Assembly: GCF_014202825.1 (NCBI RefSeq)
Contig: NZ_JACHHP010000007.1
Coordinates: 62,001 to 126,000, forward strand
DNA: 64,000 bases
Source of the DNA: Chiayiivirga flava
GTDB taxonomy: Bacteria; Pseudomonadota; Gammaproteobacteria; Xanthomonadales; Xanthomonadaceae
Direction: 5' to 3'
The position numbers and the translations under genes are program-made. Every line of letters starts with the position of its first letter. The first letter of the stretch is position 1. The notes under the pieces are model-generated. The model did no database searches and was not told the DNA's origin. It saw nothing but the letters and a program-made list of their open reading frames with translations. Below, piece by piece: positions 1 through 64,000 of this stretch.

Positions 1-654
1 ATGGCCGAAGCCGAGCCCGAGCTCGCCAAGTTCGACACCGAGATCGCGCCGCAGCTGCCGATGTGGATCGGCATGGGCCAGGGCTTCGCGATGCAGTCGG
101 TGAACGCCAACGCCGACATGACGCCGGAGCAGAAGAAGCAGGCCAGCGACGTCATCACCGCGATGGTGGCGTGGCTGCAGGGCGTGAAGCTCAGCGACCG
201 CGCGCTGGTCAAGCAGGCGATCGGCGAGGCGGTGGAGACCGCGCGTGCAATCGATCTCAAGACGCTCGACGAAGCCCGCGCACTCGAATTCGAGCCGGCG
301 ATGGCGAAGTTCGGCATCGCGTTCGAGGGCGTCAAGGACATCCTCAAGGTCTACGGCCTCGATCTGAACCAGACTTTCGACAGCGTCAAGGCGAGCGTCG
401 TGTCCGAAACCGGCGACACGGCCAAGGTGAAGGTCGACTACACGCTGTTCGGACAGCAGCTGTCGACGGTGTCGGACATGGTCAAGATCGACGACCGCTG
501 GTACGGCAAGGACACCATCGCGCAGATCGAGAAGGAGCTTGCTCCGGCGCCGGCCGACGCCGCGCCCGACGCGATGGGCGAGCCGATGGACGACGCCGCG
601 CCGCTCGACGGCCAGCCCGAGGCCGCGCCGGCCGACGCCGCAACGCAGGAGTAA
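1..654 (+). CDS. Hypothetical protein, probably 5'-truncated by the window edge
   Basis: An open frame begins at base 1 with ATG and runs to a TAA at 652-654 (217 residues visible). The first codon coincides with the window edge, so the true start and any signal peptide or lipobox may lie upstream. The visible part is mostly helical and acidic. A beta-rich stretch around residues 135-170 (VKVDYTLFG, DDRWYGKD) looks like the folded end of a small periplasmic domain. The last 40 residues are an Ala/Pro/Asp-rich low-complexity tail. I do not recognise the family. It is followed after 77 bp by plsB on the same strand, with no visible functional link. Codon use matches the neighbouring core genes. 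Confidence 0.6.
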   Translation: MAEAEPELAKFDTEIAPQLPMWIGMGQGFAMQSVNANADMTPEQKKQASDVITAMVAWLQGVKLSDRALVKQAIGEAVETARAIDLKTLDEARALEFEPAMAKFGIAFEGVKDILKVYGLDLNQTFDSVKASVVSETGDTAKVKVDYTLFGQQLSTVSDMVKIDDRWYGKDTIAQIEKELAPAPADAAPDAMGEPMDDAAPLDGQPEAAPADAATQE

Positions 655-731
655 GCCCGACGGCGCCCGCCGGGCCCCGCCCGGCGCGTGCCACGGACGT
701 CGCGCGCCGCAACGCGCGACGCGGGTGACCG

Positions 732-3275
732 ATGACGATGCAACCCTCCGACGGCCGCACGCCGCCGCCCTGGCTGTTCCGCGTGCTCGGCAAGCTCGCC
801 GCGCCGTGGCTTGCCATCCGCCGCGAGCCGCCCGGTGCGGGCGCGGATCTCGTGCGTCCGGACCTGCCGATCTGCTACGTGATCGAGCGCTACGGGCTCT
901 CGAACGCGCTGATCCTCGAACAGTCGTGCCGCGAGGCCGGACTGCCGTCGCCGCTGGTCGCGATGCCGGTCGGCGACCTCGTCGGCCGCCGCCGCGCGCT
1001 GATCGCGCTGTCGCGCCGCCAGGGCTACTGGTTCGGGCGGCCGCGCAACCGCACCCATTCCGAAGGCCTCGCGCGCCTTGTCGCGCGGCTCAACGACGAT
1101 CCGTCGCTCGACGTGCAGATCGTGCCCGTCTCGATCTTCGTCGGGCGCGCGCCGGACCGGCAGTCGGGCTGGTTCCGCGTGCTGTTCGCGGAGAACTGGG
1201 GCGTGGTCGGACGGTTCCGCCGCTTCCTCGCGATCGTGCTCAACGGCCGCCACACCATCGTGCAGTTCTCGCCGCCCGTGTCGATGCGCGAGGTGCTGCA
1301 GCACGACCTCACGCCGGAACGCAACGTGCGCAAGATCGCGCGCGTGCTGCGTGCGCACTTCCGCCGCATCCGCACCGCCGTCATCGGCCCGGACTTGTCG
1401 CACCGCCGCACGCTGGTGGACGGCGTGCTCGCGTCCGATCCGGTGCGCCGCGCCATCGCCGATCTCGCGCGCAAGGAAAACACCAACTACGCGCAGGCCT
1501 GGCGCCGCGCGCATCGCGACGCGATGGAGGTGGCGGCGGACTATTCGCACACCGTGGTGCGCTCGCTCTCGTTCGTGCTGACGCCGTTCTGGAACAAGAT
1601 CTACCGCGGCGTCACCACGCACCACTTCGACGGACTCAAGCAGAACGCGCCCGGGCACGAAGTGATCTACGTGCCGTGCCATCGCAGCCACATCGACTAC
1701 CTGCTGCTCTCGTACCTGCTCTACGTCAACGGCATCGTGCCGCCGCACATCGCGGCCGGCGTCAACCTCAATCTGCCGGTGGTCGGCTCGCTGCTGCGTC
1801 GCGGCGGCGCGTTTTTCCTGCGCCGCAGTTTCAAGTCGAACGCGCTGTACTCGGCCGTGTTCAGCGAATACGTCGGTACGCTGATCGGGCAGGGCGTTTC
1901 GATCGAATACTTCATCGAGGGCGGCCGCTCGCGCACCGGTCGCCTGCTCGCGCCCAAGTCCGGCATGCTGGCGATGACGCTGCGCGCCTACCTGCGCCAG
2001 CCGCGCCGGCCGGTGCTGTTCCAGCCGGTGTACATCGGCTACGAGCAGCTGATGGAAGGCAAGAGCTACCTCGACGAACTCAGCGGCCGGCCAAAGCAGA
2101 AGGAAACCATCTGGGCGCTGCTGCGCGGCGTCGCGGGCGTGTTGCGGCACAACTACGGCAAGGTGGCGGTGAGTTTCGGCGAGCCGATCCTGCTCGACGA
2201 CATCCTCGCCACGCATGCGCCGGACTGGCGCGAGCGGCGCGGCGAACTCGACGCCAAGCCGCCGTGGTTCGGCGATGCGGTGGACGATCTCGCACAGCGC
2301 ATCCAGGTCAACATCAACCGCGCCGCGGACGTGAACCCGATCAACCTGCTCGCGGTGGCGCTGCTGTCCACGCCCAAGTACGCGATGGCCGAAAGCGACC
2401 TGCTTGCGCAACTGGAGCTGTCCAAGGCATTGCTCGAAGCGGTGCCGTATTCGGATCGCGTGACCGTCACGCCGCTGTCGCCGGCGGAGATCGTCGCCTA
2501 CGGTGAAGAGGTGAAGGTGCTCACCCGCACCCGCCATCCGCTCGGCGACGTGCTGTCGCTGGACGGCGAACAGGCGGTCCTGCAGAGTTATTTCCGCAAC
2601 AACGTGCTGCACCTGTTCGCGTGTGCCGCGTGGGTGGCGTGCTGCTTCCAGAACAGCCGCCGCATGAGCCAGGCCGGCATCCTGCGACTGGGCAAGCTCG
2701 TGTATCCGTTCATCCAGCGCGAGCTGTTCCTGCCGTGGAACGAGGAACAGTTCGGCGAGCACCTGCAGGCGACGATCGCCGTGCTCGCCGAACGCGGGCT
2801 GATCGCGTTCGATCCCGAATCGGGCCAGCTGCAGCGCGGTCCGGGGCAGACCGACGAAGTCTTCCAGCTGCGCGCCATCGCGCATTCGCTGCTGCAGGCG
2901 TTCGAGCGGTACTACATCGCGATCGCCGTGCTGGTGAAGAACGGCTCGGGCGCGGTCAGCGCGGGCGAGCTCGAAAATCTGTGCCATCTGACCGCGCAGC
3001 GACTGTCGCTGCTGTACTCGCAAAGCGCGCCGGAGTTCTTCGACCGCTCGCTGTTCCGCGGATTCATCGCCACGCTGCGCGAACTCGAATTCGTGCGCGT
3101 GGGCGAGAACGGCAAGCTCGTCTACAGCGAGCGGCTGGAGGCCTGGGCGAAGGATTCGAAGATCATCCTCTCGCGCGAATTGCGCCAGGCGATCCTCAAG
3201 ATCACGCCGGACATGGCGCGGGAAGTGGCGGAGCCGCCGGCGCTGCCGGTCGAGGGCGTGGAGCCGCGCGAGTAG
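732..3275 (+). CDS. plsB: Glycerol-3-phosphate 1-O-acyltransferase PlsB
   Basis: Transfers an acyl group from acyl-CoA or acyl-ACP to position 1 of glycerol 3-phosphate, the first step of membrane phospholipid synthesis at the inner membrane. The 847-residue product is close to the E. coli enzyme (about 807). The acyltransferase block I motif HX4D is present as HRSHID (H317-D322). The glycerol-phosphate-binding block with GGRSRTGR lies near residue 397, followed by the block with PVYIGYE near residue 434. The long C-terminal extension is typical of PlsB rather than PlsC. The ATG at 732 follows a weak ribosome site. The gene stands alone and ends before a REP pair. Long antisense frames across it are codon-bias shadows. 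Confidence 0.97.
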   Translation: MTMQPSDGRTPPPWLFRVLGKLAAPWLAIRREPPGAGADLVRPDLPICYVIERYGLSNALILEQSCREAGLPSPLVAMPVGDLVGRRRALIALSRRQGYWFGRPRNRTHSEGLARLVARLNDDPSLDVQIVPVSIFVGRAPDRQSGWFRVLFAENWGVVGRFRRFLAIVLNGRHTIVQFSPPVSMREVLQHDLTPERNVRKIARVLRAHFRRIRTAVIGPDLSHRRTLVDGVLASDPVRRAIADLARKENTNYAQAWRRAHRDAMEVAADYSHTVVRSLSFVLTPFWNKIYRGVTTHHFDGLKQNAPGHEVIYVPCHRSHIDYLLLSYLLYVNGIVPPHIAAGVNLNLPVVGSLLRRGGAFFLRRSFKSNALYSAVFSEYVGTLIGQGVSIEYFIEGGRSRTGRLLAPKSGMLAMTLRAYLRQPRRPVLFQPVYIGYEQLMEGKSYLDELSGRPKQKETIWALLRGVAGVLRHNYGKVAVSFGEPILLDDILATHAPDWRERRGELDAKPPWFGDAVDDLAQRIQVNINRAADVNPINLLAVALLSTPKYAMAESDLLAQLELSKALLEAVPYSDRVTVTPLSPAEIVAYGEEVKVLTRTRHPLGDVLSLDGEQAVLQSYFRNNVLHLFACAAWVACCFQNSRRMSQAGILRLGKLVYPFIQRELFLPWNEEQFGEHLQATIAVLAERGLIAFDPESGQLQRGPGQTDEVFQLRAIAHSLLQAFERYYIAIAVLVKNGSGAVSAGELENLCHLTAQRLSLLYSQSAPEFFDRSLFRGFIATLRELEFVRVGENGKLVYSERLEAWAKDSKIILSRELRQAILKITPDMAREVAEPPALPVEGVEPRE

Positions 3276-3309
3276 CGGGGTGTTGGGCCAGGCTGGTGGG
3301 AGGGAGAGC

Positions 3310-3485
3310 ACCCCCTTCCGCCTACCGGCACCTTCCCCCGCTGCGCGGGAGAAGGACTGCTTCGGTCTGCGTTTCGCTGGCGCCGTGGGCCGCGATTCGA
3401 TGATCTGCCATCGCGATCGCCAACTTCATCGGAGTTCCCTTCTCCCGCTTGCGGGGGAAGGTGCCGACAGGCGGAAGGGGTGCGG
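3310..3485. repeat. REP-like palindromic element pair (inverted copies)
   Basis: Two inverted copies of a GC-rich unit face each other across about 80 bp. Each consists of a hairpin (CTTCCCCCGCTGCGCGGGAGAAG at 3332-3354 and its counterpart at 3440-3460) followed by a CGGCA..GGCGGAAGGGG tail. The same unit recurs at 13.9, 28.5, 32.8, 40.9-41.5 and 44.2 kb, always outside or at the ends of genes. The arrangement is that of a bacterial interspersed REP doublet. It sits between the convergent ends of plsB and the YdcH-like gene and could act as a bidirectional transcript end. Confidence 0.8.
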
Positions 3486-3494
3486 CCTTCCGGC

Positions 3495-3701
3495 TCAGGC
3501 ATCCAGATCCGGAATCAGCCGGCTCTCGAGCACCGCGATCATGTCCTTGATCCGCAGCTTGCGCTTCTTCAGCCGCCGCAGCTGCAGCTCGTCGGTGCGG
3601 ATATCGGCCGAGATTTTCTCGATGGCGACATCCAGATCCCGGTGTTCGAGCTTCAGATCGGCGAGCTGGCGCGCGATGTCGCCGGTGTCCAACGTCTGCA
3701 T
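3495..3701 (-). CDS. YdcH family protein (DUF465)
   Basis: A 68-residue, highly charged, fully helical protein. It has the YdcH/DUF465 pattern: an N-terminal helix with heptad spacing (LADLKLEHRDLDVAIEKI), a short turn, then a basic segment LRRLKKRKLRIKDMI near residues 41-54 that contains the conserved KKRKLxxKD core. The family has no established biochemical role and is probably a small coiled-coil protein. The ATG at 3701 is the only in-frame Met near the conserved region. The much longer open frame upstream of it on this strand overlaps ttcA and is a shadow. It is transcribed convergently with plsB, and the REP pair separates the two stop codons. Confidence 0.9.
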   Translation of the reverse strand: MQTLDTGDIARQLADLKLEHRDLDVAIEKISADIRTDELQLRRLKKRKLRIKDMIAVLESRLIPDLDA

Positions 3702-3800
3702 GCGGCCTCCGCGGTGGCCGCACCAGCTTAGCCCGGATGCCGGGGTGCGGGTAAGCGGTACAATGGCCGACTCGCCGCCGTCGCAGCGCCCCCGTCCGCC

Positions 3801-4718
3801 ATGACCGTCGCCCGCAAACTCGAATTCGAACAGCACAAGCTCGCCAAGCGGCTGCGCCGGCAGGTGGGGCAGGCGATCGCCGATTTCGGCATGATCGAGG
3901 CCGGCGACAAGGTGATGGTGTGCCTGTCCGGCGGCAAGGACAGCCACGTGATGCTCGATGTCCTGCTGCAACTGCGGGCGAAGGCGCCGGTGCCGTTCGA
4001 GCTGGTCGCCGTGAACCTCGACCAGAAGCAGCCGGGCTTCCCCGAGCACGTGCTGCCGCAGTACCTGCAGTCGCGCGGGGTGCGCTTCACCATCATCGAG
4101 CAGGACACCTACTCGGTGGTCAAGCGCGTGATTCCCGAGGGCAAGACGATGTGCTCGCTGTGCTCGCGCCTGCGGCGCGGCGCGCTGTACACGCACGCGG
4201 CCGAACACGGGTTCACCAAGATCGCGCTCGGGCACCACCGCGACGACATCGCCGCGACGTTCCTGATGAATCTCTTCCACCACGCCAAGCTCGCGTCGAT
4301 GCCGCCGAAGCTGCTCAGCGACGACGGCAGGCACGTCGTCATCCGGCCGCTGGCGTATTGCCGCGAGAGCGACATCGCGACGTACGCCGGCGCGCGCGAA
4401 TTCCCGATCATCCCGTGCACGCTGTGCGGCTCGCAGGAAAACCTGCAGCGCAAGCAGGTCGGCAAGCTGCTGCAGCAATGGGAGCGCGAGTCACCCGGCC
4501 GCATCGACCAGATCGTGCGCGCGCTCGGCGATGTGCGGCCGTCGCAGCTCGCGGACCGCACGCTGTTCGATTTCCATGCGCTCGGCCGTCGCAGCGATGC
4601 GCCGTCGCCGGACGTGCACGCCTGGCTCGCCGGCGAGCCGCACGGCGACGATGGCGCGAACGATGCGGCGTCGATCGCGTCGCAACCTCTGCGAATCCTC
4701 GACGCGACACTCGTGTAG
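3801..4718 (+). CDS. ttcA: tRNA 2-thiocytidine biosynthesis protein TtcA
   Basis: ATP- and Fe-S-dependent enzyme that installs 2-thiocytidine at position 32 of certain tRNAs. The PP-loop motif SGGKDS lies at residues 43-48. The two CxxC pairs that hold the iron-sulfur cluster are CSLC (C118, C121) and CTLC (C206, C209). GHHRDD near 145-149 is the second conserved ATP-binding block. The length of 305 residues is normal for the family. The tail after about residue 270 is low in conservation. Start ATG at 3801. The gene is divergent from the YdcH-like gene, so a promoter must lie in 3702-3800, where no strong box is evident. Confidence 0.97.
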
Positions 4719-4820
4719 TTCGTTTCTCGGCGCGCGCTGCCGCATGCGGCGATCGCGGCGCGTCAAACGGCCCGACGCCGCAGCCCGCCTTTTCCTCTCC
4801 GTTTTCGGCTCCCGGATCCC

Positions 4821-5732
4821 ATGCTTTTCAAGAACCTGACCCTGTTCCGCTTTCCGTCGTCGCTGCGTGCAACGCTCGAATCGCTCGACGAGCAGCTGCC
4901 GAACGCCGCGCTCAAACCGCTCGGCGCGCTCGAATTCTCCACGCGCGGCTTCGTCTCGCCGTTCGGCCGCGGCGAGGAGCAGCTCTCGCACCGTGTCGGC
5001 GACTGCATCCTGCTGGCGCTCGGCGGCGAGGACAAACTGCTGCCGGCGGCGGTGGTGAACGAAGCGCTCGCGCAGAAGCTCGACGCCGTCCGCGAGCGCG
5101 AAGGCCGCAATCCCGGCGGGCGCGAACGCAAGCGGCTCAAGGACGAGGTGCTGACCGACCTGCTGCCGCGCGCGTTCGCGCGGCCGTCGCGGCTCGCCGG
5201 CTACATCGATCTCGGCCTCGGTTGGCTGGTGGTGGACACGTCCAGCCGCAAGTCGGCCGAAGGTTTCGTTACCGCGATCCGCGAAGCGCTCGGTTCGTTT
5301 CCGGCGCTGCCGGTGAACGCCGAATCGAGCCCGCGTGCGCTGCTCACCGGCTGGATCGGCGGCGAACCGCTGCCGGACGGATTCCTGCTCGGCGACGAAT
5401 GCGAGCTGCGCGACCCGGTCGACGCCGGCGCCGTGGTCAAGTGCAAGAACCAGGAGCTCGACAGCGACGAGATCCGCGAGCACCTGAAGGCCGGCAAGCA
5501 GGGCTTCCAGCTCGGGCTCACGTTCGAGGACCGGCTCGGCTTCGTGCTGTCCGAGGACCTCGTCATCCGCAAGCTGCGTTTCCTCGAAACCGCCACCGAG
5601 GCGCTGGAGCGCGACGAACGCGATTCGCTGCGGGCCGAGATCGACGCGACGTTCGCGCTCATGACCGGCGAACTCAAGCGGCTGCTGCAGCGGCTCGAAA
5701 CCGAGCTGTCGTTCAGTGCCGCGGATGCGTGA
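4821..5732 (+). CDS. rdgC: Recombination-associated protein RdgC
   Basis: DNA-binding protein that forms a ring dimer around double-stranded DNA and restrains RecA filament formation. The 303 residues equal the E. coli length. The N-terminal MLFKNLTLFRF block, the GR..EEQLSHRVGD.ILLALGGEDKLLP region (residues about 52-77) and the KCKNQELDSDEIREHLKAGK region (about 208-227) are family hallmarks. Start ATG at 4821. The 102-bp gap after ttcA shows no obvious terminator, so cotranscription with ttcA is possible. Confidence 0.96.
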   Translation: MLFKNLTLFRFPSSLRATLESLDEQLPNAALKPLGALEFSTRGFVSPFGRGEEQLSHRVGDCILLALGGEDKLLPAAVVNEALAQKLDAVREREGRNPGGRERKRLKDEVLTDLLPRAFARPSRLAGYIDLGLGWLVVDTSSRKSAEGFVTAIREALGSFPALPVNAESSPRALLTGWIGGEPLPDGFLLGDECELRDPVDAGAVVKCKNQELDSDEIREHLKAGKQGFQLGLTFEDRLGFVLSEDLVIRKLRFLETATEALERDERDSLRAEIDATFALMTGELKRLLQRLETELSFSAADA

Positions 5733-5826
5733 CGCCGCCGGCTGAGCGCGCGTGGCGGCGTCGCGCGCCGACGCTGCCGCCGGCCGGGCTGTTTTTCGGG
5801 CCGCGGCTGCGGCAAGCTGCCGGCCC

Positions 5827-6615
5827 ATGTCGCTGCTGCAACGCCTGATCGCCCGCCCCCCGCCGCCCCGCACCGCGGCGCGCGTGGCCGTCGCCACCGA
5901 GTTGCCGGGCGGCGACGAGGTGGACGTGCTCTGGGTGCGCGATCCGCGCGCGCGACGCCTGCGCCTGCTCGTGTCCGAGCGCGGTGCGCGCCTGACCGTG
6001 CCGCTGCGTGCGTCGCAGCGCGAGGCGCAGCAGTTCCTCGACGTGAACCTGCCGTGGCTCGCGGCGCAGCTGGCACGGCGTGCCGCGCGCGATGTGCGGC
6101 CGGCGTTCGGCCGCGGCGATCCGGGCCCGCTGCCGCTGCGCGGGCAGTTGCGTCCGCTGGAATGGCGCGAGGCGCGGTTGCTGCGGATCGAGGAGCGCGA
6201 CGGCAGCATCGTCATCCAGGCGCCGCCCGCGGCAAGCGACGCGATGGTCCGCCGCGCACTGCGCGATTTCTACATCGCGCAGGCGCGCCGCGATGTCGGC
6301 CGCTGGCTGCCGGCGTACATGCCGGGCTTGCCGCGCGCGCCGCGCTCGGTGCGCTTCCGGCCGCTGTCCTCGCTGTGGGGATCGCTGAGCCCCTCGGACG
6401 CGGTGTCGCTGGATCTTGCGCTGGTGCTCGGTCCGCCTGCGGCGTTCGAGTACGTGCTGGTGCACGAGCTGTGTCACCTCATCCATCCGAACCATTCGCG
6501 CGCGTTCTGGCGCGAGGTGGAACTGCGCTGCCCGCAGTGGCGCGCGCTGCGCGCGTGGTTTCGCGGCGACGGGCTCGCGCTCAAGGCCGAGATGAAGCGG
6601 CTGGTCGGACCGTAG
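5827..6615 (+). CDS. YgjP-like zinc metallopeptidase domain protein (M48-type)
   Basis: Probable cytoplasmic zinc-dependent peptidase of the YgjP/DUF45 family. The active site is H213-E214-L-C-H217 followed by PNHS (H223), giving the HExxH..H pattern of this family. The start was set at the ATG at 5827 (262 residues), where family similarity begins; the frame stays open further upstream but that part is Ala/Arg-rich shadow. The N-terminal half contains the beta-rich RRLRLLVSERGARLTVP segment typical of YgjP. The substrate is unknown. The gene converges with the downstream alpha/beta hydrolase, with only 2 bp between the stops. Confidence 0.88.
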   Translation: MSLLQRLIARPPPPRTAARVAVATELPGGDEVDVLWVRDPRARRLRLLVSERGARLTVPLRASQREAQQFLDVNLPWLAAQLARRAARDVRPAFGRGDPGPLPLRGQLRPLEWREARLLRIEERDGSIVIQAPPAASDAMVRRALRDFYIAQARRDVGRWLPAYMPGLPRAPRSVRFRPLSSLWGSLSPSDAVSLDLALVLGPPAAFEYVLVHELCHLIHPNHSRAFWREVELRCPQWRALRAWFRGDGLALKAEMKRLVGP

Positions 6616-6617
6616 CG

Positions 6618-7463
6618 TCAGTCGAGAAAGGTGCGGATGGCGGCCGCCACGGGCGCCGGGTTTTCCATGTGCAGGTGGTGGTTGCCGGGCAGCTCCACCA
6701 CGCGGATGTCCGCGATGCAGGCCAGGCGTTGCGCCCGGACCTGCGGATCGAAGGCGACGAAGGGCGGATCGGCCGCGATCGCGAGCGTGGGGCAGGCGAT
6801 GCCGCGCAGCCAGGCGAGCACGGTGTCCTCCTCGAAGCGCGAGGCGGAGCTGATCCGCAGGCGTGCATCGATGCGCAGCGCGACGCCGTCGGCGGTGTCG
6901 ACGAGGTTGCGCTCCATCAGCAACCGCGCCACCGGTTCGGACAGGCCGCCCGCCTGGCGGCGCGCGGCGATCGCGGACCGCGCGTCCGGAAACACGCGAC
7001 GGCGCTGCGGATCGTAGTCTTCGCGTTCGCGCAGCGCGGTGCGCAGCTGCTCCAGCGCGCCGGTGCGGCGGCGCGACACCGGACCGGCCGATTCGATCAT
7101 CACCAGCCGCTCCACGCGCTCCGGCCAGGCCGCGGCAAACACGCTGGCCACGGCGCCGCCCATCGAGTGGCCGACGAGCGTGCAGCGGTCCCAGCCCAGG
7201 TCGCGCAGCGCGGCGGCGACATCGTCGAGGTGGTCGAGAAGCGGATACCAGCCGTGCGGCGGGCGATGTGCGGACTGGCCGTGGCCGGCGAAATCCAGTG
7301 CCACCCAGTCGTACTGCGGCAGCTGGGCGGCGAGCGGCGCGAAGCTCGCGGCGTTGTCGAGCCAGCCATGCAGGGCCAGCACGCGCCGGCCGCCGGGTGT
7401 GCCGCCGCGCACGGCGGCAAGATCGCGGCCGTCGGGATCCAGCCGCAGCGCGTGTCCGGTCAT
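6618..7463 (-). CDS. Alpha/beta hydrolase
   Basis: Serine hydrolase of the alpha/beta fold (281 residues). The oxyanion-hole region LHGWLDN lies at 31-37, the nucleophile elbow GHSMGG at 98-103 (S100), and the catalytic His in PGNHHLHMENP near the C-terminus. The substrate cannot be deduced; the closest familiar group is small esterases with the LHGWLDNAASF signature. The ATG at 7463 overlaps the hemH stop as ATGA, indicating translational coupling and an operon hemH-hydrolase. Confidence 0.9.
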   Translation of the reverse strand: MTGHALRLDPDGRDLAAVRGGTPGGRRVLALHGWLDNAASFAPLAAQLPQYDWVALDFAGHGQSAHRPPHGWYPLLDHLDDVAAALRDLGWDRCTLVGHSMGGAVASVFAAAWPERVERLVMIESAGPVSRRRTGALEQLRTALREREDYDPQRRRVFPDARSAIAARRQAGGLSEPVARLLMERNLVDTADGVALRIDARLRISSASRFEEDTVLAWLRGIACPTLAIAADPPFVAFDPQVRAQRLACIADIRVVELPGNHHLHMENPAPVAAAIRTFLD

Positions 7464-8512
7464 CCGTGCGGCGCGAATTCGGGCCAGCCGCCGCCGTGGC
7501 GGCGGATCAGCCGGGCGAGGGTGGCGATGTGGTCGGCGCGGTCGTTGAGCGCCGGGATGTAGCGCAGGTGTTCGCCGCCCGCTTCCTCGAAGAACTCCGC
7601 GTTCTGCATCGCGACTTCCTCGAGCGTTTCCAGGCAGTCGACGGCAAATCCGGGGCACACCACGTCGAGCGACCGCACGCCTGCGCGGCCCAGCGCCTTC
7701 ACCGTTTCGTCGGTGTACGGCTGCAGCCACGGCTCGCGGCCGACGCGCGACTGGAAGCTTAGTTGCCAGGCGTCGTCCGGCAGCGCCAGGCGCTGAACGA
7801 TGGCGGCGGCCGAGGCGCGGCACTGGTCTTCGTACGGGTCGCCGCGGCGCACATAGCGCTGCGGAATGCCGTGGAACGAAAACAGCAATTTCTCGCCGCG
7901 CGGGTGCGTGGCCCAGTGCTCGCGGATCGACGCGGCCACGGCATCGGCCCAGGCCGGCTCGGCGTGGTAGTCCGCGATGAAGCGCAATTCCGGCACGCGC
8001 CGCCAGCGGCGCAGTTCGTCGACCACCGCGTCGAACACCGAGGCGGCCGTGGATGCCGAATACTGCGGATACATCGGCAGCACGATCAGCCGGCGCAGGC
8101 CCGCGTCGCGCAGTTCGCGCAGCACGCTTGCCACCGACGGATTGCCGTAGCGCATGGCGAGCCGAACGGTGAGTTCCGGCGCATCGGCGCGCAGCGCGGC
8201 GCCGAGTCCGGCGGTGACCGCGTCGCTGAGCACGCGCAGCGGCGAGCCGGCCGGCGTCCAGATCGCGCGGTAGGCCTTGGCCGAGCGCGACGGTCGCAGT
8301 GGCAGGATCACGCCGTAGAGGATCGGCAGCCACAGCGCACGCGGAAGTTCGACCACGCGCGGATCGCCGAGGAATTCGCGCAGGTAACGGCGCACCGAAC
8401 GGGTGTCGGGGGCATCCGGCGTGCCGAGGTTGACCAGCAGCACGGCGCATTCGCGCCCGGCGGGCGACGCGGTCACGGACACGGTGGCGGGCGTGGGATT
8501 CGGGGCGGGCAT
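7460..8512 (-). CDS. hemH: Ferrochelatase HemH
   Basis: Inserts ferrous iron into protoporphyrin IX, the last step of heme synthesis. The product has 350 residues using the ATG at 8512; the frame extends 11 codons further upstream without family similarity. The catalytic metal-binding residues are visible: H214 in FSFHGIP and E295 in DCLETLEE. LLVNLGTP near residues 25-32 is the family's N-terminal signature. The final GDPYEDQC..  segment near 225-231 is also conserved. No cysteines suggesting a 2Fe-2S C-terminus are present, as usual in gammaproteobacteria. First gene of a two-gene operon. Confidence 0.97.
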   Translation of the reverse strand: MPAPNPTPATVSVTASPAGRECAVLLVNLGTPDAPDTRSVRRYLREFLGDPRVVELPRALWLPILYGVILPLRPSRSAKAYRAIWTPAGSPLRVLSDAVTAGLGAALRADAPELTVRLAMRYGNPSVASVLRELRDAGLRRLIVLPMYPQYSASTAASVFDAVVDELRRWRRVPELRFIADYHAEPAWADAVAASIREHWATHPRGEKLLFSFHGIPQRYVRRGDPYEDQCRASAAAIVQRLALPDDAWQLSFQSRVGREPWLQPYTDETVKALGRAGVRSLDVVCPGFAVDCLETLEEVAMQNAEFFEEAGGEHLRYIPALNDRADHIATLARLIRRHGGGWPEFAPHG

Positions 8513-8650
8513 GGGTCCGGTCGGCAGGCCCCGACCGGCACCCAAATCAGGCCGCTAAGGCCTTGATCCAGTGCGAATCCTGAGGCATTCTGGAGGCAGC
8601 GCCCGACGAGGCGCATGACGATTGCCATACTACTAGAAGGACGACGTTCG

Positions 8651-9577
8651 ATGCGTCCCCTGCACGGTCGGCTCCTCGCCGGCCTCCTTGCGTGTGTGTC
8701 CACGGCGGCGCTGGCCGAGCCCGTGGGATACGCCGTGGGGTTCGATTCGCTGTACCGGATCGACCTGGGCACGGGCCAGGCCACGCTGGTCGGGCCGCTC
8801 GGGTACATCGACGTGGAAGGCCTCGCCATCTCGCCGGGCGGACAACTGTTTGCAGTGGCCGATGCCGGCGCGGTGCCGCCGGCGAACGACCAGACCGATT
8901 TCCTGCTGCGCATCGATCCGGCCACCGGCACCGCCACCGCCGTGGGACAGATGACCGCGCTGGCAGGCGCCGGCACCGGCACCTTCGGCGAACTCGACTA
9001 CGGCCTCGCGTTCACCTGCAGCGGCCAATTGTGGCTCTCCTCGGACACCACGGGCCAGCTGTGGGAGGTGGATCCCGACACCGCCCAGACGCGGCCCGTC
9101 GGCACCATCGGTGCCGCGATCAGCGGTCTCGCCGGGCGCGGCGACGCGTTGTACGGCCTGAGCATCGATGGCAACGAGACGCTGTACCGCATCAGCACGG
9201 CCACCGCACAGGCCACCGCGATCGGCCCGATCGGCCTGCCGGACCGCGTCTTCGACGCGGGCCTGGACTTCGACGGCGCCGGTCGCCTGTGGGCCACGAT
9301 CGACTACCTGACCCCGCCCACCGGCATCCCGCCGCTGCGCAACGATATCGCGCGCCTGGACCCGATGACCGGCGCCGTGCTCGAACTGCGCATCGTCAAC
9401 GGTGCCGGCACCGACATCGACACCGTGCAGATGGAAGGGCTCGCGGTCGCGGCGCCCGGGGGCTGCGGCCCGCGCTTCCTGCCGCAGCCGAACGAGATTC
9501 CCGGTCCGTCGCTGCCGCTGCTGCTGGTTCTCGGCGCGGTACTCGCGCTCGCGGGCCGTCGCGCGCTGATCGCCTGA
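8651..9577 (+). CDS. Secreted beta-propeller-like protein with IPTL/PEP-CTERM-type sorting tail
   Basis: The ATG at 8651 is preceded by AGAAGG at 8635-8640 and starts an N-terminal signal peptide (RPLHGRLLAGLLACVSTAALA). The body repeats units of about 45 residues with patterns such as LYRIDLGTGQATLVG, LLRIDPATGTATAVG and LYRISTATAQATAIG. These resemble blades of a beta-propeller like those in DUF4394/NHL-type exported proteins. The C-terminus has Pro-rich EIPGPSLP, a hydrophobic helix and RR. That layout matches exosortase/archaeosortase-type sorting signals (IPTL- or PEP-CTERM family); the exact class is uncertain. Likely delivered to the cell surface. Stand-alone gene, divergent from hemH. 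Confidence 0.75.
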   Translation: MRPLHGRLLAGLLACVSTAALAEPVGYAVGFDSLYRIDLGTGQATLVGPLGYIDVEGLAISPGGQLFAVADAGAVPPANDQTDFLLRIDPATGTATAVGQMTALAGAGTGTFGELDYGLAFTCSGQLWLSSDTTGQLWEVDPDTAQTRPVGTIGAAISGLAGRGDALYGLSIDGNETLYRISTATAQATAIGPIGLPDRVFDAGLDFDGAGRLWATIDYLTPPTGIPPLRNDIARLDPMTGAVLELRIVNGAGTDIDTVQMEGLAVAAPGGCGPRFLPQPNEIPGPSLPLLLVLGAVLALAGRRALIA

Positions 9578-9693
9578 CTGCAAGATCGCTGATCGCTCGC
9601 CCGGGCCGGGCTAAGACGGGATTCATTCGGCGCGGCCGATACTGCGGCTCTGCCGCGGCACGCGGCTGCCCCTCGTCCGGAGTACCCCACCGC

Positions 9694-10377
9694 ATGCCTC
9701 GCCTTCCCCTGTTCCTCGTCTCGCTGCTCCTGTCCGCGCTTGTTGCCGCGCCCGCGTCCGCCGGTGTCGAGGAGGAACAGCGGGCGAAAAACGCCGCGGA
9801 CGTCCTGGACGAGATCATGCAGGCGCCGGACAGCGCGATTCCGAGCCGCATGCTGCAGGACGCCTATGCCGTGGCCGTCATCCCGAGCGTGGTGAAGGCG
9901 GGCCTCGTGGTCGGTGGGCGCCACGGCCGGGGCCTGATTTCGGTGCGGTCGCCCGACGGCACCTGGAGCAACCCGAGCTTCGTCAAGCTCACCGGCGGCA
10001 GCGTCGGGTTCCAGGCTGGCGTGCAGTCGACCGACGTGGTGCTGGTGTTCCGCAGCGCGCGTGGCGTCGATTCCATCGTGCACGGCAAGTTCACGCTCGG
10101 CGCCGACGCGGCGGTCGCTGCCGGGCCGGTCGGCCGCATGGCGACGGCCTCCACCGACGGCCAGCTCAAGGCCGAGATCTACTCCTACTCGCGTTCGCGC
10201 GGCCTGTTTGCCGGCGTGGCGCTCGACGGCGCCGTGCTTTCGATCGACAACGATGCCAACGCCCAGACCTACGGCGCCAACACCACGCCGCGCGCGGTGT
10301 TCGAGGGCCGCGTCGATACCGTTCCGACGCCGGTGGTCGATTTCCGCGACAAGCTCGAGGAATACGGCGCGGGCTGA
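9694..10377 (+). CDS. SYLF-domain (YSC84-like) lipid-binding exported protein
   Basis: 227 residues starting at the ATG at 9694, with a signal peptide ending near ASA (residue 25). The remainder is a SYLF/YSC84 domain: the IPSRMLQDAYAVAVIPSVVKAGLVVGG, GGSVGFQAGVQSTDVVLVF and SYSRSRGLFAGVALDGAVL blocks are diagnostic. Family members bind phosphoinositides in eukaryotes. Bacterial ones are periplasmic proteins of unclear role, often near lipid or stress genes. No operon partners are evident: tatA follows after 141 bp on the same strand. Confidence 0.9.
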   Translation: MPRLPLFLVSLLLSALVAAPASAGVEEEQRAKNAADVLDEIMQAPDSAIPSRMLQDAYAVAVIPSVVKAGLVVGGRHGRGLISVRSPDGTWSNPSFVKLTGGSVGFQAGVQSTDVVLVFRSARGVDSIVHGKFTLGADAAVAAGPVGRMATASTDGQLKAEIYSYSRSRGLFAGVALDGAVLSIDNDANAQTYGANTTPRAVFEGRVDTVPTPVVDFRDKLEEYGAG

Positions 10378-10518
10378 GTCGGGCCGGGACCGCGTCCGCT
10401 GGGACCGACGGCCCCGGCGCTCGCGCAGATGGCCGGGCGAACCCTGACCTCTGGCGCTCGCGCGCTGTCATCTCGCCGCGTTATGCTCGCGGTCTGATCG
10501 TTCCGGAGTGTCATCAAC

Positions 10519-10740
10519 ATGGGCAGTTTCAGCATCTGGCATTGGCTGATCGTGCTGCTGGTCGTCGTGCTGCTGTTCGGCACCAAGAAGCTGCGCAACG
10601 TCGGCGGTGACCTCGGCAGCGCGATCAAGAGCTTCCGCAAGGGCCTGAACGACAACGACGAACCGGCCAAGCTCGACAGCGACGGCAAGCCGATCGATCC
10701 GGCCACCGCGCGCGACACCACGCGCGACCGGGCCGACTAA
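10519..10740 (+). CDS. tatA: Twin-arginine translocase subunit TatA
   Basis: 73 residues: a short N-terminal membrane helix ([16 protein letters not shown]), the conserved F-G-TKKLRN hinge ([18 protein letters not shown]) and an amphipathic helix, then an acidic unstructured tail. TatA oligomerises to form the transport pore for folded proteins. ATG at 10519. First gene of tatABC, with 15 bp to tatB. Confidence 0.96.
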
Positions 10741-10755
10741 GCGGCGACAGCATCC

Positions 10756-11154
10756 GTGTTCGACGTCAGTCTCATCGAGCTGGCGGTGATCGCGCTCGTG
10801 GCGCTGCTGGTGCTCGGGCCCGAACGCCTGCCGCGCGCGGCGCGCACCGTGGGCCTGTATGTGCGCAAGGCGCGGGCGAGCTGGTACAGCGTGCGCGCGG
10901 ACATCGAGCGCGAGCTGGCGGCCGACGAACTCAAGCGCAGCATTAAGCGCAGTGGAGACGAGCTGCGCGACTCCATCGGCATCGACCGCATGCGCGAGGA
11001 CATCACCGGCCGCAAGCGGCTGCCCGCGCAGTCCGCCGCCGCCACCGCGGCGGCGACCGAACCCTCGGTCGACGCACCGCCCGAAACGATCGACGGTGAT
11101 CCGGCGCCGACGCCGTCGATGCAATCCACCGCCGACACACCGCCGCGCGCATGA
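10756..11154 (+). CDS. tatB: Twin-arginine translocase subunit TatB
   Basis: 132 residues. It starts at GTG (10756) with the family N-terminus FDVSLIELAVIALVALLVLGPERLP, in which the GPERLP hinge identifies TatB. A long amphipathic helix follows (residues about 25-80), then an Ala/Pro/Thr-rich tail. TatB with TatC forms the receptor for the twin-arginine signal. Its stop overlaps the tatC ATG (ATGA at 11151-11154), so the two are translationally coupled. Confidence 0.95.
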   Translation: MFDVSLIELAVIALVALLVLGPERLPRAARTVGLYVRKARASWYSVRADIERELAADELKRSIKRSGDELRDSIGIDRMREDITGRKRLPAQSAAATAAATEPSVDAPPETIDGDPAPTPSMQSTADTPPRA

Positions 11155-11936
11155 CCGATTCCGCCGACGAAGCGCGCGAGCAGAGTTTCCTCTCGCACCT
11201 GGTGGAGTTGCGCGCGCGCCTGCTGCGCGCGGTGATCGCGGTGCTGCTGGTGTTCGTGTGTCTGATCCCGTTCGCCAAGCGCATCTACGCGGTGCTGGCC
11301 GAACCGTTGCTTTCCAAGCTGCCCGACGGCGCGCAGATGGTGGCGATCGATGTCGCAAGTCCGTTCTTTGCACCGATCAAGCTTGCCTTTTTCGTGGCGC
11401 TGATGGTGGCGATGCCGATGGTGCTGTACCAGTTGTGGGCCTTCGTCGCGCCCGGCCTGTACAAGCACGAGCAACGCCTGGCGCGGCCGCTGCTGGCATC
11501 GGCCACGCTGCTGTTCTACCTGGGTTGCGCGTTTGCGTATTTCCTCGTGCTGCCGGTGGTGTTCGGCTTCCTCACCGGCGTCGCGCCCGAGGGTGTGGCG
11601 GTGATGACCGACATCAGCCGGTACCTCGACTTCGTGCTCGTGCTGTTCCTCGCGTTCGGTTTCAGCTTCGAGGTGCCGGTGGCCGTGGTGATCCTCGTGG
11701 TGCTGGGCTGGGTCAGCATCGAGCAGCTCAAGCAGGGGCGCGCCTACGTCATCGTGGGCGCCTTCGTCGTCGCGGCCGTGATCACGCCGCCGGACGTGGT
11801 GTCGCAGCTGATGCTCGCGATTCCGATGTGCCTGCTGTACGAGATCGGCCTGATCGCCGCGCGCCCGCTCGGCCGCCGTGCGGCAGAGGGACGGGCGCAG
11901 GCGGAAGCCGATGGCGAGACGCGCGGCTCGCGCTGA
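11151..11936 (+). CDS. tatC: Sec-independent protein translocase subunit TatC
   Basis: 261 residues with six predicted membrane helices. Conserved features are the N-terminal FLSHLVELRARL motif (recognition of the twin-arginine signal), FVAPGLYKHEQ (about residue 97) and the late periplasmic motifs before helix 6. Receptor core of the Tat complex. The start overlaps the tatB stop. The C-terminal 25 residues are a basic/Arg-rich tail outside the conserved domain. Confidence 0.97.
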   Translation: MTDSADEAREQSFLSHLVELRARLLRAVIAVLLVFVCLIPFAKRIYAVLAEPLLSKLPDGAQMVAIDVASPFFAPIKLAFFVALMVAMPMVLYQLWAFVAPGLYKHEQRLARPLLASATLLFYLGCAFAYFLVLPVVFGFLTGVAPEGVAVMTDISRYLDFVLVLFLAFGFSFEVPVAVVILVVLGWVSIEQLKQGRAYVIVGAFVVAAVITPPDVVSQLMLAIPMCLLYEIGLIAARPLGRRAAEGRAQAEADGETRGSR

Positions 11937-12013
11937 GCCGGCGGTGGGCGGTCCTCGCGCGCCGCGCGTCGGAACGCCACGAGAAGGCCCCGCGACTGCG
12001 CCATAATCACGCG

Positions 12014-12991
12014 ATGGACCGTTACGAACGCATTCTGACCTTGCACCGCCTGCTGCGCAGCGCGCGCTATCCGGTCGCATTGCCGCGGCTGATGGACGAG
12101 CTCGGCTGTTCGCGCGCCACCGTCTACCGCGATGTCGCCTTCCTGCGCGACGGTCTCGGCGCGCCGGTGGAGACAAGCGAGGACCCGCCCGGCTTCCACT
12201 ATTCGGCCGATGAGGCCGAGCGGTTCGAGCTGCCCGGCCTGTGGCTCACCTCCGACGAACTGCACGCGTTGCTCGCCGCGCACCAGCTGCTGGCGCGCAC
12301 CGGTCCGGGCGTGCTGTCGTCGGCGCTGGCACCGCTCAAGACGCGCATCGATTCGCTGCTGGCCGAGCAGGCCGGCGGCAAGCGCTTCCCGATGGAGCGC
12401 CTGCGCGTCATCGCCAGCGGCACGCGCCGGCTCGACGAAGCGGCGTTCCGCCACATCGCCACCGCTGTGCTGGAGCGGCAGGTGCTGGCCTTCGACTATC
12501 GCGCGCGCTCCACCGATGCCCCCACGCGCCGCACGGTCTCGCCGCAGCGCCTCACGCACTATCGCGACAACTGGTACCTCGATGCCTGGGACCACGAGCG
12601 CGAGGGCCTGCGCAGCTTTGCGCTCGACCGCATCCGGCAGCCGCGCATCGTCGACGGCGTGGCGCGCGACCTCGGTGAGGCCGAGCTCGACCAGCACCTG
12701 GCGTCGAGTTACGGGATCTTTTCCGGCGCGCCGAAGGCCGTCGCCACCATCCGCTTTTCGCCGCACGCCGCGCGCTGGGTGGCGGACGAGCGCTGGCATT
12801 CGAAGCAGGAAGGGCATTTCCTGCCCGACGGCAGCTACGAGCTGAAAATTCCCTACAGCAACCCGCGCGAGCTGCTGATGGACGTGCTGCGCTACGGCGC
12901 CGATGCCGAAGTGCTCGATCCGCCGAGCCTGCGCAGCGAAATGCAGATCATGCTCAACCTCGCGATGGCGAACTATGGCCGTCAAGCCTAG
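12014..12991 (+). CDS. YafY-type transcriptional regulator (HTH plus WYL domain)
   Basis: 325 residues from the ATG at 12014. The N-terminal winged HTH (RYERILTLHRLLRSARYPVA...SRATVYRDVAFLR) is of the HTH_11/DeoR-like kind. The WYL domain lies at about 150-225, with the motif appearing as NWYLDAWD. A C-terminal WCX-like region runs over about 235-320. Such proteins often sense nucleotides or single-stranded nucleic acid and regulate stress or defence genes, but nothing here points to a specific ligand. It overlaps the next gene (patatin) by 17 bp, which suggests cotranscription and possibly shared control. Confidence 0.9.
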   Translation: MDRYERILTLHRLLRSARYPVALPRLMDELGCSRATVYRDVAFLRDGLGAPVETSEDPPGFHYSADEAERFELPGLWLTSDELHALLAAHQLLARTGPGVLSSALAPLKTRIDSLLAEQAGGKRFPMERLRVIASGTRRLDEAAFRHIATAVLERQVLAFDYRARSTDAPTRRTVSPQRLTHYRDNWYLDAWDHEREGLRSFALDRIRQPRIVDGVARDLGEAELDQHLASSYGIFSGAPKAVATIRFSPHAARWVADERWHSKQEGHFLPDGSYELKIPYSNPRELLMDVLRYGADAEVLDPPSLRSEMQIMLNLAMANYGRQA

Positions 12992-13904
12992 GCACGACAT
13001 CGCGGTGGTGCTCGGCGCCGGCGGCGCGCGCGGGCTCGCGCACATCGGCGTGCTGGAGGTGCTGCGGGAGCGCGGGTACAACATCGTCGCGATCGCGGGG
13101 TCGTCGATGGGTGCGCTGATCGGTGGCGTGTTCGCGGCCGGCCAGCTCGACACCTACGCGCAGTGGGCGCGCGGCCTGGACAAGACCGGCGTGTTCCGGC
13201 TGCTCGACTTCGGCCTCGGCATCCCGGGCCTGATCCGCGGCGACAAGCTCATCGGCGCGCTGCGCGGCCTGATCGGCGACCTCAAGATGGAGGAACTGCC
13301 GATCCGCTACACGGCGGTGGCCACCGATCTGGATGCGCAGCGCGAGGTATGGCTCGATCGCGGCCCGCTGTTCGATGCGATCCGCGCGTCGATCGCGATT
13401 CCCGGCATCTTCACCCCGCAACGCTGGGCCGGACGCAATCTCATGGACGGTGGCCTGCTGGCGCCGATCCCCATTGCCGCCACGCGGTTCGCGATGGCGG
13501 ACCGCGTGGTGGCGGTGGACGTCAACGCGCGTTGCCCCGAAGGCCTGGTGACGCCTGGCGATCCGGAGCCCGATCGCGACGCCGAACATGCCGAACCGCT
13601 CGTGGTGCCGGAGGACGCCGCCAGCCTGCGGGCCCGCATCAGCGGCTTCTTCGAAGGCTGGGGAAGCCGGACACCGACCCCGCCGCCCGTGCCGGCCGCG
13701 CCGGGCATGCTCGATCTCATGGCGCGTTCGATCGACACCATGCAGGCCGCGCTCTCGCGCCTGCAGCTCGCGCTCGATCCGCCGGATCTGCTGATCCGGG
13801 TGCCGCGCGACGCCTGCGATTTCTACGAGTTCTGGCGCGCGGACGAACTGATCCGACTGGGCCGCGAGGCGGCCGAACGCGCGCTCGACGGCGGCACGCA
13901 CTGA
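12975..13904 (+). CDS. Patatin-like phospholipase family protein
   Basis: Ser-Asp dyad lipid acyl hydrolase (309 residues, ATG at 12975). The oxyanion loop GAGGARG lies at 14-20, the nucleophile GSSMG at 42-46 (S44), and the DGG motif gives catalytic D158 (NLMDGG). The domain layout resembles RssA/NTE-like proteins. No signal peptide is present, so it probably acts at the cytoplasmic face of the membrane. The start lies inside the 3' end of the WYL regulator gene. A REP pair follows. Confidence 0.92.
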   Translation: MAVKPRHDIAVVLGAGGARGLAHIGVLEVLRERGYNIVAIAGSSMGALIGGVFAAGQLDTYAQWARGLDKTGVFRLLDFGLGIPGLIRGDKLIGALRGLIGDLKMEELPIRYTAVATDLDAQREVWLDRGPLFDAIRASIAIPGIFTPQRWAGRNLMDGGLLAPIPIAATRFAMADRVVAVDVNARCPEGLVTPGDPEPDRDAEHAEPLVVPEDAASLRARISGFFEGWGSRTPTPPPVPAAPGMLDLMARSIDTMQAALSRLQLALDPPDLLIRVPRDACDFYEFWRADELIRLGREAAERALDGGTH

Positions 13905-13924
13905 CCTGCCGATGCGGGCAATGG

Positions 13925-14100
13925 CTGTCCTTCTCCCCCCGGGAGAAGGTGCCCGGCAGGGCGGATGAGGGCGCCACGTGAGGTATGGCCGTTGGCGCTC
14001 AGGCCACCCGAATGCGTCCCGAACGCGACGCGGGACGTCGGCAGCCCGCGACGTGGCGCCCATCCGCCTTCGGCACCTTCTCCCGAGGGGAGAAGGAACG
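13925..14100. repeat. REP-like inverted pair
   Basis: Two inverted copies at about 13929-13979 and 14051-14097. Each has a short hairpin (CCTTCTCC..GGAGAAGG) plus the tail GTGCCCGGCAGGGCGGATGA or its complement, extended by GGGCGCCACGT facing ACGTGGCGCCC. The variant matches the pair at 28.5 kb more closely than the one at 3.3 kb, so at least two REP subtypes are present. Confidence 0.8.
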
Positions 14101-14157
14101 GCAAGCACAGTCTCAGTCCGTGAGAGACATCGGCCGCATCCTGCGCCCATCGATCCG

Positions 14158-14484
14158 ATGGAGTCGCCCATGCCACGCCAGCCCATGCTCCCATCCCCCG
14201 TCCTGCGCGTGCGCCGCGACAGCGCACGCCTGCTCACGCCGTGGCTGCTGCGCTGGCTCGCGTTCGGCGCCGTCGGCGCCCTGCTGTCGCCGGCACTGCG
14301 CGGCTACAACGTCTATGTCGGCTGGCTGCCGTTCTGGCTGCTGGCTGCACCCATCGTGCTGCTGATGCTCGTGCATCGCGACCGTCTTGCGGCGGCGCTG
14401 TCCGTCTTCCTCGTCAGAAGCCGGCGTCGCCGCATTCGTTTCCGCGGCGCGCAGGCACGTCGCGCGGTGCGTATCGCCGGCTGA
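14158..14484 (+). CDS. Small membrane protein, function unknown
   Basis: 108 residues from the ATG at 14158 (an alternative ATG at 14170 gives 104). Two hydrophobic segments are visible: WLLRWLAFGAVGALLSPAL and WLPFWLLAAPIVLLMLV. They are followed by an Arg-rich C-terminus (RSRRRRIRFRG) that would stay cytoplasmic by the positive-inside rule. Short membrane proteins of this kind occur near cell-wall genes in Xanthomonadaceae, but I do not recognise the family. It lies 59 bp upstream of mltB on the same strand. Confidence 0.65.
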   Translation: MESPMPRQPMLPSPVLRVRRDSARLLTPWLLRWLAFGAVGALLSPALRGYNVYVGWLPFWLLAAPIVLLMLVHRDRLAAALSVFLVRSRRRRIRFRGAQARRAVRIAG

Positions 14485-14543
14485 ACCGCACGCGGCGCGT
14501 GGGCATGTAAGATGCGCGCGATTGTTCCCACGTGCCGTGTTCG

Positions 14544-15539
14544 ATGCCGCCGATCTGTCGTTTTGCCCCCTTTCTGCTGCCGCTGGCCTTTGCCGTCACC
14601 GCGCACGCACAACCGCGGTCGCTGACCGACGCGCAGCGCGATGCGTTCGTCGGCTCGGTGCAGGACAAGTACCAGGTCGCGCCGGAAACGGTGCTGGCGC
14701 TGCTGGCAAAGGCAAAGTACCAGCAGAGCATCATCGATGCGATCACGCGCCCGGCCGAAGCCAAGCCGTGGAGTGCCTACCGCCCGATCTTCATGAACAC
14801 CGCACGGATCGACGGCGGCCGCGCCTTCCTCGCGCAGCACCGCGACGCGCTGAAAAAGGTCGAAGCCGAGACCGGCGTCCCGGCCGAGCTCATCGTCGCG
14901 ATCATCGGCGTGGAAACCAGCTACGGCAAGATCACCGGCAAGTACAAGGTGCTCGACGCGCTGTACACGCTCGGTTTCTTCTATCCCAAGCGCGAGGCTT
15001 TTTTCCGTGGCGAGCTCGAACAGGTGTTCAAGCTTGCGGAAGAGGAATCGCTCGATCTTGCCGCCTTGCAGGGCAGCTATGCCGGCGCGATGGGCTGGGG
15101 GCAGTTCATGCCGTCGAGTTACCGCGCCTATGCGGTGGATGGCGACGGTGACGGCAAGCGCGACCTGTTCGGATCCTTGCCGGACATCTTTGCCTCGATC
15201 GCCAACTACTTCGTCGCGCACGGCTGGGAGCCGGGCGAACCGGTCGCGCTGCCGGCCATGCGCAGCGGCGCCGGTGCCGAATTCGTCCCGGACGGCATGG
15301 AAGCGAAGTACTCGCTGCCCGACCTTGCCGAAAAGGGCTACCGGCCGCGCGAGGCCGTGGGTCACGCCGCCAACGCCACCGTGCTCAATCTCGACGGTGC
15401 GGACGGGCGCGAGCACTGGATCACGTTCAAGAACTTCTACGTGATCTCGCGCTACAACCGTTCGCCGCTCTATTCGCTGGCCGTCTACCAGCTATCGCAG
15501 GCGATCGCGGACCGCGAAGACACCGCCGTCACGCCGTGA
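14544..15539 (+). CDS. mltB: Lytic murein transglycosylase B (MltB)
   Basis: Cleaves the beta-1,4 bond between MurNAc and GlcNAc in peptidoglycan with formation of 1,6-anhydro ends. 331 residues from the ATG at 14544 (a GTG at 14532 is also in frame), with a signal peptide ending at AHA (residue 22). The catalytic Glu is E124 in IGVETSYG. GAMGWGQFMPSSY further on is the SLT_2 family hallmark. There is no lipobox in the visible N-terminus, unlike E. coli MltB. The stop overlaps the rlpA start as GTGA, so the pair is translationally coupled. Confidence 0.95.
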   Translation: MPPICRFAPFLLPLAFAVTAHAQPRSLTDAQRDAFVGSVQDKYQVAPETVLALLAKAKYQQSIIDAITRPAEAKPWSAYRPIFMNTARIDGGRAFLAQHRDALKKVEAETGVPAELIVAIIGVETSYGKITGKYKVLDALYTLGFFYPKREAFFRGELEQVFKLAEEESLDLAALQGSYAGAMGWGQFMPSSYRAYAVDGDGDGKRDLFGSLPDIFASIANYFVAHGWEPGEPVALPAMRSGAGAEFVPDGMEAKYSLPDLAEKGYRPREAVGHAANATVLNLDGADGREHWITFKNFYVISRYNRSPLYSLAVYQLSQAIADREDTAVTP

Positions 15540-16498
15540 TCCGCACGCTGGCGCTGCTGCTGGCCCTGCTGTGCCTGGCGGCGTGCACCGGTGCGCCGGT
15601 GAAGAACAAGCCACCGGCAGGCGCCGGGTCCGCATCCGCCCACCGCCCCGGCGAGCGCGGCACGGGTTATCCCGAGCGCATCACCGGTGCGCGCCCGGAC
15701 AAGCCCGGCGAATACACCGCCGGCGGGCTCTACCGGCCGGGTGTGCCCGACAGCGGGCCGCCGGTGCCGCCGGACATCAGTCGCCTGCCGGAGCCCGTGC
15801 CGAAGGCCGAGCCGCGCGCACGCTACGGCAACCGCTCGCCTTACACGGTGCTGGGCAAGGTGTATCACGTGCTGCCGAACGCGGCGGGCTACGTGGAACG
15901 CGGCACGGCGTCGTGGTACGGCACCAAGTTCCACGGCCGCGCCACCTCGAGCCTCGAGCCCTACGACATGTACCAGTTCACGGCCGCGCACAAGTCGCTG
16001 CCGCTGCCGACATACGCGCGCGTGACCAACCTCGACAACGGGCGCAGCGTGGTGGTGCGGGTCAACGATCGCGGCCCGTTCCACGCGGGCCGGATCATCG
16101 ATCTTTCGTACGCCGCCGCGATCAAGCTCGGCATCCATGTGCACGGCACCGGCCGCGTCGAAGTGCGTGCGCTGACGCCCGGCGAGGAGCCTCCGCCGGT
16201 GAGCGCGTCGGCGCCGCCCGCCCGCGAATCGCCATCGATCCACGCGCCCGTTGCCGGAAGTTCAGGCAGGGTCTGGCTGCAGGTAGCAAGCTTCGGCGAG
16301 CGCGCCAACGCCAAGCGGCTGGAGGATCGTCTGCAGGACGCCGACATCCGCCGCGTCGACGTGCAGAAGGCGCAGGCGGGCGATCGCCGCGTGTACCGCG
16401 TGCGCATCGGCCCGTTCGATTCGCGCGATGCGGCGGCGGCGGTGGCCGACAAGGTCCGCGCGCTCGGCCTGGGTTCGCCTGCCTTCGTGACGCATTGA
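15536..16498 (+). CDS. rlpA: Septal ring lytic transglycosylase RlpA family lipoprotein
   Basis: 320 residues from a GTG at 15536. The lipobox LAAC gives an acylated Cys near residue 17. A double-psi beta-barrel domain follows (about 120-210): GTASWYGTKFHGRATSS, with the aspartate-containing VNDRGPF catalytic segment. A C-terminal SPOR domain (about 240-318, VWLQVASFGERANAKRLEDRL) binds denuded glycan at the division site. RlpA in Pseudomonas cuts peptide-free glycan. The start overlaps the mltB stop, and dacC follows after 92 bp. Confidence 0.95.
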   Translation: MIRTLALLLALLCLAACTGAPVKNKPPAGAGSASAHRPGERGTGYPERITGARPDKPGEYTAGGLYRPGVPDSGPPVPPDISRLPEPVPKAEPRARYGNRSPYTVLGKVYHVLPNAAGYVERGTASWYGTKFHGRATSSLEPYDMYQFTAAHKSLPLPTYARVTNLDNGRSVVVRVNDRGPFHAGRIIDLSYAAAIKLGIHVHGTGRVEVRALTPGEEPPPVSASAPPARESPSIHAPVAGSSGRVWLQVASFGERANAKRLEDRLQDADIRRVDVQKAQAGDRRVYRVRIGPFDSRDAAAAVADKVRALGLGSPAFVTH

Positions 16499-16590
16499 CC
16501 ACGACATAACCACACCACATCGGGTCGCACCCGAGACCGTTCCGCCCTCGTTCCACGCCACACGTACCGTTTCCTGGAGTGCCGTTTCCG

Positions 16591-17790
16591 ATGAAGTTCC
16601 TCGGTGTTTCCCTCGCCCTGCTGTTCGCGGGCGCCGCGACTGCGCAAGTTCCCACGCCCCAGCCCGTACCGAAGCCGGCCGCGCCGGTGCCGCAGGCCGC
16701 GCCCACCCCGCCGCCGCCGGCCATCACCGGCACCGCATGGCTGCTGATGGACGACGCCACCGGCCAGGTGCTCGCCGGGTCCAACGAGGAACAGCGCGTG
16801 GAGCCCGCCAGCATCACCAAGGTAATGACGTCGTACGTGGTGTCGGCGGAACTGAAGAACGGCAAGATCAAGCTCGACGACGAGGTGCTGATCTCCGAAA
16901 ACGCCTGGCGCGGCGGCGGTGGCGGCACCGACGGCTCGACCAGCTTCCTGCCGGTGAATTCGAAGGTGAAGCTCGAAGACCTGCTGCACGGCATGATCGT
17001 GCAGTCGGGCAACGATGCGTCGATCGCGCTTGCCGAACACGTGGCCGGCAGCGAGGACGCGTTCGCGAGCCTGATGAACGCCTACGCCGAGCGCATCGGC
17101 ATGCGCGACACCCACTTCGTCAACTCGCACGGCCTGAGCGCGCCGGACCACTACACCACCGCGCACGACATCGCCCGCATGTCGCAGGCGCTGATCCGCG
17201 ACTTCCCCGAGGAGTACGCCCAGTATGCGCTGAAGGAATTCACCTTCAACGGCATCCGCCAGTACAACCGCAATTCGCTGCTGTGGAAGGACGCCTCGGT
17301 GGACGGCATCAAGACCGGGCATCACTCGGGCGCGGGCTTCTGTCTTGCCGCGTCGGCCAAGCGCGGCGACCAGCGCCTGATCAGCGTGGTGATGGGTTCG
17401 ACCGGCGAAAAGCAGCGCGCCGACGACAGCCTCGCGTTGCTCAACTGGGGCTTCCGCTTTTTCGAATCGCACAAGCTCTACGATGCCGGCGCGGAAGTGA
17501 CCGCGCCCGTGCTGTGGAAAGGCGAGACGGACACCGTGCCGCTCGGTCTTGCCGCGCCGCTGCTGGTGACGGTGGAGCGCGGCAAGTACGAGCAGGTGAA
17601 GGCCACGATGGATCTGCCTCGCCAGCTCGTGGCGCCGATCGCGCGCGGGCAGGAAGTGGGCACGCTGCGCCTCACGCTGGGCGACAGGACGCTCGTCGAA
17701 CGCCCGCTGGTGGCGTTGGCCGATGCACCGGAGGGCGGCTTCTTCACGCGTGTGAGCGACGGATTCTGGATGTGGTGGGAGTCCGAGTAG
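16591..17790 (+). CDS. dacC: D-alanyl-D-alanine carboxypeptidase (PBP5/6 type)
   Basis: Removes the terminal D-Ala of peptidoglycan pentapeptides. 399 residues from the ATG at 16591, preceded by TGGAG at 16575-16579; signal peptide to about residue 18. The three penicillin-binding motifs are S74-I-T-K77, S139-G-N141 and K241-T-G243. A Pro/Ala-rich linker occupies residues 20-45. The C-terminal PBP5-C domain and a final helix with Trp residues (GFWMWW) form the membrane anchor. Located downstream of mltB-rlpA as in many gammaproteobacteria; dacA and dacC cannot be distinguished from sequence alone. Confidence 0.95.
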   Translation: MKFLGVSLALLFAGAATAQVPTPQPVPKPAAPVPQAAPTPPPPAITGTAWLLMDDATGQVLAGSNEEQRVEPASITKVMTSYVVSAELKNGKIKLDDEVLISENAWRGGGGGTDGSTSFLPVNSKVKLEDLLHGMIVQSGNDASIALAEHVAGSEDAFASLMNAYAERIGMRDTHFVNSHGLSAPDHYTTAHDIARMSQALIRDFPEEYAQYALKEFTFNGIRQYNRNSLLWKDASVDGIKTGHHSGAGFCLAASAKRGDQRLISVVMGSTGEKQRADDSLALLNWGFRFFESHKLYDAGAEVTAPVLWKGETDTVPLGLAAPLLVTVERGKYEQVKATMDLPRQLVAPIARGQEVGTLRLTLGDRTLVERPLVALADAPEGGFFTRVSDGFWMWWESE

Positions 17791-17905
17791 GTTCCCGAGT
17801 CTGAACGAACGCCGCGCCGCCGGATCGCGGCGCGACGGATTCGGCAGGTCGCGCCGTTGAACCCTGTGAAGCACCCCAGCTTCGACCATTCACAGGAGTT
17901 CCATC

Positions 17906-18367
17906 ATGTCCCTTCGTCACCGCATCCTTCCCGCCCTCATTGCGTCGGGTCTGGCGTTCGCCGTGGTCGGCACGGCGGTTGCCGGGCCGCATCGCGACCA
18001 CGACCGCGCCGGCATGGCCGCCAAGCTCGACACCGACGGCGACGGCAAGATCGAAGTCGCCGACGTCGAGGCCAATGCCGCCAAGCGCGCGGCCGATATC
18101 GACACCGACCGCAACGGCACTATCACGGCCACCGAAGTGCTCGCCCACCAGGACAGGCAGCGCCTGGCCATGGCCGAGCGGCGTCTGGCCAAGCTCGACA
18201 GCAACGGCGACGGCGTTGTCAGCACCGACGAGTTCGCCGGCGGCCAGAGCGACCGCGTCGCCAAGCTCGATGCCGACAGCGACGGCGTGATTTCGCGCGA
18301 CGAGTTCCGTGCCGGTCGCCACGACCGCCGCGGTCGCGGCCCGGGCGCGCCGACGCCGGTCGAGTAA
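17906..18367 (+). CDS. Exported EF-hand calcium-binding protein
   Basis: 153 residues with a signal peptide ending at VAG (residue 27). Four EF-hand loops of the DxDxDG type begin at residues 42 (DTDGDGKIEVAD), 66 (DTDRNGTITATE), 98 (DSNGDGVVSTDE) and 122 (DADSDGVISRDE). All keep the bidentate acidic residue or Asp at position 12, so all four could bind Ca2+. The Arg-rich tail RRGRGPG is disordered. It precedes an ECF sigma factor by 58 bp, an arrangement common in Xanthomonadaceae. It may be a periplasmic calcium or metal sensor under that sigma factor's control (inference). Confidence 0.88.
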   Translation: MSLRHRILPALIASGLAFAVVGTAVAGPHRDHDRAGMAAKLDTDGDGKIEVADVEANAAKRAADIDTDRNGTITATEVLAHQDRQRLAMAERRLAKLDSNGDGVVSTDEFAGGQSDRVAKLDADSDGVISRDEFRAGRHDRRGRGPGAPTPVE

Positions 18368-18425
18368 GCGTCTGGTAACGTCGGTGCATGCGACGGCACT
18401 GCAGGCAGTCGGGGAGCGGGCGTCG

Positions 18426-18992
18426 ATGACGTCCGCATCCCCGCAGCACGCGCCGGTCCGGGTGGATCCGGACCGGCACGACATCGCACGCGCCGCGGGC
18501 GGCGACAACGCGGCGTTTGCGCGCATCGTCGACCGGCATCTCGCCCGCGTGCACGCGCTCGCCTACCGCGCGCTGGGCTCGGTCGCGGAGGCCGAAGAGG
18601 TTGTGCAGGACGCGTTCCTGCGCACCTGGAAGCAGCTGCCCGCATGGCGCGAAGGGGAAGCGCTGCTGTCCACGTGGCTGCACCGCGTGACGCTCAATCT
18701 TGCCAACGACCGCCTGCGCCGCCGCCGCGAACAGGTGCCCATCGACGATGTCGATCTGCACAGCCACGATCCGCAGCCCGAGCACGCGCTCCTCGCCGAA
18801 CAGCGCGAGCACCGGCTGCAGGCTGCATTGCAGGCGCTGCCAGAACGCCAGCGCGACGCGCTGCTGTTGTGCCACTACGAAGGCGTGAGCAACGCGCAGG
18901 CGGCGCTCACGCTGGAGGTGTCGGTCGACGCACTCGAATCCCTGCTCGCGCGCGCACGCCGCCAACTGCGCGCCAGCCTTGCCGACGCCTGA
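18426..18992 (+). CDS. RNA polymerase sigma factor, ECF family
   Basis: 188 residues from the ATG at 18426. Sigma region 2 spans about 28-95 (FARIVDRHLARVHALAYRAL..AEEVVQDAFLRTWKQL, then STWLHRVTLNLANDRLRRRRE). Region 4 spans about 130-182 (LPERQRDALLLCHYEGVSNAQAA, LARARRQLRASL). The sequence resembles the RpoE-like metal-responsive group (CnrH/SigZ-like). It is followed by a small membrane protein likely to be its anti-sigma factor and by a metal-sensor-like protein, which together suggest envelope or metal stress as the signal. Confidence 0.92.
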   Translation: MTSASPQHAPVRVDPDRHDIARAAGGDNAAFARIVDRHLARVHALAYRALGSVAEAEEVVQDAFLRTWKQLPAWREGEALLSTWLHRVTLNLANDRLRRRREQVPIDDVDLHSHDPQPEHALLAEQREHRLQAALQALPERQRDALLLCHYEGVSNAQAALTLEVSVDALESLLARARRQLRASLADA

Positions 18993-19053
18993 GCCACACG
19001 ATGTCCGCCACCCGCTGCCCGATTAACGTGTTCCGACCCGAGAGATCGCCGCG

Positions 19054-19512
19054 ATGACCGCTTCCGACGCCCACGCCCGCCTCGCCGATTTGCTGGATCG
19101 CCATGGCGCCGATTCCGCGCGCTGGCCGCCGCCGGCGCGCGCGTTCGCCGACACGCTGCGCGACGATGCCGCGGCGCAGGCGATGCTGCGCGATGCCGCG
19201 GCACTCGATGCCTGGCTCGATGCGGTTCCGCCGCCAGCGCCGGCATTGCGCAACGCCATCCTCGTTGCGGCCGCGTCGCAGCCGCACGGCGCGTCTGCAG
19301 GCGGGCGGCCGGGCTTCGTCGCCACGCTGCGGGCGCTGTGGTTCGACCTGGGCGGCGCACGCCTCGCCGCGCCCGCACTCGCGATGGCACTGGCCGCCGG
19401 CGTCGGGCTTGGACTCGCGCTCGAACCGAGCACGTTCGAGGTCGACGACGACGCCGACGACTTGCTGGCGCTCGCGCAGATCGACGACCGCTACACGGAG
19501 TTCGCGCCGTGA
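19054..19512 (+). CDS. Probable anti-sigma factor (single-pass membrane protein)
   Basis: 152 residues. The N-terminal helical region contains LADLLDRHGADSARWPP, common to small cytoplasmic anti-sigma domains adjacent to ECF factors. One membrane helix lies around residues 105-125 (LAAPALAMALAAGVGLGLAL), and a short acidic periplasmic tail ends DDDADDLLALAQIDDRYTEF. Position directly after the ECF gene supports the role, but no zinc-binding HxxxCxxC is present. The last codons overlap the next gene (GTGA at 19509-19512). Confidence 0.7.
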   Translation: MTASDAHARLADLLDRHGADSARWPPPARAFADTLRDDAAAQAMLRDAAALDAWLDAVPPPAPALRNAILVAAASQPHGASAGGRPGFVATLRALWFDLGGARLAAPALAMALAAGVGLGLALEPSTFEVDDDADDLLALAQIDDRYTEFAP

Positions 19513-20027
19513 GCGGCCTGTCGCGCACGGCGCGGATCGTGGTGCTGGCGTCGCTCGCGTTGAACGTGCTGCTGGCGGTGGCACTGGTGCTCGCGGTGCG
19601 CGACGGCGAACGCGACCCGCCGCGCCGGCACGCGCCGGCACTGCCCGGCATGTTCGACCCGCGCGCACTGCGCGATGCACTCCCGCCCGAGCGCCGCGCC
19701 GTCGTCGATGGCGCGCTCGAGGTGCATCGTGGCGCGATCCGCGCGCGCCTGGGTGACCTGTTCGACGCGCGCCGCGGCGTGCGCGAGGCGATGCTTGCGC
19801 CGACGTTCGATCGCGCCGCGCTCGACGCCGCGTTCGAGCGCCTGCGCACGGCCGAAACCGCCACCGCGACGCAGGCACAGGCCATGCTCGGCGACGTGCT
19901 GGCGCAGACCACGCTCCAGGAGCGTCGCGTGCTCGCCGAACGGCTGGAGCGGCGGCCCGGCCGGGCGCGTGACGGCGGGCGCGAGCGCGACCGCGGCCGT
20001 GACCGCGCGCCGCGCACGCAAGACTGA
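19509..20027 (+). CDS. Periplasmic heavy-metal-sensor-like protein (CpxP/Metal_resist type)
   Basis: 172 residues from a GTG overlapping the preceding stop. An N-terminal membrane anchor (IVVLASLALNVLLAVALVLAV) is followed by an all-helical periplasmic domain. Its pattern matches Metal_resist/CnrX-like proteins: LRDALPPERRAVVDGALEVHRGAIRARLGDLFDARRGVREAMLAPTFD. The Arg-rich tail is low complexity. CnrX-type proteins bind metal and control the anti-sigma factor, so genes 18426-20027 may form a sensor/anti-sigma/sigma circuit. No obvious His/Met metal site is seen, so the ligand is open. Confidence 0.75.
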   Translation: MSGLSRTARIVVLASLALNVLLAVALVLAVRDGERDPPRRHAPALPGMFDPRALRDALPPERRAVVDGALEVHRGAIRARLGDLFDARRGVREAMLAPTFDRAALDAAFERLRTAETATATQAQAMLGDVLAQTTLQERRVLAERLERRPGRARDGGRERDRGRDRAPRTQD

Positions 20028-20116
20028 AGCGTGGCCGAACGTCCGCGCCGACGCCGCAACGGATCGCCGCCGCCGCGCCGTTCGATTCCCATGAACCGAT
20101 CGCCAAGGACCGCCGC

Positions 20117-21289
20117 ATGCCCACCACGTCCCGCCGCCGCTTTCCCGTCTGGCTTGCCTGGGCGTCCGCCCTCGTCATCGGTGGCCTCGCCGTCGGCGCC
20201 GTCGTCATGCTCGGTGGCGGCGGCGGCAAGGCGCGTCCGCCGAGCACCGCCACCGCGCAGATCGGCGATATCGCCATCACCGTGTCGGCGCTCGGCAAGA
20301 TCGGCCCGAAGACCTACGTGGATGTCGGCGCGCAGGTGTCCGGCCAGCTCGACGTGGTGCACGTGCAGATCGGCGAACGCGTCGAGCAGGGCCAGCTGCT
20401 GGCCGAGATCGATCCGCGCGTGTACGAAAGTCGCGTCGAGGCTGACCGCGCGCGCGTCGACAGCCTGCAGGCGCAGCTCGCCGAACGCGATGCCGCGCTC
20501 GCGCTCGCGCGCACCACGCACGAGCGCAACACGTCCATCGCCGCGCGCGGGCTCATCGCGAAGGATCTGGTCGACACCAGCGGCGCCACGCTCAAGCAGG
20601 CGCAGGCGCAGCTCGGATCGATCCGCGCCCAGCTGCGCGAGGCGCAGTCCACGCTCGACGGCGATGTCGCGAGCCTGAGTTATGCGAAGGTGTACGCACC
20701 CATCGCCGGCACCGTCGTGTCGCAGACCGTGCTCGAAGGCCAGACGCTCAACACCAACCAGACCGCGCCGACGCTGCTGCGCATCGCCGACCTGCAGACC
20801 ATGACCGTCACCGCGCAGGTGGCCGAGGCCGACATCCCGCGCATCGTCGTCGGCACGCCGGCATATTTCAGCACGCTCGGTCAGCCCGACCGGCGCTGGC
20901 GCGGCACCGTGCGGCAATTGCTGCCAACGCCCGACATCGTCAACGAAGTGGTGCTCTACAAGGTGCTGATCGACGTCGGCAACGAAGACGGCGCACTGCT
21001 GCCCGACATGACGGCACAGGTGTTCTTCACCGTGGCCGAAGCCTCCGACGCCGTCACCGTGCCGGTGAATGCGATCGCCACGCAGGCCGGCGTTTCGCAC
21101 GTGCAGGTGATCGGCGAGGACGGTGCGCCGCAGCGGCGCGAGGTGCAGGTGGGCCTGCGCGATCGCGATCGCGCGCAGATCCTGTCCGGGCTTGCGGCGG
21201 GCGAACGCGTGGTCGTGCCGGATGCGGCCGTGGCCGCCACGCAGCAGGGGACGCGCGGCGGCTTCGGCATGTTCGGGCCGCGTCGATGA
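20117..21289 (+). CDS. MacA-like periplasmic adaptor of a tripartite efflux pump
   Basis: 390 residues. The N-terminal membrane anchor (FPVWLAWASALVIGGLAVGAVVML) is followed by a barrel-sandwich hybrid domain starting at TAQIGDIAITVSALGKI. The alpha-helical hairpin spans about 110-185, with lipoyl halves before and after it (YAPIAGTVVSQTVLEGQTLN). The beta-barrel and membrane-proximal domains end the protein. The layout and the coupled MacB-like ATPase/permease (ATGA overlap at 21286-21289) identify a MacAB-type system, which exports macrolides, lipids or peptides in other bacteria. The outer-membrane partner is not in the window. Confidence 0.92.
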   Translation: MPTTSRRRFPVWLAWASALVIGGLAVGAVVMLGGGGGKARPPSTATAQIGDIAITVSALGKIGPKTYVDVGAQVSGQLDVVHVQIGERVEQGQLLAEIDPRVYESRVEADRARVDSLQAQLAERDAALALARTTHERNTSIAARGLIAKDLVDTSGATLKQAQAQLGSIRAQLREAQSTLDGDVASLSYAKVYAPIAGTVVSQTVLEGQTLNTNQTAPTLLRIADLQTMTVTAQVAEADIPRIVVGTPAYFSTLGQPDRRWRGTVRQLLPTPDIVNEVVLYKVLIDVGNEDGALLPDMTAQVFFTVAEASDAVTVPVNAIATQAGVSHVQVIGEDGAPQRREVQVGLRDRDRAQILSGLAAGERVVVPDAAVAATQQGTRGGFGMFGPRR

Positions 21290-23232
21290 CGCCGTCCGCG
21301 GCACCGCTGCTGCGCCTGACCGACGTCGGCCGCCGCTACGCCAGCGGCGAGGCGCAGGTGATCGCGCTCGATGGCGTGACGCTCGACATCGCCAGCGGCG
21401 AGTTCGTCGCCATCATGGGCCAGTCCGGCTCGGGCAAGAGCACGCTGATGAACATCCTCGGCTGCCTCGACCGGCCCACGTCCGGCGCGTACGAGGTGCT
21501 CGGACGCAACGTCGCCACGCTCGACAAGGACGAACTGGCCGCGCTGCGCCGCGACGCGTTCGGCTTCGTGTTCCAGCGCTACAACCTGCTGTCGGACGCG
21601 AGCGCGGCGGAGAACGTCGAAATCCCCGCCGCCTACGCCGGCAGCAGCAAGCGCGTGCGGTACGAACGCGCGCTCGATCTGCTCGGCAGGCTCGGTCTGC
21701 GCGATCGTGCCGGGCACCGCCCGACGCAACTCTCCGGCGGTCAGCAGCAGCGCGTCGCGATCGCACGCGCACTGATGAACGACGCGCCGGTGATCCTCGC
21801 CGACGAGCCCACCGGCGCACTCGACAGCCAGAGCGGCGCCGACGTGCTTGCGCTACTCGGCGACCTGCACCGCGAAGGCCGCACCGTGATCCTCATCACC
21901 CACGATGCAAACGTCGCCGCACACGCCGAGCGCCTCGTGGAGCTGCGCGACGGCAGGGTGGTGCGCGACGAACGCAAACCCGCCAGCGGCACCGTCGCCG
22001 CCGTGCCGCGTGCACTGGGCGACGCGCGCCGCGGCGTGTGGCTCGCGGAAGTGGCCGAGGCGATCAAGATGGCCGGCCGCTCGATGCGCAGCAACCTGTT
22101 CCGCACCGCGCTCACGCTGCTGGGCGTGGTGATCGGCGTCGCCGCCGTGGTGGCGATGCTCGCCATCGGCGACGGCAGCAAGCAGGACGTGCTCGACCGC
22201 ATCGCCGCGATGGGCAGCAACCAGCTCAGCATCCGCCCGGGCGCGCCCGGCGTGCGCGGCGCCGGCGACGTCGCCACGCTCACCGTGGCCGATGCCGAGG
22301 CCATCAAGGCCATCGACAACGTCACCATCGTCTCGCCCGAACGCAGCATGGGCATGATCCTGCGTGCCGGCAGCCAGGACTACCGCACCACGGTGTCCGG
22401 CGTGTGGCCGCAGTACGCCACGCTGCGCGAATGGAACACCACCGCCGGCAGCTTCCTCACCGACGCGGACGTCGCCGGTTACGCCCCTGTCGTGGTGCTC
22501 GGCGCCACGGTGGCGACCAACCTGTTCGGTGCCGGCAGCGATCCGGTGGGCCAATTCGTGCTGGTGCGCAACGTGCCGTTCGAGGTCATCGGCGTGCTCG
22601 AACCCAAGGGCGCGTCGGGCTGGGGCGGCGACCAGGACGACATCGCCTTCGTGCCGCTGTCGACAGGCTTCATGCGTCTCTTCGGCCAGCAGTTCCTCGG
22701 CTCGATCACGGTGAAGGTGGCCGACGGCGAGCGCATCGGCAAAACCGAATCCGAGCTCAACGCCTTGCTCACCGAGCGGCACCGCACGGTGGATTTCCAG
22801 GTGCGCAACACCGCGTCGCTGCAGGAGGCGGTGTCGGCCACGGCCGACACGATGACTGCGCTATTGGGCTCGGTGGCCGCGATTTCGCTGATCGTCGGCG
22901 GCATCGGCGTGATGAACATCATGCTGGTCAGCGTGACCGAACGCACCCGCGAGATCGGCATCCGCATGGCCACCGGCGCACGCATGCGCGACATCCTGCT
23001 GCAGTTCAACATCGAGGCGCTGGTGGTGTGCGGCATCGGCGGTCTGATCGGCGTGGCGCTGGGCCTGGGCATCGGCCTTGCAGCGCGGAGCTTCGGCCTG
23101 CCGGTGGCGTTTTCGCCCGGCCCGGCGCTGATGGCGTTCAGCTGCGCGTTCCTGACCGGCGTGGTGTTCGGCTACCTGCCGGCGCGCAAGGCCGCGCGGA
23201 TGGATCCGGTGGCGGCGCTGGCGTACGAGTGA
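21286..23232 (+). CDS. MacB-type ABC transporter, fused ATPase and permease
   Basis: 648 residues. The N-terminal ABC ATPase has Walker A GQSGSGKST at 45-53, signature LSGGQQQR at 149-156 and Walker B VILADEP at 169-175. A four-helix permease follows: the first membrane helix near residue 280, a large MacB-PCD periplasmic domain (about 300-500), then three C-terminal helices with the FtsX fold. It works as a mechanotransducer with the MacA-like adaptor encoded immediately upstream. Translational coupling by ATGA overlap. The substrate cannot be told from sequence. Confidence 0.95.
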   Translation: MTPSAAPLLRLTDVGRRYASGEAQVIALDGVTLDIASGEFVAIMGQSGSGKSTLMNILGCLDRPTSGAYEVLGRNVATLDKDELAALRRDAFGFVFQRYNLLSDASAAENVEIPAAYAGSSKRVRYERALDLLGRLGLRDRAGHRPTQLSGGQQQRVAIARALMNDAPVILADEPTGALDSQSGADVLALLGDLHREGRTVILITHDANVAAHAERLVELRDGRVVRDERKPASGTVAAVPRALGDARRGVWLAEVAEAIKMAGRSMRSNLFRTALTLLGVVIGVAAVVAMLAIGDGSKQDVLDRIAAMGSNQLSIRPGAPGVRGAGDVATLTVADAEAIKAIDNVTIVSPERSMGMILRAGSQDYRTTVSGVWPQYATLREWNTTAGSFLTDADVAGYAPVVVLGATVATNLFGAGSDPVGQFVLVRNVPFEVIGVLEPKGASGWGGDQDDIAFVPLSTGFMRLFGQQFLGSITVKVADGERIGKTESELNALLTERHRTVDFQVRNTASLQEAVSATADTMTALLGSVAAISLIVGGIGVMNIMLVSVTERTREIGIRMATGARMRDILLQFNIEALVVCGIGGLIGVALGLGIGLAARSFGLPVAFSPGPALMAFSCAFLTGVVFGYLPARKAARMDPVAALAYE

Positions 23233-23258
23233 TTGATGGGCGCGGGACGGGCTGCAGC

Positions 23259-23309
23259 TTGCACCTCACAGGGGAAAAGTATAATATAAATTATAATTCC
23301 GGAGGTGCC
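23259..23309 (+). promoter_or_regulatory. Putative promoter/operator and RBS of the toxin-antitoxin pair
   Basis: A strikingly A+T-rich stretch in otherwise G+C-rich DNA. TTGCAC (23259-23264) and TATAAT (23280-23285) could be -35 and -10 boxes, with a 15-base spacer that is shorter than ideal. TATAAT and ATTATA (23290-23295) form an inverted repeat, a plausible operator for the ribbon-helix-helix antitoxin. GGAGG at 23301-23305 is a strong ribosome site 4 bases before the ATG at 23310. Autoregulation is inferred from the family. Confidence 0.55.
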
Positions 23310-23537
23310 ATGTCCCAGCTGACGCTTTATCTCGACGAGGAAACCGAGGCAATCGTCCGTGATCGGGCGAAGGCCGCCGGTCTGTCCAACAGCCGTTGGG
23401 TTGCGCAACTGATCCGTCGCAACGCGCTTGCCGCGTGGCCGGTGGAACTCAGTCTGCTGGCCGGCAGGTTTCCGGATTTTCCGCTGCGCGAGGACGCGCT
23501 CGCGTTGCCGGACGATGTGCCGCGCGTCGGTTTCTGA
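23310..23537 (+). CDS. Antitoxin, VapB-like ribbon-helix-helix protein
   Basis: 75 residues. The N-terminal SQLTLYLDEETEAIVRDRAKAAG..SRWVAQLIRR is a CopG/Arc-type ribbon-helix-helix DNA-binding domain. The C-terminal part, ending LREDALALPDDVPRVGF, is the usual peptide that wraps around and blocks a PIN toxin. The start ATG follows GGAGG. The stop overlaps the toxin start as TGATG (23535-23539). The A+T-rich upstream operator and the compact two-gene form support a type II toxin-antitoxin module acquired between macB and ybeD. Confidence 0.85.
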   Translation: MSQLTLYLDEETEAIVRDRAKAAGLSNSRWVAQLIRRNALAAWPVELSLLAGRFPDFPLREDALALPDDVPRVGF

Positions 23538-23941
23538 TGCTTGCCCTCGACACCAACACGGTCAGCTATTTCTTTCGCGACGATCCACACGTCGTGCCGC
23601 GCATGCTGGCGCTCTCGCCGTCCGACATCGTCATCCCGACCGTCGTGGCTTACGAGCTGCGGTATGGACTCCGGCGATTGCCGCCCGAGGCATCCGCCCC
23701 GCGTCTGGAGGCACTCGAGGCGTTCCTGATGCCGCTGCGCATCGTGCCGTTCGATGCGGGGTGCGCTGCAAACGCCGCCGCGATCCGTGCCGATCTCGAG
23801 GTGCTCGGCACGCCTATCGGCGCGCACGATGTGATGATCGCAGCGACGGTGCGTGCGTCCGGCGCCACGCTCGTCACACGCAACGTTCGGGAGTTTTCCC
23901 GCGTGTCCGGATTGTCCGTGGTGAGCTGGCATCCGCACTAG
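23537..23941 (+). CDS. Type II toxin, PIN-domain ribonuclease (VapC family)
   Basis: 134 residues. PIN acidic residues are in place: D5 (LALDTNTVSYFF), E40 (VVAYELRYG) and D98 (GAHDVMIAA). The fourth position has N116 in TRNVREF, which occurs in active VapC proteins as TxNxxxF. VapC toxins are Mg2+-dependent RNases that cut tRNA or rRNA; the target here is unknown. Translationally coupled to the antitoxin, and followed after 62 bp by ybeD. Confidence 0.92.
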   Translation: MLALDTNTVSYFFRDDPHVVPRMLALSPSDIVIPTVVAYELRYGLRRLPPEASAPRLEALEAFLMPLRIVPFDAGCAANAAAIRADLEVLGTPIGAHDVMIAATVRASGATLVTRNVREFSRVSGLSVVSWHPH

Positions 23942-24003
23942 CGTCCACCGGGTCGACGCCTTGTCGGGTTGGGATTCACGCCCACTGCCCCGATAATCGC
24001 CCG

Positions 24004-24294
24004 ATGACCGCCCCTACCGATCCCATCAGCGACAACCCCGACCACGGCTTCCAGTTCCCCGGAACCTTCGAGCTCAGCGCCATGGGCACGGCCGAGTCCG
24101 CGCTCGAAACCGAGCTGCCGCGGCTGCTCGAAGCGGCCGGTGTCAAGGTGCGGCCCGAGGACGTGAGCGTGCGCAAATCCCGCGCCGGCAACTACGTCTC
24201 GGTCCGCATCGCCTTCGACGCCGCCGACCGCGCCCAGTACGACGCCGCCCACGAGGCTCTGCGCTCGCACCCCGAAGTGAAATGGACGATCTGA
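24004..24294 (+). CDS. YbeD family protein (DUF493)
   Basis: 96 residues with the DUF493 pattern: [13 protein letters not shown] near residue 16, [22 protein letters not shown] near 50-71, and the terminal [18 protein letters not shown]. Ferredoxin-like ACT-type fold, suggested to be regulatory. It lies immediately upstream of lipB with a 13-bp overlap, the standard ybeD-lipB-lipA order, and is likely transcribed with them. Confidence 0.93.
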
Positions 24295-25064
24295 CGGCCG
24301 TCGCGGAGCCCGCCCCGGTCGACGCCGCCCCGCCTTGGCAGATCCGAGATCTCGGCCGCCGTGGCTACGAGCCGGTGTGGCATGCGATGCAGCAGTTCAC
24401 CGACGGCCGCGGCCCGGACACCGTCGACGAGCTGTGGCTCGTCGAGCACGAGCCGGTCTTCACCCTTGGCCAGGCCGGCAAGTCCGAACACGTGCTCGCG
24501 GCAGGCGACATTCCGGTGCTGCGCGTGGAGCGCGGCGGGCAGGTGACCTACCACGGCCCGGGGCAGCTGGTCGCGTACCCGCTGGTCGACCTGCGGCGCC
24601 TGAGCCTTAGCGTGCGCGAGCTCGTGTGCCGCATCGAGCAGGCCACCATCGACACGCTCGCGCACTGGCATATCGACGGCAAACGCAAGGCCGGCGCCCC
24701 CGGCATCTACGTGGACGGCGCCAAGGTGATGGCGCTGGGCCTGCGCGTGCGCCGCGGCTGCACCTTCCACGGCCTGGCCTTCAACGTGGCGATGGACCTG
24801 GCGCCGTGGCACCGCATCAACCCCTGCGGCTTCGCGGGGCTGCACGTCACCCAGCTCGCGGATCTGCTGGCGCGGGTGCCTGCGCATTCCGCGCTAGAAT
24901 CGACGCTGCATTCGGTCGATTCCGCGCCTTCGTCCGCAGCCGCCGTCGATACCGGTGCGCTGATGGCGGAGCTCAAGACCGTCCTCGTGGCGAACCTCGC
25001 GGCGCAGCTCGGGCTCGATCCGATCGCCGCTGCGGGCGACCTGCCCGCACCCGTCTCCGTGTGA
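24282..25064 (+). CDS. lipB: Octanoyltransferase LipB
   Basis: Transfers the octanoyl group from octanoyl-ACP to lipoyl domains. 260 residues. The substrate pocket motif [12 protein letters not shown] lies near 84-95, catalytic K148 in DGAKV and catalytic C182 in NPCGF. The start ATG at 24282 lies within ybeD. The C-terminal 60 residues after the catalytic core are longer than in E. coli LipB (213 residues) and Ala-rich. lipA follows after 5 bp. Confidence 0.96.
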
Positions 25065-25069
25065 GCCCC

Positions 25070-26083
25070 ATGTCCCCGACCGACGCCAAATCCATCCCGC
25101 TCACCGTGCTGGCCGACGCCGCCCCGCCGGCGCTCGTGGCGGGCGAAAAACAACTGGGCGAGAACAAGATCGGGCGCAGCCCGGTGAAATTCGATGCGGC
25201 GCCGGTGCTGCGGAAACCCTCGTGGATCCGCGTGCGGATTCCGAGCGGCAACGCGGTGGCGCAGCTCAAGTCGAAACTGCGCGAAAACGCGCTGGTCACC
25301 GTGTGCGAGGAAGCCTCGTGCCCGAACATCCACGAGTGCTTCAGCCACGGCACCGCCACCTTCATGATCCTGGGCGAGGTCTGCACGCGGCGCTGTTCGT
25401 TCTGCGACGTGGCGCACGGCCGGCCGAAACCGCCGGATGCCGCCGAACCGCTCAAGCTCGCGCACACGATCCGCGACATGAAACTGCGCTACGTGGTCAT
25501 CACCTCGGTCGACCGCGACGACCTGCGCGACGGCGGTGCCGCGCATTTCGTCGAATGCATCCGTCGGGCGCGCGAGTTCAGCCCGGCGCTGAAGATCGAG
25601 ATCCTCACACCCGACTTCCGCGGCAAGGGCCGCATGGAGCGCGCACTGGAGGTGCTGGCGCAGGCGCCGCCGGATGTCTTCAACCACAACCTCGAAACCG
25701 TGCGCGGCCGCTACCGCGACGTGCGCCCCGGCGCCGACTACGACTGGTCGCTGACCCTGCTCAAGCGCTTCAAGGCGCAGCACCCGGACGTTGCAACCAA
25801 GTCCGGCATCATGCTTGGCCTGGGCGAAACCGAGGACGAGGTGATCGGCGCATTGAACGATCTGCGTGCCCACGCTGTCGACATGGTGACCATTGGCCAA
25901 TACCTGCAGCCGACGCCACACCATCATCCCGTTCTGCGTTACTGGACTCCGGACGAGTTCAAGCGCTTCGAGACGCTCGGCATGGCGATGGGTTTCACCC
26001 ACGTCGCATCCGGGCCGATGGTGCGCTCGTCCTACCATGCCGATCGCATGGCGGCGGACGCGGGTTTCGTGGAGGTCGCCTGA
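25070..26083 (+). CDS. lipA: Lipoyl synthase LipA
   Basis: Radical SAM enzyme that inserts two sulfurs into octanoyl-lipoyl domains. 337 residues from the ATG at 25070. The auxiliary 4Fe-4S cluster cysteines are C79, C84 and C90 ([12 protein letters not shown]). The radical-SAM cluster is CTRRCSFC (C105, C109, C112). The C-terminal [11 protein letters not shown] motif carries the conserved RSSY serine that ligates the auxiliary cluster. Last gene of ybeD-lipB-lipA. Confidence 0.98.
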
Positions 26084-26242
26084 ACGCGTCGGCACGGCGC
26101 GCCAAAGCGGCGATGAACGGTTCCACCGCGGGACCTGTGGCACGGGTGAACGCGGGTAGCATGGCGACAAGATGATTCCGGCAGCGACAGTCCGTCCGGG
26201 CGTTCCGGACACAGGGAAACCCCCACTTCCCGCGAGGTGAAC

Positions 26243-28420
26243 ATGTTTGCAAAGCGCGCGCTCCTCTCCCTCCTGCTGGTCGGCGGCGTCGCCCTTGCGC
26301 GCACCGCGCCGGAGCCGGCGGTCACGCCGGCGCCGACCGAGAAACAGGCCGAGACCGCAGCCTGGGTCGCGCAGTTGCTCAGCAACAGCCGCTTCCACTA
26401 CCAGCCGCTGCCGCTCGACGATGCGCTGTCGGAGAAGATCTACGACCGCTACCTGAAATCGCTCGACGGCGACAAGGCCTTCCTGCTCGCATCCGACGTC
26501 GAGGCCTTCTCGAAATACCGCGAGAGCTTCGACGACGCACTGCGCGACCGCCAGCTGCAGCCGGCGTTCGACATGTTCAACACCTACGTGCAGCGCGTCG
26601 GTGAGCGCACCGCGTTCGCACGCGAGTACCTCAAGGGCGACAACTTCGATTTCACCGCGGACGAGTCGTACGACTACGACCGCGAGGACGCCACCTACGC
26701 GATGAACAGCGACGAGCTCGACGCGCTGTGGAAGAAGCGCATCAAGAACGACGTGCTGCGCCTGAAGCTCGCCGGCAAGGACCTGCCCGCCATCCGCGAC
26801 ACGCTCGACAAGCGTTACGTCAACTACGACGCCCGCGTGCGCGAGATCAACTCCGAGGATGTGTTCCAGACCTTCATGAACGCGTACGCGAACGCGATCG
26901 AACCGCACACCGCGTACATGAATCCGCGCACCACCGAGAACTTCAACATCTCGATGCGACTGTCGCTCGAAGGCATCGGCGCCGTGCTCCAGCGCAACGA
27001 CGAGGAAATGACCGTGGTGCGCCAGGTGGTGCCCGGCGGCCCGGCGGGATTGTCCGGCAAGCTCAAGGTCGGCGACCGCATCGTCGGCGTGGGGCAGGGC
27101 AAGCAGGGTCCGATGACCGACGTCATCGGCTGGCGCATCGACGATGTCGTCGATCTCATCCGCGGCGCCAAGGACACCTACGTGCGCCTGGACGTGTTGC
27201 CGGCCGAAGCCGGCAGCGATGGTCCGCACGAGATCGTCACGCTGATCCGGCAGAAGGTGAAGCTGGAGGAGCAGGCCGCGAAGAAGTCCATCGTCGAGGT
27301 GAAGGACGGCGACGGCATGCGTCGCATCGGCATCATCGAACTGCCGACGTTCTACCAGGATTTCGAAGGCCGTCGCCGCGACGAGGCCGACTACCGCTCG
27401 GCCACGCGCGATGTGGCCAAGCTGATCGAGGAGCTGAAGGCCGACAGGGTCGACGGTCTCGTCGTCGACCTGCGCGACAACGGCGGCGGCTCGCTGACCG
27501 AAGCCATCGAGCTGACCGGCCTGTTCATCGACCAGGGCCCGGTGGTGCAGGTGCGCGACTCGGCCGCGCGCGTGCAGGTGGAGAGCGACGGGAAGTCCGG
27601 CACGCTGTGGGACGGTCCGCTCGCCGTGCTGACCAACCGCGCGTCGGCGTCGGCCTCGGAGATCTTCGCCGCCGCGATCCAGGACTACGGCCGCGGCCTC
27701 ATCATCGGCGAACCCACGTTCGGCAAGGGCACGGTGCAGAATCTCGTCGATCTGGACATGTTTGCGCGCGGCGAGAAGCCGGGCCTGGGCCAGCTGAAAC
27801 TCACCGTGGCGCAGTTCTTCCGCATCGACGGCGGCAGCACCCAGCACAAGGGCGTGTCGCCGGACATCGGCTTCCCCGTGACGCTCGACGCCGAGGACTA
27901 CGGCGAATCGAGCTTCGACAACGCGCTGCCGTGGACCCAGATCAAGCCGGCCACGTTCGAGACGCAGGCCGACTTCAAGCCGCTGCTGCCGCTGTTGCAG
28001 GCCAAGCACGACACCCGCGCCAAGGCCGATCCGGAATTCCGCTGGTGGAGCGAGGACGTGGCCGAGTACCGCAAGCAGCGCGCGCAGACGTCGATCTCGC
28101 TCAACGAGGCGACGCGTCGCGCCGAGCGCACCGCGCAGGAAACGCGCCGCAAGGAGCGCGAGGCGCAGCGCAAGGCGGCGGGTCTGGTCGACGACGATAC
28201 CGTGGCCGACGACGTGCGCGACGACGGCCTGCAGGCCGACGAGCGCGACATCGTGGCCGAGGCCGAACGCGAGCAGAAGGCGCGCGAGGACGACAAGCCT
28301 GACGCGCTCCTGCGCGAGGCCGCGCATGTGCTGGCCGACGCCATCGATCTGCTCAGCACGGACCGCAGCCTCGCGGCGCGCGTGCACCCGATGGGATCGG
28401 ACGACGCGCGCACGGACTGA
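26243..28420 (+). CDS. prc: Tail-specific protease Prc/Tsp (S41 family)
   Basis: Periplasmic processing protease that degrades proteins with apolar C-termini and trims cell-wall enzymes. 725 residues from the ATG at 26243 (a GTG lies 6 bp upstream); signal peptide to about residue 20. The N-terminal helical region (about 30-220) is typical of Tsp. The PDZ domain spans about 235-320 (LSLEGIGAVLQRNDE, VVPGGPAGLSGKLKVGD). The S41 core has the catalytic Ser in NRASASASEIF and Lys in GEPTFGKGTVQ. The C-terminal DUF3340-type domain is Arg/Glu-rich. A clean terminator follows. Confidence 0.96.
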   Translation: MFAKRALLSLLLVGGVALARTAPEPAVTPAPTEKQAETAAWVAQLLSNSRFHYQPLPLDDALSEKIYDRYLKSLDGDKAFLLASDVEAFSKYRESFDDALRDRQLQPAFDMFNTYVQRVGERTAFAREYLKGDNFDFTADESYDYDREDATYAMNSDELDALWKKRIKNDVLRLKLAGKDLPAIRDTLDKRYVNYDARVREINSEDVFQTFMNAYANAIEPHTAYMNPRTTENFNISMRLSLEGIGAVLQRNDEEMTVVRQVVPGGPAGLSGKLKVGDRIVGVGQGKQGPMTDVIGWRIDDVVDLIRGAKDTYVRLDVLPAEAGSDGPHEIVTLIRQKVKLEEQAAKKSIVEVKDGDGMRRIGIIELPTFYQDFEGRRRDEADYRSATRDVAKLIEELKADRVDGLVVDLRDNGGGSLTEAIELTGLFIDQGPVVQVRDSAARVQVESDGKSGTLWDGPLAVLTNRASASASEIFAAAIQDYGRGLIIGEPTFGKGTVQNLVDLDMFARGEKPGLGQLKLTVAQFFRIDGGSTQHKGVSPDIGFPVTLDAEDYGESSFDNALPWTQIKPATFETQADFKPLLPLLQAKHDTRAKADPEFRWWSEDVAEYRKQRAQTSISLNEATRRAERTAQETRRKEREAQRKAAGLVDDDTVADDVRDDGLQADERDIVAEAEREQKAREDDKPDALLREAAHVLADAIDLLSTDRSLAARVHPMGSDDARTD

Positions 28421-28448
28421 GCGTCGCTGTCGCATCAGGTGGACACGA

Positions 28449-28476
28449 ACGGGCGCCGCATGGCGCCCGTTTTCGT
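28449..28476 (+). terminator. Rho-independent terminator downstream of prc
   Basis: A perfect 9-bp stem, ACGGGCGCC (28449-28457) pairing with GGCGCCCGT (28462-28470) around a GCAT loop, is followed by TTTTCG. It lies 29 bases after the prc stop and is the clearest intrinsic terminator in the window. Confidence 0.85.
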
Positions 28477-28518
28477 AGCGCGCGCGGGCGTGGAGCCTCC
28501 CGAGCGTCGAGCGGAGCT

Positions 28519-28679
28519 TTCCTTCTCCCGTCGGGAGAAGGTGCCCGGCAGGGCGGATGAGGGACCCGCCGCACAGGCAAGCTCGACACGCCTGCTTCGC
28601 GCTTCGAACTCAGGCCAGGGAGGCCGCAGCGTCCGTCCCTCATCCGCCTTCGGCACCTTCTCCCGCAGGGAGAAGGAAA
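28519..28679. repeat. REP-like inverted pair
   Basis: Inverted copies at 28521-28563 and 28634-28676: hairpin CCTTCTCCC..GGGAGAAGG with GTGCCCGGCAGGGCGGATGAGGGAC, and its complement. Same subtype as the pair at 13.9 kb. With the prc terminator it fills the 370-bp gap before the EamA gene; nothing else is evident there. Confidence 0.8.
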
Positions 28680-28790
28680 ATGCGCGAGTTGCGAGAAAAA
28701 CACCTGTCGGCGCCGCAGCGGAACACGCGACAATCACGTCCCCGCCCACCCCGCGCGGCGTCCAGTGCGCCGCGCTTGTCCGGATCGTCC

Positions 28791-29675
28791 ATGTCCAACC
28801 CCACCGTCGCACGCAATCTCTGGGCCGTCGCGGCCGCGCTCGCCGCCGTGTACGTGCTCTGGGGGTCGACCTATCTCGGCATCAAGATCGCATTGGAGAG
28901 CTACCCGCCGTTGCTGCTCGGCGCCATTCGCATGTCGATCGCGGGGCTGCTCATGTACGTCGTGCTGCGCCTGCGTGGCGTGCCGGCGCCGACGCCGAGA
29001 CAGTGGCGCATCCTGTGGGTGTTGAGCATCTGGATGGTGCTGCTGAGCAATGGCCTGGTGAACGTCGCGGAGCAAGAGGTGTCGTCCGGGCTGGCGGCCA
29101 TCGCGGTGGCCTCGATGCCGCTGTTCGCGGCCGCGTTTTCGCTGCTGCGGCGCGAGTATCCGAGCCGCGGCGAGTGGATCGGGCTGGTCGTGGGGTTTGC
29201 CGGGGTGTTGTGGCTCAACGCGGAAAGCTCGCTGACCGGATCGCCCAAGGGCATGATCGCGTTGCTGATCGCGCCGATCGCCTGGGCGTGGGGCTCGATC
29301 TGGAGCCGCGGCCAGCCGCTGCCGGCGCCGTTCATGTCGGCCGCCGGACAGATGCTGTGCGGCAGCGTCTGGATGGCACTCGCTGCCCTGGTGTTCGGCG
29401 AACGCATGCACGCCCTGCCGGCGGTCGAAGCGACGCTCGCGCTGGCCCATCTCATCGTGTTCGGATCGATCGTCGCGTTCACGGCCTACATCTGGCTGCT
29501 GCACAACGTGCGCCCGGCGCTGGCGACGAGTTATGCCTACGTCAACCCGCCGATCGCGGTGCTGTTCGGCGTCCTGCTGATCGGCGAACGCTTCACCGCG
29601 CACGATCTGGGCGCGATGGCCGTGATCCTGCTCGGCGTGGTGATCATCACGCTGTCGAAGGCGCGCAGGCGCTAG
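28791..29675 (+). CDS. EamA/DMT family transporter (YedA-like)
   Basis: 294 residues, ten hydrophobic segments arranged as two EamA repeats of five. The first repeat opens with AVYVLWGSTYLGIKIAL, the signature of the YedA/RhaT-like drug/metabolite exporters. The end of the second repeat, SYAYVNPPIAVLFGVLLIGE, is equally typical. Inner-membrane exporter of small metabolites or amino acids; the substrate is unknown. ATG at 28791; the frame is open further upstream only through REP sequence. Confidence 0.92.
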   Translation: MSNPTVARNLWAVAAALAAVYVLWGSTYLGIKIALESYPPLLLGAIRMSIAGLLMYVVLRLRGVPAPTPRQWRILWVLSIWMVLLSNGLVNVAEQEVSSGLAAIAVASMPLFAAAFSLLRREYPSRGEWIGLVVGFAGVLWLNAESSLTGSPKGMIALLIAPIAWAWGSIWSRGQPLPAPFMSAAGQMLCGSVWMALAALVFGERMHALPAVEATLALAHLIVFGSIVAFTAYIWLLHNVRPALATSYAYVNPPIAVLFGVLLIGERFTAHDLGAMAVILLGVVIITLSKARRR

Positions 29676-29698
29676 CGCCCGCGCGCACGGCACACGGC

Positions 29699-30880
29699 CT
29701 ACTGCTCGCGCAGCGCCGTCGTCACCTTCATCCGTGCCGCGCGGATCGCCGGCAGCAGCCCGCCGATCGAACCGATCAGTACTGCGATGACGAAGCCCGC
29801 CAGCACCAGCGCGCCCGACACCTGGAACGCGAACACCACCTGGGTGAAGTTCTGACCGAGCGTGGACACCGACAGGTTGTCGAACAGCAGCCACGCCAGC
29901 CCCGCGCCGACAAGCCCGCCGATCGCGGCCAGCACGATCGCCTCGATCATCACCGACACCAGCACCGGCAACGCGCCGAAGCCGATGGCGCGCAGCGTCG
30001 CGATCTCGCGCGTGCGCGTGGCGACCGCGGCGTACATCGTGTTGAGCGCGGCAAAGATCGCGCCGAGCGCCATGATGAAGGTGACCACGCCGGCCAGCAC
30101 CGAGATCGTCTGGCGGAACTGCTTGGTCTGCGCGCTGTAGTACTCGCGCTCGTCCAGCACTTCCACGGTCAGGCGCGGGTCGGAGGTGAGCGCGGCCTTC
30201 AGCGTGTCGAGCGCGGCCGGCGATTCCAGGCCGACGCGCACCGCGCTGAAGCCGTTGCCGCGGTTGAACGCGGACTGCGCGGTGCCGGCATCGGTCCACA
30301 TCTCGCTGTCGTTGGCGTCGCCCGATTCGAAATGCCCGACGACGGTCCAGTCCGACCCGCGCATGCGGATCGTCTCCCCGACGCCGGCGCCGGCGAACTG
30401 CCGCGCGATGCCGGTGCCGACGATGATCTCGCGCAGGCCCGGCTCGAACTTCCGCCCCTCGACAATGCGCAGCTGCGGGCGCAGTTCGAACGCCGCCGGT
30501 TCCACGCCGCGCAGCGTGACGTTGGCACCGTTGCGCGTCTCGCCCTTTTTCAGCAGCTCGCTGATGACGATGAGTTCGCCCGAGGCAAGCGGGCGCCCGT
30601 CCGCGCCCTTGCGGATGCCGGGGCCAAGCCGGATGAGGTCTGCGGTGTCGCCGCCGAAACCGGAATTGAGTTCGGCGCCCGACCCGCCGCGCAGGATGAT
30701 CGCGTTGTCGGCGCGGCCGGCGTCCTGCAGCGTGGTCTGGAATCCCTGCGCCATCGCGAGCAGCGCGGTGAACACCGCCACCACGCCGGCGAGGCCGATG
30801 ACGATGACGAGCGACGGACCCCAGCGCTGCGGCACGCTGCGCAGGTTGAGGCCGGTGATGGCAACGATCTGGCTGAGCAT
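29699..30880 (-). CDS. ABC transporter permease, MacB/FtsX type (second of two)
   Basis: 393 residues. One N-terminal membrane helix (GPSLVIVIGLAGVVAVFTALLAMAQGF), a large MacB-PCD periplasmic domain (about 50-250) and three C-terminal helices with the FtsX fold (GVVTFIMALGAIFAALNTMYAAVATRTREIATLRAIGFG). Last gene of a minus-strand operon: adaptor (34330-33086), ATPase, permease, this permease. The two permeases probably form a heterodimer with the separate ATPase, unlike the fused MacB at 21.3 kb. Confidence 0.92.
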   Translation of the reverse strand: MLSQIVAITGLNLRSVPQRWGPSLVIVIGLAGVVAVFTALLAMAQGFQTTLQDAGRADNAIILRGGSGAELNSGFGGDTADLIRLGPGIRKGADGRPLASGELIVISELLKKGETRNGANVTLRGVEPAAFELRPQLRIVEGRKFEPGLREIIVGTGIARQFAGAGVGETIRMRGSDWTVVGHFESGDANDSEMWTDAGTAQSAFNRGNGFSAVRVGLESPAALDTLKAALTSDPRLTVEVLDEREYYSAQTKQFRQTISVLAGVVTFIMALGAIFAALNTMYAAVATRTREIATLRAIGFGALPVLVSVMIEAIVLAAIGGLVGAGLAWLLFDNLSVSTLGQNFTQVVFAFQVSGALVLAGFVIAVLIGSIGGLLPAIRAARMKVTTALREQ

Positions 30881-30899
30881 GTGCGTGATCTCCCGAGTG

Positions 30900-32063
30900 T
30901 CAGCGGCCGGCCAGTGCGTCGACGATGCGCAGCCTGCGCGCCCGCAGCGCCGGCAACAGGCCGACCACGAGGCTCAGCACCACGATCGCGATCAGGCCCG
31001 CGGTCCAGACCTGCGCATCGACCGCGATCGGCGGCAGGAAGCCGCCGGCGGCGGCGCTGAGGCCCGCGCCGGCGAGCGTCGCGAGGCCCAGCCCGATCAG
31101 GCCGCCGATCGCGCACAGCGCCACCGTCTCGGCCATGACGAAGCCGAGCACGGCATTGTCGGAAAAGCCCAGCGTCTTGAGCACCGCCAACTGCGGCACG
31201 CGTTCGCGCACGCTCTGCGCCATCGTGTTGCCCACCACCAGCAGCAGGGTGAAGAACACCGCGAACAGGATCCAGCGCACCATCAGGCCGATGTCGCCGA
31301 TCTGCTTGACGAAGCCGATCTGGAAATCCTTTTCGGTCTGGGTCTTGGTTTCGTCGGACGAATTCTCGTAGCGGGTGTCGACCGTGGTGGCGATGGATTC
31401 TGCGAGGTCCGGATCGTCGAGCCGGAGCACGAAGATGCCGGCCATGCCGCCGCCGAACAGCGCGGCTTCGGCGAAGTACGCGTGGTTGATGTACATGCCG
31501 CCGGCGGTCTGGCGCTGCCACTGTTCGTCCTTGCCGTCGTAGATGCCGACAAGATCGAAGGTCCAGTCCTTGCTGTTGTTCTTCTGCGGGAAGATGTTGG
31601 ACTGCAGCGGAATCTTGTCGCCCACCTTCCAGCCGTACTTGTCGGCCAGCATGCGGCCCGCGATCATGCCGGTGCGCGTCTGCGCGAAGGCCTGCCACTG
31701 CTCTTCGGGCATCACCCATTCGGGATACACCGCGTGCAGGCGCATCGGATCGACCGCAAACGCGAAGATCTGCGGATCGTCGCGGAACACCGCGCCGAAC
31801 CATTGCTGGTACATCACATGCTGCACGCCCGGAATCGCGTCCATCTCCGGCACCATGCGCATCGGCAGCGAACTGGTGAACGACACGCGCGATTGCGTGA
31901 CGAGGCGCGTCGCGCCGACGAAATCCGCGCCCGCGCTGAACACCACGTTCACTGCCTGCAACAGGCCGAACAGCAGGAACGCCATCACCACCGACAGCAG
32001 CGTCAGCCAGGTGCGCGTCTTCTTGTGGAACAGGTTGGCAACGACGAATCCGGTTCTGGTCAT
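30900..32063 (-). CDS. ABC transporter permease, MacB/FtsX type (first of two)
   Basis: 387 residues with the same layout as its neighbour: N-terminal helix ([23 protein letters not shown]), periplasmic domain, and three C-terminal helices beginning [38 protein letters not shown]. It is 19 bp upstream of the second permease and 28 bp downstream of the ATPase gene, so all are cotranscribed. The divergence between the two permeases suggests long coexistence rather than recent duplication. Confidence 0.92.
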
Positions 32064-32091
32064 GGCGTCTGTCTCCCGTGTCCGGCGCGCA

Positions 32092-32781
<690 letters not shown>

Positions 32782-32823
32782 GTGGTTGGCCTTCTGCGTG
32801 TGTGTGATGTTGCCGGCGGGTTG

Positions 32824-33064
32824 CCCCCTTCCGGCTGCCGCCACCTTCCCCCGCGGTGCGGGAGAAGGGTTCCACCAGCTTGCGTCGCTTGGTATTGCAG
32901 TGGCGCCGGCTTCGAAGTGCGTCAGTCCTTCCGACGCTTCAACGGAACCTGGATCGACATCGCGGCCGAACTCCTATTCCGCAATTCCAAAAACATTCCC
33001 GCGGCTTTCCTAATGCTCCCTTCTCCCGCGCAGCGGGGGAAGGTGGCGGCAGCCGGAAGGGGGT
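32824..33064. repeat. REP-like inverted pair inside an operon
   Basis: Inverted copies at about 32824-32869 and 33017-33063: CCCCCTTCCGGCTGCCGCCACC plus hairpin, facing hairpin plus GGTGGCGGCAGCCGGAAGGGGG. About 150 bp of unique, less G+C-rich sequence separates them. The pair lies between the adaptor and ATPase genes of the efflux operon. It could lower downstream expression or stabilise the adaptor mRNA. No gene was found in this 304-bp gap. Confidence 0.8.
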
Positions 33065-33085
33065 CTTCCCGCACCGGCAACCCAC

Positions 33086-34330
33086 TCAACCTTCCCGCAC
33101 CACCGTACCCCCATCCACCAGCTCCGCCGGCGGCGCGATCACCACCGTCTCGCCGACACCCAGGCCGCGCGTCACGCGCCGCTGGCCGTTGCGTGCGTCG
33201 TCTGCGACGATCTCGCGCAGCTTCGCGATGTCCTCGCGCACCACGAACACCACCGTCTTGCCGTCGCGCGTCACCACGGCCTCGGCCGGGACGCGCACGC
33301 CCACCGGCGCAGCCGCAACTGTCGCATCCAGAGGCTTGGCATCCTCCAGGAACGACACCCGCACGCCCATCTCCGGAACGATGCGCGGATCCTTTTCCTT
33401 GAATGCGATGCGCACCTTCACTGTCGCCTTGCTGCGGTCGGCCGTCGGCACGATGGCGATGACCTCGGCCGGGATCTTCCAGTCCGGGTAGGCGTTGAGC
33501 ACCGCTTCCACCGCCTGCTTCGGCTTCACCCGGCCGATGAAGGCTTCGTTGACGTCCACCTGCACTTCCAGCGAATCCATGTCGACCACGGTGCCGATGC
33601 CGGTGCGGGTGAAGCCGCCGCCGGCCGACATGGGCGACACGATCTCGCCCGGCTGCGCCGCCTTCACCGTGATCACGCCGGCAAACGGCGCGCGCACCAC
33701 GGTGTTGTCGACGCCGATGTCCGACAGTTTCAACGCCTCGCTCGCCACGTCGACATTGCGCCGCACGCTGGCGAGCTGCGCCACCAGCGCATCGCGCTCG
33801 GCCTGCGCCTGGTCGAGCAGCGAGGCGGCGACCAGCTTGCGCGCGGCAAGCTCCCGATTGCGTGTGAGCGTGGCTTCGGCGAGCTTGAGCTGCGCTTCCA
33901 CCTGCGCCACCTGCGTACGTGCGGCCGCGAGCTGCGCGTCGGAGAGGGCGCGCTGCGCGTCGGCGTCGGTGGGTTCGAGCCGCGCGAGCACTTCGCCGGC
34001 TTCCACGCGCTGGCCTTCCTCGATGTACACCGCTTCAACTTTGCCGGTGATCTTGGCCGAAACCGTTGCCTGGCGGCGTGCGGTGACGTAACCGGTGGCG
34101 TCGAGCACCGAGGCCGCTGCCGGTGCGCCGCCGGCGCCGGTCTCGATCGCTTGCGCCGTCGTCGTGCGCACCGACACCGGCTGCGGCCGCAGCAGCGCGA
34201 AGGCGATGGCGGCGCCCGCCAGCACCGCCAGCGCGAGCACGATCCACGGCCAGCGCGCGCGCGGCGCGGGAGCCGCCGCGGCGCCGCGGTTGATGCGAAG
34301 TTCGTTAAGCAGCTGGTTGGAGTCGTTCAT
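33086..34330 (-). CDS. Periplasmic adaptor (membrane-fusion) subunit of an efflux system
   Basis: 414 residues from the ATG at 34330. Cytoplasmic N-terminus, one membrane helix (WPWIVLALAVLAGAAIAFALL), then a biotinyl-lipoyl-like domain (TVSAKITGKVEAVYIEEGQRV). A coiled-coil hairpin spans about 115-205, with heptads through ARTQVAQVEAQLKLAEATLTRNRELAARKLV, followed by beta-barrel domains. It resembles the HlyD/CusB superfamily partnered with ABC transporters. First gene of the operon with the ATPase and two permeases. The 186 bp upstream hold no other gene. Confidence 0.92.
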   Translation of the reverse strand: MNDSNQLLNELRINRGAAAAPAPRARWPWIVLALAVLAGAAIAFALLRPQPVSVRTTTAQAIETGAGGAPAAASVLDATGYVTARRQATVSAKITGKVEAVYIEEGQRVEAGEVLARLEPTDADAQRALSDAQLAAARTQVAQVEAQLKLAEATLTRNRELAARKLVAASLLDQAQAERDALVAQLASVRRNVDVASEALKLSDIGVDNTVVRAPFAGVITVKAAQPGEIVSPMSAGGGFTRTGIGTVVDMDSLEVQVDVNEAFIGRVKPKQAVEAVLNAYPDWKIPAEVIAIVPTADRSKATVKVRIAFKEKDPRIVPEMGVRVSFLEDAKPLDATVAAAPVGVRVPAEAVVTRDGKTVVFVVREDIAKLREIVADDARNGQRRVTRGLGVGETVVIAPPAELVDGGTVVREG

Positions 34331-34516
34331 CGGCACAGATCGTTCGTGGCGGGCGCAAGTGTGCGCCAGCGATGGCGGCGGGCCAAGGTGTCGACTGTCA
34401 CCTTGTCGAAGCAGTCGTGTGGATGCAGGACAGGCCGTCGGGCGATGTGTGACCGGATCGAGAGGCGCGTCGCGTCCATGAATCAGCCCCCGACGTGGCG
34501 CTTTGGAGCCGAGCCG

Positions 34517-35914
34517 TCAGGCTACCCCGAAGCGCTGCCTGAGCATGGCCCACGCCGCGCGCAGCGACTGCGCTTCGCCGCCGGCAGGTTTGCCCGGACG
34601 CTCCACGTCGTTCCACGAATAGGTGTCGACGTGCGCCCACGGCACGCTCGCCGGCACGAAGCGCTCCAGATACAGCGCGGCGGTGATCGCACCGGCCATG
34701 CGCGATGGGCCGGAGTTGGCAAGATCGGCCACGTGGCTGCGCAGGTAGCTGTGATATGGCTGCCACAGCGGCATCGGCCACAGCGGGTCGCGGACGGCGC
34801 GTGCGGCCGTGGCGAAGCTGTCGCGCAGCGCGTCGTCGTTGCAGAACAGCGCCGGCAGGTCGGGGCCGAGCGCGATGCGCGCGGCGCCGGTGAGCGTGGC
34901 GAAGTCCAGCATCAGCGCGGGCTCGGCTTCGGCCGCATACGTCAGCGCATCGCACAGCACCAGCCTGCCTTCCGCATCGGTGTTGTCCACCTCCACGCGC
35001 AGGCCCTTGCGTGTGGCGATGATCTCGCCGGGCCGGAACGCGTTCGGGCCGATGGCGTTTTCCACCGCCGGCACCAGCAGCTGCAGCCGCACCGGCAGCT
35101 TGCGCGACATCACCAGCTGCGCCAGCGCGATCGCATGCGCGGCGCCGCCCATGTCCTTCTTCATCCAGCGCATGCCGTCGGCGGGCTTGATGTCGAGCCC
35201 GCCGGTGTCGAAACACACGCCCTTGCCGACGATGGCCAGGCGCGAATGCGCTGCGTCGCCCCAGGTGAGCTCGATCAGGCGCGGCGCGCGGTGGCTGGCG
35301 CGGCCGACGGCGTGGATGGTCGGAAAATTGCGCTGCAGCAGGGCGTCGCCGGCGACGGTCTCCACCGTGCCGCCGTACGCGCTGGCGATGCGATGCACCA
35401 CCGCTTCGAGCTGGTCGGGCCCCATGTCCTCGGTCGGCGTGTTGACCAGGTCGCGCACCAGGCGGCTGGCCTTGAGCTGCGCGTAGGCATCGGCGAGCGA
35501 CGCCGCCTGCGCATCGAGTGCCAGGCGTGCGGGCGCGCGCGCGGGCTTGCGGTAACGGTCGAACTGGTAGGCGCCCAGGCCCCAGCCCAGCAGCGCGAGC
35601 GACGGATCGATCGCGCTGCCGGCGTCGTCCGACAGCCGGTAGACGCCCTCGGGCAGCGCCAGCGGAAGATGCGCCAGCGCGAGCGGATCGTCCGCGTCGC
35701 CGATGCCGGCCAGTGCCAGTGCCGGATGTCCGTCCGCGCCGGGCACCAGCAATGCCGTCGCCGGCGCGGCGAGAAACCCGGCGGCGCCGACCCAGGCCCG
35801 CGTGGTGTCCGCGGCCGTGGCCAGGTAGGCGGCCAAGTCGCCGGCGCGCAACGCCACGATCGGCGTGCTGCGGACGGCGGCGTCGGGGGCGCTGAAACAG
35901 TTCATCGTGCTCAT
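34517..35914 (-). CDS. Leucyl aminopeptidase family protein (M17)
   Basis: Di-zinc exopeptidase that removes N-terminal residues from peptides. 465 residues from the ATG at 35914, whose ATGA overlap with the HAD gene stop supports that start (a second ATG lies at 35905). The M17 signature NTDAEGRL lies at 311-318. Metal and catalytic residues lie in GKGVCFDTGGLDIKP (230-244). The N-terminal domain is shorter and divergent, as in the PepB-like/YbbO-unrelated short M17 group. Second gene of a HAD-M17 operon. Confidence 0.92.
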   Translation of the reverse strand: MSTMNCFSAPDAAVRSTPIVALRAGDLAAYLATAADTTRAWVGAAGFLAAPATALLVPGADGHPALALAGIGDADDPLALAHLPLALPEGVYRLSDDAGSAIDPSLALLGWGLGAYQFDRYRKPARAPARLALDAQAASLADAYAQLKASRLVRDLVNTPTEDMGPDQLEAVVHRIASAYGGTVETVAGDALLQRNFPTIHAVGRASHRAPRLIELTWGDAAHSRLAIVGKGVCFDTGGLDIKPADGMRWMKKDMGGAAHAIALAQLVMSRKLPVRLQLLVPAVENAIGPNAFRPGEIIATRKGLRVEVDNTDAEGRLVLCDALTYAAEAEPALMLDFATLTGAARIALGPDLPALFCNDDALRDSFATAARAVRDPLWPMPLWQPYHSYLRSHVADLANSGPSRMAGAITAALYLERFVPASVPWAHVDTYSWNDVERPGKPAGGEAQSLRAAWAMLRQRFGVA

Positions 35915-36654
35915 GGGGTCGATCGGTCCGAAGCGGCGGGCGGTTGCAGCGCATCGAGCCAATCGGCCAGCGCGTGCAGGTCGGGGGCGATGAAGTCCGG
36001 CTGCTCCGGATGCGGCCAGGGTTCGTCGCGGCGGTTGATCCACACCGTGCGCAGGCCGGCGCGGTGCGCGCCGAGCACGTCGAGCTCCGGGTCGTCGCCG
36101 ATGTGCAGCACCTCGTCGGGCGTGCACTGCAGGCGCGCGCAGGCGGCGTGGAAGATGCCCGGATCGGGCTTGGCCGCACCGTGTTCGCGTGCGCCGAGCT
36201 GGAACACGAAATGCTGCTGCAATCCGATCACGCGCAGGTCCGCATTGCCGTTGGTCAGCGCCGCGAGCGGAAAGCGCTGCGCCAGCCGCGTCAGCCCTTC
36301 GATCGTGTCCTCGTACAGATCCACCTGGTTGCGCGCGGCGTAGAACACGTCGAACGCGGCTTGCGCGCAGGCCGCGTCGTCGTCGCATTCGCGCAGTGCG
36401 TGGTCGAGGCAGAGGCGGCGCTGGGCGCTGAAGTCGTGCGCGAGCTCGGGATTCTGCGCCGCGATGCGGTCGCGCAGTTCGCGCATCGCGTGCATCGGGT
36501 AGCGTGCCGCGGTGGCCGGCGCGTGCTGCGCGAGCCACGCGTGCAGTGCCGCCTCGGCGCGCTCGATCGCCGGCCAGATGGGCCACAACGTGTCGTCGAG
36601 ATCGAGGGTCAGGGCGCGGATCGGCACGTCGGTCACGGCGGCGGAAGACAGCAC
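35911..36654 (-). CDS. HAD-IA family hydrolase (YigB-like)
   Basis: 247 residues from a GTG at 36654. HAD motif I is DLDDT (D18, D20), motif II ALTNGNAD, motif III K in GAAKPDP, motif IV HIGDDPELDVLGA. Sequence style matches YigB, the phosphatase acting on the riboflavin precursor 5-amino-6-(5-phosphoribitylamino)uracil, and YjjG nucleotidases; the substrate is not certain. It is upstream of and coupled to the M17 gene. Confidence 0.88.
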   Translation of the reverse strand: MLSSAAVTDVPIRALTLDLDDTLWPIWPAIERAEAALHAWLAQHAPATAARYPMHAMRELRDRIAAQNPELAHDFSAQRRLCLDHALRECDDDAACAQAAFDVFYAARNQVDLYEDTIEGLTRLAQRFPLAALTNGNADLRVIGLQQHFVFQLGAREHGAAKPDPGIFHAACARLQCTPDEVLHIGDDPELDVLGAHRAGLRTVWINRRDEPWPHPEQPDFIAPDLHALADWLDALQPPAASDRSTP

Positions 36655-36666
36655 GCAACCATACCA

Positions 36667-37827
36667 CTACGGCTCCATCATCAGGGCCCAGCTGCGCAGC
36701 GATTCCACCCGGCTGCAGTAGATCTTGAAGCACACCAGCATCGGTACCGCCAGCAGCAGGCCGGCAATGCTCCACATCCAGCCCCACAGGAACAGCCACA
36801 GCAGCAGGATCACCGGCGAGATCGCCATGCGCCGGCCGAGGATCAGCGGCGTCACGATCTGGCCTTCGATCAGATGCAGGAACAGGAACGCGCCCGGCGC
36901 CAGCAACGCTTCGCCGATGGTGTCGAACTGCACCAGTCCCACCACGCAAAGCGCCACCGCGGCCAGCAGCGGTCCGATGTAGGGGGCGAAATTGAACAGC
37001 CCGCAGACCGCGCCCCACAGCAGCGCGTCCTGCCACGGCAGGCCGATGCCCCACAGCGCGAGCCCGGTGGCGATGCCCAGGCAGGTGTTGATCACGCTCA
37101 CGGTGAGCACGTAGCGCGAGATGTCGAGCTGGATCGCGCGCAGGATGTCGACGGTGACGCGTTTGCGTCGCCAGCCCGGCACCACGGTCACGAAGCGCCG
37201 CAGCAGATCCTCGGCGTAGACCATGAAGAAGAACCACAGGATCGTCACCGCCAGCACCGTGCCGAGCGCGCGCGGCGCGCCCGTCACCAGTTCGAGCATG
37301 CCCGAGCCGGGCCGCTCCAGCACGCGCACGGCCGGTTGCTGCGGCGCGTCGTCGGCGATGTGCTGCAGCGATTCGGTGGCGCGGGTCGCATCCTGCAGGG
37401 GCTTGGCCAGCGCGCGCAGTTTCGGGATGTGCTGGCGCAGTTCGCTCGGCGCCTCGCGCAGCCAGTCGGCGGCCGGGGTGAGCATCATGCTGCCGAGGAA
37501 GAGCGCCGCCGCCAGGCCGCCGCTCACCACCGCGAGCGAACCGACCCAGCGCGGCACCAGCATGCGATTGAGCCGCGCCACGATCGGATTGCCGCACAGC
37601 GCGAGGAACACCGAGATCAGCACCGGCACGATCAGATCGCGCGCCACGTAGCAGGTGGCCAGCGCCAGCAGCACGGCGATGAACACGATCGCGCTGCGGC
37701 TGCGTGCGAACGGCCGGGGCGACAGCTCCTGCGTCGTCGACGGCGGCGGTTCGGGCGTCGCCACGGGGGCGGCCGGCGCCCCCGGCTGCGGCGCGGTCAG
37801 CGTGTCAACGGGTGGCGTGTCGGGCAT
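36667..37827 (-). CDS. AI-2E family transporter (PerM-like permease)
   Basis: 386 residues with an N-terminal Pro/Thr-rich cytoplasmic tail and eight hydrophobic segments typical of the AI-2E/PerM family. The conserved C-terminal region contains LWGAVCGLFNFAPYIGPLL and HLIEGQIVTPLILGRRMAISPVILLLWLFLWGWMWSIAGLLLAVPML. The family exports autoinducer-2 or acts in Na+(Li+)/H+ antiport in some bacteria; the role here is unknown. ATG at 37827. It ends 12 bp before the HAD gene and begins 6 bp after the YqjK-like gene stop, so all these minus-strand genes may be one transcript. Confidence 0.9.
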   Translation of the reverse strand: MPDTPPVDTLTAPQPGAPAAPVATPEPPPSTTQELSPRPFARSRSAIVFIAVLLALATCYVARDLIVPVLISVFLALCGNPIVARLNRMLVPRWVGSLAVVSGGLAAALFLGSMMLTPAADWLREAPSELRQHIPKLRALAKPLQDATRATESLQHIADDAPQQPAVRVLERPGSGMLELVTGAPRALGTVLAVTILWFFFMVYAEDLLRRFVTVVPGWRRKRVTVDILRAIQLDISRYVLTVSVINTCLGIATGLALWGIGLPWQDALLWGAVCGLFNFAPYIGPLLAAVALCVVGLVQFDTIGEALLAPGAFLFLHLIEGQIVTPLILGRRMAISPVILLLWLFLWGWMWSIAGLLLAVPMLVCFKIYCSRVESLRSWALMMEP

Positions 37828-37833
37828 GGCGCA

Positions 37834-38178
37834 TCATAGGGTTTCGTCGATGCGTTGGGAGGCTTCGCCGACCTCGTCCGCGGCTGCTTCGGTGGCTTCG
37901 GCCGCCTGCTGCACGCGCAGCGCGTTGACGAAACCGACGATCCCGGTCGCCAACTGCAGCAGCTTCGGCACGTTCGCGAGCCGCGCCACCTGGCTCATCG
38001 GCGCCGCGAGCCCGATCGCGAAGCCGCCGAGGAAGCCGCCCGTCACGATGCGCAGCGGCGTCACCGCGGCACGCGTGTCGGCACGCAGCGCGCGCGCGCC
38101 GGCGCGCACCGTGTCGATCTGCGTGGCCACGCGCAGTTCGGCGGCCACCACGCGGCGGCGGAGAGCTTCGTGCTTCAA
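37834..38178 (-). CDS. YqjK-like membrane protein
   Basis: 114 residues if read from a TTG at 38178 that overlaps the upstream stop as TTGA. No ATG exists before the conserved part. The N-terminal half is a basic amphipathic helix (RRRVVAAELRVATQIDTVRAGARALRADTR), the middle has a glycine-rich hydrophobic segment (IVTGGFLGGFAIGLAAPM), and the tail is acidic. Position as third gene after YqjD- and YqjE-like genes identifies it by synteny with the E. coli yqjDEK operon rather than by strong sequence match. Confidence 0.7.
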   Translation of the reverse strand: MKHEALRRRVVAAELRVATQIDTVRAGARALRADTRAAVTPLRIVTGGFLGGFAIGLAAPMSQVARLANVPKLLQLATGIVGFVNALRVQQAAEATEAAADEVGEASQRIDETL

Positions 38179-38705
38179 GGCAGGTGCTCCGGATCGCGCT
38201 CCACGGTGTCCGGATCGTCGCCGATGCCGAGCCGCGCCAGTTGCCGGCGCGTGGCCTGGAAGCGGGTCAGCTCGAAGGCGCGCAGTCCGAACCAGGCGCA
38301 CAGCCCGGCACCGAGTGCGGAGATCGCGGTGGGAATGGCGATCGCGCCCCACCACGGCAGGCCGACCGCGCGCAGGATCACCACCAGCAATCCCATGCCG
38401 AACAGCCACGCCGAGGCGCCGAGCGCCGTGCCGACGGCACCCAGCACCAGCACGCGGCCGGCCGCGCTGCGCGACAGCGCAAGATCCGCCACCATCAGCG
38501 CGCGGAACGCCTTCAACGTGGACCAGGCTTCGCCCGCGAGCGCCGCACCTTCGGCCGCGATGCGGCGCGCGGCCTCGTCGATCGGCGGCGCCGCTGCACC
38601 CCCGTTGCGTTCCCCGTTGTCCCCCGGACCATGGGCCGCGCCCGACGGACCGGACTGCGGTCCGTCGCGCCGACCGGCGTCAGGCGGCATCGCGCCGCCC
38701 GACAT
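38175..38705 (-). CDS. Phage-holin-like membrane protein (YqjE family, holin superfamily III)
   Basis: 176 residues from the ATG at 38705 (alternative ATG at 38690). Disordered Gly/Pro N-terminus, then an amphipathic segment and two membrane helices: VLVLGAVGTALGASAWLFGMGLLVVILRAVGLPWWGAIAIPTAISALGAGLCAW. These match Actino_2/YqjE 'holin superfamily III' proteins, which despite the name are chromosomal membrane proteins. Coupled to neighbours on both sides (TGATG upstream, TTGA downstream). Confidence 0.82.
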   Translation of the reverse strand: MSGGAMPPDAGRRDGPQSGPSGAAHGPGDNGERNGGAAAPPIDEAARRIAAEGAALAGEAWSTLKAFRALMVADLALSRSAAGRVLVLGAVGTALGASAWLFGMGLLVVILRAVGLPWWGAIAIPTAISALGAGLCAWFGLRAFELTRFQATRRQLARLGIGDDPDTVERDPEHLP

Positions 38706-39100
38706 CAGCGCCGCGAAAGCTTGGCGATCAGCCAGCCCACGGCGAATGCGGCACCGAACGCGGCCACGGGATGCTGGCGGATCATGCCTTCGGCGCTGCC
38801 GAGCAGATCCTTGCCCTTGTTGACCAGCACGTCGAATTCGGCGGCCGCGGCGTCGCGCGCCTCGTAGGCCGCGGTGCGGCCGGCGGCGGCGGCGTCGGAC
38901 AACGGCTCGCGCACCTGCTCGCGACCGTGCGAGAAATCCTCGCGCGCCGCGCTCGCTGCGCTCGACGCCGCGCTGCGCACCGCATCGGTGGCGGCGACGG
39001 CTGCGTCCTTGAGGCGCTCCTTGGCTTCGTACAGATGGCCGACCGCGGAGGCGGCCGTGTCGAGCGGGTCGGAACCCGCGATCTTGTCCTGTCTTGCCAT
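38705..39100 (-). CDS. DUF883 family protein (YqjD/ElaB-like)
   Basis: 131 residues, Ala/Glu/Lys-rich helix (residues about 25-100) with a C-terminal membrane anchor IRQHPVAAFGAAFAVGWLIAKLSRR, in which HPxxAxxxAxxxGxxxG is the DUF883 hallmark. E. coli YqjD and ElaB are tail-anchored proteins that bind stationary-phase ribosomes at the inner membrane. First gene of a yqjDEK-like operon. ATG at 39100. The upstream 242 bp to degQ contain no gene. Confidence 0.85.
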   Translation of the reverse strand: MARQDKIAGSDPLDTAASAVGHLYEAKERLKDAAVAATDAVRSAASSAASAAREDFSHGREQVREPLSDAAAAGRTAAYEARDAAAAEFDVLVNKGKDLLGSAEGMIRQHPVAAFGAAFAVGWLIAKLSRR

Positions 39101-39342
39101 GATGGTCTCCGGTTCGGATGGCGGCGCCCGTCCGCAACGGACGGGATGATGCGTGTCGCGAACGACCAACCGTGGCATCCAGCCCTGCGGCACCGTGCCG
39201 GCGCGGTGTCCCCGCGCAGTCCCCCGCAACACCAACGCAGGCACCGTACCACGCAGCGATGAACCGCGATTCACTGTGCACGGCGCATGCCGCGCCCGCA
39301 CGCCGCCCTGCAATCTGCGCGCTTCGTGCCGGGCGCGTGCGC

Positions 39343-40770
39343 TTACTCGATCGGCACGAAATACGAACCGCGGCCGCGCGTCAGTGTCAGCAGCAACTGC
39401 GTGGGCTTGCGCGCGAACGCCGCCTGCATGCCGGCCAGATCCGCGAACTCGCCCTGGTTCACGCCCGAAATCAGATCGCCGGCGCGCAGCCCGTTCGCCG
39501 CCGCACGGCTGCCGCGCTTGACCTCCGACACCAGCACGCCCGCCACGCCCTGGCTGCGGTAGCGCTCGGGCAGCTCGGAGAACGTGGCGCCGGCCAGGCG
39601 CGGATCGAGCGTTTCGCCGGGCAGGTCTTTCGGCCGCGCCTTGAGCGCCGCCGAGACGCTGGTGGCCTTGCCCTCGCGCAGCACGTCGATGCGGATCGCC
39701 TTGCCGACCGGCAGCAGGCCCTCGGCGTTGTGCAGGTCCAGGCGCGAGGCCACCGGCCGGCCATCGATCGCGGTGATCACGTCGCCCGCGCGCAGCCCTG
39801 CGGCGGCAGCCGGCGACCCGCTCTGCACCCGCGTCACCACCGCGCCGCGGCGCGTCGCAAGCGCAAGCGCCTGCGCGATTTCCGGCGTGATCTCCTGCGT
39901 CTCCACGCCCAGCGAACCGCGCCGCACCTCGCCGTAGTCCTGCAGCTGCCGCACCACGTCGCGCGCCAGCTCCACCGGAATCGCGAACCCGATGCCGATA
40001 TTGCCCGCGCCGCTGCCGCCCGGATTGAAGATGGCCGTGTTGATGCCCACGAGCTCGCCGCGCAGGTTGACCAGCGCGCCGCCGCTGTTGCCCGGATTGA
40101 TGCTGGCGTCGGTCTGGATGAAATTCTGGTAGCCCAGCCCCGGCAGCCCGCTGCGGCCCAGCGCCGACACGATGCCCGACGTCACCGTCTGCCCGAGCCC
40201 GAACGGATTGCCCACCGCCACCACGAAATCGCCCACGCGCAGCGCGTCGCCGTTCGCGAGCGGCACCGCCTGCAGATCCTGCGCAGGCAGCCGGATCAGG
40301 CCCACGTCCGTGTCCTCGTCCGCACCCACCACCTCGGCGGTCAGCGTGCGGCCGTCGGCGAGCGTCACCTGGATGTCGTCGGCATCCTCGATCACGTGGT
40401 AATTCGTCAACACGAGCCCGGCCTGCGCGTCGATGATCACGCCCGAGCCGAGCGACTGCTTGATGCGTTCCTGCGGCGCGTTCGGCAGCCCGAAGAAATA
40501 CTGGAACAGCGGATCGTTGGCGTACGGATTGCGCACCCGCACGGTCGTCTTGCTGTGGATGTTCACCACCGCCGGCGTCACCCGCTCCAGCATCGGCGCC
40601 AGCGACGGCAACGGCGTGCCGTCCACCTGGGCGGGCAGCGCGGCGCGCGCGGCGGGCAGGGCGTGCGCGAGCATCGCGTCCTGCGTGGCGACCGGCAGCA
40701 CGCGCTGGGCCGCGTAGCCGCCGGCGAACGCGGCGGCGATCAGGGCAAGGGGCAGCAACACTCGGCGCAT
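39343..40770 (-). CDS. DegQ/DegS-type periplasmic serine endoprotease
   Basis: HtrA-family protease that handles misfolded periplasmic proteins. 475 residues. A signal peptide or anchor lies at the N-terminus (VLLPLALIAAAFAGGYA). The catalytic triad is H125 (NYHVIED), D155 (DTDVGLI) and S229 (NPGNSGG). Two PDZ domains follow (about 275-365 and 380-470), so it is DegP/DegQ-like rather than single-PDZ DegS. ATG at 40770. Its upstream region is the long REP cluster shared with the nrdJ promoter region. Confidence 0.95.
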   Translation of the reverse strand: MRRVLLPLALIAAAFAGGYAAQRVLPVATQDAMLAHALPAARAALPAQVDGTPLPSLAPMLERVTPAVVNIHSKTTVRVRNPYANDPLFQYFFGLPNAPQERIKQSLGSGVIIDAQAGLVLTNYHVIEDADDIQVTLADGRTLTAEVVGADEDTDVGLIRLPAQDLQAVPLANGDALRVGDFVVAVGNPFGLGQTVTSGIVSALGRSGLPGLGYQNFIQTDASINPGNSGGALVNLRGELVGINTAIFNPGGSGAGNIGIGFAIPVELARDVVRQLQDYGEVRRGSLGVETQEITPEIAQALALATRRGAVVTRVQSGSPAAAAGLRAGDVITAIDGRPVASRLDLHNAEGLLPVGKAIRIDVLREGKATSVSAALKARPKDLPGETLDPRLAGATFSELPERYRSQGVAGVLVSEVKRGSRAAANGLRAGDLISGVNQGEFADLAGMQAAFARKPTQLLLTLTRGRGSYFVPIE

Positions 40771-40874
40771 GGAAGGGTCCTCGGTGGAAAGCGATGCCTT
40801 GGCATCTAGGGTTGCCGGGCTGGCGACGCAATGGCGATCCGCATCGCCCGAACCGCGTGGAAGACCGCAACGCG

Positions 40875-41458
40875 GGCGAAAAGTGCGGTACCGACAACAT
40901 TCGCAGGCTGCCGGCGCCTCACGTCCACGACACCGCCAACCGGAGCCCCTTCTCCCGCGCAGCGGGGGAAGGGGCCGGCAGGCGGAAGGGGGCCGTTTCG
41001 AAAGCGTCCCGACAGCGCCCCCTCCTGCCTGCCGTTCGGCTGGTGGTAACCAGCCTCACTCTCCCCCGCTGCGCGGGAGAGGGGTTTCTTCGGTGGGTGT
41101 CGTGGGCGAAAAGTGCGGTACCGGCAACATTCGGAGGTTGCCGGCGCCTTACGTCCACGACACCGCCAACCGGAGCCCCCTCCTACCTGCCGGCATCCTC
41201 CCCCGCTGCGCGGGAGAGGAGTTTCTTCGGTGGGCGTCGTGGGCGATAAAGTGCGGTACCGACAACATTCGCAGGTTGCCGGCGCCCCACGCCACGACAC
41301 CGCCAACCGGAGCTCCCTTCTCCCGCGCAGCGGGGGAAGGTGCCGGCAGGCGGAAGGGGGGCCGCGTCGACAAGTCATGCCGACGGCCCGCCCCCTCCTG
41401 CCTGCCGGCATCCTCCCCAGCTGCGCGGGAGAGGAGGTCCCTCGATAGGCGTCGTGGT
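40875..41458. repeat. REP cluster with three imperfect copies of a 72-76 bp unit
   Basis: The 1.19-kb gene-free region 40771-41962 contains five REP hairpins (near 40949, 41065, 41193, 41314 and 41406). Between them are three imperfect copies of a longer unit at 40875-40949, 41104-41178 and 41241-41315. Each copy runs from GGCGA(A/T)AAAGTGCGGTACC through CAACATTCG to CACCGCCAACCGGAGC. Each unit is followed by a REP hairpin, so the array has grown by duplication of a unit-plus-REP module. No open frame with coding character was found in it. Confidence 0.8.
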
Positions 41459-41630
41459 AACGGATGGCCTCGCTGATCGGCCCTGCGCGATCGCCCGGCA
41501 GCGCTGTGCATTCCGCCCGAATCGCGCGCCCGGACACCGCCATCCGCCCGACCGCGAACCCCCGCAACCCGCCCTTTGCAACCGCCCCGGCCGCCCTCCG
41601 CTAGCGCGTCGAAAAACCCCGCGCAAGGCG

Positions 41631-41659
41631 TTGACACCCTCCCCGGCGAGGCGTAGTTT
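41631..41659 (+). promoter_or_regulatory. Putative sigma-70 promoter of nrdJa
   Basis: TTGACA (41631-41636), a perfect -35 hexamer, is separated by 17 bases from TAGTTT (41654-41659), a partial -10 match. The predicted transcription start is near 41666. This gives a leader of nearly 300 nt before the nrdJa ATG at 41963. Confidence 0.65.
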
Positions 41660-41673
41660 GGCCCTCCGCGACT

Positions 41674-41721
41674 GCACAACATCTTGTGTGACAGTCCGGG
41701 GACGAACCCCACACATGGGGT
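41674..41721 (+). promoter_or_regulatory. Tandem NrdR boxes upstream of nrdJa
   Basis: Box 1, GCACAACATCTTGTGT (41674-41689), agrees with the NrdR consensus (ACACwAtATmTwGtGT) at 14 of 16 positions by my count. Box 2, ACCCCACACATGGGGT (41706-41721), agrees at about 10 of 16 and is itself palindromic. They are separated by exactly 16 bp (centres 32 bp apart), the spacing expected for paired NrdR boxes. NrdR is the ATP/dATP-sensing repressor of ribonucleotide reductase genes, so this predicts repression of nrdJa. The nrdR gene itself is not in the window. Confidence 0.7.
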
Positions 41722-41733
41722 GCGTTCCGGGGA
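41695..41733 (+). ncRNA. Long stem-loop in the nrdJa leader (possible structured RNA)
   Basis: Bases 41695-41711 pair with 41716-41732 around a CACA loop: about 15 of 17 positions pair (two are wobbles), with mismatches at A41705/G41722 and G41698/G41729. Its tip contains NrdR box 2. Flanking GTGCA segments (41743-41747, with TGCAC at 41673-41677) could close a larger structure. A candidate RNA motif upstream of nrdJ genes has been described in bacteria; I cannot say whether this is the same. No cobalamin-riboswitch B12 box was seen. Confidence 0.45.
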
Positions 41734-41962
41734 AAACGCCCAGTGCACAGCGTTCCGAGGGGAGCCCGCGTCGTGACCGTTCGTCGACCGACCATGACCA
41801 CTGGACCTGCATCCACACCCGACCCCGCTGCCGTCCGCGCCCGCCGCGGTACGGCCCCGTGACGGCCCGGCCCGCGCCGCGCCGTCCGCCATAAAAACAG
41901 CGTCACCACAACAAGGCACTGCCGCGCGTGCACGCGGCGGTGCGATGGAGGAAGCACCACCG

Positions 41963-44110
41963 ATGAGCACCGTCCGTCTCGAAGCCGTCAAGGCCGACCC
42001 CGCCGCCATCCCGATGCAGCCCGCCTCGTGGGACATCTGGGACAAGAAATACCGGCTCAAGACCAAGAAGAACGAGCCCGTCGACCTCAGCATCGACCAC
42101 ACCTACCAGCGCGTCGCGCGCGCACTCGCCGACGCCGAGCCCACGCCCGAAACGCAGAAATACTGGTACGAACGCTTCCTCTGGGCCCTGCGCCGCGGTG
42201 CGATCCCCGCCGGCCGCATCACGTCCAACGCCGGCGCCCAGGCGCACAAGCCCAAGACCAGCACCATCAACTGCACCGTCTCGGGCACCATCGAGGACTC
42301 GATGGACGGAATCCTGGAAAAGGTCCACGAAGCCGGCCTCACGCTCAAGGCCGGCTGCGGCATCGGCTACGAATTCAGCACGCTGCGCCCGCGCGGCGCG
42401 TACGTCTCCGGCGCCGGCGCGTACACCTCCGGCCCGATGTCCTTCATGGATATCTACGACAAGATGTGCTTCACCGTCAGCAGCGCCGGCGGCCGCCGCG
42501 GCGCGCAGATGGGCACCTTCGAAGTCGCGCACCCGGACGTGAAGGAATTCATCCGCGCCAAGCGCGAGGACGGCCGCCTGCGCCAGTTCAACCTCTCCCT
42601 GCTCATCACCGACGGCTTCATCGAAGCGGTCGAGAACGACACCGACTGGCCGCTCGTCTTTCCCGTGAACGTGAAGGAGCAGGACGACGTCGACCTCGCC
42701 GACCCGAAACAGATCGTCTGGCGCGAATGGCCCACGTCGAAAAACTACGTCACCCGCGACGACGGCCTCGTCGCCTGCAAGATCTACAGCCACATCCGCG
42801 CCCGCCACCTGTGGGACATGATCATGGTCTCGACGTACGACTACGCCGAGCCGGGCTTCATCCTCATCGACCGCGTCAACGAGATGAACAACAACTGGTG
42901 GTGCGAAACCATCCGCGCCACCAACCCCTGCGGCGAACAGCCGCTGCCGCCGTACGGCGCCTGCCTGCTCGGCTCCATCAACCTCACCACCTTCGTGCGC
43001 GACGCCTTCACCGACCAGGCCCGCTTCGACTGGGAGGAATACAAGGAAGTGGTGCGCGTCTTCACCCGCATGCTCGACAACGTGGTGGAAGTGAACGGCC
43101 TGCCGCTCGAACAGCAGCGCGCCGAAATCCTGCGCAAGCGCCGCCACGGCATGGGCTTCCTCGGCCTCGGCTCCACCGTCACCATGCTCAAGATGGCCTA
43201 CGGCAGCCCCGAGAGCTGCGAATTCACCGAACGCGTCGCGCGCGACATGGCCGTCGCCGGCTGGGAAATGGGCCTGAGTCTCGCCAAGGAAAAAGGCCCC
43301 GCGCCGATCATGGACGAGGTCTTCACCGTCACCGCCGAAATGCTGCGCAAGCGCCCGGAAATGGCCGCCGACGGCTGGACGCTCGGCCAGGAGATTCCCG
43401 GCCGCGTGCTGCACACCAGATACTCGCGCTACATGCAGCGCGTGGCCGAAGTGGCGCCGGATCTCGTCGAGGAACTGGCGGACGTGGGCGCGCGCTTCAC
43501 CCACCACAGCTCGATCGCGCCCACCGGCACCATCTCGCTGTCGCTCGCCAACAACGCCAGCAACGGCATCGAACCGAGCTTCGCGCACCACTACAGCCGC
43601 AACGTCATCCGCGAAGGCAAGAAGTCGAAAGAGAAGGTGGAGGTCTACAGCTACGAGCTGCTCGCCTACCGCACCCTCGTCAACCCCGACGCCATGCCGT
43701 TCTCCACCGATGCCGCGACGAAGCTGCCGGATTACTTCGTCGCCGCCGACGACATCACCCCGAAAGCCCACGTCGACATCCAGGCCGCCGCGCAGAAGTG
43801 GGTGGACTCGTCCATCAGCAAGACCGCCAACGTCCCGACGGACTACCCGTACGAAGATTTCAAGGACATCTACCTCTACGCCCACAAACAGGGACTCAAG
43901 GGCTGCACCACCTTCCGCTTCAACCCCGCCGCCTTCCAGGGCGTGCTGGTGAAGGAATCGGACCTGGAAAACACCACCTACCGTTTCGAACTCGAGGACG
44001 GCAGCGTGGTGGAAGCCCGCGGCAACGAGGAAATCGAATACGACGGCGAACTCCACACCGCCGCCAACCTCTTCGACGCATTGAAAGAGGGCTACTACGG
44101 CAAGTTCTGA
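41963..44110 (+). CDS. nrdJa: Adenosylcobalamin-dependent ribonucleotide reductase, large catalytic part (NrdJa)
   Basis: Class II reductase that makes deoxyribonucleotides using a B12-derived radical, independent of oxygen. 715 residues from the ATG at 41963, chosen because GGAGGAA (41947-41953) lies 9 bases upstream; an ATG at 41945 is in frame but lies before that site. The active site NPCGE places the thiyl-radical C323 and E325, with C104 (TINCTVSG) and C334 (GACLLGS) as the likely redox pair. PTGTISLSLANNASNGIEPSF is the phosphate-binding motif. The usual C-terminal TSCPD and zinc/cysteine domains are missing and are encoded separately by nrdJb at 45357. Confidence 0.95.
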   Translation: MSTVRLEAVKADPAAIPMQPASWDIWDKKYRLKTKKNEPVDLSIDHTYQRVARALADAEPTPETQKYWYERFLWALRRGAIPAGRITSNAGAQAHKPKTSTINCTVSGTIEDSMDGILEKVHEAGLTLKAGCGIGYEFSTLRPRGAYVSGAGAYTSGPMSFMDIYDKMCFTVSSAGGRRGAQMGTFEVAHPDVKEFIRAKREDGRLRQFNLSLLITDGFIEAVENDTDWPLVFPVNVKEQDDVDLADPKQIVWREWPTSKNYVTRDDGLVACKIYSHIRARHLWDMIMVSTYDYAEPGFILIDRVNEMNNNWWCETIRATNPCGEQPLPPYGACLLGSINLTTFVRDAFTDQARFDWEEYKEVVRVFTRMLDNVVEVNGLPLEQQRAEILRKRRHGMGFLGLGSTVTMLKMAYGSPESCEFTERVARDMAVAGWEMGLSLAKEKGPAPIMDEVFTVTAEMLRKRPEMAADGWTLGQEIPGRVLHTRYSRYMQRVAEVAPDLVEELADVGARFTHHSSIAPTGTISLSLANNASNGIEPSFAHHYSRNVIREGKKSKEKVEVYSYELLAYRTLVNPDAMPFSTDAATKLPDYFVAADDITPKAHVDIQAAAQKWVDSSISKTANVPTDYPYEDFKDIYLYAHKQGLKGCTTFRFNPAAFQGVLVKESDLENTTYRFELEDGSVVEARGNEEIEYDGELHTAANLFDALKEGYYGKF

Positions 44111-44183
44111 CCCCGCGGCGGTCATCGTTCGCCCACCGAACGAAACCCCGCCACCCGCGCACCGCACACCCCACACCGAAACA

Positions 44184-44230
44184 TTCCTCTCCCGCGAAGC
44201 GGGGGAGGATGCCGGCAGGCAGGAGGGGGT
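44184..44230. repeat. Single REP-like hairpin
   Basis: CTCTCCCGCGAAGCGGGGGAG hairpin with the tail GATGCCGGCAGGCAGGAGGGGG, the subtype of the 40.9-41.5 kb cluster. It lies in the 263-bp gap between nrdJa and the histone-like gene; no terminator T-run follows. Confidence 0.7.
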
Positions 44231-44373
44231 GCTCCACCGCCTCGGTCGTAACGCCACCGGCAACGCACCACACCGACCCAACACCACCCGCGCACGAAGC
44301 CCCCAGCCTCTTGCGCACACGCAGTCCAAAGCGCAGATTCACCACGCAATCAACCGACGAGGAGGGCTTCACG

Positions 44374-44907
44374 ATGAGCAATGGCAACGGTGTAAGCGCG
44401 ACACTTTCCAACGCCATGGAAAGCGTCTCGGAGAAAGCGCAGGAAGTGGCTGCGGGCGCGAAAGCGGCCGTCGAAAACGCCGCCACCGCGGTGAAGAAGA
44501 AGGCGGCCGCGGCAAAGAAATCCATCGCCAAGACCGCCGACAACGCCAAGAAGGCCGTCACCCGCGCCGTCGGCGACGCCAAGAAACGCGTCACCGCCGC
44601 ACGCAAGGGCCCGGCCAAGAAGAAACCGGCCGCCAAGAAGGCTGCGGCGAAGAAGTCGCCGGCCAAGAAGGCCGCCGCAAAGAAAGCGCCCGCCAGGAAG
44701 GCCGTGAAGAAGGCCACCAAGAAGGTCGCACGCAAGACCACGGCAGCAAAAAAGGCCGTGAAGTCCGCGGCGAAGAATGCCACGAAGAAAATCGCCGCGA
44801 AGAAATCCGCAGCGAAGAAGACCACGGCCCGCAAGTCGCCCGCGAAAAAGGCACCCGCCCGCAAATCGCCCGCGAAAAAGGCCGCAAAGACGTCCGCAAA
44901 ACGCTGA
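44374..44907 (+). CDS. Histone-H1-like Lys/Ala-rich DNA-binding protein
   Basis: 177 residues from the ATG at 44374, with GGAGG at 44361-44365. The N-terminal 40 residues are a moderately acidic amphipathic helix (SATLSNAMESVSEKAQEVAAGAKAAVENA). The rest is built of Lys/Ala/Pro repeats such as AAKK, SPAKKAAAKK and APARK, the H1/AlgP/HctB type of tail that coats DNA or RNA. Eukaryotic-like H1 tails are widespread in Xanthomonadaceae, but the gene's position between the two halves of the reductase is notable. The repeats could expand or contract by recombination. Confidence 0.88.
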   Translation: MSNGNGVSATLSNAMESVSEKAQEVAAGAKAAVENAATAVKKKAAAAKKSIAKTADNAKKAVTRAVGDAKKRVTAARKGPAKKKPAAKKAAAKKSPAKKAAAKKAPARKAVKKATKKVARKTTAAKKAVKSAAKNATKKIAAKKSAAKKTTARKSPAKKAPARKSPAKKAAKTSAKR

Positions 44908-44912
44908 GCCGC

Positions 44913-44942
44913 ACCCTCTCCCGCGTCCGCGCGGGAGAGGGT
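44913..44942 (+). terminator. Strong hairpin after the histone-like gene
   Basis: A perfect 13-bp stem: ACCCTCTCCCGCG (44913-44925) with CGCGGGAGAGGGT (44930-44942), loop TCCG. It starts 6 bases after the stop. It lacks a T-tract, so it may be a REP copy, an mRNA-stabilising end or a weak terminator. Confidence 0.6.
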
Positions 44943-45356
44943 CCACCGCCGGCGGTGAGAGAACCCGCACCCCACCGGCAGCAAGGAGTCAGCCCCGCCG
45001 CCGAACACCGCCACCGCAACACGCCACCACCACCGCCACCGCACCCCGACTACCGCCGCAGCACCATCGCGCAACGACCACCAGCGCACCCCGCACCCAA
45101 CCACCACCGCACCACAGCCCCCGCACCACAGCCTCCGCACCCCAGCCCCCCGCATCCCAGCCCCACCGCACCACCCGGCGAACCCCGCAGCGACCCGACA
45201 ACCCACCCGTCAGCCCGCGCGCCCGCCACCCACCCTCACCGTCGTCCCGGCGAACGCCGGGACCCAGCGACGTTCCCACCCCACACCCGCCACCACCACC
45301 ACACCCCGAACCCACCCCCCGGCCGCGCCCCGCGCGCCCCACCACCGAGCCCCCTC
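44943..45356 (+). other. C-rich, G-poor leader of nrdJb with a REP palindrome
   Basis: This 414-base stretch has no gene. On the plus strand it is extremely C-rich and G-poor (for example only 9 G in 45001-45060) with many CCACC and CACC runs. One palindrome, at 45240-45272 (GTCCCGGCG-AA-CGCCGGGAC with CGTC/GACG flanks), is a different REP type from the others in the window and resembles a family common in beta- and gammaproteobacteria. No Shine-Dalgarno sequence is visible before the nrdJb ATG. Confidence 0.7.
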
Positions 45357-46223
45357 ATGACCATCAAGATCAACAAGAAAATCAAGGCCTATACCGTCGC
45401 CAAACCCGACGACAACGCCGCCGCCACCGCCGCCCTGCAGGTCAAGACCCCCGCTCACAGCGACACCCTCGACCTGCCCACCGCCGAAGTCATCCAGATG
45501 CACGAGCGCGTCGAGCGCCCGGAAGTGCTCATCGGCAGCACCTACAAGATCAAGAGCCCCCTGGTCGAACACGCCCTCTACGTCACCATCAACGACATCG
45601 TCCTCAACCAGGGCACCGAATACGAATCGCGCCGCCCCTTCGAGATCTTCATCAATTCCAAGAACATGGACCACTTCCAGTGGGTGGTGGCCATCACGCG
45701 CATCATGAGCGCCGTCTTCCGCAAGGGCGGCGACGTCACCTTCCTCGTGGAAGAACTGAAAGCCGTCTTCGACCCGCGCGGCGGCTACTTCAAGGCCGGC
45801 GGCATCTACATGCCCAGCATCGTGGCCGAGATCGGCGCCGTGGTCGAAGACCACCTCAAACAGATCGGCATGATCGTCGGCGATGAACTCTCCGACGAGC
45901 AGAAGCGCCTGATTGCCGAGAAGCGCGCCGCGTACGACGCGCGCGCAAAAAAAAACTCTGATGTAAGCGCCCCGGCCGCGTCCCCGACCGCACCCGCGAT
46001 CCCTGCCGCCGCTCTCACTCCCTCTCCTGCGACAGCGGGTGAGGGCTGGGGAGGGGGCAGCACCTCCGCTTCGTCTTCCTCGGCCTCGTCCCCCGCCGAC
46101 ACCGAATCCGCCGGCAGCTACCCGCCGGGCGCGACGATGTGCAGCAAGTGCAGTACGAAGGCGTCGATCATCATGGATGGCTGCGCGACGTGTTTGTCGT
46201 GTGGGTATTCGAAGTGCGGATAA
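45357..46223 (+). CDS. nrdJb: Ribonucleotide reductase C-terminal subunit NrdJb (TSCPD and cysteine-rich tail)
   Basis: 288 residues from the ATG at 45357. The TSCPD-type domain spans about 55-170 (YKIKSPLVEHALYVTINDIV, FEIFINSKNMDHFQWVVAITRIMSAVFRKGGD). A low-complexity Ala/Ser/Thr linker follows (200-257), then a Cys-rich tail with C262, C265, C276, C279, C282 and C287. That tail carries the swinging redox cysteines needed to regenerate the NrdJa active site. The linker includes LTPSPATAGEGWGGGS (220-235), encoded by a REP-like sequence. Split nrdJa-nrdJb genes are known in Pseudomonas; there they adjoin, whereas here 1.25 kb separates them. Confidence 0.9.
   Translation: MTIKINKKIKAYTVAKPDDNAAATAALQVKTPAHSDTLDLPTAEVIQMHERVERPEVLIGSTYKIKSPLVEHALYVTINDIVLNQGTEYESRRPFEIFINSKNMDHFQWVVAITRIMSAVFRKGGDVTFLVEELKAVFDPRGGYFKAGGIYMPSIVAEIGAVVEDHLKQIGMIVGDELSDEQKRLIAEKRAAYDARAKKNSDVSAPAASPTAPAIPAAALTPSPATAGEGWGGGSTSASSSSASSPADTESAGSYPPGATMCSKCSTKASIIMDGCATCLSCGYSKCG
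46017..46062. repeat. REP-like sequence inside the nrdJb coding region
   Basis: CTCACTCCCTCTCCTGCGACAGCGGGTGAGGGCTGGGGAGGGGG reads as a degenerate copy of the common CCCTCTCCCGC..GCGGGAGAGGG-CTGGGG element. Its hairpin arms are imperfect, and it is translated in frame as part of the NrdJb linker. Confidence 0.55.
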
Positions 46224-46243
46224 CCGAGCGCGGGGTAACAAGA

Positions 46244-49200
46244 TTGAATGACGGGAATGCGGATACATTTGACGCATCTGTCGCCTTTGTATTTCTTACA
46301 GATATACACGTGAAGGGACAGGATTTTGATGCGCTTCGCGGACGACTCGTCGCAGGCGCAGTTCATTCCGCTTTAGAAGCCCAAGTCCCCGTCGTTCTCT
46401 TGGTGGGCGGAGACATCGCATATTCGGGAACAGCAGCCCAATACGAAATATTCGAAAATTTCGTTAACGAGTTTCGTGGAGAGCTCGCAAGACGGAATCT
46501 AGACTTTCGCGGAGTCATTTTGACGCCAGGCAACCACGACTGCGACTTTTCGCAGCAGCCGAAAAGCGTCAGAGCAGCCCTACAACTAGCTGCGAGCTCC
46601 CAGACTCATTTTGATCCCGACATTGCAGAAGAGCTGGTGTCTGTGCAAGACGCCTTCCGCACCTATTCCGAGCGCGCCTCGTTGTCAATGACGCGCATTT
46701 CGTCACTCCAAAGTCGTTGCACCTTGCAAGTTGGAGAGAACGCCTCGATAACTATCGACATAATAAACTCCGCTTGGGCATCGAGTTTGGATGAGCAGCC
46801 AGGGAAGATGGTCTTGCCGGTGCCTCAACTGGAACCCCCGTCCGAGAGTGGAGTAGCATTCGCTGTAATGCATCATCCGCCAAACTGGTTTGAGCCTTGG
46901 AATCAACGAGCACTGCTTCGCTGGCTGGATGAGCATTTTGATGGTGTATTTTTGGGGCACGAGCATCAACGTGAGTCGGTAGAGAGGGTGCGGCGTGAGG
47001 TCGACGCGCAACTGTTGATGATCTTTGGGCCCGCGTTCCACGAAGCGAATGCAATAGACGAAGGTTTTTCTGTTCATTGTCTAGATCTCAAACAAAAAAT
47101 GGCTCGTTCGAGCGATTTCTCTTGGAAGGGTGAATATTATTCCAGAGTTCCGCGCAGCGGCGTAGAGCTACCAATTGGGAATTCGGCTCGAAAGAACGGA
47201 CAGCTTAGGTTCTCCAAATCCTTCGAAGAATTTCTAAACGACCCCGGAATTCCGTTCAAGCACGGAAAAGTCAGCCGCCAGCTTAAACTAGATGATCTTT
47301 ATGTCCTGCCAGATTTGCGGTCCGCGATGCAGTCTGGTGGGGGTGCGACCGTAGAGGATATCGTGGATCGCACTGACGTGCTCTTGAGGTTATCTAGGTG
47401 TGAAACTGCGCTAATCTCAGCAGTCGAGCAGGCAGGCAAAACGTCGCTGGCAAAATATTTGACGCGAGATATTTTGCGGCGCGGTGAGGTTCCTTTATAT
47501 CTCGATGCGGGCAAGCTGCCGAGCAGTTTCCACGGAGAGATAACGGCTTGGATCAATACTTGCATTGCAGAACAATTTCCGGAGGACTGTCGCGAGAAAG
47601 TGGAACAAGCGATTCCCTCGAAGCGAGTTGCGTTGCTCGACAACATCCATCAGTTACCCGGCGGTCACGACGGTCTATCTCGCGTCCTGGAAAGGCTGCG
47701 GAATCACCACAGTCGGATTATTGGATTTACTGGCGAATTTTCGGCGGTTGCCGGCATCGTAGAGGACTTGTCAAGCGGGCGCTCCAATGTGTGGCGAGAT
47801 GCAGAACTGTTTGAGATTCCTCCGACGAGCCACAAGCTTCGATCAGAAATAATTCGACGATGGGTTGCATTGGGTGACGGAGGTTCATACTCAGAGTCCA
47901 AGCTCGAAGCGCGCTGTCGGCAATTGAAAAAATTTGTCGATGAAGTGTTCTCGCGAAATATAATTCCGAGATACCCGGTTTATGTATTGCTGATATTGCA
48001 GCAGCTCGAGTTGGCCTCAGATGCAAACTCGATAGTTGCTAACGGAAGTCACGGCTACCTTTTTGAAGAGCTAATAACTCGAACTGTTGACGATCGGGTC
48101 AAAAGCTTCAAGATTGAGATCGTTTTTGCGGTTCTTTCCGCTCTTGCGAGAAAACTCTCGAAGGAGCCAGGCGAATCTCTCTCTTCTGAAGAGTTTCGCG
48201 ATTTTTTTGATGAATTTCTCTCGGGTCGAAAAGTACATATTGACTTCGACTTGTTCACAAAGGAGGTCACAGGCGCGCAGATTTTGTTAGTGTATGGCGG
48301 TGCTGTTCGATTTCGCCATAATTATTACTACTTCTATTTCCTAGCCTTAAGTATTAGCTCGGATAGAAAGCGCGGCGACGGCGGCGGCGTCCTAGACGAA
48401 CTGGTGTCCTACATTCACACTGAGCGAAGTGCAAATGTTCTGACATTCCTAGCACATTTGGGACACGACGAGGGCGTGATCGAGCGTGTTTGTAAGCACG
48501 CTGACACAATTTTCGAAGGGCTCGACGAGGCGGAGATCTCCGAGGGATCAAAGCTGCTTGCAAGATTCCGCACAGTTGCTGAAAGAAGCGTACTCTTCGA
48601 CGGTCGGCCCTCCGACGTCAGCGACCACTTGGCACAACGTGCAGACGAGTTCGATCGAGGGCGGGGGGGGGCATCAGAACAGTTTACGGATGATCCTGGC
48701 AACGTGAGCGCGGCGTTCAAGACCATTCAGATTCTTGGTCAAGTGATTCGTAGCCGTGCGGGTAATCTAGATGGTGAGCTTAAAAAGAAGGCGGTGACTG
48801 CTTGCAGTCGGCTCGCCCGTAGGCTCATGAAACTAATATTTGAGCTTGTAGACAACCACGGAGCTGAAATTGCTCACCAAATGTCTGGTGCGCTCGAGGA
48901 GGTGCTTGCGATGGACCCGGAGCGAGCTCGCCAGCTCGCGAACAGATTGCTTGCTATGCTGATCTCTCAGCTAACTCTCGCGTCAGTTGCGCGAGTTTCG
49001 TCGGCAGTAGGTTCTACTGAACTTAGACCATTAGTTAATGAGATGCGCCAATTGAAAAAAGGAGTTACGGAGGGTCTTTTTTGGCTTGGTGCATCCATCC
49101 TCGCCGATAAGGATTTTCCCGTTGCGGCCGTAGACAAATTCTTGCATGAGACTAAAGAAGGGGAGGTGCTGCCCCGTATTGTGGTGCGTGAGTTAGTCAA

Positions 49201-49327
49201 GCGCCGATTCTACCTATCTCCACCGGAGCCTTCGATCAAGCGCAAGTACTGCGACCTGCTTGGGCTGGAGATTCGATACATTCCGCATGGGCGGAAGGGC
49301 TTAGAAGGGTTGTCTTATCGTGGTTAA
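46244..49327 (+). CDS. Metallophosphoesterase-STAND/NACHT-like NTPase fusion (candidate antiphage defence protein)
   Basis: About 1027 residues from a TTG at 46244, the first plausible start after the nrdJb stop; no in-frame ATG precedes the conserved region. N-terminal calcineurin-like metallophosphoesterase with every metal motif: D20-x-H22 (FLTDIHVKG), GGD 55-57, GNHD 96-99, HH 210-211 and GHEH 238-241. A P-loop NTPase follows: Walker A-like AVEQAGKTS near 393-401 (first Gly replaced), Walker B VALLDNIHQL near 462-471, and sensor-like IIGFTGE near 492-498. The C-terminal 400-plus residues look like helical repeats, as in STAND sensors. G+C is far lower than in neighbours (23 of 60 in 47941-48000), with rare-codon use, so it is horizontally acquired. 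A G9 run lies at 48663-48671. Confidence 0.82.
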   Translation: MNDGNADTFDASVAFVFLTDIHVKGQDFDALRGRLVAGAVHSALEAQVPVVLLVGGDIAYSGTAAQYEIFENFVNEFRGELARRNLDFRGVILTPGNHDCDFSQQPKSVRAALQLAASSQTHFDPDIAEELVSVQDAFRTYSERASLSMTRISSLQSRCTLQVGENASITIDIINSAWASSLDEQPGKMVLPVPQLEPPSESGVAFAVMHHPPNWFEPWNQRALLRWLDEHFDGVFLGHEHQRESVERVRREVDAQLLMIFGPAFHEANAIDEGFSVHCLDLKQKMARSSDFSWKGEYYSRVPRSGVELPIGNSARKNGQLRFSKSFEEFLNDPGIPFKHGKVSRQLKLDDLYVLPDLRSAMQSGGGATVEDIVDRTDVLLRLSRCETALISAVEQAGKTSLAKYLTRDILRRGEVPLYLDAGKLPSSFHGEITAWINTCIAEQFPEDCREKVEQAIPSKRVALLDNIHQLPGGHDGLSRVLERLRNHHSRIIGFTGEFSAVAGIVEDLSSGRSNVWRDAELFEIPPTSHKLRSEIIRRWVALGDGGSYSESKLEARCRQLKKFVDEVFSRNIIPRYPVYVLLILQQLELASDANSIVANGSHGYLFEELITRTVDDRVKSFKIEIVFAVLSALARKLSKEPGESLSSEEFRDFFDEFLSGRKVHIDFDLFTKEVTGAQILLVYGGAVRFRHNYYYFYFLALSISSDRKRGDGGGVLDELVSYIHTERSANVLTFLAHLGHDEGVIERVCKHADTIFEGLDEAEISEGSKLLARFRTVAERSVLFDGRPSDVSDHLAQRADEFDRGRGGASEQFTDDPGNVSAAFKTIQILGQVIRSRAGNLDGELKKKAVTACSRLARRLMKLIFELVDNHGAEIAHQMSGALEEVLAMDPERARQLANRLLAMLISQLTLASVARVSSAVGSTELRPLVNEMRQLKKGVTEGLFWLGASILADKDFPVAAVDKFLHETKEGEVLPRIVVRELVKRRFYLSPPEPSIKRKYCDLLGLEIRYIPHGRKGLEGLSYRG

Positions 49328-49329
49328 CG

Positions 49330-49762
49330 AGAAAACCCGGGTCAGAAAACCCGGGTCAGAGTGGCATTTCGCCAAGAACCCGGGTCAGAGTAACAGAACT
49401 CGGGCGAGAATCGAACTAAGTTTACTAGCAAGGGTTCACTTCTGATCTCGGTTTTTGGTTCATGAGTACAAATTAAATTCAATGCGTTGGGCTTTTGTTG
49501 CATAGCTGACCTGCCCGAAACTGGGGTCAGAGTAAGATTTATTGACCGTCAGCCTCTCCAAAATCCGAAAACCCGGGTCAGAGTAAGGTTTTTGAGCACG
49601 GCGCGAAGAAAACCCGGGTCAAAACCCGGGTCAGAGTGACATTTCACAGCCAAAACCGAAACCGGGTTTAGAGTCGAAAACCCGGGTCAGAGTGAAATAA
49701 ATCTGCGCTTGTCCGAAGTGTCGAGCCCTAGGATGTACAAGAGAAACCCGGGTCAGAGTGCG
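49330..49762 (+). repeat. Cluster of dispersed repeats with core AACCCGGGTCAGAGT
   Basis: At least eight copies or near-copies of the core occur in this 555-bp gap after the STAND gene (near 49333, 49347, 49377, 49521, 49568, 49609, 49624, 49678 and 49743). They are irregularly spaced and often extended by GACATTTC or AAGGTTTTTGAGC. CCCGGG within the core is self-complementary, and ACTCTGACCCC occurs inverted at 50970. Copies continue to about 56.16 kb but are absent from the core regions. Such GGGTCAGAGT elements are commonly REP-type non-autonomous elements; no transposase is present here. Confidence 0.75.
49516..49678 (+). repeat. 163-bp direct repeat, copy A
   Basis: Matches 50781-50943 base for base in the printed sequence over 163 bp, starting CGAAACTGGGGTCAGAGT and ending TTTAGAGTCGAA. 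It is a block of several core repeats. This copy lies in non-coding DNA; the second copy interrupts a gene. Confidence 0.9.
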
Positions 49763-49882
49763 ATTATTTTTGAGTTAGCCGCTCTTCGCGTGGGAAGAAC
49801 GGTTCCGACGCGAAGGGTGCGGGTTAATTCAGCAGCAGTATTTAAATCAACCTGACCCCGTCGGGTTTAAGGATGGATTCGA

Positions 49883-50392
49883 GTGAACCGCTTTGGAATT
49901 TTTCTCCCAGTAATGCTGCTCGCGGTGGCGTCGAGCGTCCGGGCCGGGATTCCCACTCCCGATTTACTGTCCACCGATCCGGCGGAGCCACGCGCCCACC
50001 AGCAGTTTGACCTGGTCTATACCCTCGAATCCTGCGGAGACATTTTCGCAGCAGACACTCCATCGAATAGGACGGTGGAAGTGGTGGGGAATGCGATTCG
50101 CGTCACCGCACTCTATGCCTCGCAACTCTGCCTCGGCGGTCAGCCCTATGCGCCATCCTATCGATGGCGCATAGGGCCGCTGAATTCCGGAATCTACCAA
50201 GTGGAATTGCGTGGGTACAACGAGCAAGGCGGTCCGGCGAATTCCTTTCCCATCGCGTCGGGCGAAGTCACGATCGCGCCTTCGATCCCAGTGCCGACCC
50301 CGGCGGTCATCCCGGCGTCGGGCACATCCTGGCTGTTGGGGATGATCGTTCTCATTGCAGTCGCGGCGGCATCGCGGATTCGTCGGACGTAG
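49883..50392 (+). CDS. Exported protein with IPTL-CTERM-like sorting tail
   Basis: 169 residues from a GTG at 49883, with signal peptide FGIFLPVMLLAVASSVRA. The body is about 110 residues of predicted beta structure with two Cys (C51, C82) that could form a disulfide, in an immunoglobulin-like or adhesion-like context (YTLESCGDIFAAD, YRWRIGPLNSGIYQVELRGYN). The C-terminus is PTPAVIPASGTSW followed by a hydrophobic helix and RIRRT. This has the tripartite Pro-motif, helix and basic-end form of IPTL/PEP-CTERM sorting signals. The product is likely anchored or exported through an exosortase-like enzyme that is not in this window. It lies between the two 163-bp repeats. Confidence 0.72.
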   Translation: MNRFGIFLPVMLLAVASSVRAGIPTPDLLSTDPAEPRAHQQFDLVYTLESCGDIFAADTPSNRTVEVVGNAIRVTALYASQLCLGGQPYAPSYRWRIGPLNSGIYQVELRGYNEQGGPANSFPIASGEVTIAPSIPVPTPAVIPASGTSWLLGMIVLIAVAAASRIRRT

Positions 50393-50589
50393 ACTTCGGG
50401 ATTGAAGACCAAAACCCGGGTCTGAGCAAAACCCACGTCCAAAGCCCGGGTCAGAGTAAGTTTATCCCGTAATTTTTCGACAACTATTTGCAGAACGCGA
50501 GTCAGTGTAGGTTTTCACAGCAGGAAAGCGCGCATCTAACCTTTCGCCGCGCTCGTGCAACGTCCGCCGAAGATTCAAGGAGACTCGAC

Positions 50590-50904
50590 ATGGCACTTCT
50601 GAAAACGCTCGCACTCGTATCCATCCTTGTGCTGTCTGCCAATCCGCAACCTGTGCTCGCCGCCAGGAGCGCCCCCGACGACGTGGCGGCACTGCGTGAG
50701 GTCGTGGAGGCCTACCGCCTGTCGATCCTCAAGAAGGACAAGGCGGCGTTCCTCGCGTTCTTCATCTCGGACAAGCCGGACGAAACTGGGGTCAGAGTAA
50801 GATTTATTGACCGTCAGCCTCTCCAAAATCCGAAAACCCGGGTCAGAGTAAGGTTTTTGAGCACGGCGCGAAGAAAACCCGGGTCAAAACCCGGGTCAGA
50901 GTGA
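50590..50904 (+). pseudogene. Disrupted exported NTF2/SnoaL-like protein
   Basis: Starts normally: AAGGAG, ATG at 50590, signal peptide (ALLKTLALVSILVLSANPQPVLA) and an NTF2-like opening (DVAALREVVEAYRLSILKKDKAAFLAFFISDKPD). The coding sequence then runs into repeat copy B at 50781. The remaining 40 residues (ETGVRVRF..KPGSKPGSE) are translated repeat, not protein domain. The family normally needs about 120-150 residues, so two-thirds is missing. No remainder of the gene is recognisable after the repeat, so the insertion was accompanied by loss of the 3' part. Confidence 0.75.
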
Positions 50905-50943
50905 CATTTCACAGCCAAAACCGAAACCGGGTTTAGAGTCGAA
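50781..50943 (+). repeat. 163-bp direct repeat, copy B
   Basis: Identical to 49516-49678. It begins inside the NTF2-like gene and ends in non-coding DNA, followed by an inverted core (ACTCTGACCCCGG at 50973) and GATCAACCTGATCCCC. That last element recurs at 49850 and 52780 as ATCAACCTGACCCC. The rest of the 50905-51201 gap has no gene. Confidence 0.9.
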
Positions 50944-51201
50944 TTTCAGTTTCGGCGACCAGCCAGAATTCCACTCTGACCCCGGTTTTGCATCCAGAGG
51001 CAGTTTTGGATCAACCTGATCCCCTCGGAAACGGGGGCAGGTCCGCGCGGCGGTGCTCGAAAGTGGACCCGAACCCGTTCCCGGCACATGCCGTCGCAGT
51101 TGGGAGGCGCATTTCCTGCGACGCAACATCCGCGTGGACGCTGCGTTCAGATGGGTTACCTTGCGCCTCTCGTCGACGACCGCCCCCGCATGGAGACTGC
51201 C

Positions 51202-51741
51202 ATGGCCTTGAGAATGTTTGCCTTCACGTGGCTGCTGTGGATCGCAACGCTGTCGTGGGGCGTTGGCCTGGGCGCCAAGCTCTTCGATCTGCTGGTGGTG
51301 GCTGGTGCATGGGGCGCTTCGCCGCCGGCGTCGTTCGCGCTCCTGCCGTACGGACCGGCCTATCCGTTGAATCCGGGCGCCTTCTTCCAGCCGCTGTCCA
51401 TCGTGATGGCGGTGAGCATCGTCGGCGCGCTGATTGCGGGCTGGGGGCATTCGCGACCGATGCGGGTGTGGCTGTGGATCGGAACGTTGTCCTTCGTGGC
51501 CATCTGGGCAATCACCCCAACCGTGTTCTGGCCCATGATCAACCAGCAGTACGACATTGCGACCGGCAAGCTCACGGCGAGCGTCGCCGAAGCGACGGCG
51601 CTCACCGCCCGCTGGTATGCGTGGGACTGGTTCCGCGTGTGCCTGATCGCGCTCGGATTCGTCGCGTCCGTGCGGGCAATCTCGCTCGGTACGGCGTTGC
51701 ATCAAAACGAAATCGGGGTCAGTTCAACTTTGCCGGAATGA
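51202..51741 (+). CDS. Four-helix membrane protein (DUF1772/anthrone-oxygenase-like)
   Basis: 179 residues from the ATG at 51202, with GGAG 6 bases upstream (an ATG at 51190 is also possible). Four hydrophobic segments: FAFTWLLWIATLSWGVGLGAKLFDLLVV, PLSIVMAVSIVGALIAGW, VWLWIGTLSFVAIWAITPTVFWP and WFRVCLIALGFVASVRAIS. The spacing and the N-ter-ATLSWGVGLGAKLF motif resemble DUF1772/anthrone oxygenase-like membrane proteins. The last ten residues (NEIGVSSTLPE) come from a repeat copy (CGGGGTCAGTTCAAC), so the native C-terminus has been replaced. Function unknown. Confidence 0.7.
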   Translation: MALRMFAFTWLLWIATLSWGVGLGAKLFDLLVVAGAWGASPPASFALLPYGPAYPLNPGAFFQPLSIVMAVSIVGALIAGWGHSRPMRVWLWIGTLSFVAIWAITPTVFWPMINQQYDIATGKLTASVAEATALTARWYAWDWFRVCLIALGFVASVRAISLGTALHQNEIGVSSTLPE

Positions 51742-51843
51742 AGACGTTGATCTGGATGCCATCGATTCGAGCCGAATGCTGTGACAGAGTGAATAATGGC
51801 TGCGTAATTGATGCAGACGCGGCTTGACAGGGAGGAGAATTCG

Positions 51844-52254
51844 ATGCGCTTCAGCAAAATTGTTGCCCTGATCGTGTTCTTGCCCACCTCAGTTCACGCG
51901 GGCGGATCAGGGAATCCGGTGCGAGATGATGCACCGTTTCCCTTTGAGGATGTCGACCGCGGAAAGGAATACTTGGCGGAGCGATTCGAAGGCGAGTCCG
52001 CTGCAGATGGCATAACCGCCTACTTTGACGATGAGAAGATTCACACATGGCTGCTGCTTGAGGAGCCAGGCGGAGCCAGGCGCGCCATCATTCGCAGCCG
52101 CACGGGCCTCGTGGAAGGAGAGATCGCTGACTTTTACAGGATCATGTGTCACGGACCCGAATCTTGGTGCGACCATTTGGAGGCCTGGCACAGACAGAGC
52201 TTGGAAAAGAACCCGCCACCACCTCCGCCACCCGACCTCATGGATCTCCTTTAA
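51844..52254 (+). CDS. Small exported protein, function unknown
   Basis: 136 residues from the ATG at 51844, preceded by GGAGGAG at 51831-51837. The signal peptide is RFSKIVALIVFLPTSVHA. The mature domain of about 100 residues has charged alpha/beta character (DDEKIHTWLLLEEPGGARRAIIRSRTG) and two Cys (in IMCHGPESWCDH). It ends with a run of seven prolines and DLMDLL. No family is recognised. Followed by a repeat copy at 52258. Confidence 0.65.
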   Translation: MRFSKIVALIVFLPTSVHAGGSGNPVRDDAPFPFEDVDRGKEYLAERFEGESAADGITAYFDDEKIHTWLLLEEPGGARRAIIRSRTGLVEGEIADFYRIMCHGPESWCDHLEAWHRQSLEKNPPPPPPPDLMDLL

Positions 52255-52360
52255 AAAAAAGCCGGGTCAATCGAGTATCGGGGTCGGACCGCTCTCCGGC
52301 GCTGGCAAGCGAACGGTCCCCGTTTCCCTTCGGCGTGGCTCAACCAAGGTGTTAGACCTC

Positions 52361-52675
52361 ATGGATGCATACTCGCGAGCATGGAGGCTGCATCGGATCT
52401 GGAGGCGACTGCCGCATGTAGGATTCGCGATCAGCGCTGTCTTGATCGTGGGGATCGATTCGCGCGCACTCGAATTCGCCAAGCCATACGCAAGCTTCTA
52501 CGCCGCGCCATTCGGCTTGGCTCTCGTGGCTTCAGCATTCGGGCTCGCCATGTTCCGCTGCCCCCGTTGCGGGAAGCGCTTCCATGCAAGCTTCATCACG
52601 GGAACGTTCTTGTACCGGAGAGAACAATCTCCTCCCTGCGTCAATTGCGGCCAACCCTTGTACGGCGAGCCCTAA
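52361..52675 (+). CDS. Small membrane protein with zinc-ribbon tail
   Basis: 104 residues from the ATG at 52361. Two hydrophobic segments (VGFAISAVLIVGID and YAAPFGLALVASAFGLAMF) precede a zinc-ribbon pair CPRCGKRFH..CVNCGQPL near residues 66-100. The open frame extends upstream through the repeat at 52258 but has no coding character there. Proteins of this form (YgzB-like or small rubredoxin-type membrane proteins) are uncharacterised. No partner gene is evident. Confidence 0.65.
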   Translation: MDAYSRAWRLHRIWRRLPHVGFAISAVLIVGIDSRALEFAKPYASFYAAPFGLALVASAFGLAMFRCPRCGKRFHASFITGTFLYRREQSPPCVNCGQPLYGEP

Positions 52676-52699
52676 CGTCGTGTCCAAAGCCGATCGCTG

Positions 52700-52800
52700 G
52701 GGATACAAAAACTGCGGTCAGAGTGAGGTTTCGGCGCGAAAGGGTCAGGTTCATTCGGCACATTCAGCAGCATTATTTGGATCAACCTGACCCCTCCGCT
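52700..52800 (+). repeat. Dispersed repeat copies between small genes
   Basis: Contains a core copy, AAAACTGCGGTCAGAGTGAGG (52706), and the second conserved element, CAGCAGCATTATTTGGATCAACCTGACCCC (52762-52795). The latter is closely similar to 49829-49858 (CAGCAGTATTTAAATCAACCTGACCCC). The two elements seem to be linked parts of one mobile repeat. Confidence 0.65.
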
Positions 52801-52904
52801 TTGTCACATGCGGCAGTGCGCAGCGACCAGGGCATGCCACCCCTCGCGCACGACGCCCGCATCGCCGCATCATGTTGTCAGCGCACGCACCCAACGGCCT
52901 CCGC

Positions 52905-54572
52905 ATGCCCCGCCTCATCGCTCGCATCGCGCTCTTCCTCGCCGCGATGCTCGTCACCGCATCCGTCTTCGCCGAACCCAGCCTGCTGCCGAACTCACCG
53001 CAGCTCTACCAGACCCAGACCGATCGCATCCGCCAGTCCGTCGACCGCCCGTGGGCGCCGGACGCAGGCCAGCTCGGCAACCTGCGTTTCCTCCACATCC
53101 GCGCGAATGACTGCGCCGTGCGCATCGTCTCGGGCAACGAGAACCGCGTCTTTCCCGGCACGCAACGTGTCTACGTCGTCGAAGGCTCCCGCGTGCTCGA
53201 CAACGATCCGGACGAAACACCCATCCCGCGCAACGTGACGCTCGCACCCGATCCGGCGCAGGCCTGCGCTGGCGTCGGCAGCTGCGGCGTCTCCACCGCC
53301 TGGGCCGACCGCGCACCGCGCAGCGTCGACCCCGATGCCGCCTGCTTCACCGTGCAGCTCGCCAGCGCCCACTACCTGCTGCTGTCGGGTGACAACCTCG
53401 CCGTGCTCGTCGATCGCGTGCGCCAGCCGTGGTTGCGGATCGCCGTCAACCCGTTTGCCAGGCCACAACTGTGGTTCGAGCAGGTCGACATCGGCCTGCT
53501 CTCGATTGCCGTCAACGCGGGCGTGCGCATCGGCGGCACCGGCCGCGTCGACCATATCGGTGCGCAGAGTTCGAACGGCAGCAGCGCCATGTATCTGCAC
53601 GAATTCGACGCCAACCACGTCGGCGTGTCGACCACCACCACGGGCACCACATGGTCGATCCGCATCCGCGAAGGCACGGAGGCCAGTTACTACCAGCCGG
53701 CGCGCGCGCCGGGCCGCCTGGCCGAGGGCTATCGGATCGAGATCGACGGCCCGCTGGAGCGACTGGAGGTGCCGGCCAGTCGCGTCGACCCGCATCCGAT
53801 CACGGAGGCCACGCGGCAGGCCGCGCGCACGCTGCGCGAGGAGGTGCGCAAGCGGCTCGGCCCGACGCCGCGCTTTCCGGCAGCCGACACGAACCTGCCC
53901 ACCGCCGCCGCTGCGATGGCCGGCCTCAAGCGCGACGCGCGCGACCACCTCGTCGCCGTGGTGTCGCGCTACGTGCCGGCGGGCACGCGTATCACCGACG
54001 TCACGCTGTACCGCAACGGCGAGGGCCGTCTGGAAGGCCTCGCCACGGACGATGCCGCCGTTGACGCGATCCAGCGTGCGCTGAGGGCGTCTGGCGAATT
54101 CACCCACATCGACGTGCGCGCCCGCGCAACGACCAGCAAAGATGGCCGGCCCTTCGCGGCGCAGATGTATTTTCCCTGCGACAAGCCGGGCGATCGCAGT
54201 GTGTGCCCTGCCGGCGATCCGCGTCGCAATGGCAACTACAGCGAGCTGCAGGTGATCGAGTATCTCGAAGCGCTGCTCGGCCCGGACGTGACGCTGCACG
54301 ACGCGGTGCTCGACGGCGGCACGATCCGCATGGAGGCGTATTCGTCCAGCGCGACGGCCGCCCAGGCGGCGCTGGATCGCATCGGTGCGGACAAGGGTTT
54401 CTTCCGCACGTCCATCACCGGCATCGGCCCCGACAAATTCAGGCCGATCACCAATCTCAACGCGAAACTCGAACTCGTCTGCTCGCGCCCGCCGCGCGTG
54501 GATGGCGTGTGCACAGCTGCGCCGTCGGGCGTTTGGCTGTCCGACGATGCGCTGCGCGACGGCCCGGAGTGA
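52905..54572 (+). CDS. Exported protein with PilN-like C-terminal domain, unknown function
   Basis: 555 residues from the ATG at 52905; the signal peptide ends at VFA. The first half is beta-rich, with repeated Gly/Asn loops (VNPFARPQLWFEQVDIGLLSIAVNAGVRIGGTGRVDHIGAQSSNGSSAMYL), as in beta-helical DUF2807-like adhesins. The second half has two ferredoxin-like modules, one around 380-430 (VAVVSRYVPAGTRITDVTLYRNGEGRLEGLATDDAAVDAIQRAL). The other, around 470-535 (LQVIEYLEALLGPDVTLHDAVLDGGTIRMEAYSSSATAAQAALDRI), resembles PilN-type domains. It ends LSDDALRDGPE, similar to the LRDGFE tail at 62.8 kb. No clear function; a long Ala-rich antisense frame is a shadow. Confidence 0.7.
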   Translation: MPRLIARIALFLAAMLVTASVFAEPSLLPNSPQLYQTQTDRIRQSVDRPWAPDAGQLGNLRFLHIRANDCAVRIVSGNENRVFPGTQRVYVVEGSRVLDNDPDETPIPRNVTLAPDPAQACAGVGSCGVSTAWADRAPRSVDPDAACFTVQLASAHYLLLSGDNLAVLVDRVRQPWLRIAVNPFARPQLWFEQVDIGLLSIAVNAGVRIGGTGRVDHIGAQSSNGSSAMYLHEFDANHVGVSTTTTGTTWSIRIREGTEASYYQPARAPGRLAEGYRIEIDGPLERLEVPASRVDPHPITEATRQAARTLREEVRKRLGPTPRFPAADTNLPTAAAAMAGLKRDARDHLVAVVSRYVPAGTRITDVTLYRNGEGRLEGLATDDAAVDAIQRALRASGEFTHIDVRARATTSKDGRPFAAQMYFPCDKPGDRSVCPAGDPRRNGNYSELQVIEYLEALLGPDVTLHDAVLDGGTIRMEAYSSSATAAQAALDRIGADKGFFRTSITGIGPDKFRPITNLNAKLELVCSRPPRVDGVCTAAPSGVWLSDDALRDGPE

Positions 54573-54659
54573 GTGCCACGCACATGCGTCTCGCCTGACC
54601 GCGGCACAACCGCGGCACGCGTTGACTTGCACGCTGGTGCATCGCGGGGGCGTATCGGA

Positions 54660-54794
54660 CTAAAACCCGGGTCAGAGTCTGAGGTTTCCCCCACCTTTAT
54701 CGAGTCGTCCCTGAAGAATCCGATGTCAGCGAAGGCCGAGCACCGTCTGCCACAACCCGGGTCAGAGTGACATTTCACTGCATTTCAGTGCGCA
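54660..54794 (+). repeat. Dispersed repeat copies
   Basis: Core copies AAAACCCGGGTCAGAGT at 54662 and AACCCGGGTCAGAGTGACATTTC at 54763. The second overlaps the 3' end of the minus-strand gene at 54775, so the last residues of that protein are repeat-derived. Confidence 0.65.
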
Positions 54795-55398
54795 GGTAAG
54801 AATTTCCCGTCTGCATCACATCGCTGCCTTCCGCGCCAAGCTCCTGTAAGTAGCTGCCTAGCGATTGCTCGCCGATCGATACATGCCAGACCAGCCTTAC
54901 GCCTTCCCGCAGCCCCACCAGTGATTGGGCTTGGTCGAGAAGCGCGTTGACGCCCATCGATGCTGTCGGAATGTTCCCGGCCGCGAGCCTCGCGAGTAGC
55001 AGCGCTTCGCACGCGTTCGCTACGTTTCGACAGCTGCCCAGATCGCGTGCTCCAGGGGGCAGCAAGCCCAGCGTTTCGTAAGGAACGTTGATCGTCATCC
55101 TCATCGTGCCGTCCGACACCACGAGGATTTCCCAGAGCCCATCCACGCTGCGCGAGATCTCGCGCGGTGTCGGCACTGCGCGCGCTTCGGTGATGTCGCC
55201 GAATGACACCACCTCGTAGCTGCGCACCTTCCGTTCCGCAAGGCTGTAGACATGATGCGTGCCCACGCCCGCTTCCCGCGCCACGGCGCGCATGGTCGCC
55301 TGCCGGCAGCTGTCACAGCGGATCGCGTCCGCGCCAGCCTCGCCCGCGCAGGCCCACGCCATCGCGACCACGATCCACGACGCCCGCCGTGTCTGCAT
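54775..55398 (-). CDS. Exported protein, function unknown
   Basis: 207 residues from the ATG at 55398. Signal peptide RRASWIVVAMAWACAGEAGA precedes a CxxC (IRCDSCRQATM) near residue 28. The mature part is beta-rich (HHVYSLAERKVRSYEVVSFGD, EILVVSDGTMRMTINVPYETLG). No family is recognised. Its last residues, including EMQ, come from a repeat copy. It diverges from the XRE gene, whose promoter region lies in 55399-55506. Confidence 0.6.
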   Translation of the reverse strand: MQTRRASWIVVAMAWACAGEAGADAIRCDSCRQATMRAVAREAGVGTHHVYSLAERKVRSYEVVSFGDITEARAVPTPREISRSVDGLWEILVVSDGTMRMTINVPYETLGLLPPGARDLGSCRNVANACEALLLARLAAGNIPTASMGVNALLDQAQSLVGLREGVRLVWHVSIGEQSLGSYLQELGAEGSDVMQTGNSYLRTEMQ

Positions 55399-55506
55399 CG
55401 CTCATCCTTGAAGCGAACACCCGCGCACATCCCGTGCGCCCGGAAAAGCCGATTTGGGACTATTCGAAATCGGACTCTAGCGTGACGGCATCCACCGGGC
55501 AAGCCG

Positions 55507-55779
55507 ATGCCACGTTCGATCCATCGCGACGACTACCAGACCCTCCTCCAGCTGCTGCGCGACCTGCGCGTGGGGCAGGGCATGACGCAGGTCGACCTCG
55601 GCCATGCGCTGGATAACACGCAGACCTTCGTCTCGAAGATCGAACGCGGCGAGCGCCGCATCGACGTGCTCGAATTCATCGACATCTGCGAGGCGATGAA
55701 CGTCGATCCCGTCAGCGCGTTCAAGCAGTTCATGACGCAGCGAGGTGTTCCCGCACCCGCGGGCAAGCGTCGTCGCTGA
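55507..55779 (+). CDS. XRE-family HTH transcriptional regulator
   Basis: 90 residues, almost entirely a HTH_3 domain: LLRDLRVGQGMTQVDLGHALDNTQTFVSKIERGERRIDVLEFIDICEAMNVD (residues 16-67). It has the recognition helix TQTFVSKIE and a short basic tail. Proteins this short are single-domain regulators of plasmids, prophages or small operons. It precedes the small membrane protein at 55802 by 22 bp, so the two are probably cotranscribed, but no target is evident. Confidence 0.9.
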   Translation: MPRSIHRDDYQTLLQLLRDLRVGQGMTQVDLGHALDNTQTFVSKIERGERRIDVLEFIDICEAMNVDPVSAFKQFMTQRGVPAPAGKRRR

Positions 55780-55801
55780 TGCCGTCGTCGCACAGGGACG
55801 G

Positions 55802-56143
55802 ATGACGATGACGCGCTCGACAAAAGCGCTGCTGGCGGCTGCGACAGTCACGTGCCTTCTTGTCGCGACCGGCTACGCAACTTCCATCCTGTCTCTCGAC
55901 GCATGCAAGAAGGATTTGTATGCACTGCTCGCGAAACGCGGCGAAATCGTCGGCGCGAATCTGCTCGGAGACCGCGTGGACTTGCGCGAGGACGAGGTGT
56001 CGTCGCTCGTGCTCGGTCCGTTCGTGGTCGAAGCGACGGCCGTGTCACCCGCGACGGCGCATGGCCGGGTCCACATCGTGCGGTACCTCGTCCTCCCGTG
56101 GTGGCGATATGCCTTCGATCACGACGAGTTTTCACTGTCGTAG
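55802..56143 (+). CDS. Small membrane-anchored protein, unknown function
   Basis: 113 residues from the ATG at 55802 (a second ATG lies at 55808). An N-terminal membrane helix (ALLAAATVTCLLVATGYATSI) is followed by a 75-residue beta-rich periplasmic domain (RGEIVGANLLGDRVDLREDEVSSLVLGPFVVEATAV..HIVRYLVLPWWRYAF). No recognised family. The stop is followed by a repeat copy at 56150. Confidence 0.6.
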   Translation: MTMTRSTKALLAAATVTCLLVATGYATSILSLDACKKDLYALLAKRGEIVGANLLGDRVDLREDEVSSLVLGPFVVEATAVSPATAHGRVHIVRYLVLPWWRYAFDHDEFSLS

Positions 56144-56250
56144 AAACGGAACCCGGGTCAGGGTCGAGTTGTGGCGCTTAGAGATGTCAGGTCCACTCCA
56201 TTTCGTCGGACGTAGACCTGCCTGCGTTCTCTTGCGCGCGACCTGCTCGC

Positions 56251-57558
56251 TCAAGGATCGACGATCCGCCCGCGCCGCACCGTGAAGCGGATGCGTGTGG
56301 TGTTGTGGATGTCGATCGTCGGGTCTGCATCGAGCACGAGCAGGTCGGTGCTCTTGCCGACCTCGATCGTGCCTTGCGTCGCCTCGCGGCCCAGCGCGAT
56401 CGCGCCGTGTCGGGTGCCGGCCACGATCGCCTGCATCGGCGTGAATCCGGCGTTCTCGACAAGCAGGGCGAGTTCGGCATGGGTGTGCGGGAGATCGGTG
56501 TCGTCGCGCGGTTCGAACCAGTCGGTGCCGGCTGTGACGCGCACGCCGGCGGCGGCGGCGTGCCGCGTGGCCTGCTCGCCCCACACCGCCGCGTCGTCCG
56601 TCCACGCCATCTTCGGCATGCCCGGGTAGTCCTGCATGGCGCGGTACACGTAGAGCGTGGCGTCCAGCGTGGTGCCGCGTTCGGCCATGCGCCGATAGAG
56701 CGCGAGCAGCGCCGGATGATCGGGCGCGATGCGCTTCCATGGCGCGGCGGTGCGCTGCGAATAGTCGTCGGGCACGGTGTCGATCGCTTCCCAGACGAGG
56801 TAGGCCGCGTGCGACAACGAGCCGATGCCGGCCTCGACGAGGTCGCTCGGTCGCGCCGGGAAGACAGTGGCGTGGGCGGTGGTCGTCAGGCCCTGACGCG
56901 TGGCCTCGGCGATGATTGCCTGCGCCTGCGAGGCGGTCAGGTCGCCATACAGTTTGACGTTGGTGCTGCCGCTGCCCTTGGCCTCGGCCACGAACTGGCG
57001 CACGTCGCTCCCAGGATCGATCCGGCGCGCCCACGGCACGTCGCCCGGTGTGCGGTCCTTCGCCATCTGCGCGGTCGGCCCCTGACGAAACACATCCGGC
57101 CCGCCGAACATGGCGCTGAATACGAGCGCGGGCGCCACCAGTTCGCCGCTGGCGATGGCGCGCTCGAGATCGGCCAATGCGCGCGCGTCGCCGCCGAGGT
57201 CGCGCACGCCGGTGACGCCGCCGCGCACCGCGCTGCGCAGGATCGCTTCGGCGCGTGCGCGCGTGTCGGGAAAGCGCGCCACGTGCACGTGCGTGTCGAT
57301 CAGGCCGGGCATCACCCAGGCGCCGTCCAGCGCGATGCGGGTCGAGCGGGTGCCGGGTCCTGTCTGTGGCGCGTGTCCCGCGTCGTCGATCTGAACGATG
57401 ACGCCATCGTGCGAGACCAGCCGCTGCACCTGGCGCACGGGCGTTCCGCGTCCGTCGACCAGACGAAAGTCGAGCAGTTCCAGCACCTCGGTCGCACGCG
57501 CCGGAAGGCTCGCGGCAAGCAGGCACAGCAGCATCAGGGCACGGTGCACGGTTGCCAT
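56251..57558 (-). CDS. Exported amidohydrolase family protein
   Basis: 435 residues with a signal peptide (ALMLLCLLAASLPARA). Amidohydrolase metal site: H-x-H in GLIDTHVHVAR, further His in TAHATV and LSHAAY, and Asp in GTDWFEPRDD. The carboxylated-Lys position is plausible at NVKLYGD. Imidazolonepropionase/prolidase-like members of this superfamily with an export signal hydrolyse peptides or amides outside the cytoplasm; the substrate is unknown. ATG at 57558. Confidence 0.9.
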   Translation of the reverse strand: MATVHRALMLLCLLAASLPARATEVLELLDFRLVDGRGTPVRQVQRLVSHDGVIVQIDDAGHAPQTGPGTRSTRIALDGAWVMPGLIDTHVHVARFPDTRARAEAILRSAVRGGVTGVRDLGGDARALADLERAIASGELVAPALVFSAMFGGPDVFRQGPTAQMAKDRTPGDVPWARRIDPGSDVRQFVAEAKGSGSTNVKLYGDLTASQAQAIIAEATRQGLTTTAHATVFPARPSDLVEAGIGSLSHAAYLVWEAIDTVPDDYSQRTAAPWKRIAPDHPALLALYRRMAERGTTLDATLYVYRAMQDYPGMPKMAWTDDAAVWGEQATRHAAAAGVRVTAGTDWFEPRDDTDLPHTHAELALLVENAGFTPMQAIVAGTRHGAIALGREATQGTIEVGKSTDLLVLDADPTIDIHNTTRIRFTVRRGRIVDP

Positions 57559-57757
57559 CCGGCGAAGCGAAGAGGTGCCGCGATGCTAGGCGGCCGGAGT
57601 CGCGCTGTCGACACGCGGTGCGGTGCAACGTGCAGGGGCGGCTCCCGGGTTGACCATGACGACGTCTCTTCGTCGTCGTGGCGCAACGCGATGGAGACGT
57701 GCGTCCGTGACGGACGCGGTGTCAGAATCAAGTTCCGATGCCGGGATCGAATATCGG

Positions 57758-58042
57758 ATGCAAGTCGCCCGCAGGATCGTGTTGCATTCCAGGCGTGGGC
57801 TTCGCTCCGGGCTCGATGTGCTTGTCGCCGAGTGGATGCGCGAAGGTGTGCGCTATGTCGGCGTGATCGGAGTGGACGCAGAGGACATCGAGGAAGCCAT
57901 CGACTGGTTCTGCATCGGCGACGGCACCGATCCCTACGACATGCTCACCGCGGCCCACAACGACGATGAAACCCTCGGGGATGCGATCCTGTTTGCAAGC
58001 GAGCTCGATCTGCCGGGGGACGTGGCTGTCGTCGACTTCTAG
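57758..58042 (+). CDS. Small soluble protein, unknown function
   Basis: 94 residues from the ATG at 57758; the frame is open upstream but contains only shadow sequence. Alternating alpha/beta pattern (SGLDVLVAEWMREGVRYVGVIGVDAEDIEEAIDWFCIGDGTDPYDMLTAAHNDDETLGDAILFASEL) without export signal. This looks like a complete small domain, but I do not recognise the family. No operon partner. Confidence 0.6.
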   Translation: MQVARRIVLHSRRGLRSGLDVLVAEWMREGVRYVGVIGVDAEDIEEAIDWFCIGDGTDPYDMLTAAHNDDETLGDAILFASELDLPGDVAVVDF

Positions 58043-58382
58043 ATCAACGGTGGCGTTCTCGAATGCGAAGTCCGGTTCAGCGGATGTTCCTTCGGCACGG
58101 ACACGGATACGGGCGCGGACATGCCCGTTGCCGTGGCGCTACTTTGGTTCGTGTGGCGCACTGCAGATAGCCGGGTCCGCTTCGCTCAGCGAAGACTTGC
58201 GCGACGGCGGGGCAAGCGCAGTTGCGGCAGTTGGTCCGGGTCTCGCACCTCCGCGCCGCGACGGCCGATCGGGCGCGGCGGCAGGGTGACCCGTCACATG
58301 TCCCGACCGTCGGCGATGTTGATGCCGCAGCAAGCACGCAGCGGCCGCTACGCGCGCAGGAGCGCCGACACGCGTCGCCGCA
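58043..58382. other. Gene-free interval
   Basis: 340 bp between a plus-strand gene end and the minus-strand M23 peptidase stop. I found no convincing frame, repeat copy or terminator. Open frames here overlap in several phases without coding character. Confidence 0.6.
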
Positions 58383-60335
58383 TCACAGGCACGCCGCACT
58401 GACGATCTGCGTGGAGCGCTGCAGGTCGAGCACGTTCGCATCGCCCCACGTCAGGCGCAGGTGCTGCGGGTCGACGAGCTGGAACTGCACGTTGCCCCAC
58501 GGCGCGATGGTGACGTCGGCGGGGTCGAAGTCGGGCGGGAACTGGGCACCGCCGGTACGGTTCAGCGCGATCGTGGCGCCGTCCGCAGTCGCCGCGCCGG
58601 CGCCGCTGAGCCACAGTTGCTTGCCGTTCTCGTACACGTACCACGCCACCAGCAGCTGGCGCGCGGCGCCTTCGCCGGTGACGAGCAGCTGCAGGCCGTG
58701 ACCGGACTGCGACGGCGCGTACCAGCTGCCGGACATGCAGGCGCGCAGGCCGCTGTCGAAGCTGTCGAGGTTCACGTCGGACGCCTTCGCCGCGCGCTGC
58801 AGTTGCAGGCTGCCGGTGCCGAAGCCCTCGACGGTGCTGTTCCAGGTGATCTGCGCACGGTCCTCGGCGCTGAAGGTGAACTGCAGGCTGCCCCACGGGA
58901 CGAAGTCGACGGCCGCCGGGTCGAACGCCGGCGGGAACTGGCCGCCGGTGGAAATCAGCATCGGCAGGGTCGCGCCGTTGCCGACGATGGGCGCGATGCC
59001 GAACAGCCAGCGCGGCTCGCCGTCGAGATAGGTGAACCACGCCACGGACAGTTGCGGCGCGCCGCCGCTTTCGATCACCTCGACGGTGAAGCCGTGGCCG
59101 CTCTGCGCGGGGTCGAACCACAGGCCGCTGGCGGCGTACACCGGCGCACCGATCAGCAGCGAGGTCGTGTGCGACTTGCCCTCGTAGCTGACCTCGATTT
59201 GGTAGCGGCCCGGCGTGGCGTTGGCGGGTATGTCGAGCTGGAAGTACCAGTAGCTCGCCTGCCAGTACGCCGCGCCCTGCATGTCCGCGGACGTCGGCGC
59301 ATGGTTGAAGCGCACGACCTCGGCGCCGGCGGGATCGCGCATCACGATGGTCGAGGCGCGGTTCGGCACCTGGTCGCCGTAGTACGCGGCCACGTAGACG
59401 GTATCGCCGGGTTCGAAGACGCGCTGGTAGTTCGGGTTCTCCGGCTGGCCGCAGCCGGCATCGACCACCGGCGCCGCATCGTGCGTCGCCACCGCCAGCA
59501 GGCGCGGCGCCAGGTACTCCGGTTGCTCCGCCCAGCGGCTGGCGACGGCGTTGCACTGCCCCTGGTAGGGATCGATCACCGCGGCGCTGTTGCTGTTGTC
59601 CGCGCGCAGTTCGAAATGCAGGTGCGGGCCGGTGGAGACGCCGGAACTGCCGACCGCGCCGAGGTACTCGCCCGCCTCCACGCGCTGGCCGACCTGCTTT
59701 GCGGTGAGGCTGTCCTTCTTCAGGTGCAGGTACCAGCCCACGGTGCCGTCGTCGTGCTGCACGAACACCATGTTGGGATCGTCCGGCGCGTCCATGCTGC
59801 AGTTGCGGTCGTAGCGGCCGTCGCGCCTGAGCACGATCCGTCCACCCGCGGCGGCAGTGACGGCCACGGACTCCTGCGCCATGGTCTGCCAGCCGAACGG
59901 CCACAGACCGATGTCGGTGCCGCGGTGGTTGTAGCCGGCGGCGGTGTCGTAGGTGCGCGTGCCGCAGCTGTAGTCGCGCAGCTTTGCGGGGAAGGTGCCG
60001 TCGTGGTCGACATGGTTGCTGGTGACGCTGCGCTCGTCGCCGGGCAGGCCGTCGGCCACCAGCATCGGCCACTGCAGCGCGGCGGCATTCTTGGCGGACA
60101 GCGAAAACGCGTGCGTGTCCTGCAGGCCGAGGCGCGCGATGTTGGCGCGCATTTCGGTGACGGCGGCGCGCTCGGCGTCAGGGCCGAGACCGTCGCGCCC
60201 GGCACCGTGGCTGTCGCCCACCGCGTGTCCCTCGACGCGCGTGATCGCGAAGGCCGGTCCGGCCTGCGATGCGGCGAATGCGGACGAGGGAAGCAGCAGT
60301 GCGGCCAGCGCGGCCGAAGTGGCGAGACGGATCAT
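58383..60335 (-). CDS. Secreted M23 metallopeptidase with two C-terminal repeats
   Basis: 650 residues from the ATG at 60335 (GGAG just upstream); signal peptide to AFA. LytM/M23 domain: H137-x3-D141 (HRGTD), H204 (WYLHL), and H238-L-H240 in GPHLHFE. This is the full zinc site of an active peptidoglycan or protein endopeptidase. After a beta domain (about 300-398) come two repeats of about 100 residues: 403-505 (GLWFDPAQSGHGF..) and 545-645 (GSWYAPSQSGHGL..), with matching WFTY/WYVY, FPPxFDPA and WGxxQF motifs. They are probable substrate-binding modules. Likely a bacteriolytic enzyme of the Lysobacter type. Confidence 0.9.
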   Translation of the reverse strand: MIRLATSAALAALLLPSSAFAASQAGPAFAITRVEGHAVGDSHGAGRDGLGPDAERAAVTEMRANIARLGLQDTHAFSLSAKNAAALQWPMLVADGLPGDERSVTSNHVDHDGTFPAKLRDYSCGTRTYDTAAGYNHRGTDIGLWPFGWQTMAQESVAVTAAAGGRIVLRRDGRYDRNCSMDAPDDPNMVFVQHDDGTVGWYLHLKKDSLTAKQVGQRVEAGEYLGAVGSSGVSTGPHLHFELRADNSNSAAVIDPYQGQCNAVASRWAEQPEYLAPRLLAVATHDAAPVVDAGCGQPENPNYQRVFEPGDTVYVAAYYGDQVPNRASTIVMRDPAGAEVVRFNHAPTSADMQGAAYWQASYWYFQLDIPANATPGRYQIEVSYEGKSHTTSLLIGAPVYAASGLWFDPAQSGHGFTVEVIESGGAPQLSVAWFTYLDGEPRWLFGIAPIVGNGATLPMLISTGGQFPPAFDPAAVDFVPWGSLQFTFSAEDRAQITWNSTVEGFGTGSLQLQRAAKASDVNLDSFDSGLRACMSGSWYAPSQSGHGLQLLVTGEGAARQLLVAWYVYENGKQLWLSGAGAATADGATIALNRTGGAQFPPDFDPADVTIAPWGNVQFQLVDPQHLRLTWGDANVLDLQRSTQIVSAACL

Positions 60336-60699
60336 GGGCACTCCTGTGCGTCGCGGGTGGACCGGCTGCCGCGCGCGTCATTGGCATCAACGGGGTGGCG
60401 CAGTATGGACAACAATGCCTGGGCCAACAAATTCCCGGCGAATCGCGGAGCCCGGAGCGTGCGTCAGGGCGAAGCTTGAATCACGGCACATTCGCTGCGC
60501 CCCGCGCACTGCAGGCAGCGGCTGCGCGCAGAGCGGCGCCTCATGCACCCGAGTCCTCGCGCGATGCACGTGCCGTTTTGTGTTCTCGTCAGAATCGTTC
60601 CAACGCCATCGAAGCAGGCCATGAAAACCAGTTTCGTGGTTGTGGAAAGAACATCGGCGTCAACGTGCGACCGACGATTCGGAGAAGACATCAACACGT

Positions 60700-60737
60700 G
60701 GTCAGGCCCACTGCTCCGCGCAGCAGTGGGCCTGACC
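60700..60737. terminator. Perfect 16-bp hairpin downstream of the S41 peptidase gene
   Basis: GGTCAGGCCCACTGCT (60700-60715) and AGCAGTGGGCCTGACC (60722-60737) pair fully around CCGCGC. It lies 54 bases past the S41 stop on the minus strand and lacks a T-run. It could be a bidirectional terminator or barrier. The remainder of 60336-60790 shows no gene. Confidence 0.6.
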
Positions 60738-60790
60738 GGTGTTTCCAAGCAATGCCTGCGCGGCCCGGCGCACTTGGGCCAGCCGGCACG

Positions 60791-61954
60791 CTACGGCGCG
60801 GGCGCAGGCTCGAGCGAGGCGAGGCCTTCTTCCGCGATGGCGCGATCCACGCCCTGCGCATTCTCGAGGATGGCCTCGAGTGCGAGACGGTGTGCCCGGG
60901 TCAGCGCGTCCGCGGCCGGCACCTTCACGTCCGGGACGACGCCGACGCCTTCCCAGTTGGTGCCGGTGATCGTGCTGGCGACGATCTGCATGGGGATGAA
61001 GGCGACGAATCCGTGCGCGAGCGGACGGTAGCCGCCCGGTGTCGCGGCGCCCGACGTGGTCTCGCCCACCAGCGTCGCGCGATCCATCGCCTGCAGGTCG
61101 TAGGCGAACTCCTCGGCACCGGAGCCGGTGTCGCCGTCGACCAGCACGTACAGCGGCGTGTCGGCGAATTGCGGTGTCCTCGGTTCCGCGTGGAAGGTGC
61201 GGGCGGTGGAGGCATCCGAACCGACCTGGGTGCGCACGGTCGGCGTGCGTGCGCTCACGAAATGGCCGATCACGTTCGCGACGCCCGCCGGTTCGCCGCC
61301 CGGAGATCCGCGCACGTCGACGATCAGCGCGCGGGTGTCGACGAGCATGGTCAGGGCCGCGGCAAGTTTTTCCGCGCTGGCCGGAACATCCATGAACATG
61401 CCGATGCGCAGGTAGCCCACGTTGCCGGGCAGCCAGCGCGCTTCCGGAATCTCGCCGCCGCGAAGTCGCACCTCGTGATGGAACGCGGCGATCTCGTCCG
61501 TGGACGGTCCCGCTTCGTTGAAGCCGGCGACGACCTCGGGCCCCATGTAGCGCGCGCGGAAATGCCGGTCGTCGACGAGCGGCGCGATCCGCGCCTCGAT
61601 CAGTGCCAGCAGGTCTGCCGCCGTGCGTGCGTCGCGGAACGTGCCGGCCGCTTCCAGTGCCTCGATCTCGCGCGCCACGGCATCGCTGCGTTCGCGGAAG
61701 GCGAAGCGCTCGCGCATCACTGTCGCCAACGCCAGAATGACCTCTCGGTTCTCGTCCGCGCCCAGGGTGACCGCAGCGGGATCGGGCGGCGGTCCCGGTT
61801 GTGCCCAGGCAGTGCTCATCGCCGCCAGCGCGAAGAACGCGGCGCACAGGCGCGTCGTGCTTCGGCGCAGCGCAGCTGTTGCCCGACCGGGCCGGGAACC
61901 GCAATCGCCTGCGGCGGTGATCGTGTCGCACGCGTTCTCGCGTCGTGGGTGCAT
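60791..61954 (-). CDS. Exported S41-family peptidase (IRBP-like)
   Basis: 387 residues from the ATG at 61954, with AGGAGAGG upstream on the minus strand. Signal peptide LCAAFFALAAMSTAWA near residue 45. The IRBP-like N-terminal helical region (LALATVMRERFAFRERSDAVAREI) precedes the S41 core with DVRGSPGGEPAG and the nucleophile Ser in GDTGSGAEEFAY. GETTSGAA replaces the GxxTxGK of CtpA enzymes, so a Lys base is absent, as in tricorn/IRBP-type members. Substrate unknown; probably periplasmic. Confidence 0.88.
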   Translation of the reverse strand: MHPRRENACDTITAAGDCGSRPGRATAALRRSTTRLCAAFFALAAMSTAWAQPGPPPDPAAVTLGADENREVILALATVMRERFAFRERSDAVAREIEALEAAGTFRDARTAADLLALIEARIAPLVDDRHFRARYMGPEVVAGFNEAGPSTDEIAAFHHEVRLRGGEIPEARWLPGNVGYLRIGMFMDVPASAEKLAAALTMLVDTRALIVDVRGSPGGEPAGVANVIGHFVSARTPTVRTQVGSDASTARTFHAEPRTPQFADTPLYVLVDGDTGSGAEEFAYDLQAMDRATLVGETTSGAATPGGYRPLAHGFVAFIPMQIVASTITGTNWEGVGVVPDVKVPAADALTRAHRLALEAILENAQGVDRAIAEEGLASLEPAPAP

Positions 61955-62176
61955 CGTCCTCTCCTGGTTGCGCCGCGAGATGTCGGCGCTCGGCAGATGA
62001 GAGACGGCCAGCGCGCGTCGGGTTGCACGGCGTGGACGAACGCCGCCCGGCCCGGCGGTTCGCAGACGGGCTCGAGCAGCCACCCGCGCGGTGACCGCCG
62101 GGCCCCTTCCGTGTCAGCCTTTGGCGCGCTTTCCCGTATCCACGCAGACCTGGCAGTGCCACGACGGGAGCCGCAC

Positions 62177-62776
62177 ATGCATCGAACGCCATCGAGGATT
62201 CACGCCGCACGGTCCCCGGGTTTCGCGCTGGTGGCCGCCACGCTGCTGCTGGCGGCGGAGGGCGCGATCGGCGGCTCGTGTCCGGGCACGGCGCCCGGCG
62301 GGTTCCAGGTGGGTACGTTCCCGTCCGATCTCAACCAGGGACTGTCGGTTTGCACCACGCCGGCCTACAACACCTGCCAGAGCTGCAACTATTCCGCCAC
62401 CGGAGTCAACTCGTCGACGTGCAACAACGCCGAATGCTCGACGGCCACCTGCTATTGCGTTTCCGTGGCGGTGACGCCCAATCCGCCGGTCGGCGCCGAC
62501 GATGTGGCGCGCGTGGCAAGGAACCGCGCCAGCGAGATTCCCGTCCTGGCAAACGACAACGCGTCCGGCGGACCGCGCCTCGCCGTCGCAGACGTGGGGC
62601 CCGCCGTGCATGGCACGGTCGTGCTCGCAGCCGGTCGTGTGGTGTACACGCCCGACGCCGGCTACGCGGGCGAGGACGACTTCATCTACCGGATCGTCAA
62701 CGGGCGCAGCGGTGTCGGTACGGCCACGGTCACGCTGACCGTGACCGATGATCTGCTGCGCGACGGTTTCGAGTAG
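62177..62776 (+). CDS. Secreted cadherin-like/Big-type domain protein ending in LRDGFE
   Basis: 199 residues from the ATG at 62177; a signal peptide spans about residues 15-32. A Cys-rich segment follows (VCTTPAYNTCQSCNYSATGVNSSTCNNAECSTATCYC) that must be disulfide bonded. The second half is one cadherin-like tandem domain (PPVGADDVARVARNRASEIPVLANDNASGG..YTPDAGYAGEDDFIYRI) of the Big_9/VCBS kind. The C-terminus, DDLLRDGFE, resembles tails of other Xanthomonadaceae secreted proteins. Isolated gene. Confidence 0.75.
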   Translation: MHRTPSRIHAARSPGFALVAATLLLAAEGAIGGSCPGTAPGGFQVGTFPSDLNQGLSVCTTPAYNTCQSCNYSATGVNSSTCNNAECSTATCYCVSVAVTPNPPVGADDVARVARNRASEIPVLANDNASGGPRLAVADVGPAVHGTVVLAAGRVVYTPDAGYAGEDDFIYRIVNGRSGVGTATVTLTVTDDLLRDGFE

Positions 62777-62875
62777 ACAGCGGGGCGTTCGCTTCGCATC
62801 CCCTTCACATCGACTGCATTGCGGCTTCTCGCGGCCGACAGACAATGGCGGCTCCCCGCACCCAGGAGCGACGCC

Positions 62876-63424
62876 ATGAGGCCAGGACCGAGCGTTTCCG
62901 ACACGACCGACGGCTGGCGCCGCTGGCGCTTCGCGATGTGGGCCGGTGCCGCGGCACTGCTCGTGCTGCCGCTGATCGCGATGCGGTTCACGCGCGAGGT
63001 CGACTGGGACGGGGTCGATTTCCTCGTTGCGGGCGGCCTGCTCGCGGCCGCGTGCGGTGCGGTCGAACTCGGATTGTCCCTGTCGCGCGACCTGCGCTAT
63101 CGCGCCGCGACGGGCGTCGGGGTGCTCGCCGGCCTGCTGCTCGTCTGGGCGAATCTCGCCGTCGGCGTGATCGGCGATGGCGCCAGCGCCGTCAATCTCG
63201 CGGTGTTCGCGGTGCCGCTGGTGGCGTTCGTCGGCGCGTGCGTCGCGCGCTTCCGGGCGCGTGGCATGGCGATCGCGATGGGCGTCACGGCCATCGCGCA
63301 GGCGGTGTTCCTTCCGCTCGCGGCCGGCGCCGGCGATGCGGCGGCGATGGTGCCGATCGGGGTGATCGTCGTGCTGTGGCTGGCGTCGGCCGCGCTGTTC
63401 CTGGCGGCGGCGCGGGTGCGCTGA
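62876..63424 (+). CDS. Polytopic membrane protein, unknown function
   Basis: 182 residues from the ATG at 62876, preceded by AGGAG at 62864-62868. Five hydrophobic segments: MWAGAAALLVLPLIAM, FLVAGGLLAAACGAVELGLSL, GVGVLAGLLLVWANLAVGVIG, AVNLAVFAVPLVAFVGACVARF, and a last pair near MGVTAIAQAVFLPLAAG and GVIVVLWLASAALFLAA. No conserved functional motif. Small inner-membrane protein without evident partners. Confidence 0.7.
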   Translation: MRPGPSVSDTTDGWRRWRFAMWAGAAALLVLPLIAMRFTREVDWDGVDFLVAGGLLAAACGAVELGLSLSRDLRYRAATGVGVLAGLLLVWANLAVGVIGDGASAVNLAVFAVPLVAFVGACVARFRARGMAIAMGVTAIAQAVFLPLAAGAGDAAAMVPIGVIVVLWLASAALFLAAARVR

Positions 63425-63476
63425 CGGAGGCCGCAGCGTCCGCGCGTTGCCGGCACCAAGCGCCTGCGCCGCGCAC

Positions 63477-64000
63477 TTATCGCGCTGCGGCCTTGGGCGC
63501 GGACAGCGACTTGGCGTAGAACCCGGACGGATCGAAGCAGCACACCCGCTTCTTCCCCGACGCGAGCATGTCGCAGGCCTTTGCGATCCGCTCGGCGCGT
63601 GTCTTCGCCAACCGGCCGGATTCGATCCAGTGGATCCAATCGACCTGCGCGATCGGTGTCGCCGACGTCCAGACCGCGGCGGCCGCCCGATTGGCGGCGA
63701 GTGCCTTCGCGAAGTCGGCCGGCGGCGTCGGCGCCGGTTCGGCCGGCAGCGGCGCGATGCCGATGTCGACGCGCTCGCCGATCTGCACCGCCGCGCCACG
63801 CAGCACCTTCGCATTGAGTCGAAGCCAGTGGCTCAGCTGGCCGTCGGGCTCCAGCGTCGCGACGAAGCCGTGTCCGTTGATCGTCGCCTCGACCGTGGTG
63901 CGGCCGCGCCGCGGCAGACGGTCGCTGACATCCTTCGGCAGCACGACGAAGCCCCAGGCAGCGCCGGCGCCTGGGTCGTCGGGCTCGAGGATGACGGCAC
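63477..64000 (-). CDS. YdeI/DUF1905 family protein, truncated by the window edge
   Basis: Reads from beyond base 64000 to a stop at 63477. The visible frame begins AVILEPDDPG..AWGFVVLPKDVSDRLPRRG, the opening of a DUF1905 domain. It continues with a YdeI/OmpD-associated helical part ending WIHWIESGRLAKTRAERIAKACDMLASGKKRVCCFDPSG, where the AKxRxxRIxKxxxML..GKR core is the YdeI signature. A GTG at 63944 would shorten the conserved domain, so the true start is outside the window. Function unknown in this family. Confidence 0.85.
   Translation of the reverse strand, partial: AVILEPDDPGAGAAWGFVVLPKDVSDRLPRRGRTTVEATINGHGFVATLEPDGQLSHWLRLNAKVLRGAAVQIGERVDIGIAPLPAEPAPTPPADFAKALAANRAAAAVWTSATPIAQVDWIHWIESGRLAKTRAERIAKACDMLASGKKRVCCFDPSGFYAKSLSAPKAAAR

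What the first reader, a model, noticed from the sequence alone, without database searches (positions are those of the whole stretch)
46244..49327. Metallophosphoesterase fused to a STAND/NACHT-like NTPase: candidate new antiphage system
Seen: complete calcineurin-like phosphoesterase metal motifs (D20-x-H22, GGD 55-57, GNHD 96-99, HH 210-211, GHEH 238-241), then a P-loop NTPase (QAGKTS, LLDNIHQL, IIGFTGE), then more than 400 residues of helical sequence, in DNA of much lower G+C than both flanks. Known: Avs and bacterial NACHT proteins pair an N-terminal effector with a STAND ATPase and a C-terminal sensor for phage proteins. Inference: here the effector would be a phosphoesterase or nuclease activated on infection. 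I do not know of a characterised defence system with exactly this architecture.
Basis: partly seen in the sequence, partly recalled or inferred. Interest (0 to 1): 0.85.

Follow-up and report, generated by a model that had tools for sequence, protein, structure and literature searches.

The report
A known antiphage protein family member
This bacterial gene belongs to a recently described family of single-protein phage sensors that join an enzyme to an immune-type switch, and it sits behind a DNA-building-block operon at a spot where related bacteria carry other acquired genes, several of them defence-like.

Summary
In detail: one intact gene (TTG 46244..49327, 1027 aa) fuses a dimetal phosphoesterase to a STAND NTPase and a helical C-terminus, in low-G+C DNA. 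The architecture is not new: the protein passes the curated cut-off of NCBIfam NF053861 'DS8_antiphage' (813.1 bits, cut-off 790). DS-8 was validated in E. coli in 2026; phosphoesterase and NTPase mutants lose protection (PMC13092281, passages). This is a divergent member: nearest relatives found are 31-32% identical, and none of 148 other related genomes passes the cut-off.

Additions: (1) the same NTPase and C-terminus carry TIR instead of the phosphoesterase in about a third of the relatives found, so the effector is exchangeable; (2) the phosphoesterase's nearest solved fold is YydB, not SMPDL3A, so a cyclic-nucleotide substrate is unproven; (3) the C-terminal domain folds confidently alone, without significant PDB match; (4) the gene lies 20 bp behind a ribonucleotide reductase/TSCPD operon whose 3' end is followed by low-G+C DNA in 13 of 31 relatives, several with defence-type genes. 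Point 4 is the most novel.

The parts
46244..49327 (+). DS-8-family gene, 1027 aa, TTG start inferred
   Evidence: NF053861 813.1 bits against cut-off 790
46277..47182 (+). N-terminal calcineurin-like phosphoesterase domain (residues 12-313), metal ligands D20 H22 D57 N97 H210 H239 H241
   Evidence: Pfam, conservation, fold
47279..47878 (+). P-loop NTPase (residues about 346-545), NLR/ORC-like fold
47420..47443 (+). Walker A, AVEQAGKT (393-400)
47627..47644 (+). Walker B, VALLDN (462-467)
48176..48343 (+). nSTAND_NTPase4 segment (645-700)
48359..49279 (+). all-helical C-terminal domain (about 706-1012), presumed sensor, shared with TIR-type relatives
   Evidence: identity; model of 700-1014, pLDDT 93.0, pTM 0.90; no significant match
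41945..44110 (+). ribonucleotide reductase large chain (nrdJ type), native neighbour
   Evidence: Pfam Ribonuc_red_lgC 3e-129; kept in 12 of 12 relatives compared
45357..46223 (+). TSCPD-domain protein, ends 20 bp before the DS-8 start codon
   Evidence: present in 52 of 60 genomes searched, own included
46224..52500 (.). low-G+C stretch behind TSCPD, probably inserted; right end not resolved, 52500 is only where G+C rises
49350..49759 (+). cluster of six CCCGGGTCAGAGT repeats behind the gene (further copies at 50445, 50837, 50890, 54666, 54756)

Best explanation
A DS-8-family single-protein antiphage switch. Shown here: the residues of an intact dimetal phosphoesterase, a STAND/NLR-type NTPase with the conserved Walker lysine and aspartate, and a conserved helical C-terminal domain, in one patchily distributed gene of foreign base composition. 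Inferred: at rest the NTPase holds the phosphoesterase inactive; the C-terminal domain binds an unknown product of infection; ATP binding drives oligomerisation; the clustered phosphoesterase domains then cut an essential phosphoester (a nucleotide or nucleic acid more likely than a dedicated cyclic-nucleotide signal), stopping the infected cell. That the same core carries a TIR domain in relatives fits a toxic, exchangeable effector. The gene is probably transcribed as the tail of the nrdJ-TSCPD operon (inferred from the 20-bp gap; a crude consensus scan found no promoter-like site).
For: NF053861 DS8_antiphage above cut-off over residues 18-1008; PADLOC PDC-S60 1.4e-48 over 321-1010. DS-8 protects E. 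coli, and either of two metallophosphatase mutations or a NACHT mutation abolishes protection (PMC13092281, passages). Metal ligands and Walker residues conserved. Model pLDDT 82.2, pTM 0.63; Foldseek matches NOD2, NLRP9, NLRP3 and, weaker, Avs4. Patchy: over the cut-off 1 of 149, 2 of 369, 1 of 398, the own genome being one in each. Defence neighbourhoods of some relatives. Effector exchange.
Against: The score is only 23 bits over the cut-off and the nearest relatives are 31-32% identical, so function could have drifted. Pfam NACHT itself was not hit at E up to 1. Walker A lacks its first glycine. The DS-8 profile also rings weakly and in part in many genomes (19 of 149, 71 of 369, 153 of 398 at E <= 0.001, and 7 of 14 control genomes), mostly single phosphoesterase or P-loop stretches. 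No experiment on this protein; trigger and substrate unknown. TIR domains can also make signals (recalled), so exchange with TIR does not prove a toxic effector.
Confidence: 0.82

Rival explanations
1. The phosphoesterase degrades a cyclic-nucleotide signal, as suggested for DS-8 from its likeness to human SMPDL3A, so the protein tunes or blocks nucleotide signalling instead of poisoning the cell.
For: Suggested in PMC13092281 (passage). SMPDL3A structures align well (Z 18.2-19.3, 255-262 residues), as does Rv0805 (Z 20.2), a cyclic-nucleotide phosphodiesterase (its function recalled).
Against: SMPDL3A is not the nearest fold: YydB Z 27.2 over 287 residues, purple acid phosphatases up to 21.5. 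A profile search lists Lmo2642, GpdQ, SbcD and Rv0805 among 29 chains at E <= 0.01, not SMPDL3A. TIR takes the effector's place in relatives.
Confidence: 0.25
2. The phosphoesterase is a DNA nuclease (Mre11/SbcD-like) switched on by infection.
For: Profile matches SbcD and Mre11 chains (E about 1e-4 to 6e-3); Mre11 structures Z 16.4-16.6.
Against: Other phosphoesterases score higher in both comparisons.
Confidence: 0.25
3. A non-defence regulatory STAND phosphoesterase of the ribonucleotide reductase operon.
For: 20-bp gap to TSCPD; RNR genes directly upstream also in L101, L142, L144, L173.
Against: TSCPD is in 52 of 60 genomes, while no other of 149 relatives has a DS-8 match over the cut-off; RNR genes were found in only 4 of 94 DS-8-family loci; other unrelated genes occupy the same site in relatives.
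Confidence: 0.04

Closest known systems
DS-8 (DefensePredictor; NCBIfam NF053861; PMC13092281)
   Same: Single protein, phosphoesterase plus NACHT/STAND plus C-terminal part, full-length match above the curated cut-off
   Different: Divergent (23 bits above cut-off); the E. coli DS-8 sequence itself was not recovered here for direct comparison; lies behind nrdJ-TSCPD
PADLOC PDC-S60
   Same: Both models of this candidate match (1.4e-48 over 321-1010; 9.6e-26 over 17-470)
   Different: A candidate only; 0 papers in the library hold the name
TIR-type relatives of the same core (P0004 Vibrio plasmid, P0005, P0007, P0008)
   Same: NTPase and C-terminus match NF053861 from position 289-299 to its end, E 5e-156 to 1e-170
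   Different: TIR instead of phosphoesterase (Pfam TIR_2); below the DS-8 cut-off
Avs / bacterial NACHT proteins
   Same: Effector-STAND-sensor layout; Avs4 8dgf_B matched at E 3.2e-4
   Different: No Avs model matched in PADLOC at E up to 1
DS-9A (NF053862)
   Same: Related phosphoesterase (E 1.8e-8)
   Different: 33.6 bits against cut-off 420; DS-9 is a two-gene system with a HAD phosphatase
B. subtilis YydB (9a6c_B)
   Same: Nearest solved fold of the phosphoesterase domain (Z 27.2)
   Different: Modelled with a separate partner, YydD; only its residues 1-316 of 481 align

Membership tests
DS-8 (NF053861) | Full-length match above the curated equivalog cut-off of 790 bits | tested here: met
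   813.1 bits, profile 2-994 of 994
DS-8 (NF053861) | N-terminal metallophosphatase with intact metal ligands | tested here: met
DS-8 (NF053861) | P-loop NACHT/STAND NTPase with Walker lysine | tested here: met
   K399, D466 in 94 of 94; NLR folds; Pfam nSTAND_NTPase4 passes, Pfam NACHT not hit
DS-8 (NF053861) | Acts as a single-gene system | tested here: inconclusive
   The largest cluster of recurrent neighbours covers 9 of 94 loci; function not tested
DS-8 (NF053861) | Phage protection lost on phosphatase or NTPase mutation | not testable with these tools
   reported for E. coli DS-8 only
Avs | Match to Avs models | tested here: not met
   PADLOC at E up to 1 lists PDC-S60 (two models), an Effector model and PDC-S10, no Avs
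Avs | C-terminal domain binding phage terminase or portal | not testable with these tools
   no binding data; C-terminal model has no significant PDB match
SMPDL3A-like cyclic-nucleotide hydrolase | Phosphoesterase closest to SMPDL3A | tested here: inconclusive
   Z 18.2-19.3, below YydB 27.2, purple acid phosphatases up to 21.5, Rv0805 20.2; rows within 1 Z are ties and a fold shows no substrate

The most novel reading that the evidence does not exclude
The 3' end of the nrdJ-TSCPD (B12-type ribonucleotide reductase) operon is a conserved docking site for horizontally acquired defence genes in this bacterial group, and DS-8-family genes dock behind ribonucleotide reductase genes elsewhere too (class II in Longilinea and Herpetosiphon, NrdAB in Stutzerimonas and Microbulbifer), so that read-through ties immunity to dNTP synthesis and the phosphoesterase may act on the nucleotide pool.
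Probability: 0.3. Interest if true: 0.65.

Novelty: new member of a known kind. Interest (0 to 1): 0.45.

Why it matters
It carries a months-old defence family far beyond E. coli (relatives in at least ten phyla, many of them metagenome assemblies), shows that one NTPase-sensor core is served by two unrelated effectors, phosphoesterase or TIR, which makes swap experiments possible, questions the cyclic-nucleotide reading that rests on SMPDL3A likeness, and points to the tail of a ribonucleotide reductase operon as a place to look for further defence genes.

Tried and rejected
Housekeeping gene: rejected. New architecture: rejected. Chance motifs: rejected. Att-type duplication of the TSCPD 3' end in the following 17.7 kb: only short matches, best 19 bp at 94.7%. 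Right boundary of the insert by synteny: none of nine genes downstream of DS-8 in the window was found in 12 relatives' stretches, two of which run under 2.3 kb beyond TSCPD, so the empty site is known on its left side only. Direct comparison with E. coli DS-8: blastn of a high-scoring locus, L022 (1073.3 bits), found nothing in the E. coli genomes. Single-sequence scans of genome contigs (36 pattern matches, none confirmed) and viral contigs gave nothing; alignment scans did. Phage records: no match; plasmids: 13 records, one covering at least 80%. C-terminal domain: Foldseek finds no PDB chain (library of 350,542) and no viral model at E <= 0.001, and VIA's best Z is 9.4, at the level of common helical arrangements. 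Papers: one paper since 2025 holds three of the terms DS-8, metallophosphatase, SMPDL3A, bacteri, namely PMC13092281; PDC-S60 in none. Searches pairing ribonucleotide reductase or TSCPD with defence hotspots listed no paper whose title or abstract names this site, but I saw only 15 of 89 and 12 of 16,956 papers as listings, so absence from print is weakly supported. In the S. maltophilia island paper PMC11680222 (passages only) 'reductase' and 'ribonucle' are absent from the main text, but its table S3 of flanking genes was not read, so prior description there is not excluded. The YydB paper search was uninformative.

Limits of my counts. Type I R-M neighbours, 8 of 94 loci against 0 of 39 control stretches, rest on a small control and I ran no test on them. 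The recombinase cluster holds 8 loci by all-against-all clustering but 5 by a direct search with its representative. The two PADLOC scans report matched families (270 against 42), not matched proteins, and one protein can match many models. The 110 neighbour ORFs were 110 of 150 listed, after I dropped pieces of the system itself and cut the list at the residue limit; the 110 control ORFs were 110 of 150. ORFs were called by a greedy script that can give false antisense ORFs in G+C-rich DNA. Before the tree I dropped four near-copies (L114, L130, L167, L160) and short cores, and 36 named rows (long branches, near-copies, undecided) for the second tree. Hotspot: of the relatives with TSCPD I fetched 32 and used 31, L265 being too short; of 13 low-G+C loci I scanned the first downstream protein of 9, plus L251 (0.59 G+C); left out: L244 (integrase-like by eye), L246, L260, L273 (like L264 by eye). 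No control proteins were scanned at E <= 1e-3. The 118 comparison windows come from the same stretches and are not independent. The RNR link was noticed after the fact.
Full report
What is there. The stretch 46244-49327 (+) codes for 1027 residues from a TTG codon, 20 bp behind the stop codon of a TSCPD-domain gene. Pfam sees Metallophos at 15-242 and nSTAND_NTPase4 at 645-700, both above their curated cut-offs. An AlphaFold2 model built on 44 related sequences has mean pLDDT 82.2 and pTM 0.63: a phosphoesterase domain (about 12-313), a P-loop NTPase (about 346-545), a mainly helical stretch, and an all-helical C-terminal domain; the domain borders are mine.

Which family. NCBIfam's equivalog NF053861 'DS8_antiphage' matches residues 18-1008 with 813.1 bits, cut-off 790. 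PADLOC's candidate PDC-S60 matches with two models. DS-8 comes from DefensePredictor (PMC13092281, Science author manuscript dated 2 April 2026; I saw the outline with abstract and the passages on DS-8 and DS-9). There it is a single protein with a metallophosphatase and a NACHT domain that protects E. coli; changing either of two predicted catalytic phosphatase residues or a NACHT residue abolishes protection; the nucleotide it acts on is unknown, and the authors liken it to human SMPDL3A.

How divergent and how spread. Over the cut-off are 1 of 149 relatives, 2 of 369 in the class and 1 of 398 in the phylum, the own genome being one in each. Those counts understate the family: G550 holds two strong pieces on two contigs (500 and 395 bits), and TIR-type genes score below the cut-off. 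Weak partial matches are common and mostly other phosphoesterases or P-loop proteins (19, 71 and 153 genomes at E <= 0.001). An alignment-led scan of genome contigs gave 94 relatives, 80 kept, from Pseudomonadota, Bacillota, Bacteroidota, Chloroflexota, Planctomycetota, Acidobacteriota, Nitrospirota, Gemmatimonadota, Armatimonadota, Verrucomicrobiota and others (labels); the nearest are 32% (a Rhodanobacteraceae MAG) and 31% (a Thermomonas MAG) identical. A scan of viral contigs gave 12. In both core trees the window protein groups with those two (support 100).

Effector exchange. Several relatives match only profile positions from about 289 to the end. Five such proteins were given to Pfam and all five begin with a TIR domain (P0004, P0005, P0007, P0008, P0010; TIR_2). 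Among 96 sequences a motif rule gave 51 phosphoesterase-type, 30 TIR-type and 15 undecided. I looked at 11 undecided or fragmentary loci: five have a TIR reading frame just upstream of the core in another frame, five are phosphoesterase-like or pieces of one, and L171 is unclear. Mean identity of the C-terminal domain is 0.220 between the two types and 0.227 within the phosphoesterase type; in the N-terminal region it is 0.127 between types. The trees need two changes of effector, and a single exchange is not ruled out. The scan queries held phosphoesterase-type rows (A1) or both types (A2), so the share of TIR is not a census. The exchange argues that C-terminus and NTPase form the sensing unit and the N-terminus a replaceable output.

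The phosphoesterase. The metal ligands are invariant in 51 of 51 (partly by selection). Against solved structures the nearest fold is B. subtilis YydB (9a6c_B, Z 27.2, 287 residues, rmsd 2.9), then purple acid phosphatases (up to 21.5), Rv0805 (20.2), GpdQ (19.3), SMPDL3A (18.2-19.3), Mre11 (16.4-16.6) (a second look at Foldseek's own matches); Foldseek also puts YydB first. By sequence profile the best phosphoesterase chains are Lmo2642, GpdQ, SbcD and Rv0805 (designed RecA fusions head that list through their P-loops). SMPDL3A is therefore one of many relatives and no special guide to the substrate.

The NTPase and C-terminus. Foldseek matches the model to NOD2, NLRP9, NLRP3, ORC1 and, weaker, Avs4. 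The C-terminal domain alone (window 48341-49285, 61 sequences of both types) gives pLDDT 93.0 and pTM 0.90, yet no PDB chain or viral model at E <= 0.001, and VIA Z at most 9.4, in the range of common helical arrangements. This does not show a new fold, but a confident shared domain without a clear solved relative is a good candidate for the sensor.

Neighbourhoods. In 94 loci the recurrent neighbour clusters are an ABC-type ATPase cluster (9 loci, unspecific), recombinases (8 by clustering, 5 by direct search), HsdM (8), TIR frames of the system itself (8), HsdR (7) and phage structural genes (5 to 6 viral loci; P2-like by eye). None of 39 control stretches matches the HsdM or HsdR representative at the same threshold. 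In two TIR loci (L153, L168) the gene lies between hsdS and hsdR. In PADLOC at E <= 1e-10, 110 neighbouring ORFs match 270 families, led by type I restriction-modification, and 110 control ORFs match 42, led by mad8 and PD-T4-6 models. Pfam finds type I R-M domains, integrases, resolvases and ribonucleotide reductase small chains among the neighbours. On a Paenisporosarcina plasmid the homologue lies near an Eco57I-type methylase gene, a Pycsar effector and Hachiman.

The site. In 12 of 12 relatives whose stretches I compared, nrdJ and TSCPD are kept (degP too in 10), and none of the window's downstream genes tested follows. TSCPD is in 52 of 60 genomes. In 31 relatives the first kb behind TSCPD is below 0.56 G+C in 13, against 2 of 118 one-kb windows at least 6 kb farther on (Fisher p 1e-8, windows not independent); the window has 0.517. 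Among 11 relatives no two share a blastn match over 250 bp there. In 12 of the 13 low-G+C loci the first ORF of at least 130 aa has the operon's direction, in 9 of 17 others. Of ten first downstream proteins given to PADLOC, six match at E <= 1e-3 and four at <= 1e-10: dGTPase (9.4e-77), PDC-S49 (1.3e-39), HEC-04 (1.2e-32) and CapP (1.1e-16, a Peptidase_M78 domain in Pfam); four match nothing. DS-8-family genes also follow ribonucleotide reductase genes in L101 and L142 (class II) and L144 and L173 (NrdAB), 4 of 94 loci, and none of 39 control stretches holds such a gene. Others follow gyrB, guaA or uvrA ends (named by eye), so tails of housekeeping operons in general may be the rule. A crude consensus scan found no promoter-like site in 44100-50000 (1.9 expected), which proves little.

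Verdict. A new, divergent member of DS-8, in a setting that is more novel than the gene.

Noticed in passing
window 46224-52500; L244-L275: The 3' end of the nrdJ-TSCPD operon is a variable, often low-G+C site in related genomes, with a dGTPase (L249), a PDC-S49 protein (L272), a HEC-04-like AAA ATPase (L264), an ImmA/CapP-like peptidase (L247) and a DUF2971 gene (L271) among the first genes behind it.
   Followed up: partly
window 49350-49759, 50445, 50837, 50890, 54666, 54756: AACCCGGGTCAGAGT occurs 18 times in the genome, on three contigs (C7 10, C3 6, C1 2), always on one strand within a contig; the pattern read backwards occurs 0 times. Nature unknown.
   Followed up: no
L085, L086, L089, L164, L169: In five TIR-type relatives the TIR domain and the NTPase core lie in two adjacent reading frames, either split systems or frameshifts.
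   Followed up: no
L154, L166, L167: A second, separate TIR gene lies directly upstream of a TIR-type core gene.
   Followed up: no
L087, L155, L159 (downstream); L080, L088, L091 (upstream): Small membrane-like proteins (about 190-294 aa, membrane nature by eye) are coupled to TIR-type core genes, possible partners.
   Followed up: no
L003, L025, L057, L060: The same kind of phosphoesterase domain is fused to other C-termini: another P-loop ATPase, a SIR2-like and a sulfatase-modifying-factor-like domain (read by eye, no family search).
   Followed up: no
L141: A phosphoesterase-type relative in Erwinia oleae lacks its start and has transposase-like frames just upstream (by eye), probably an insertion element.
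   Followed up: no
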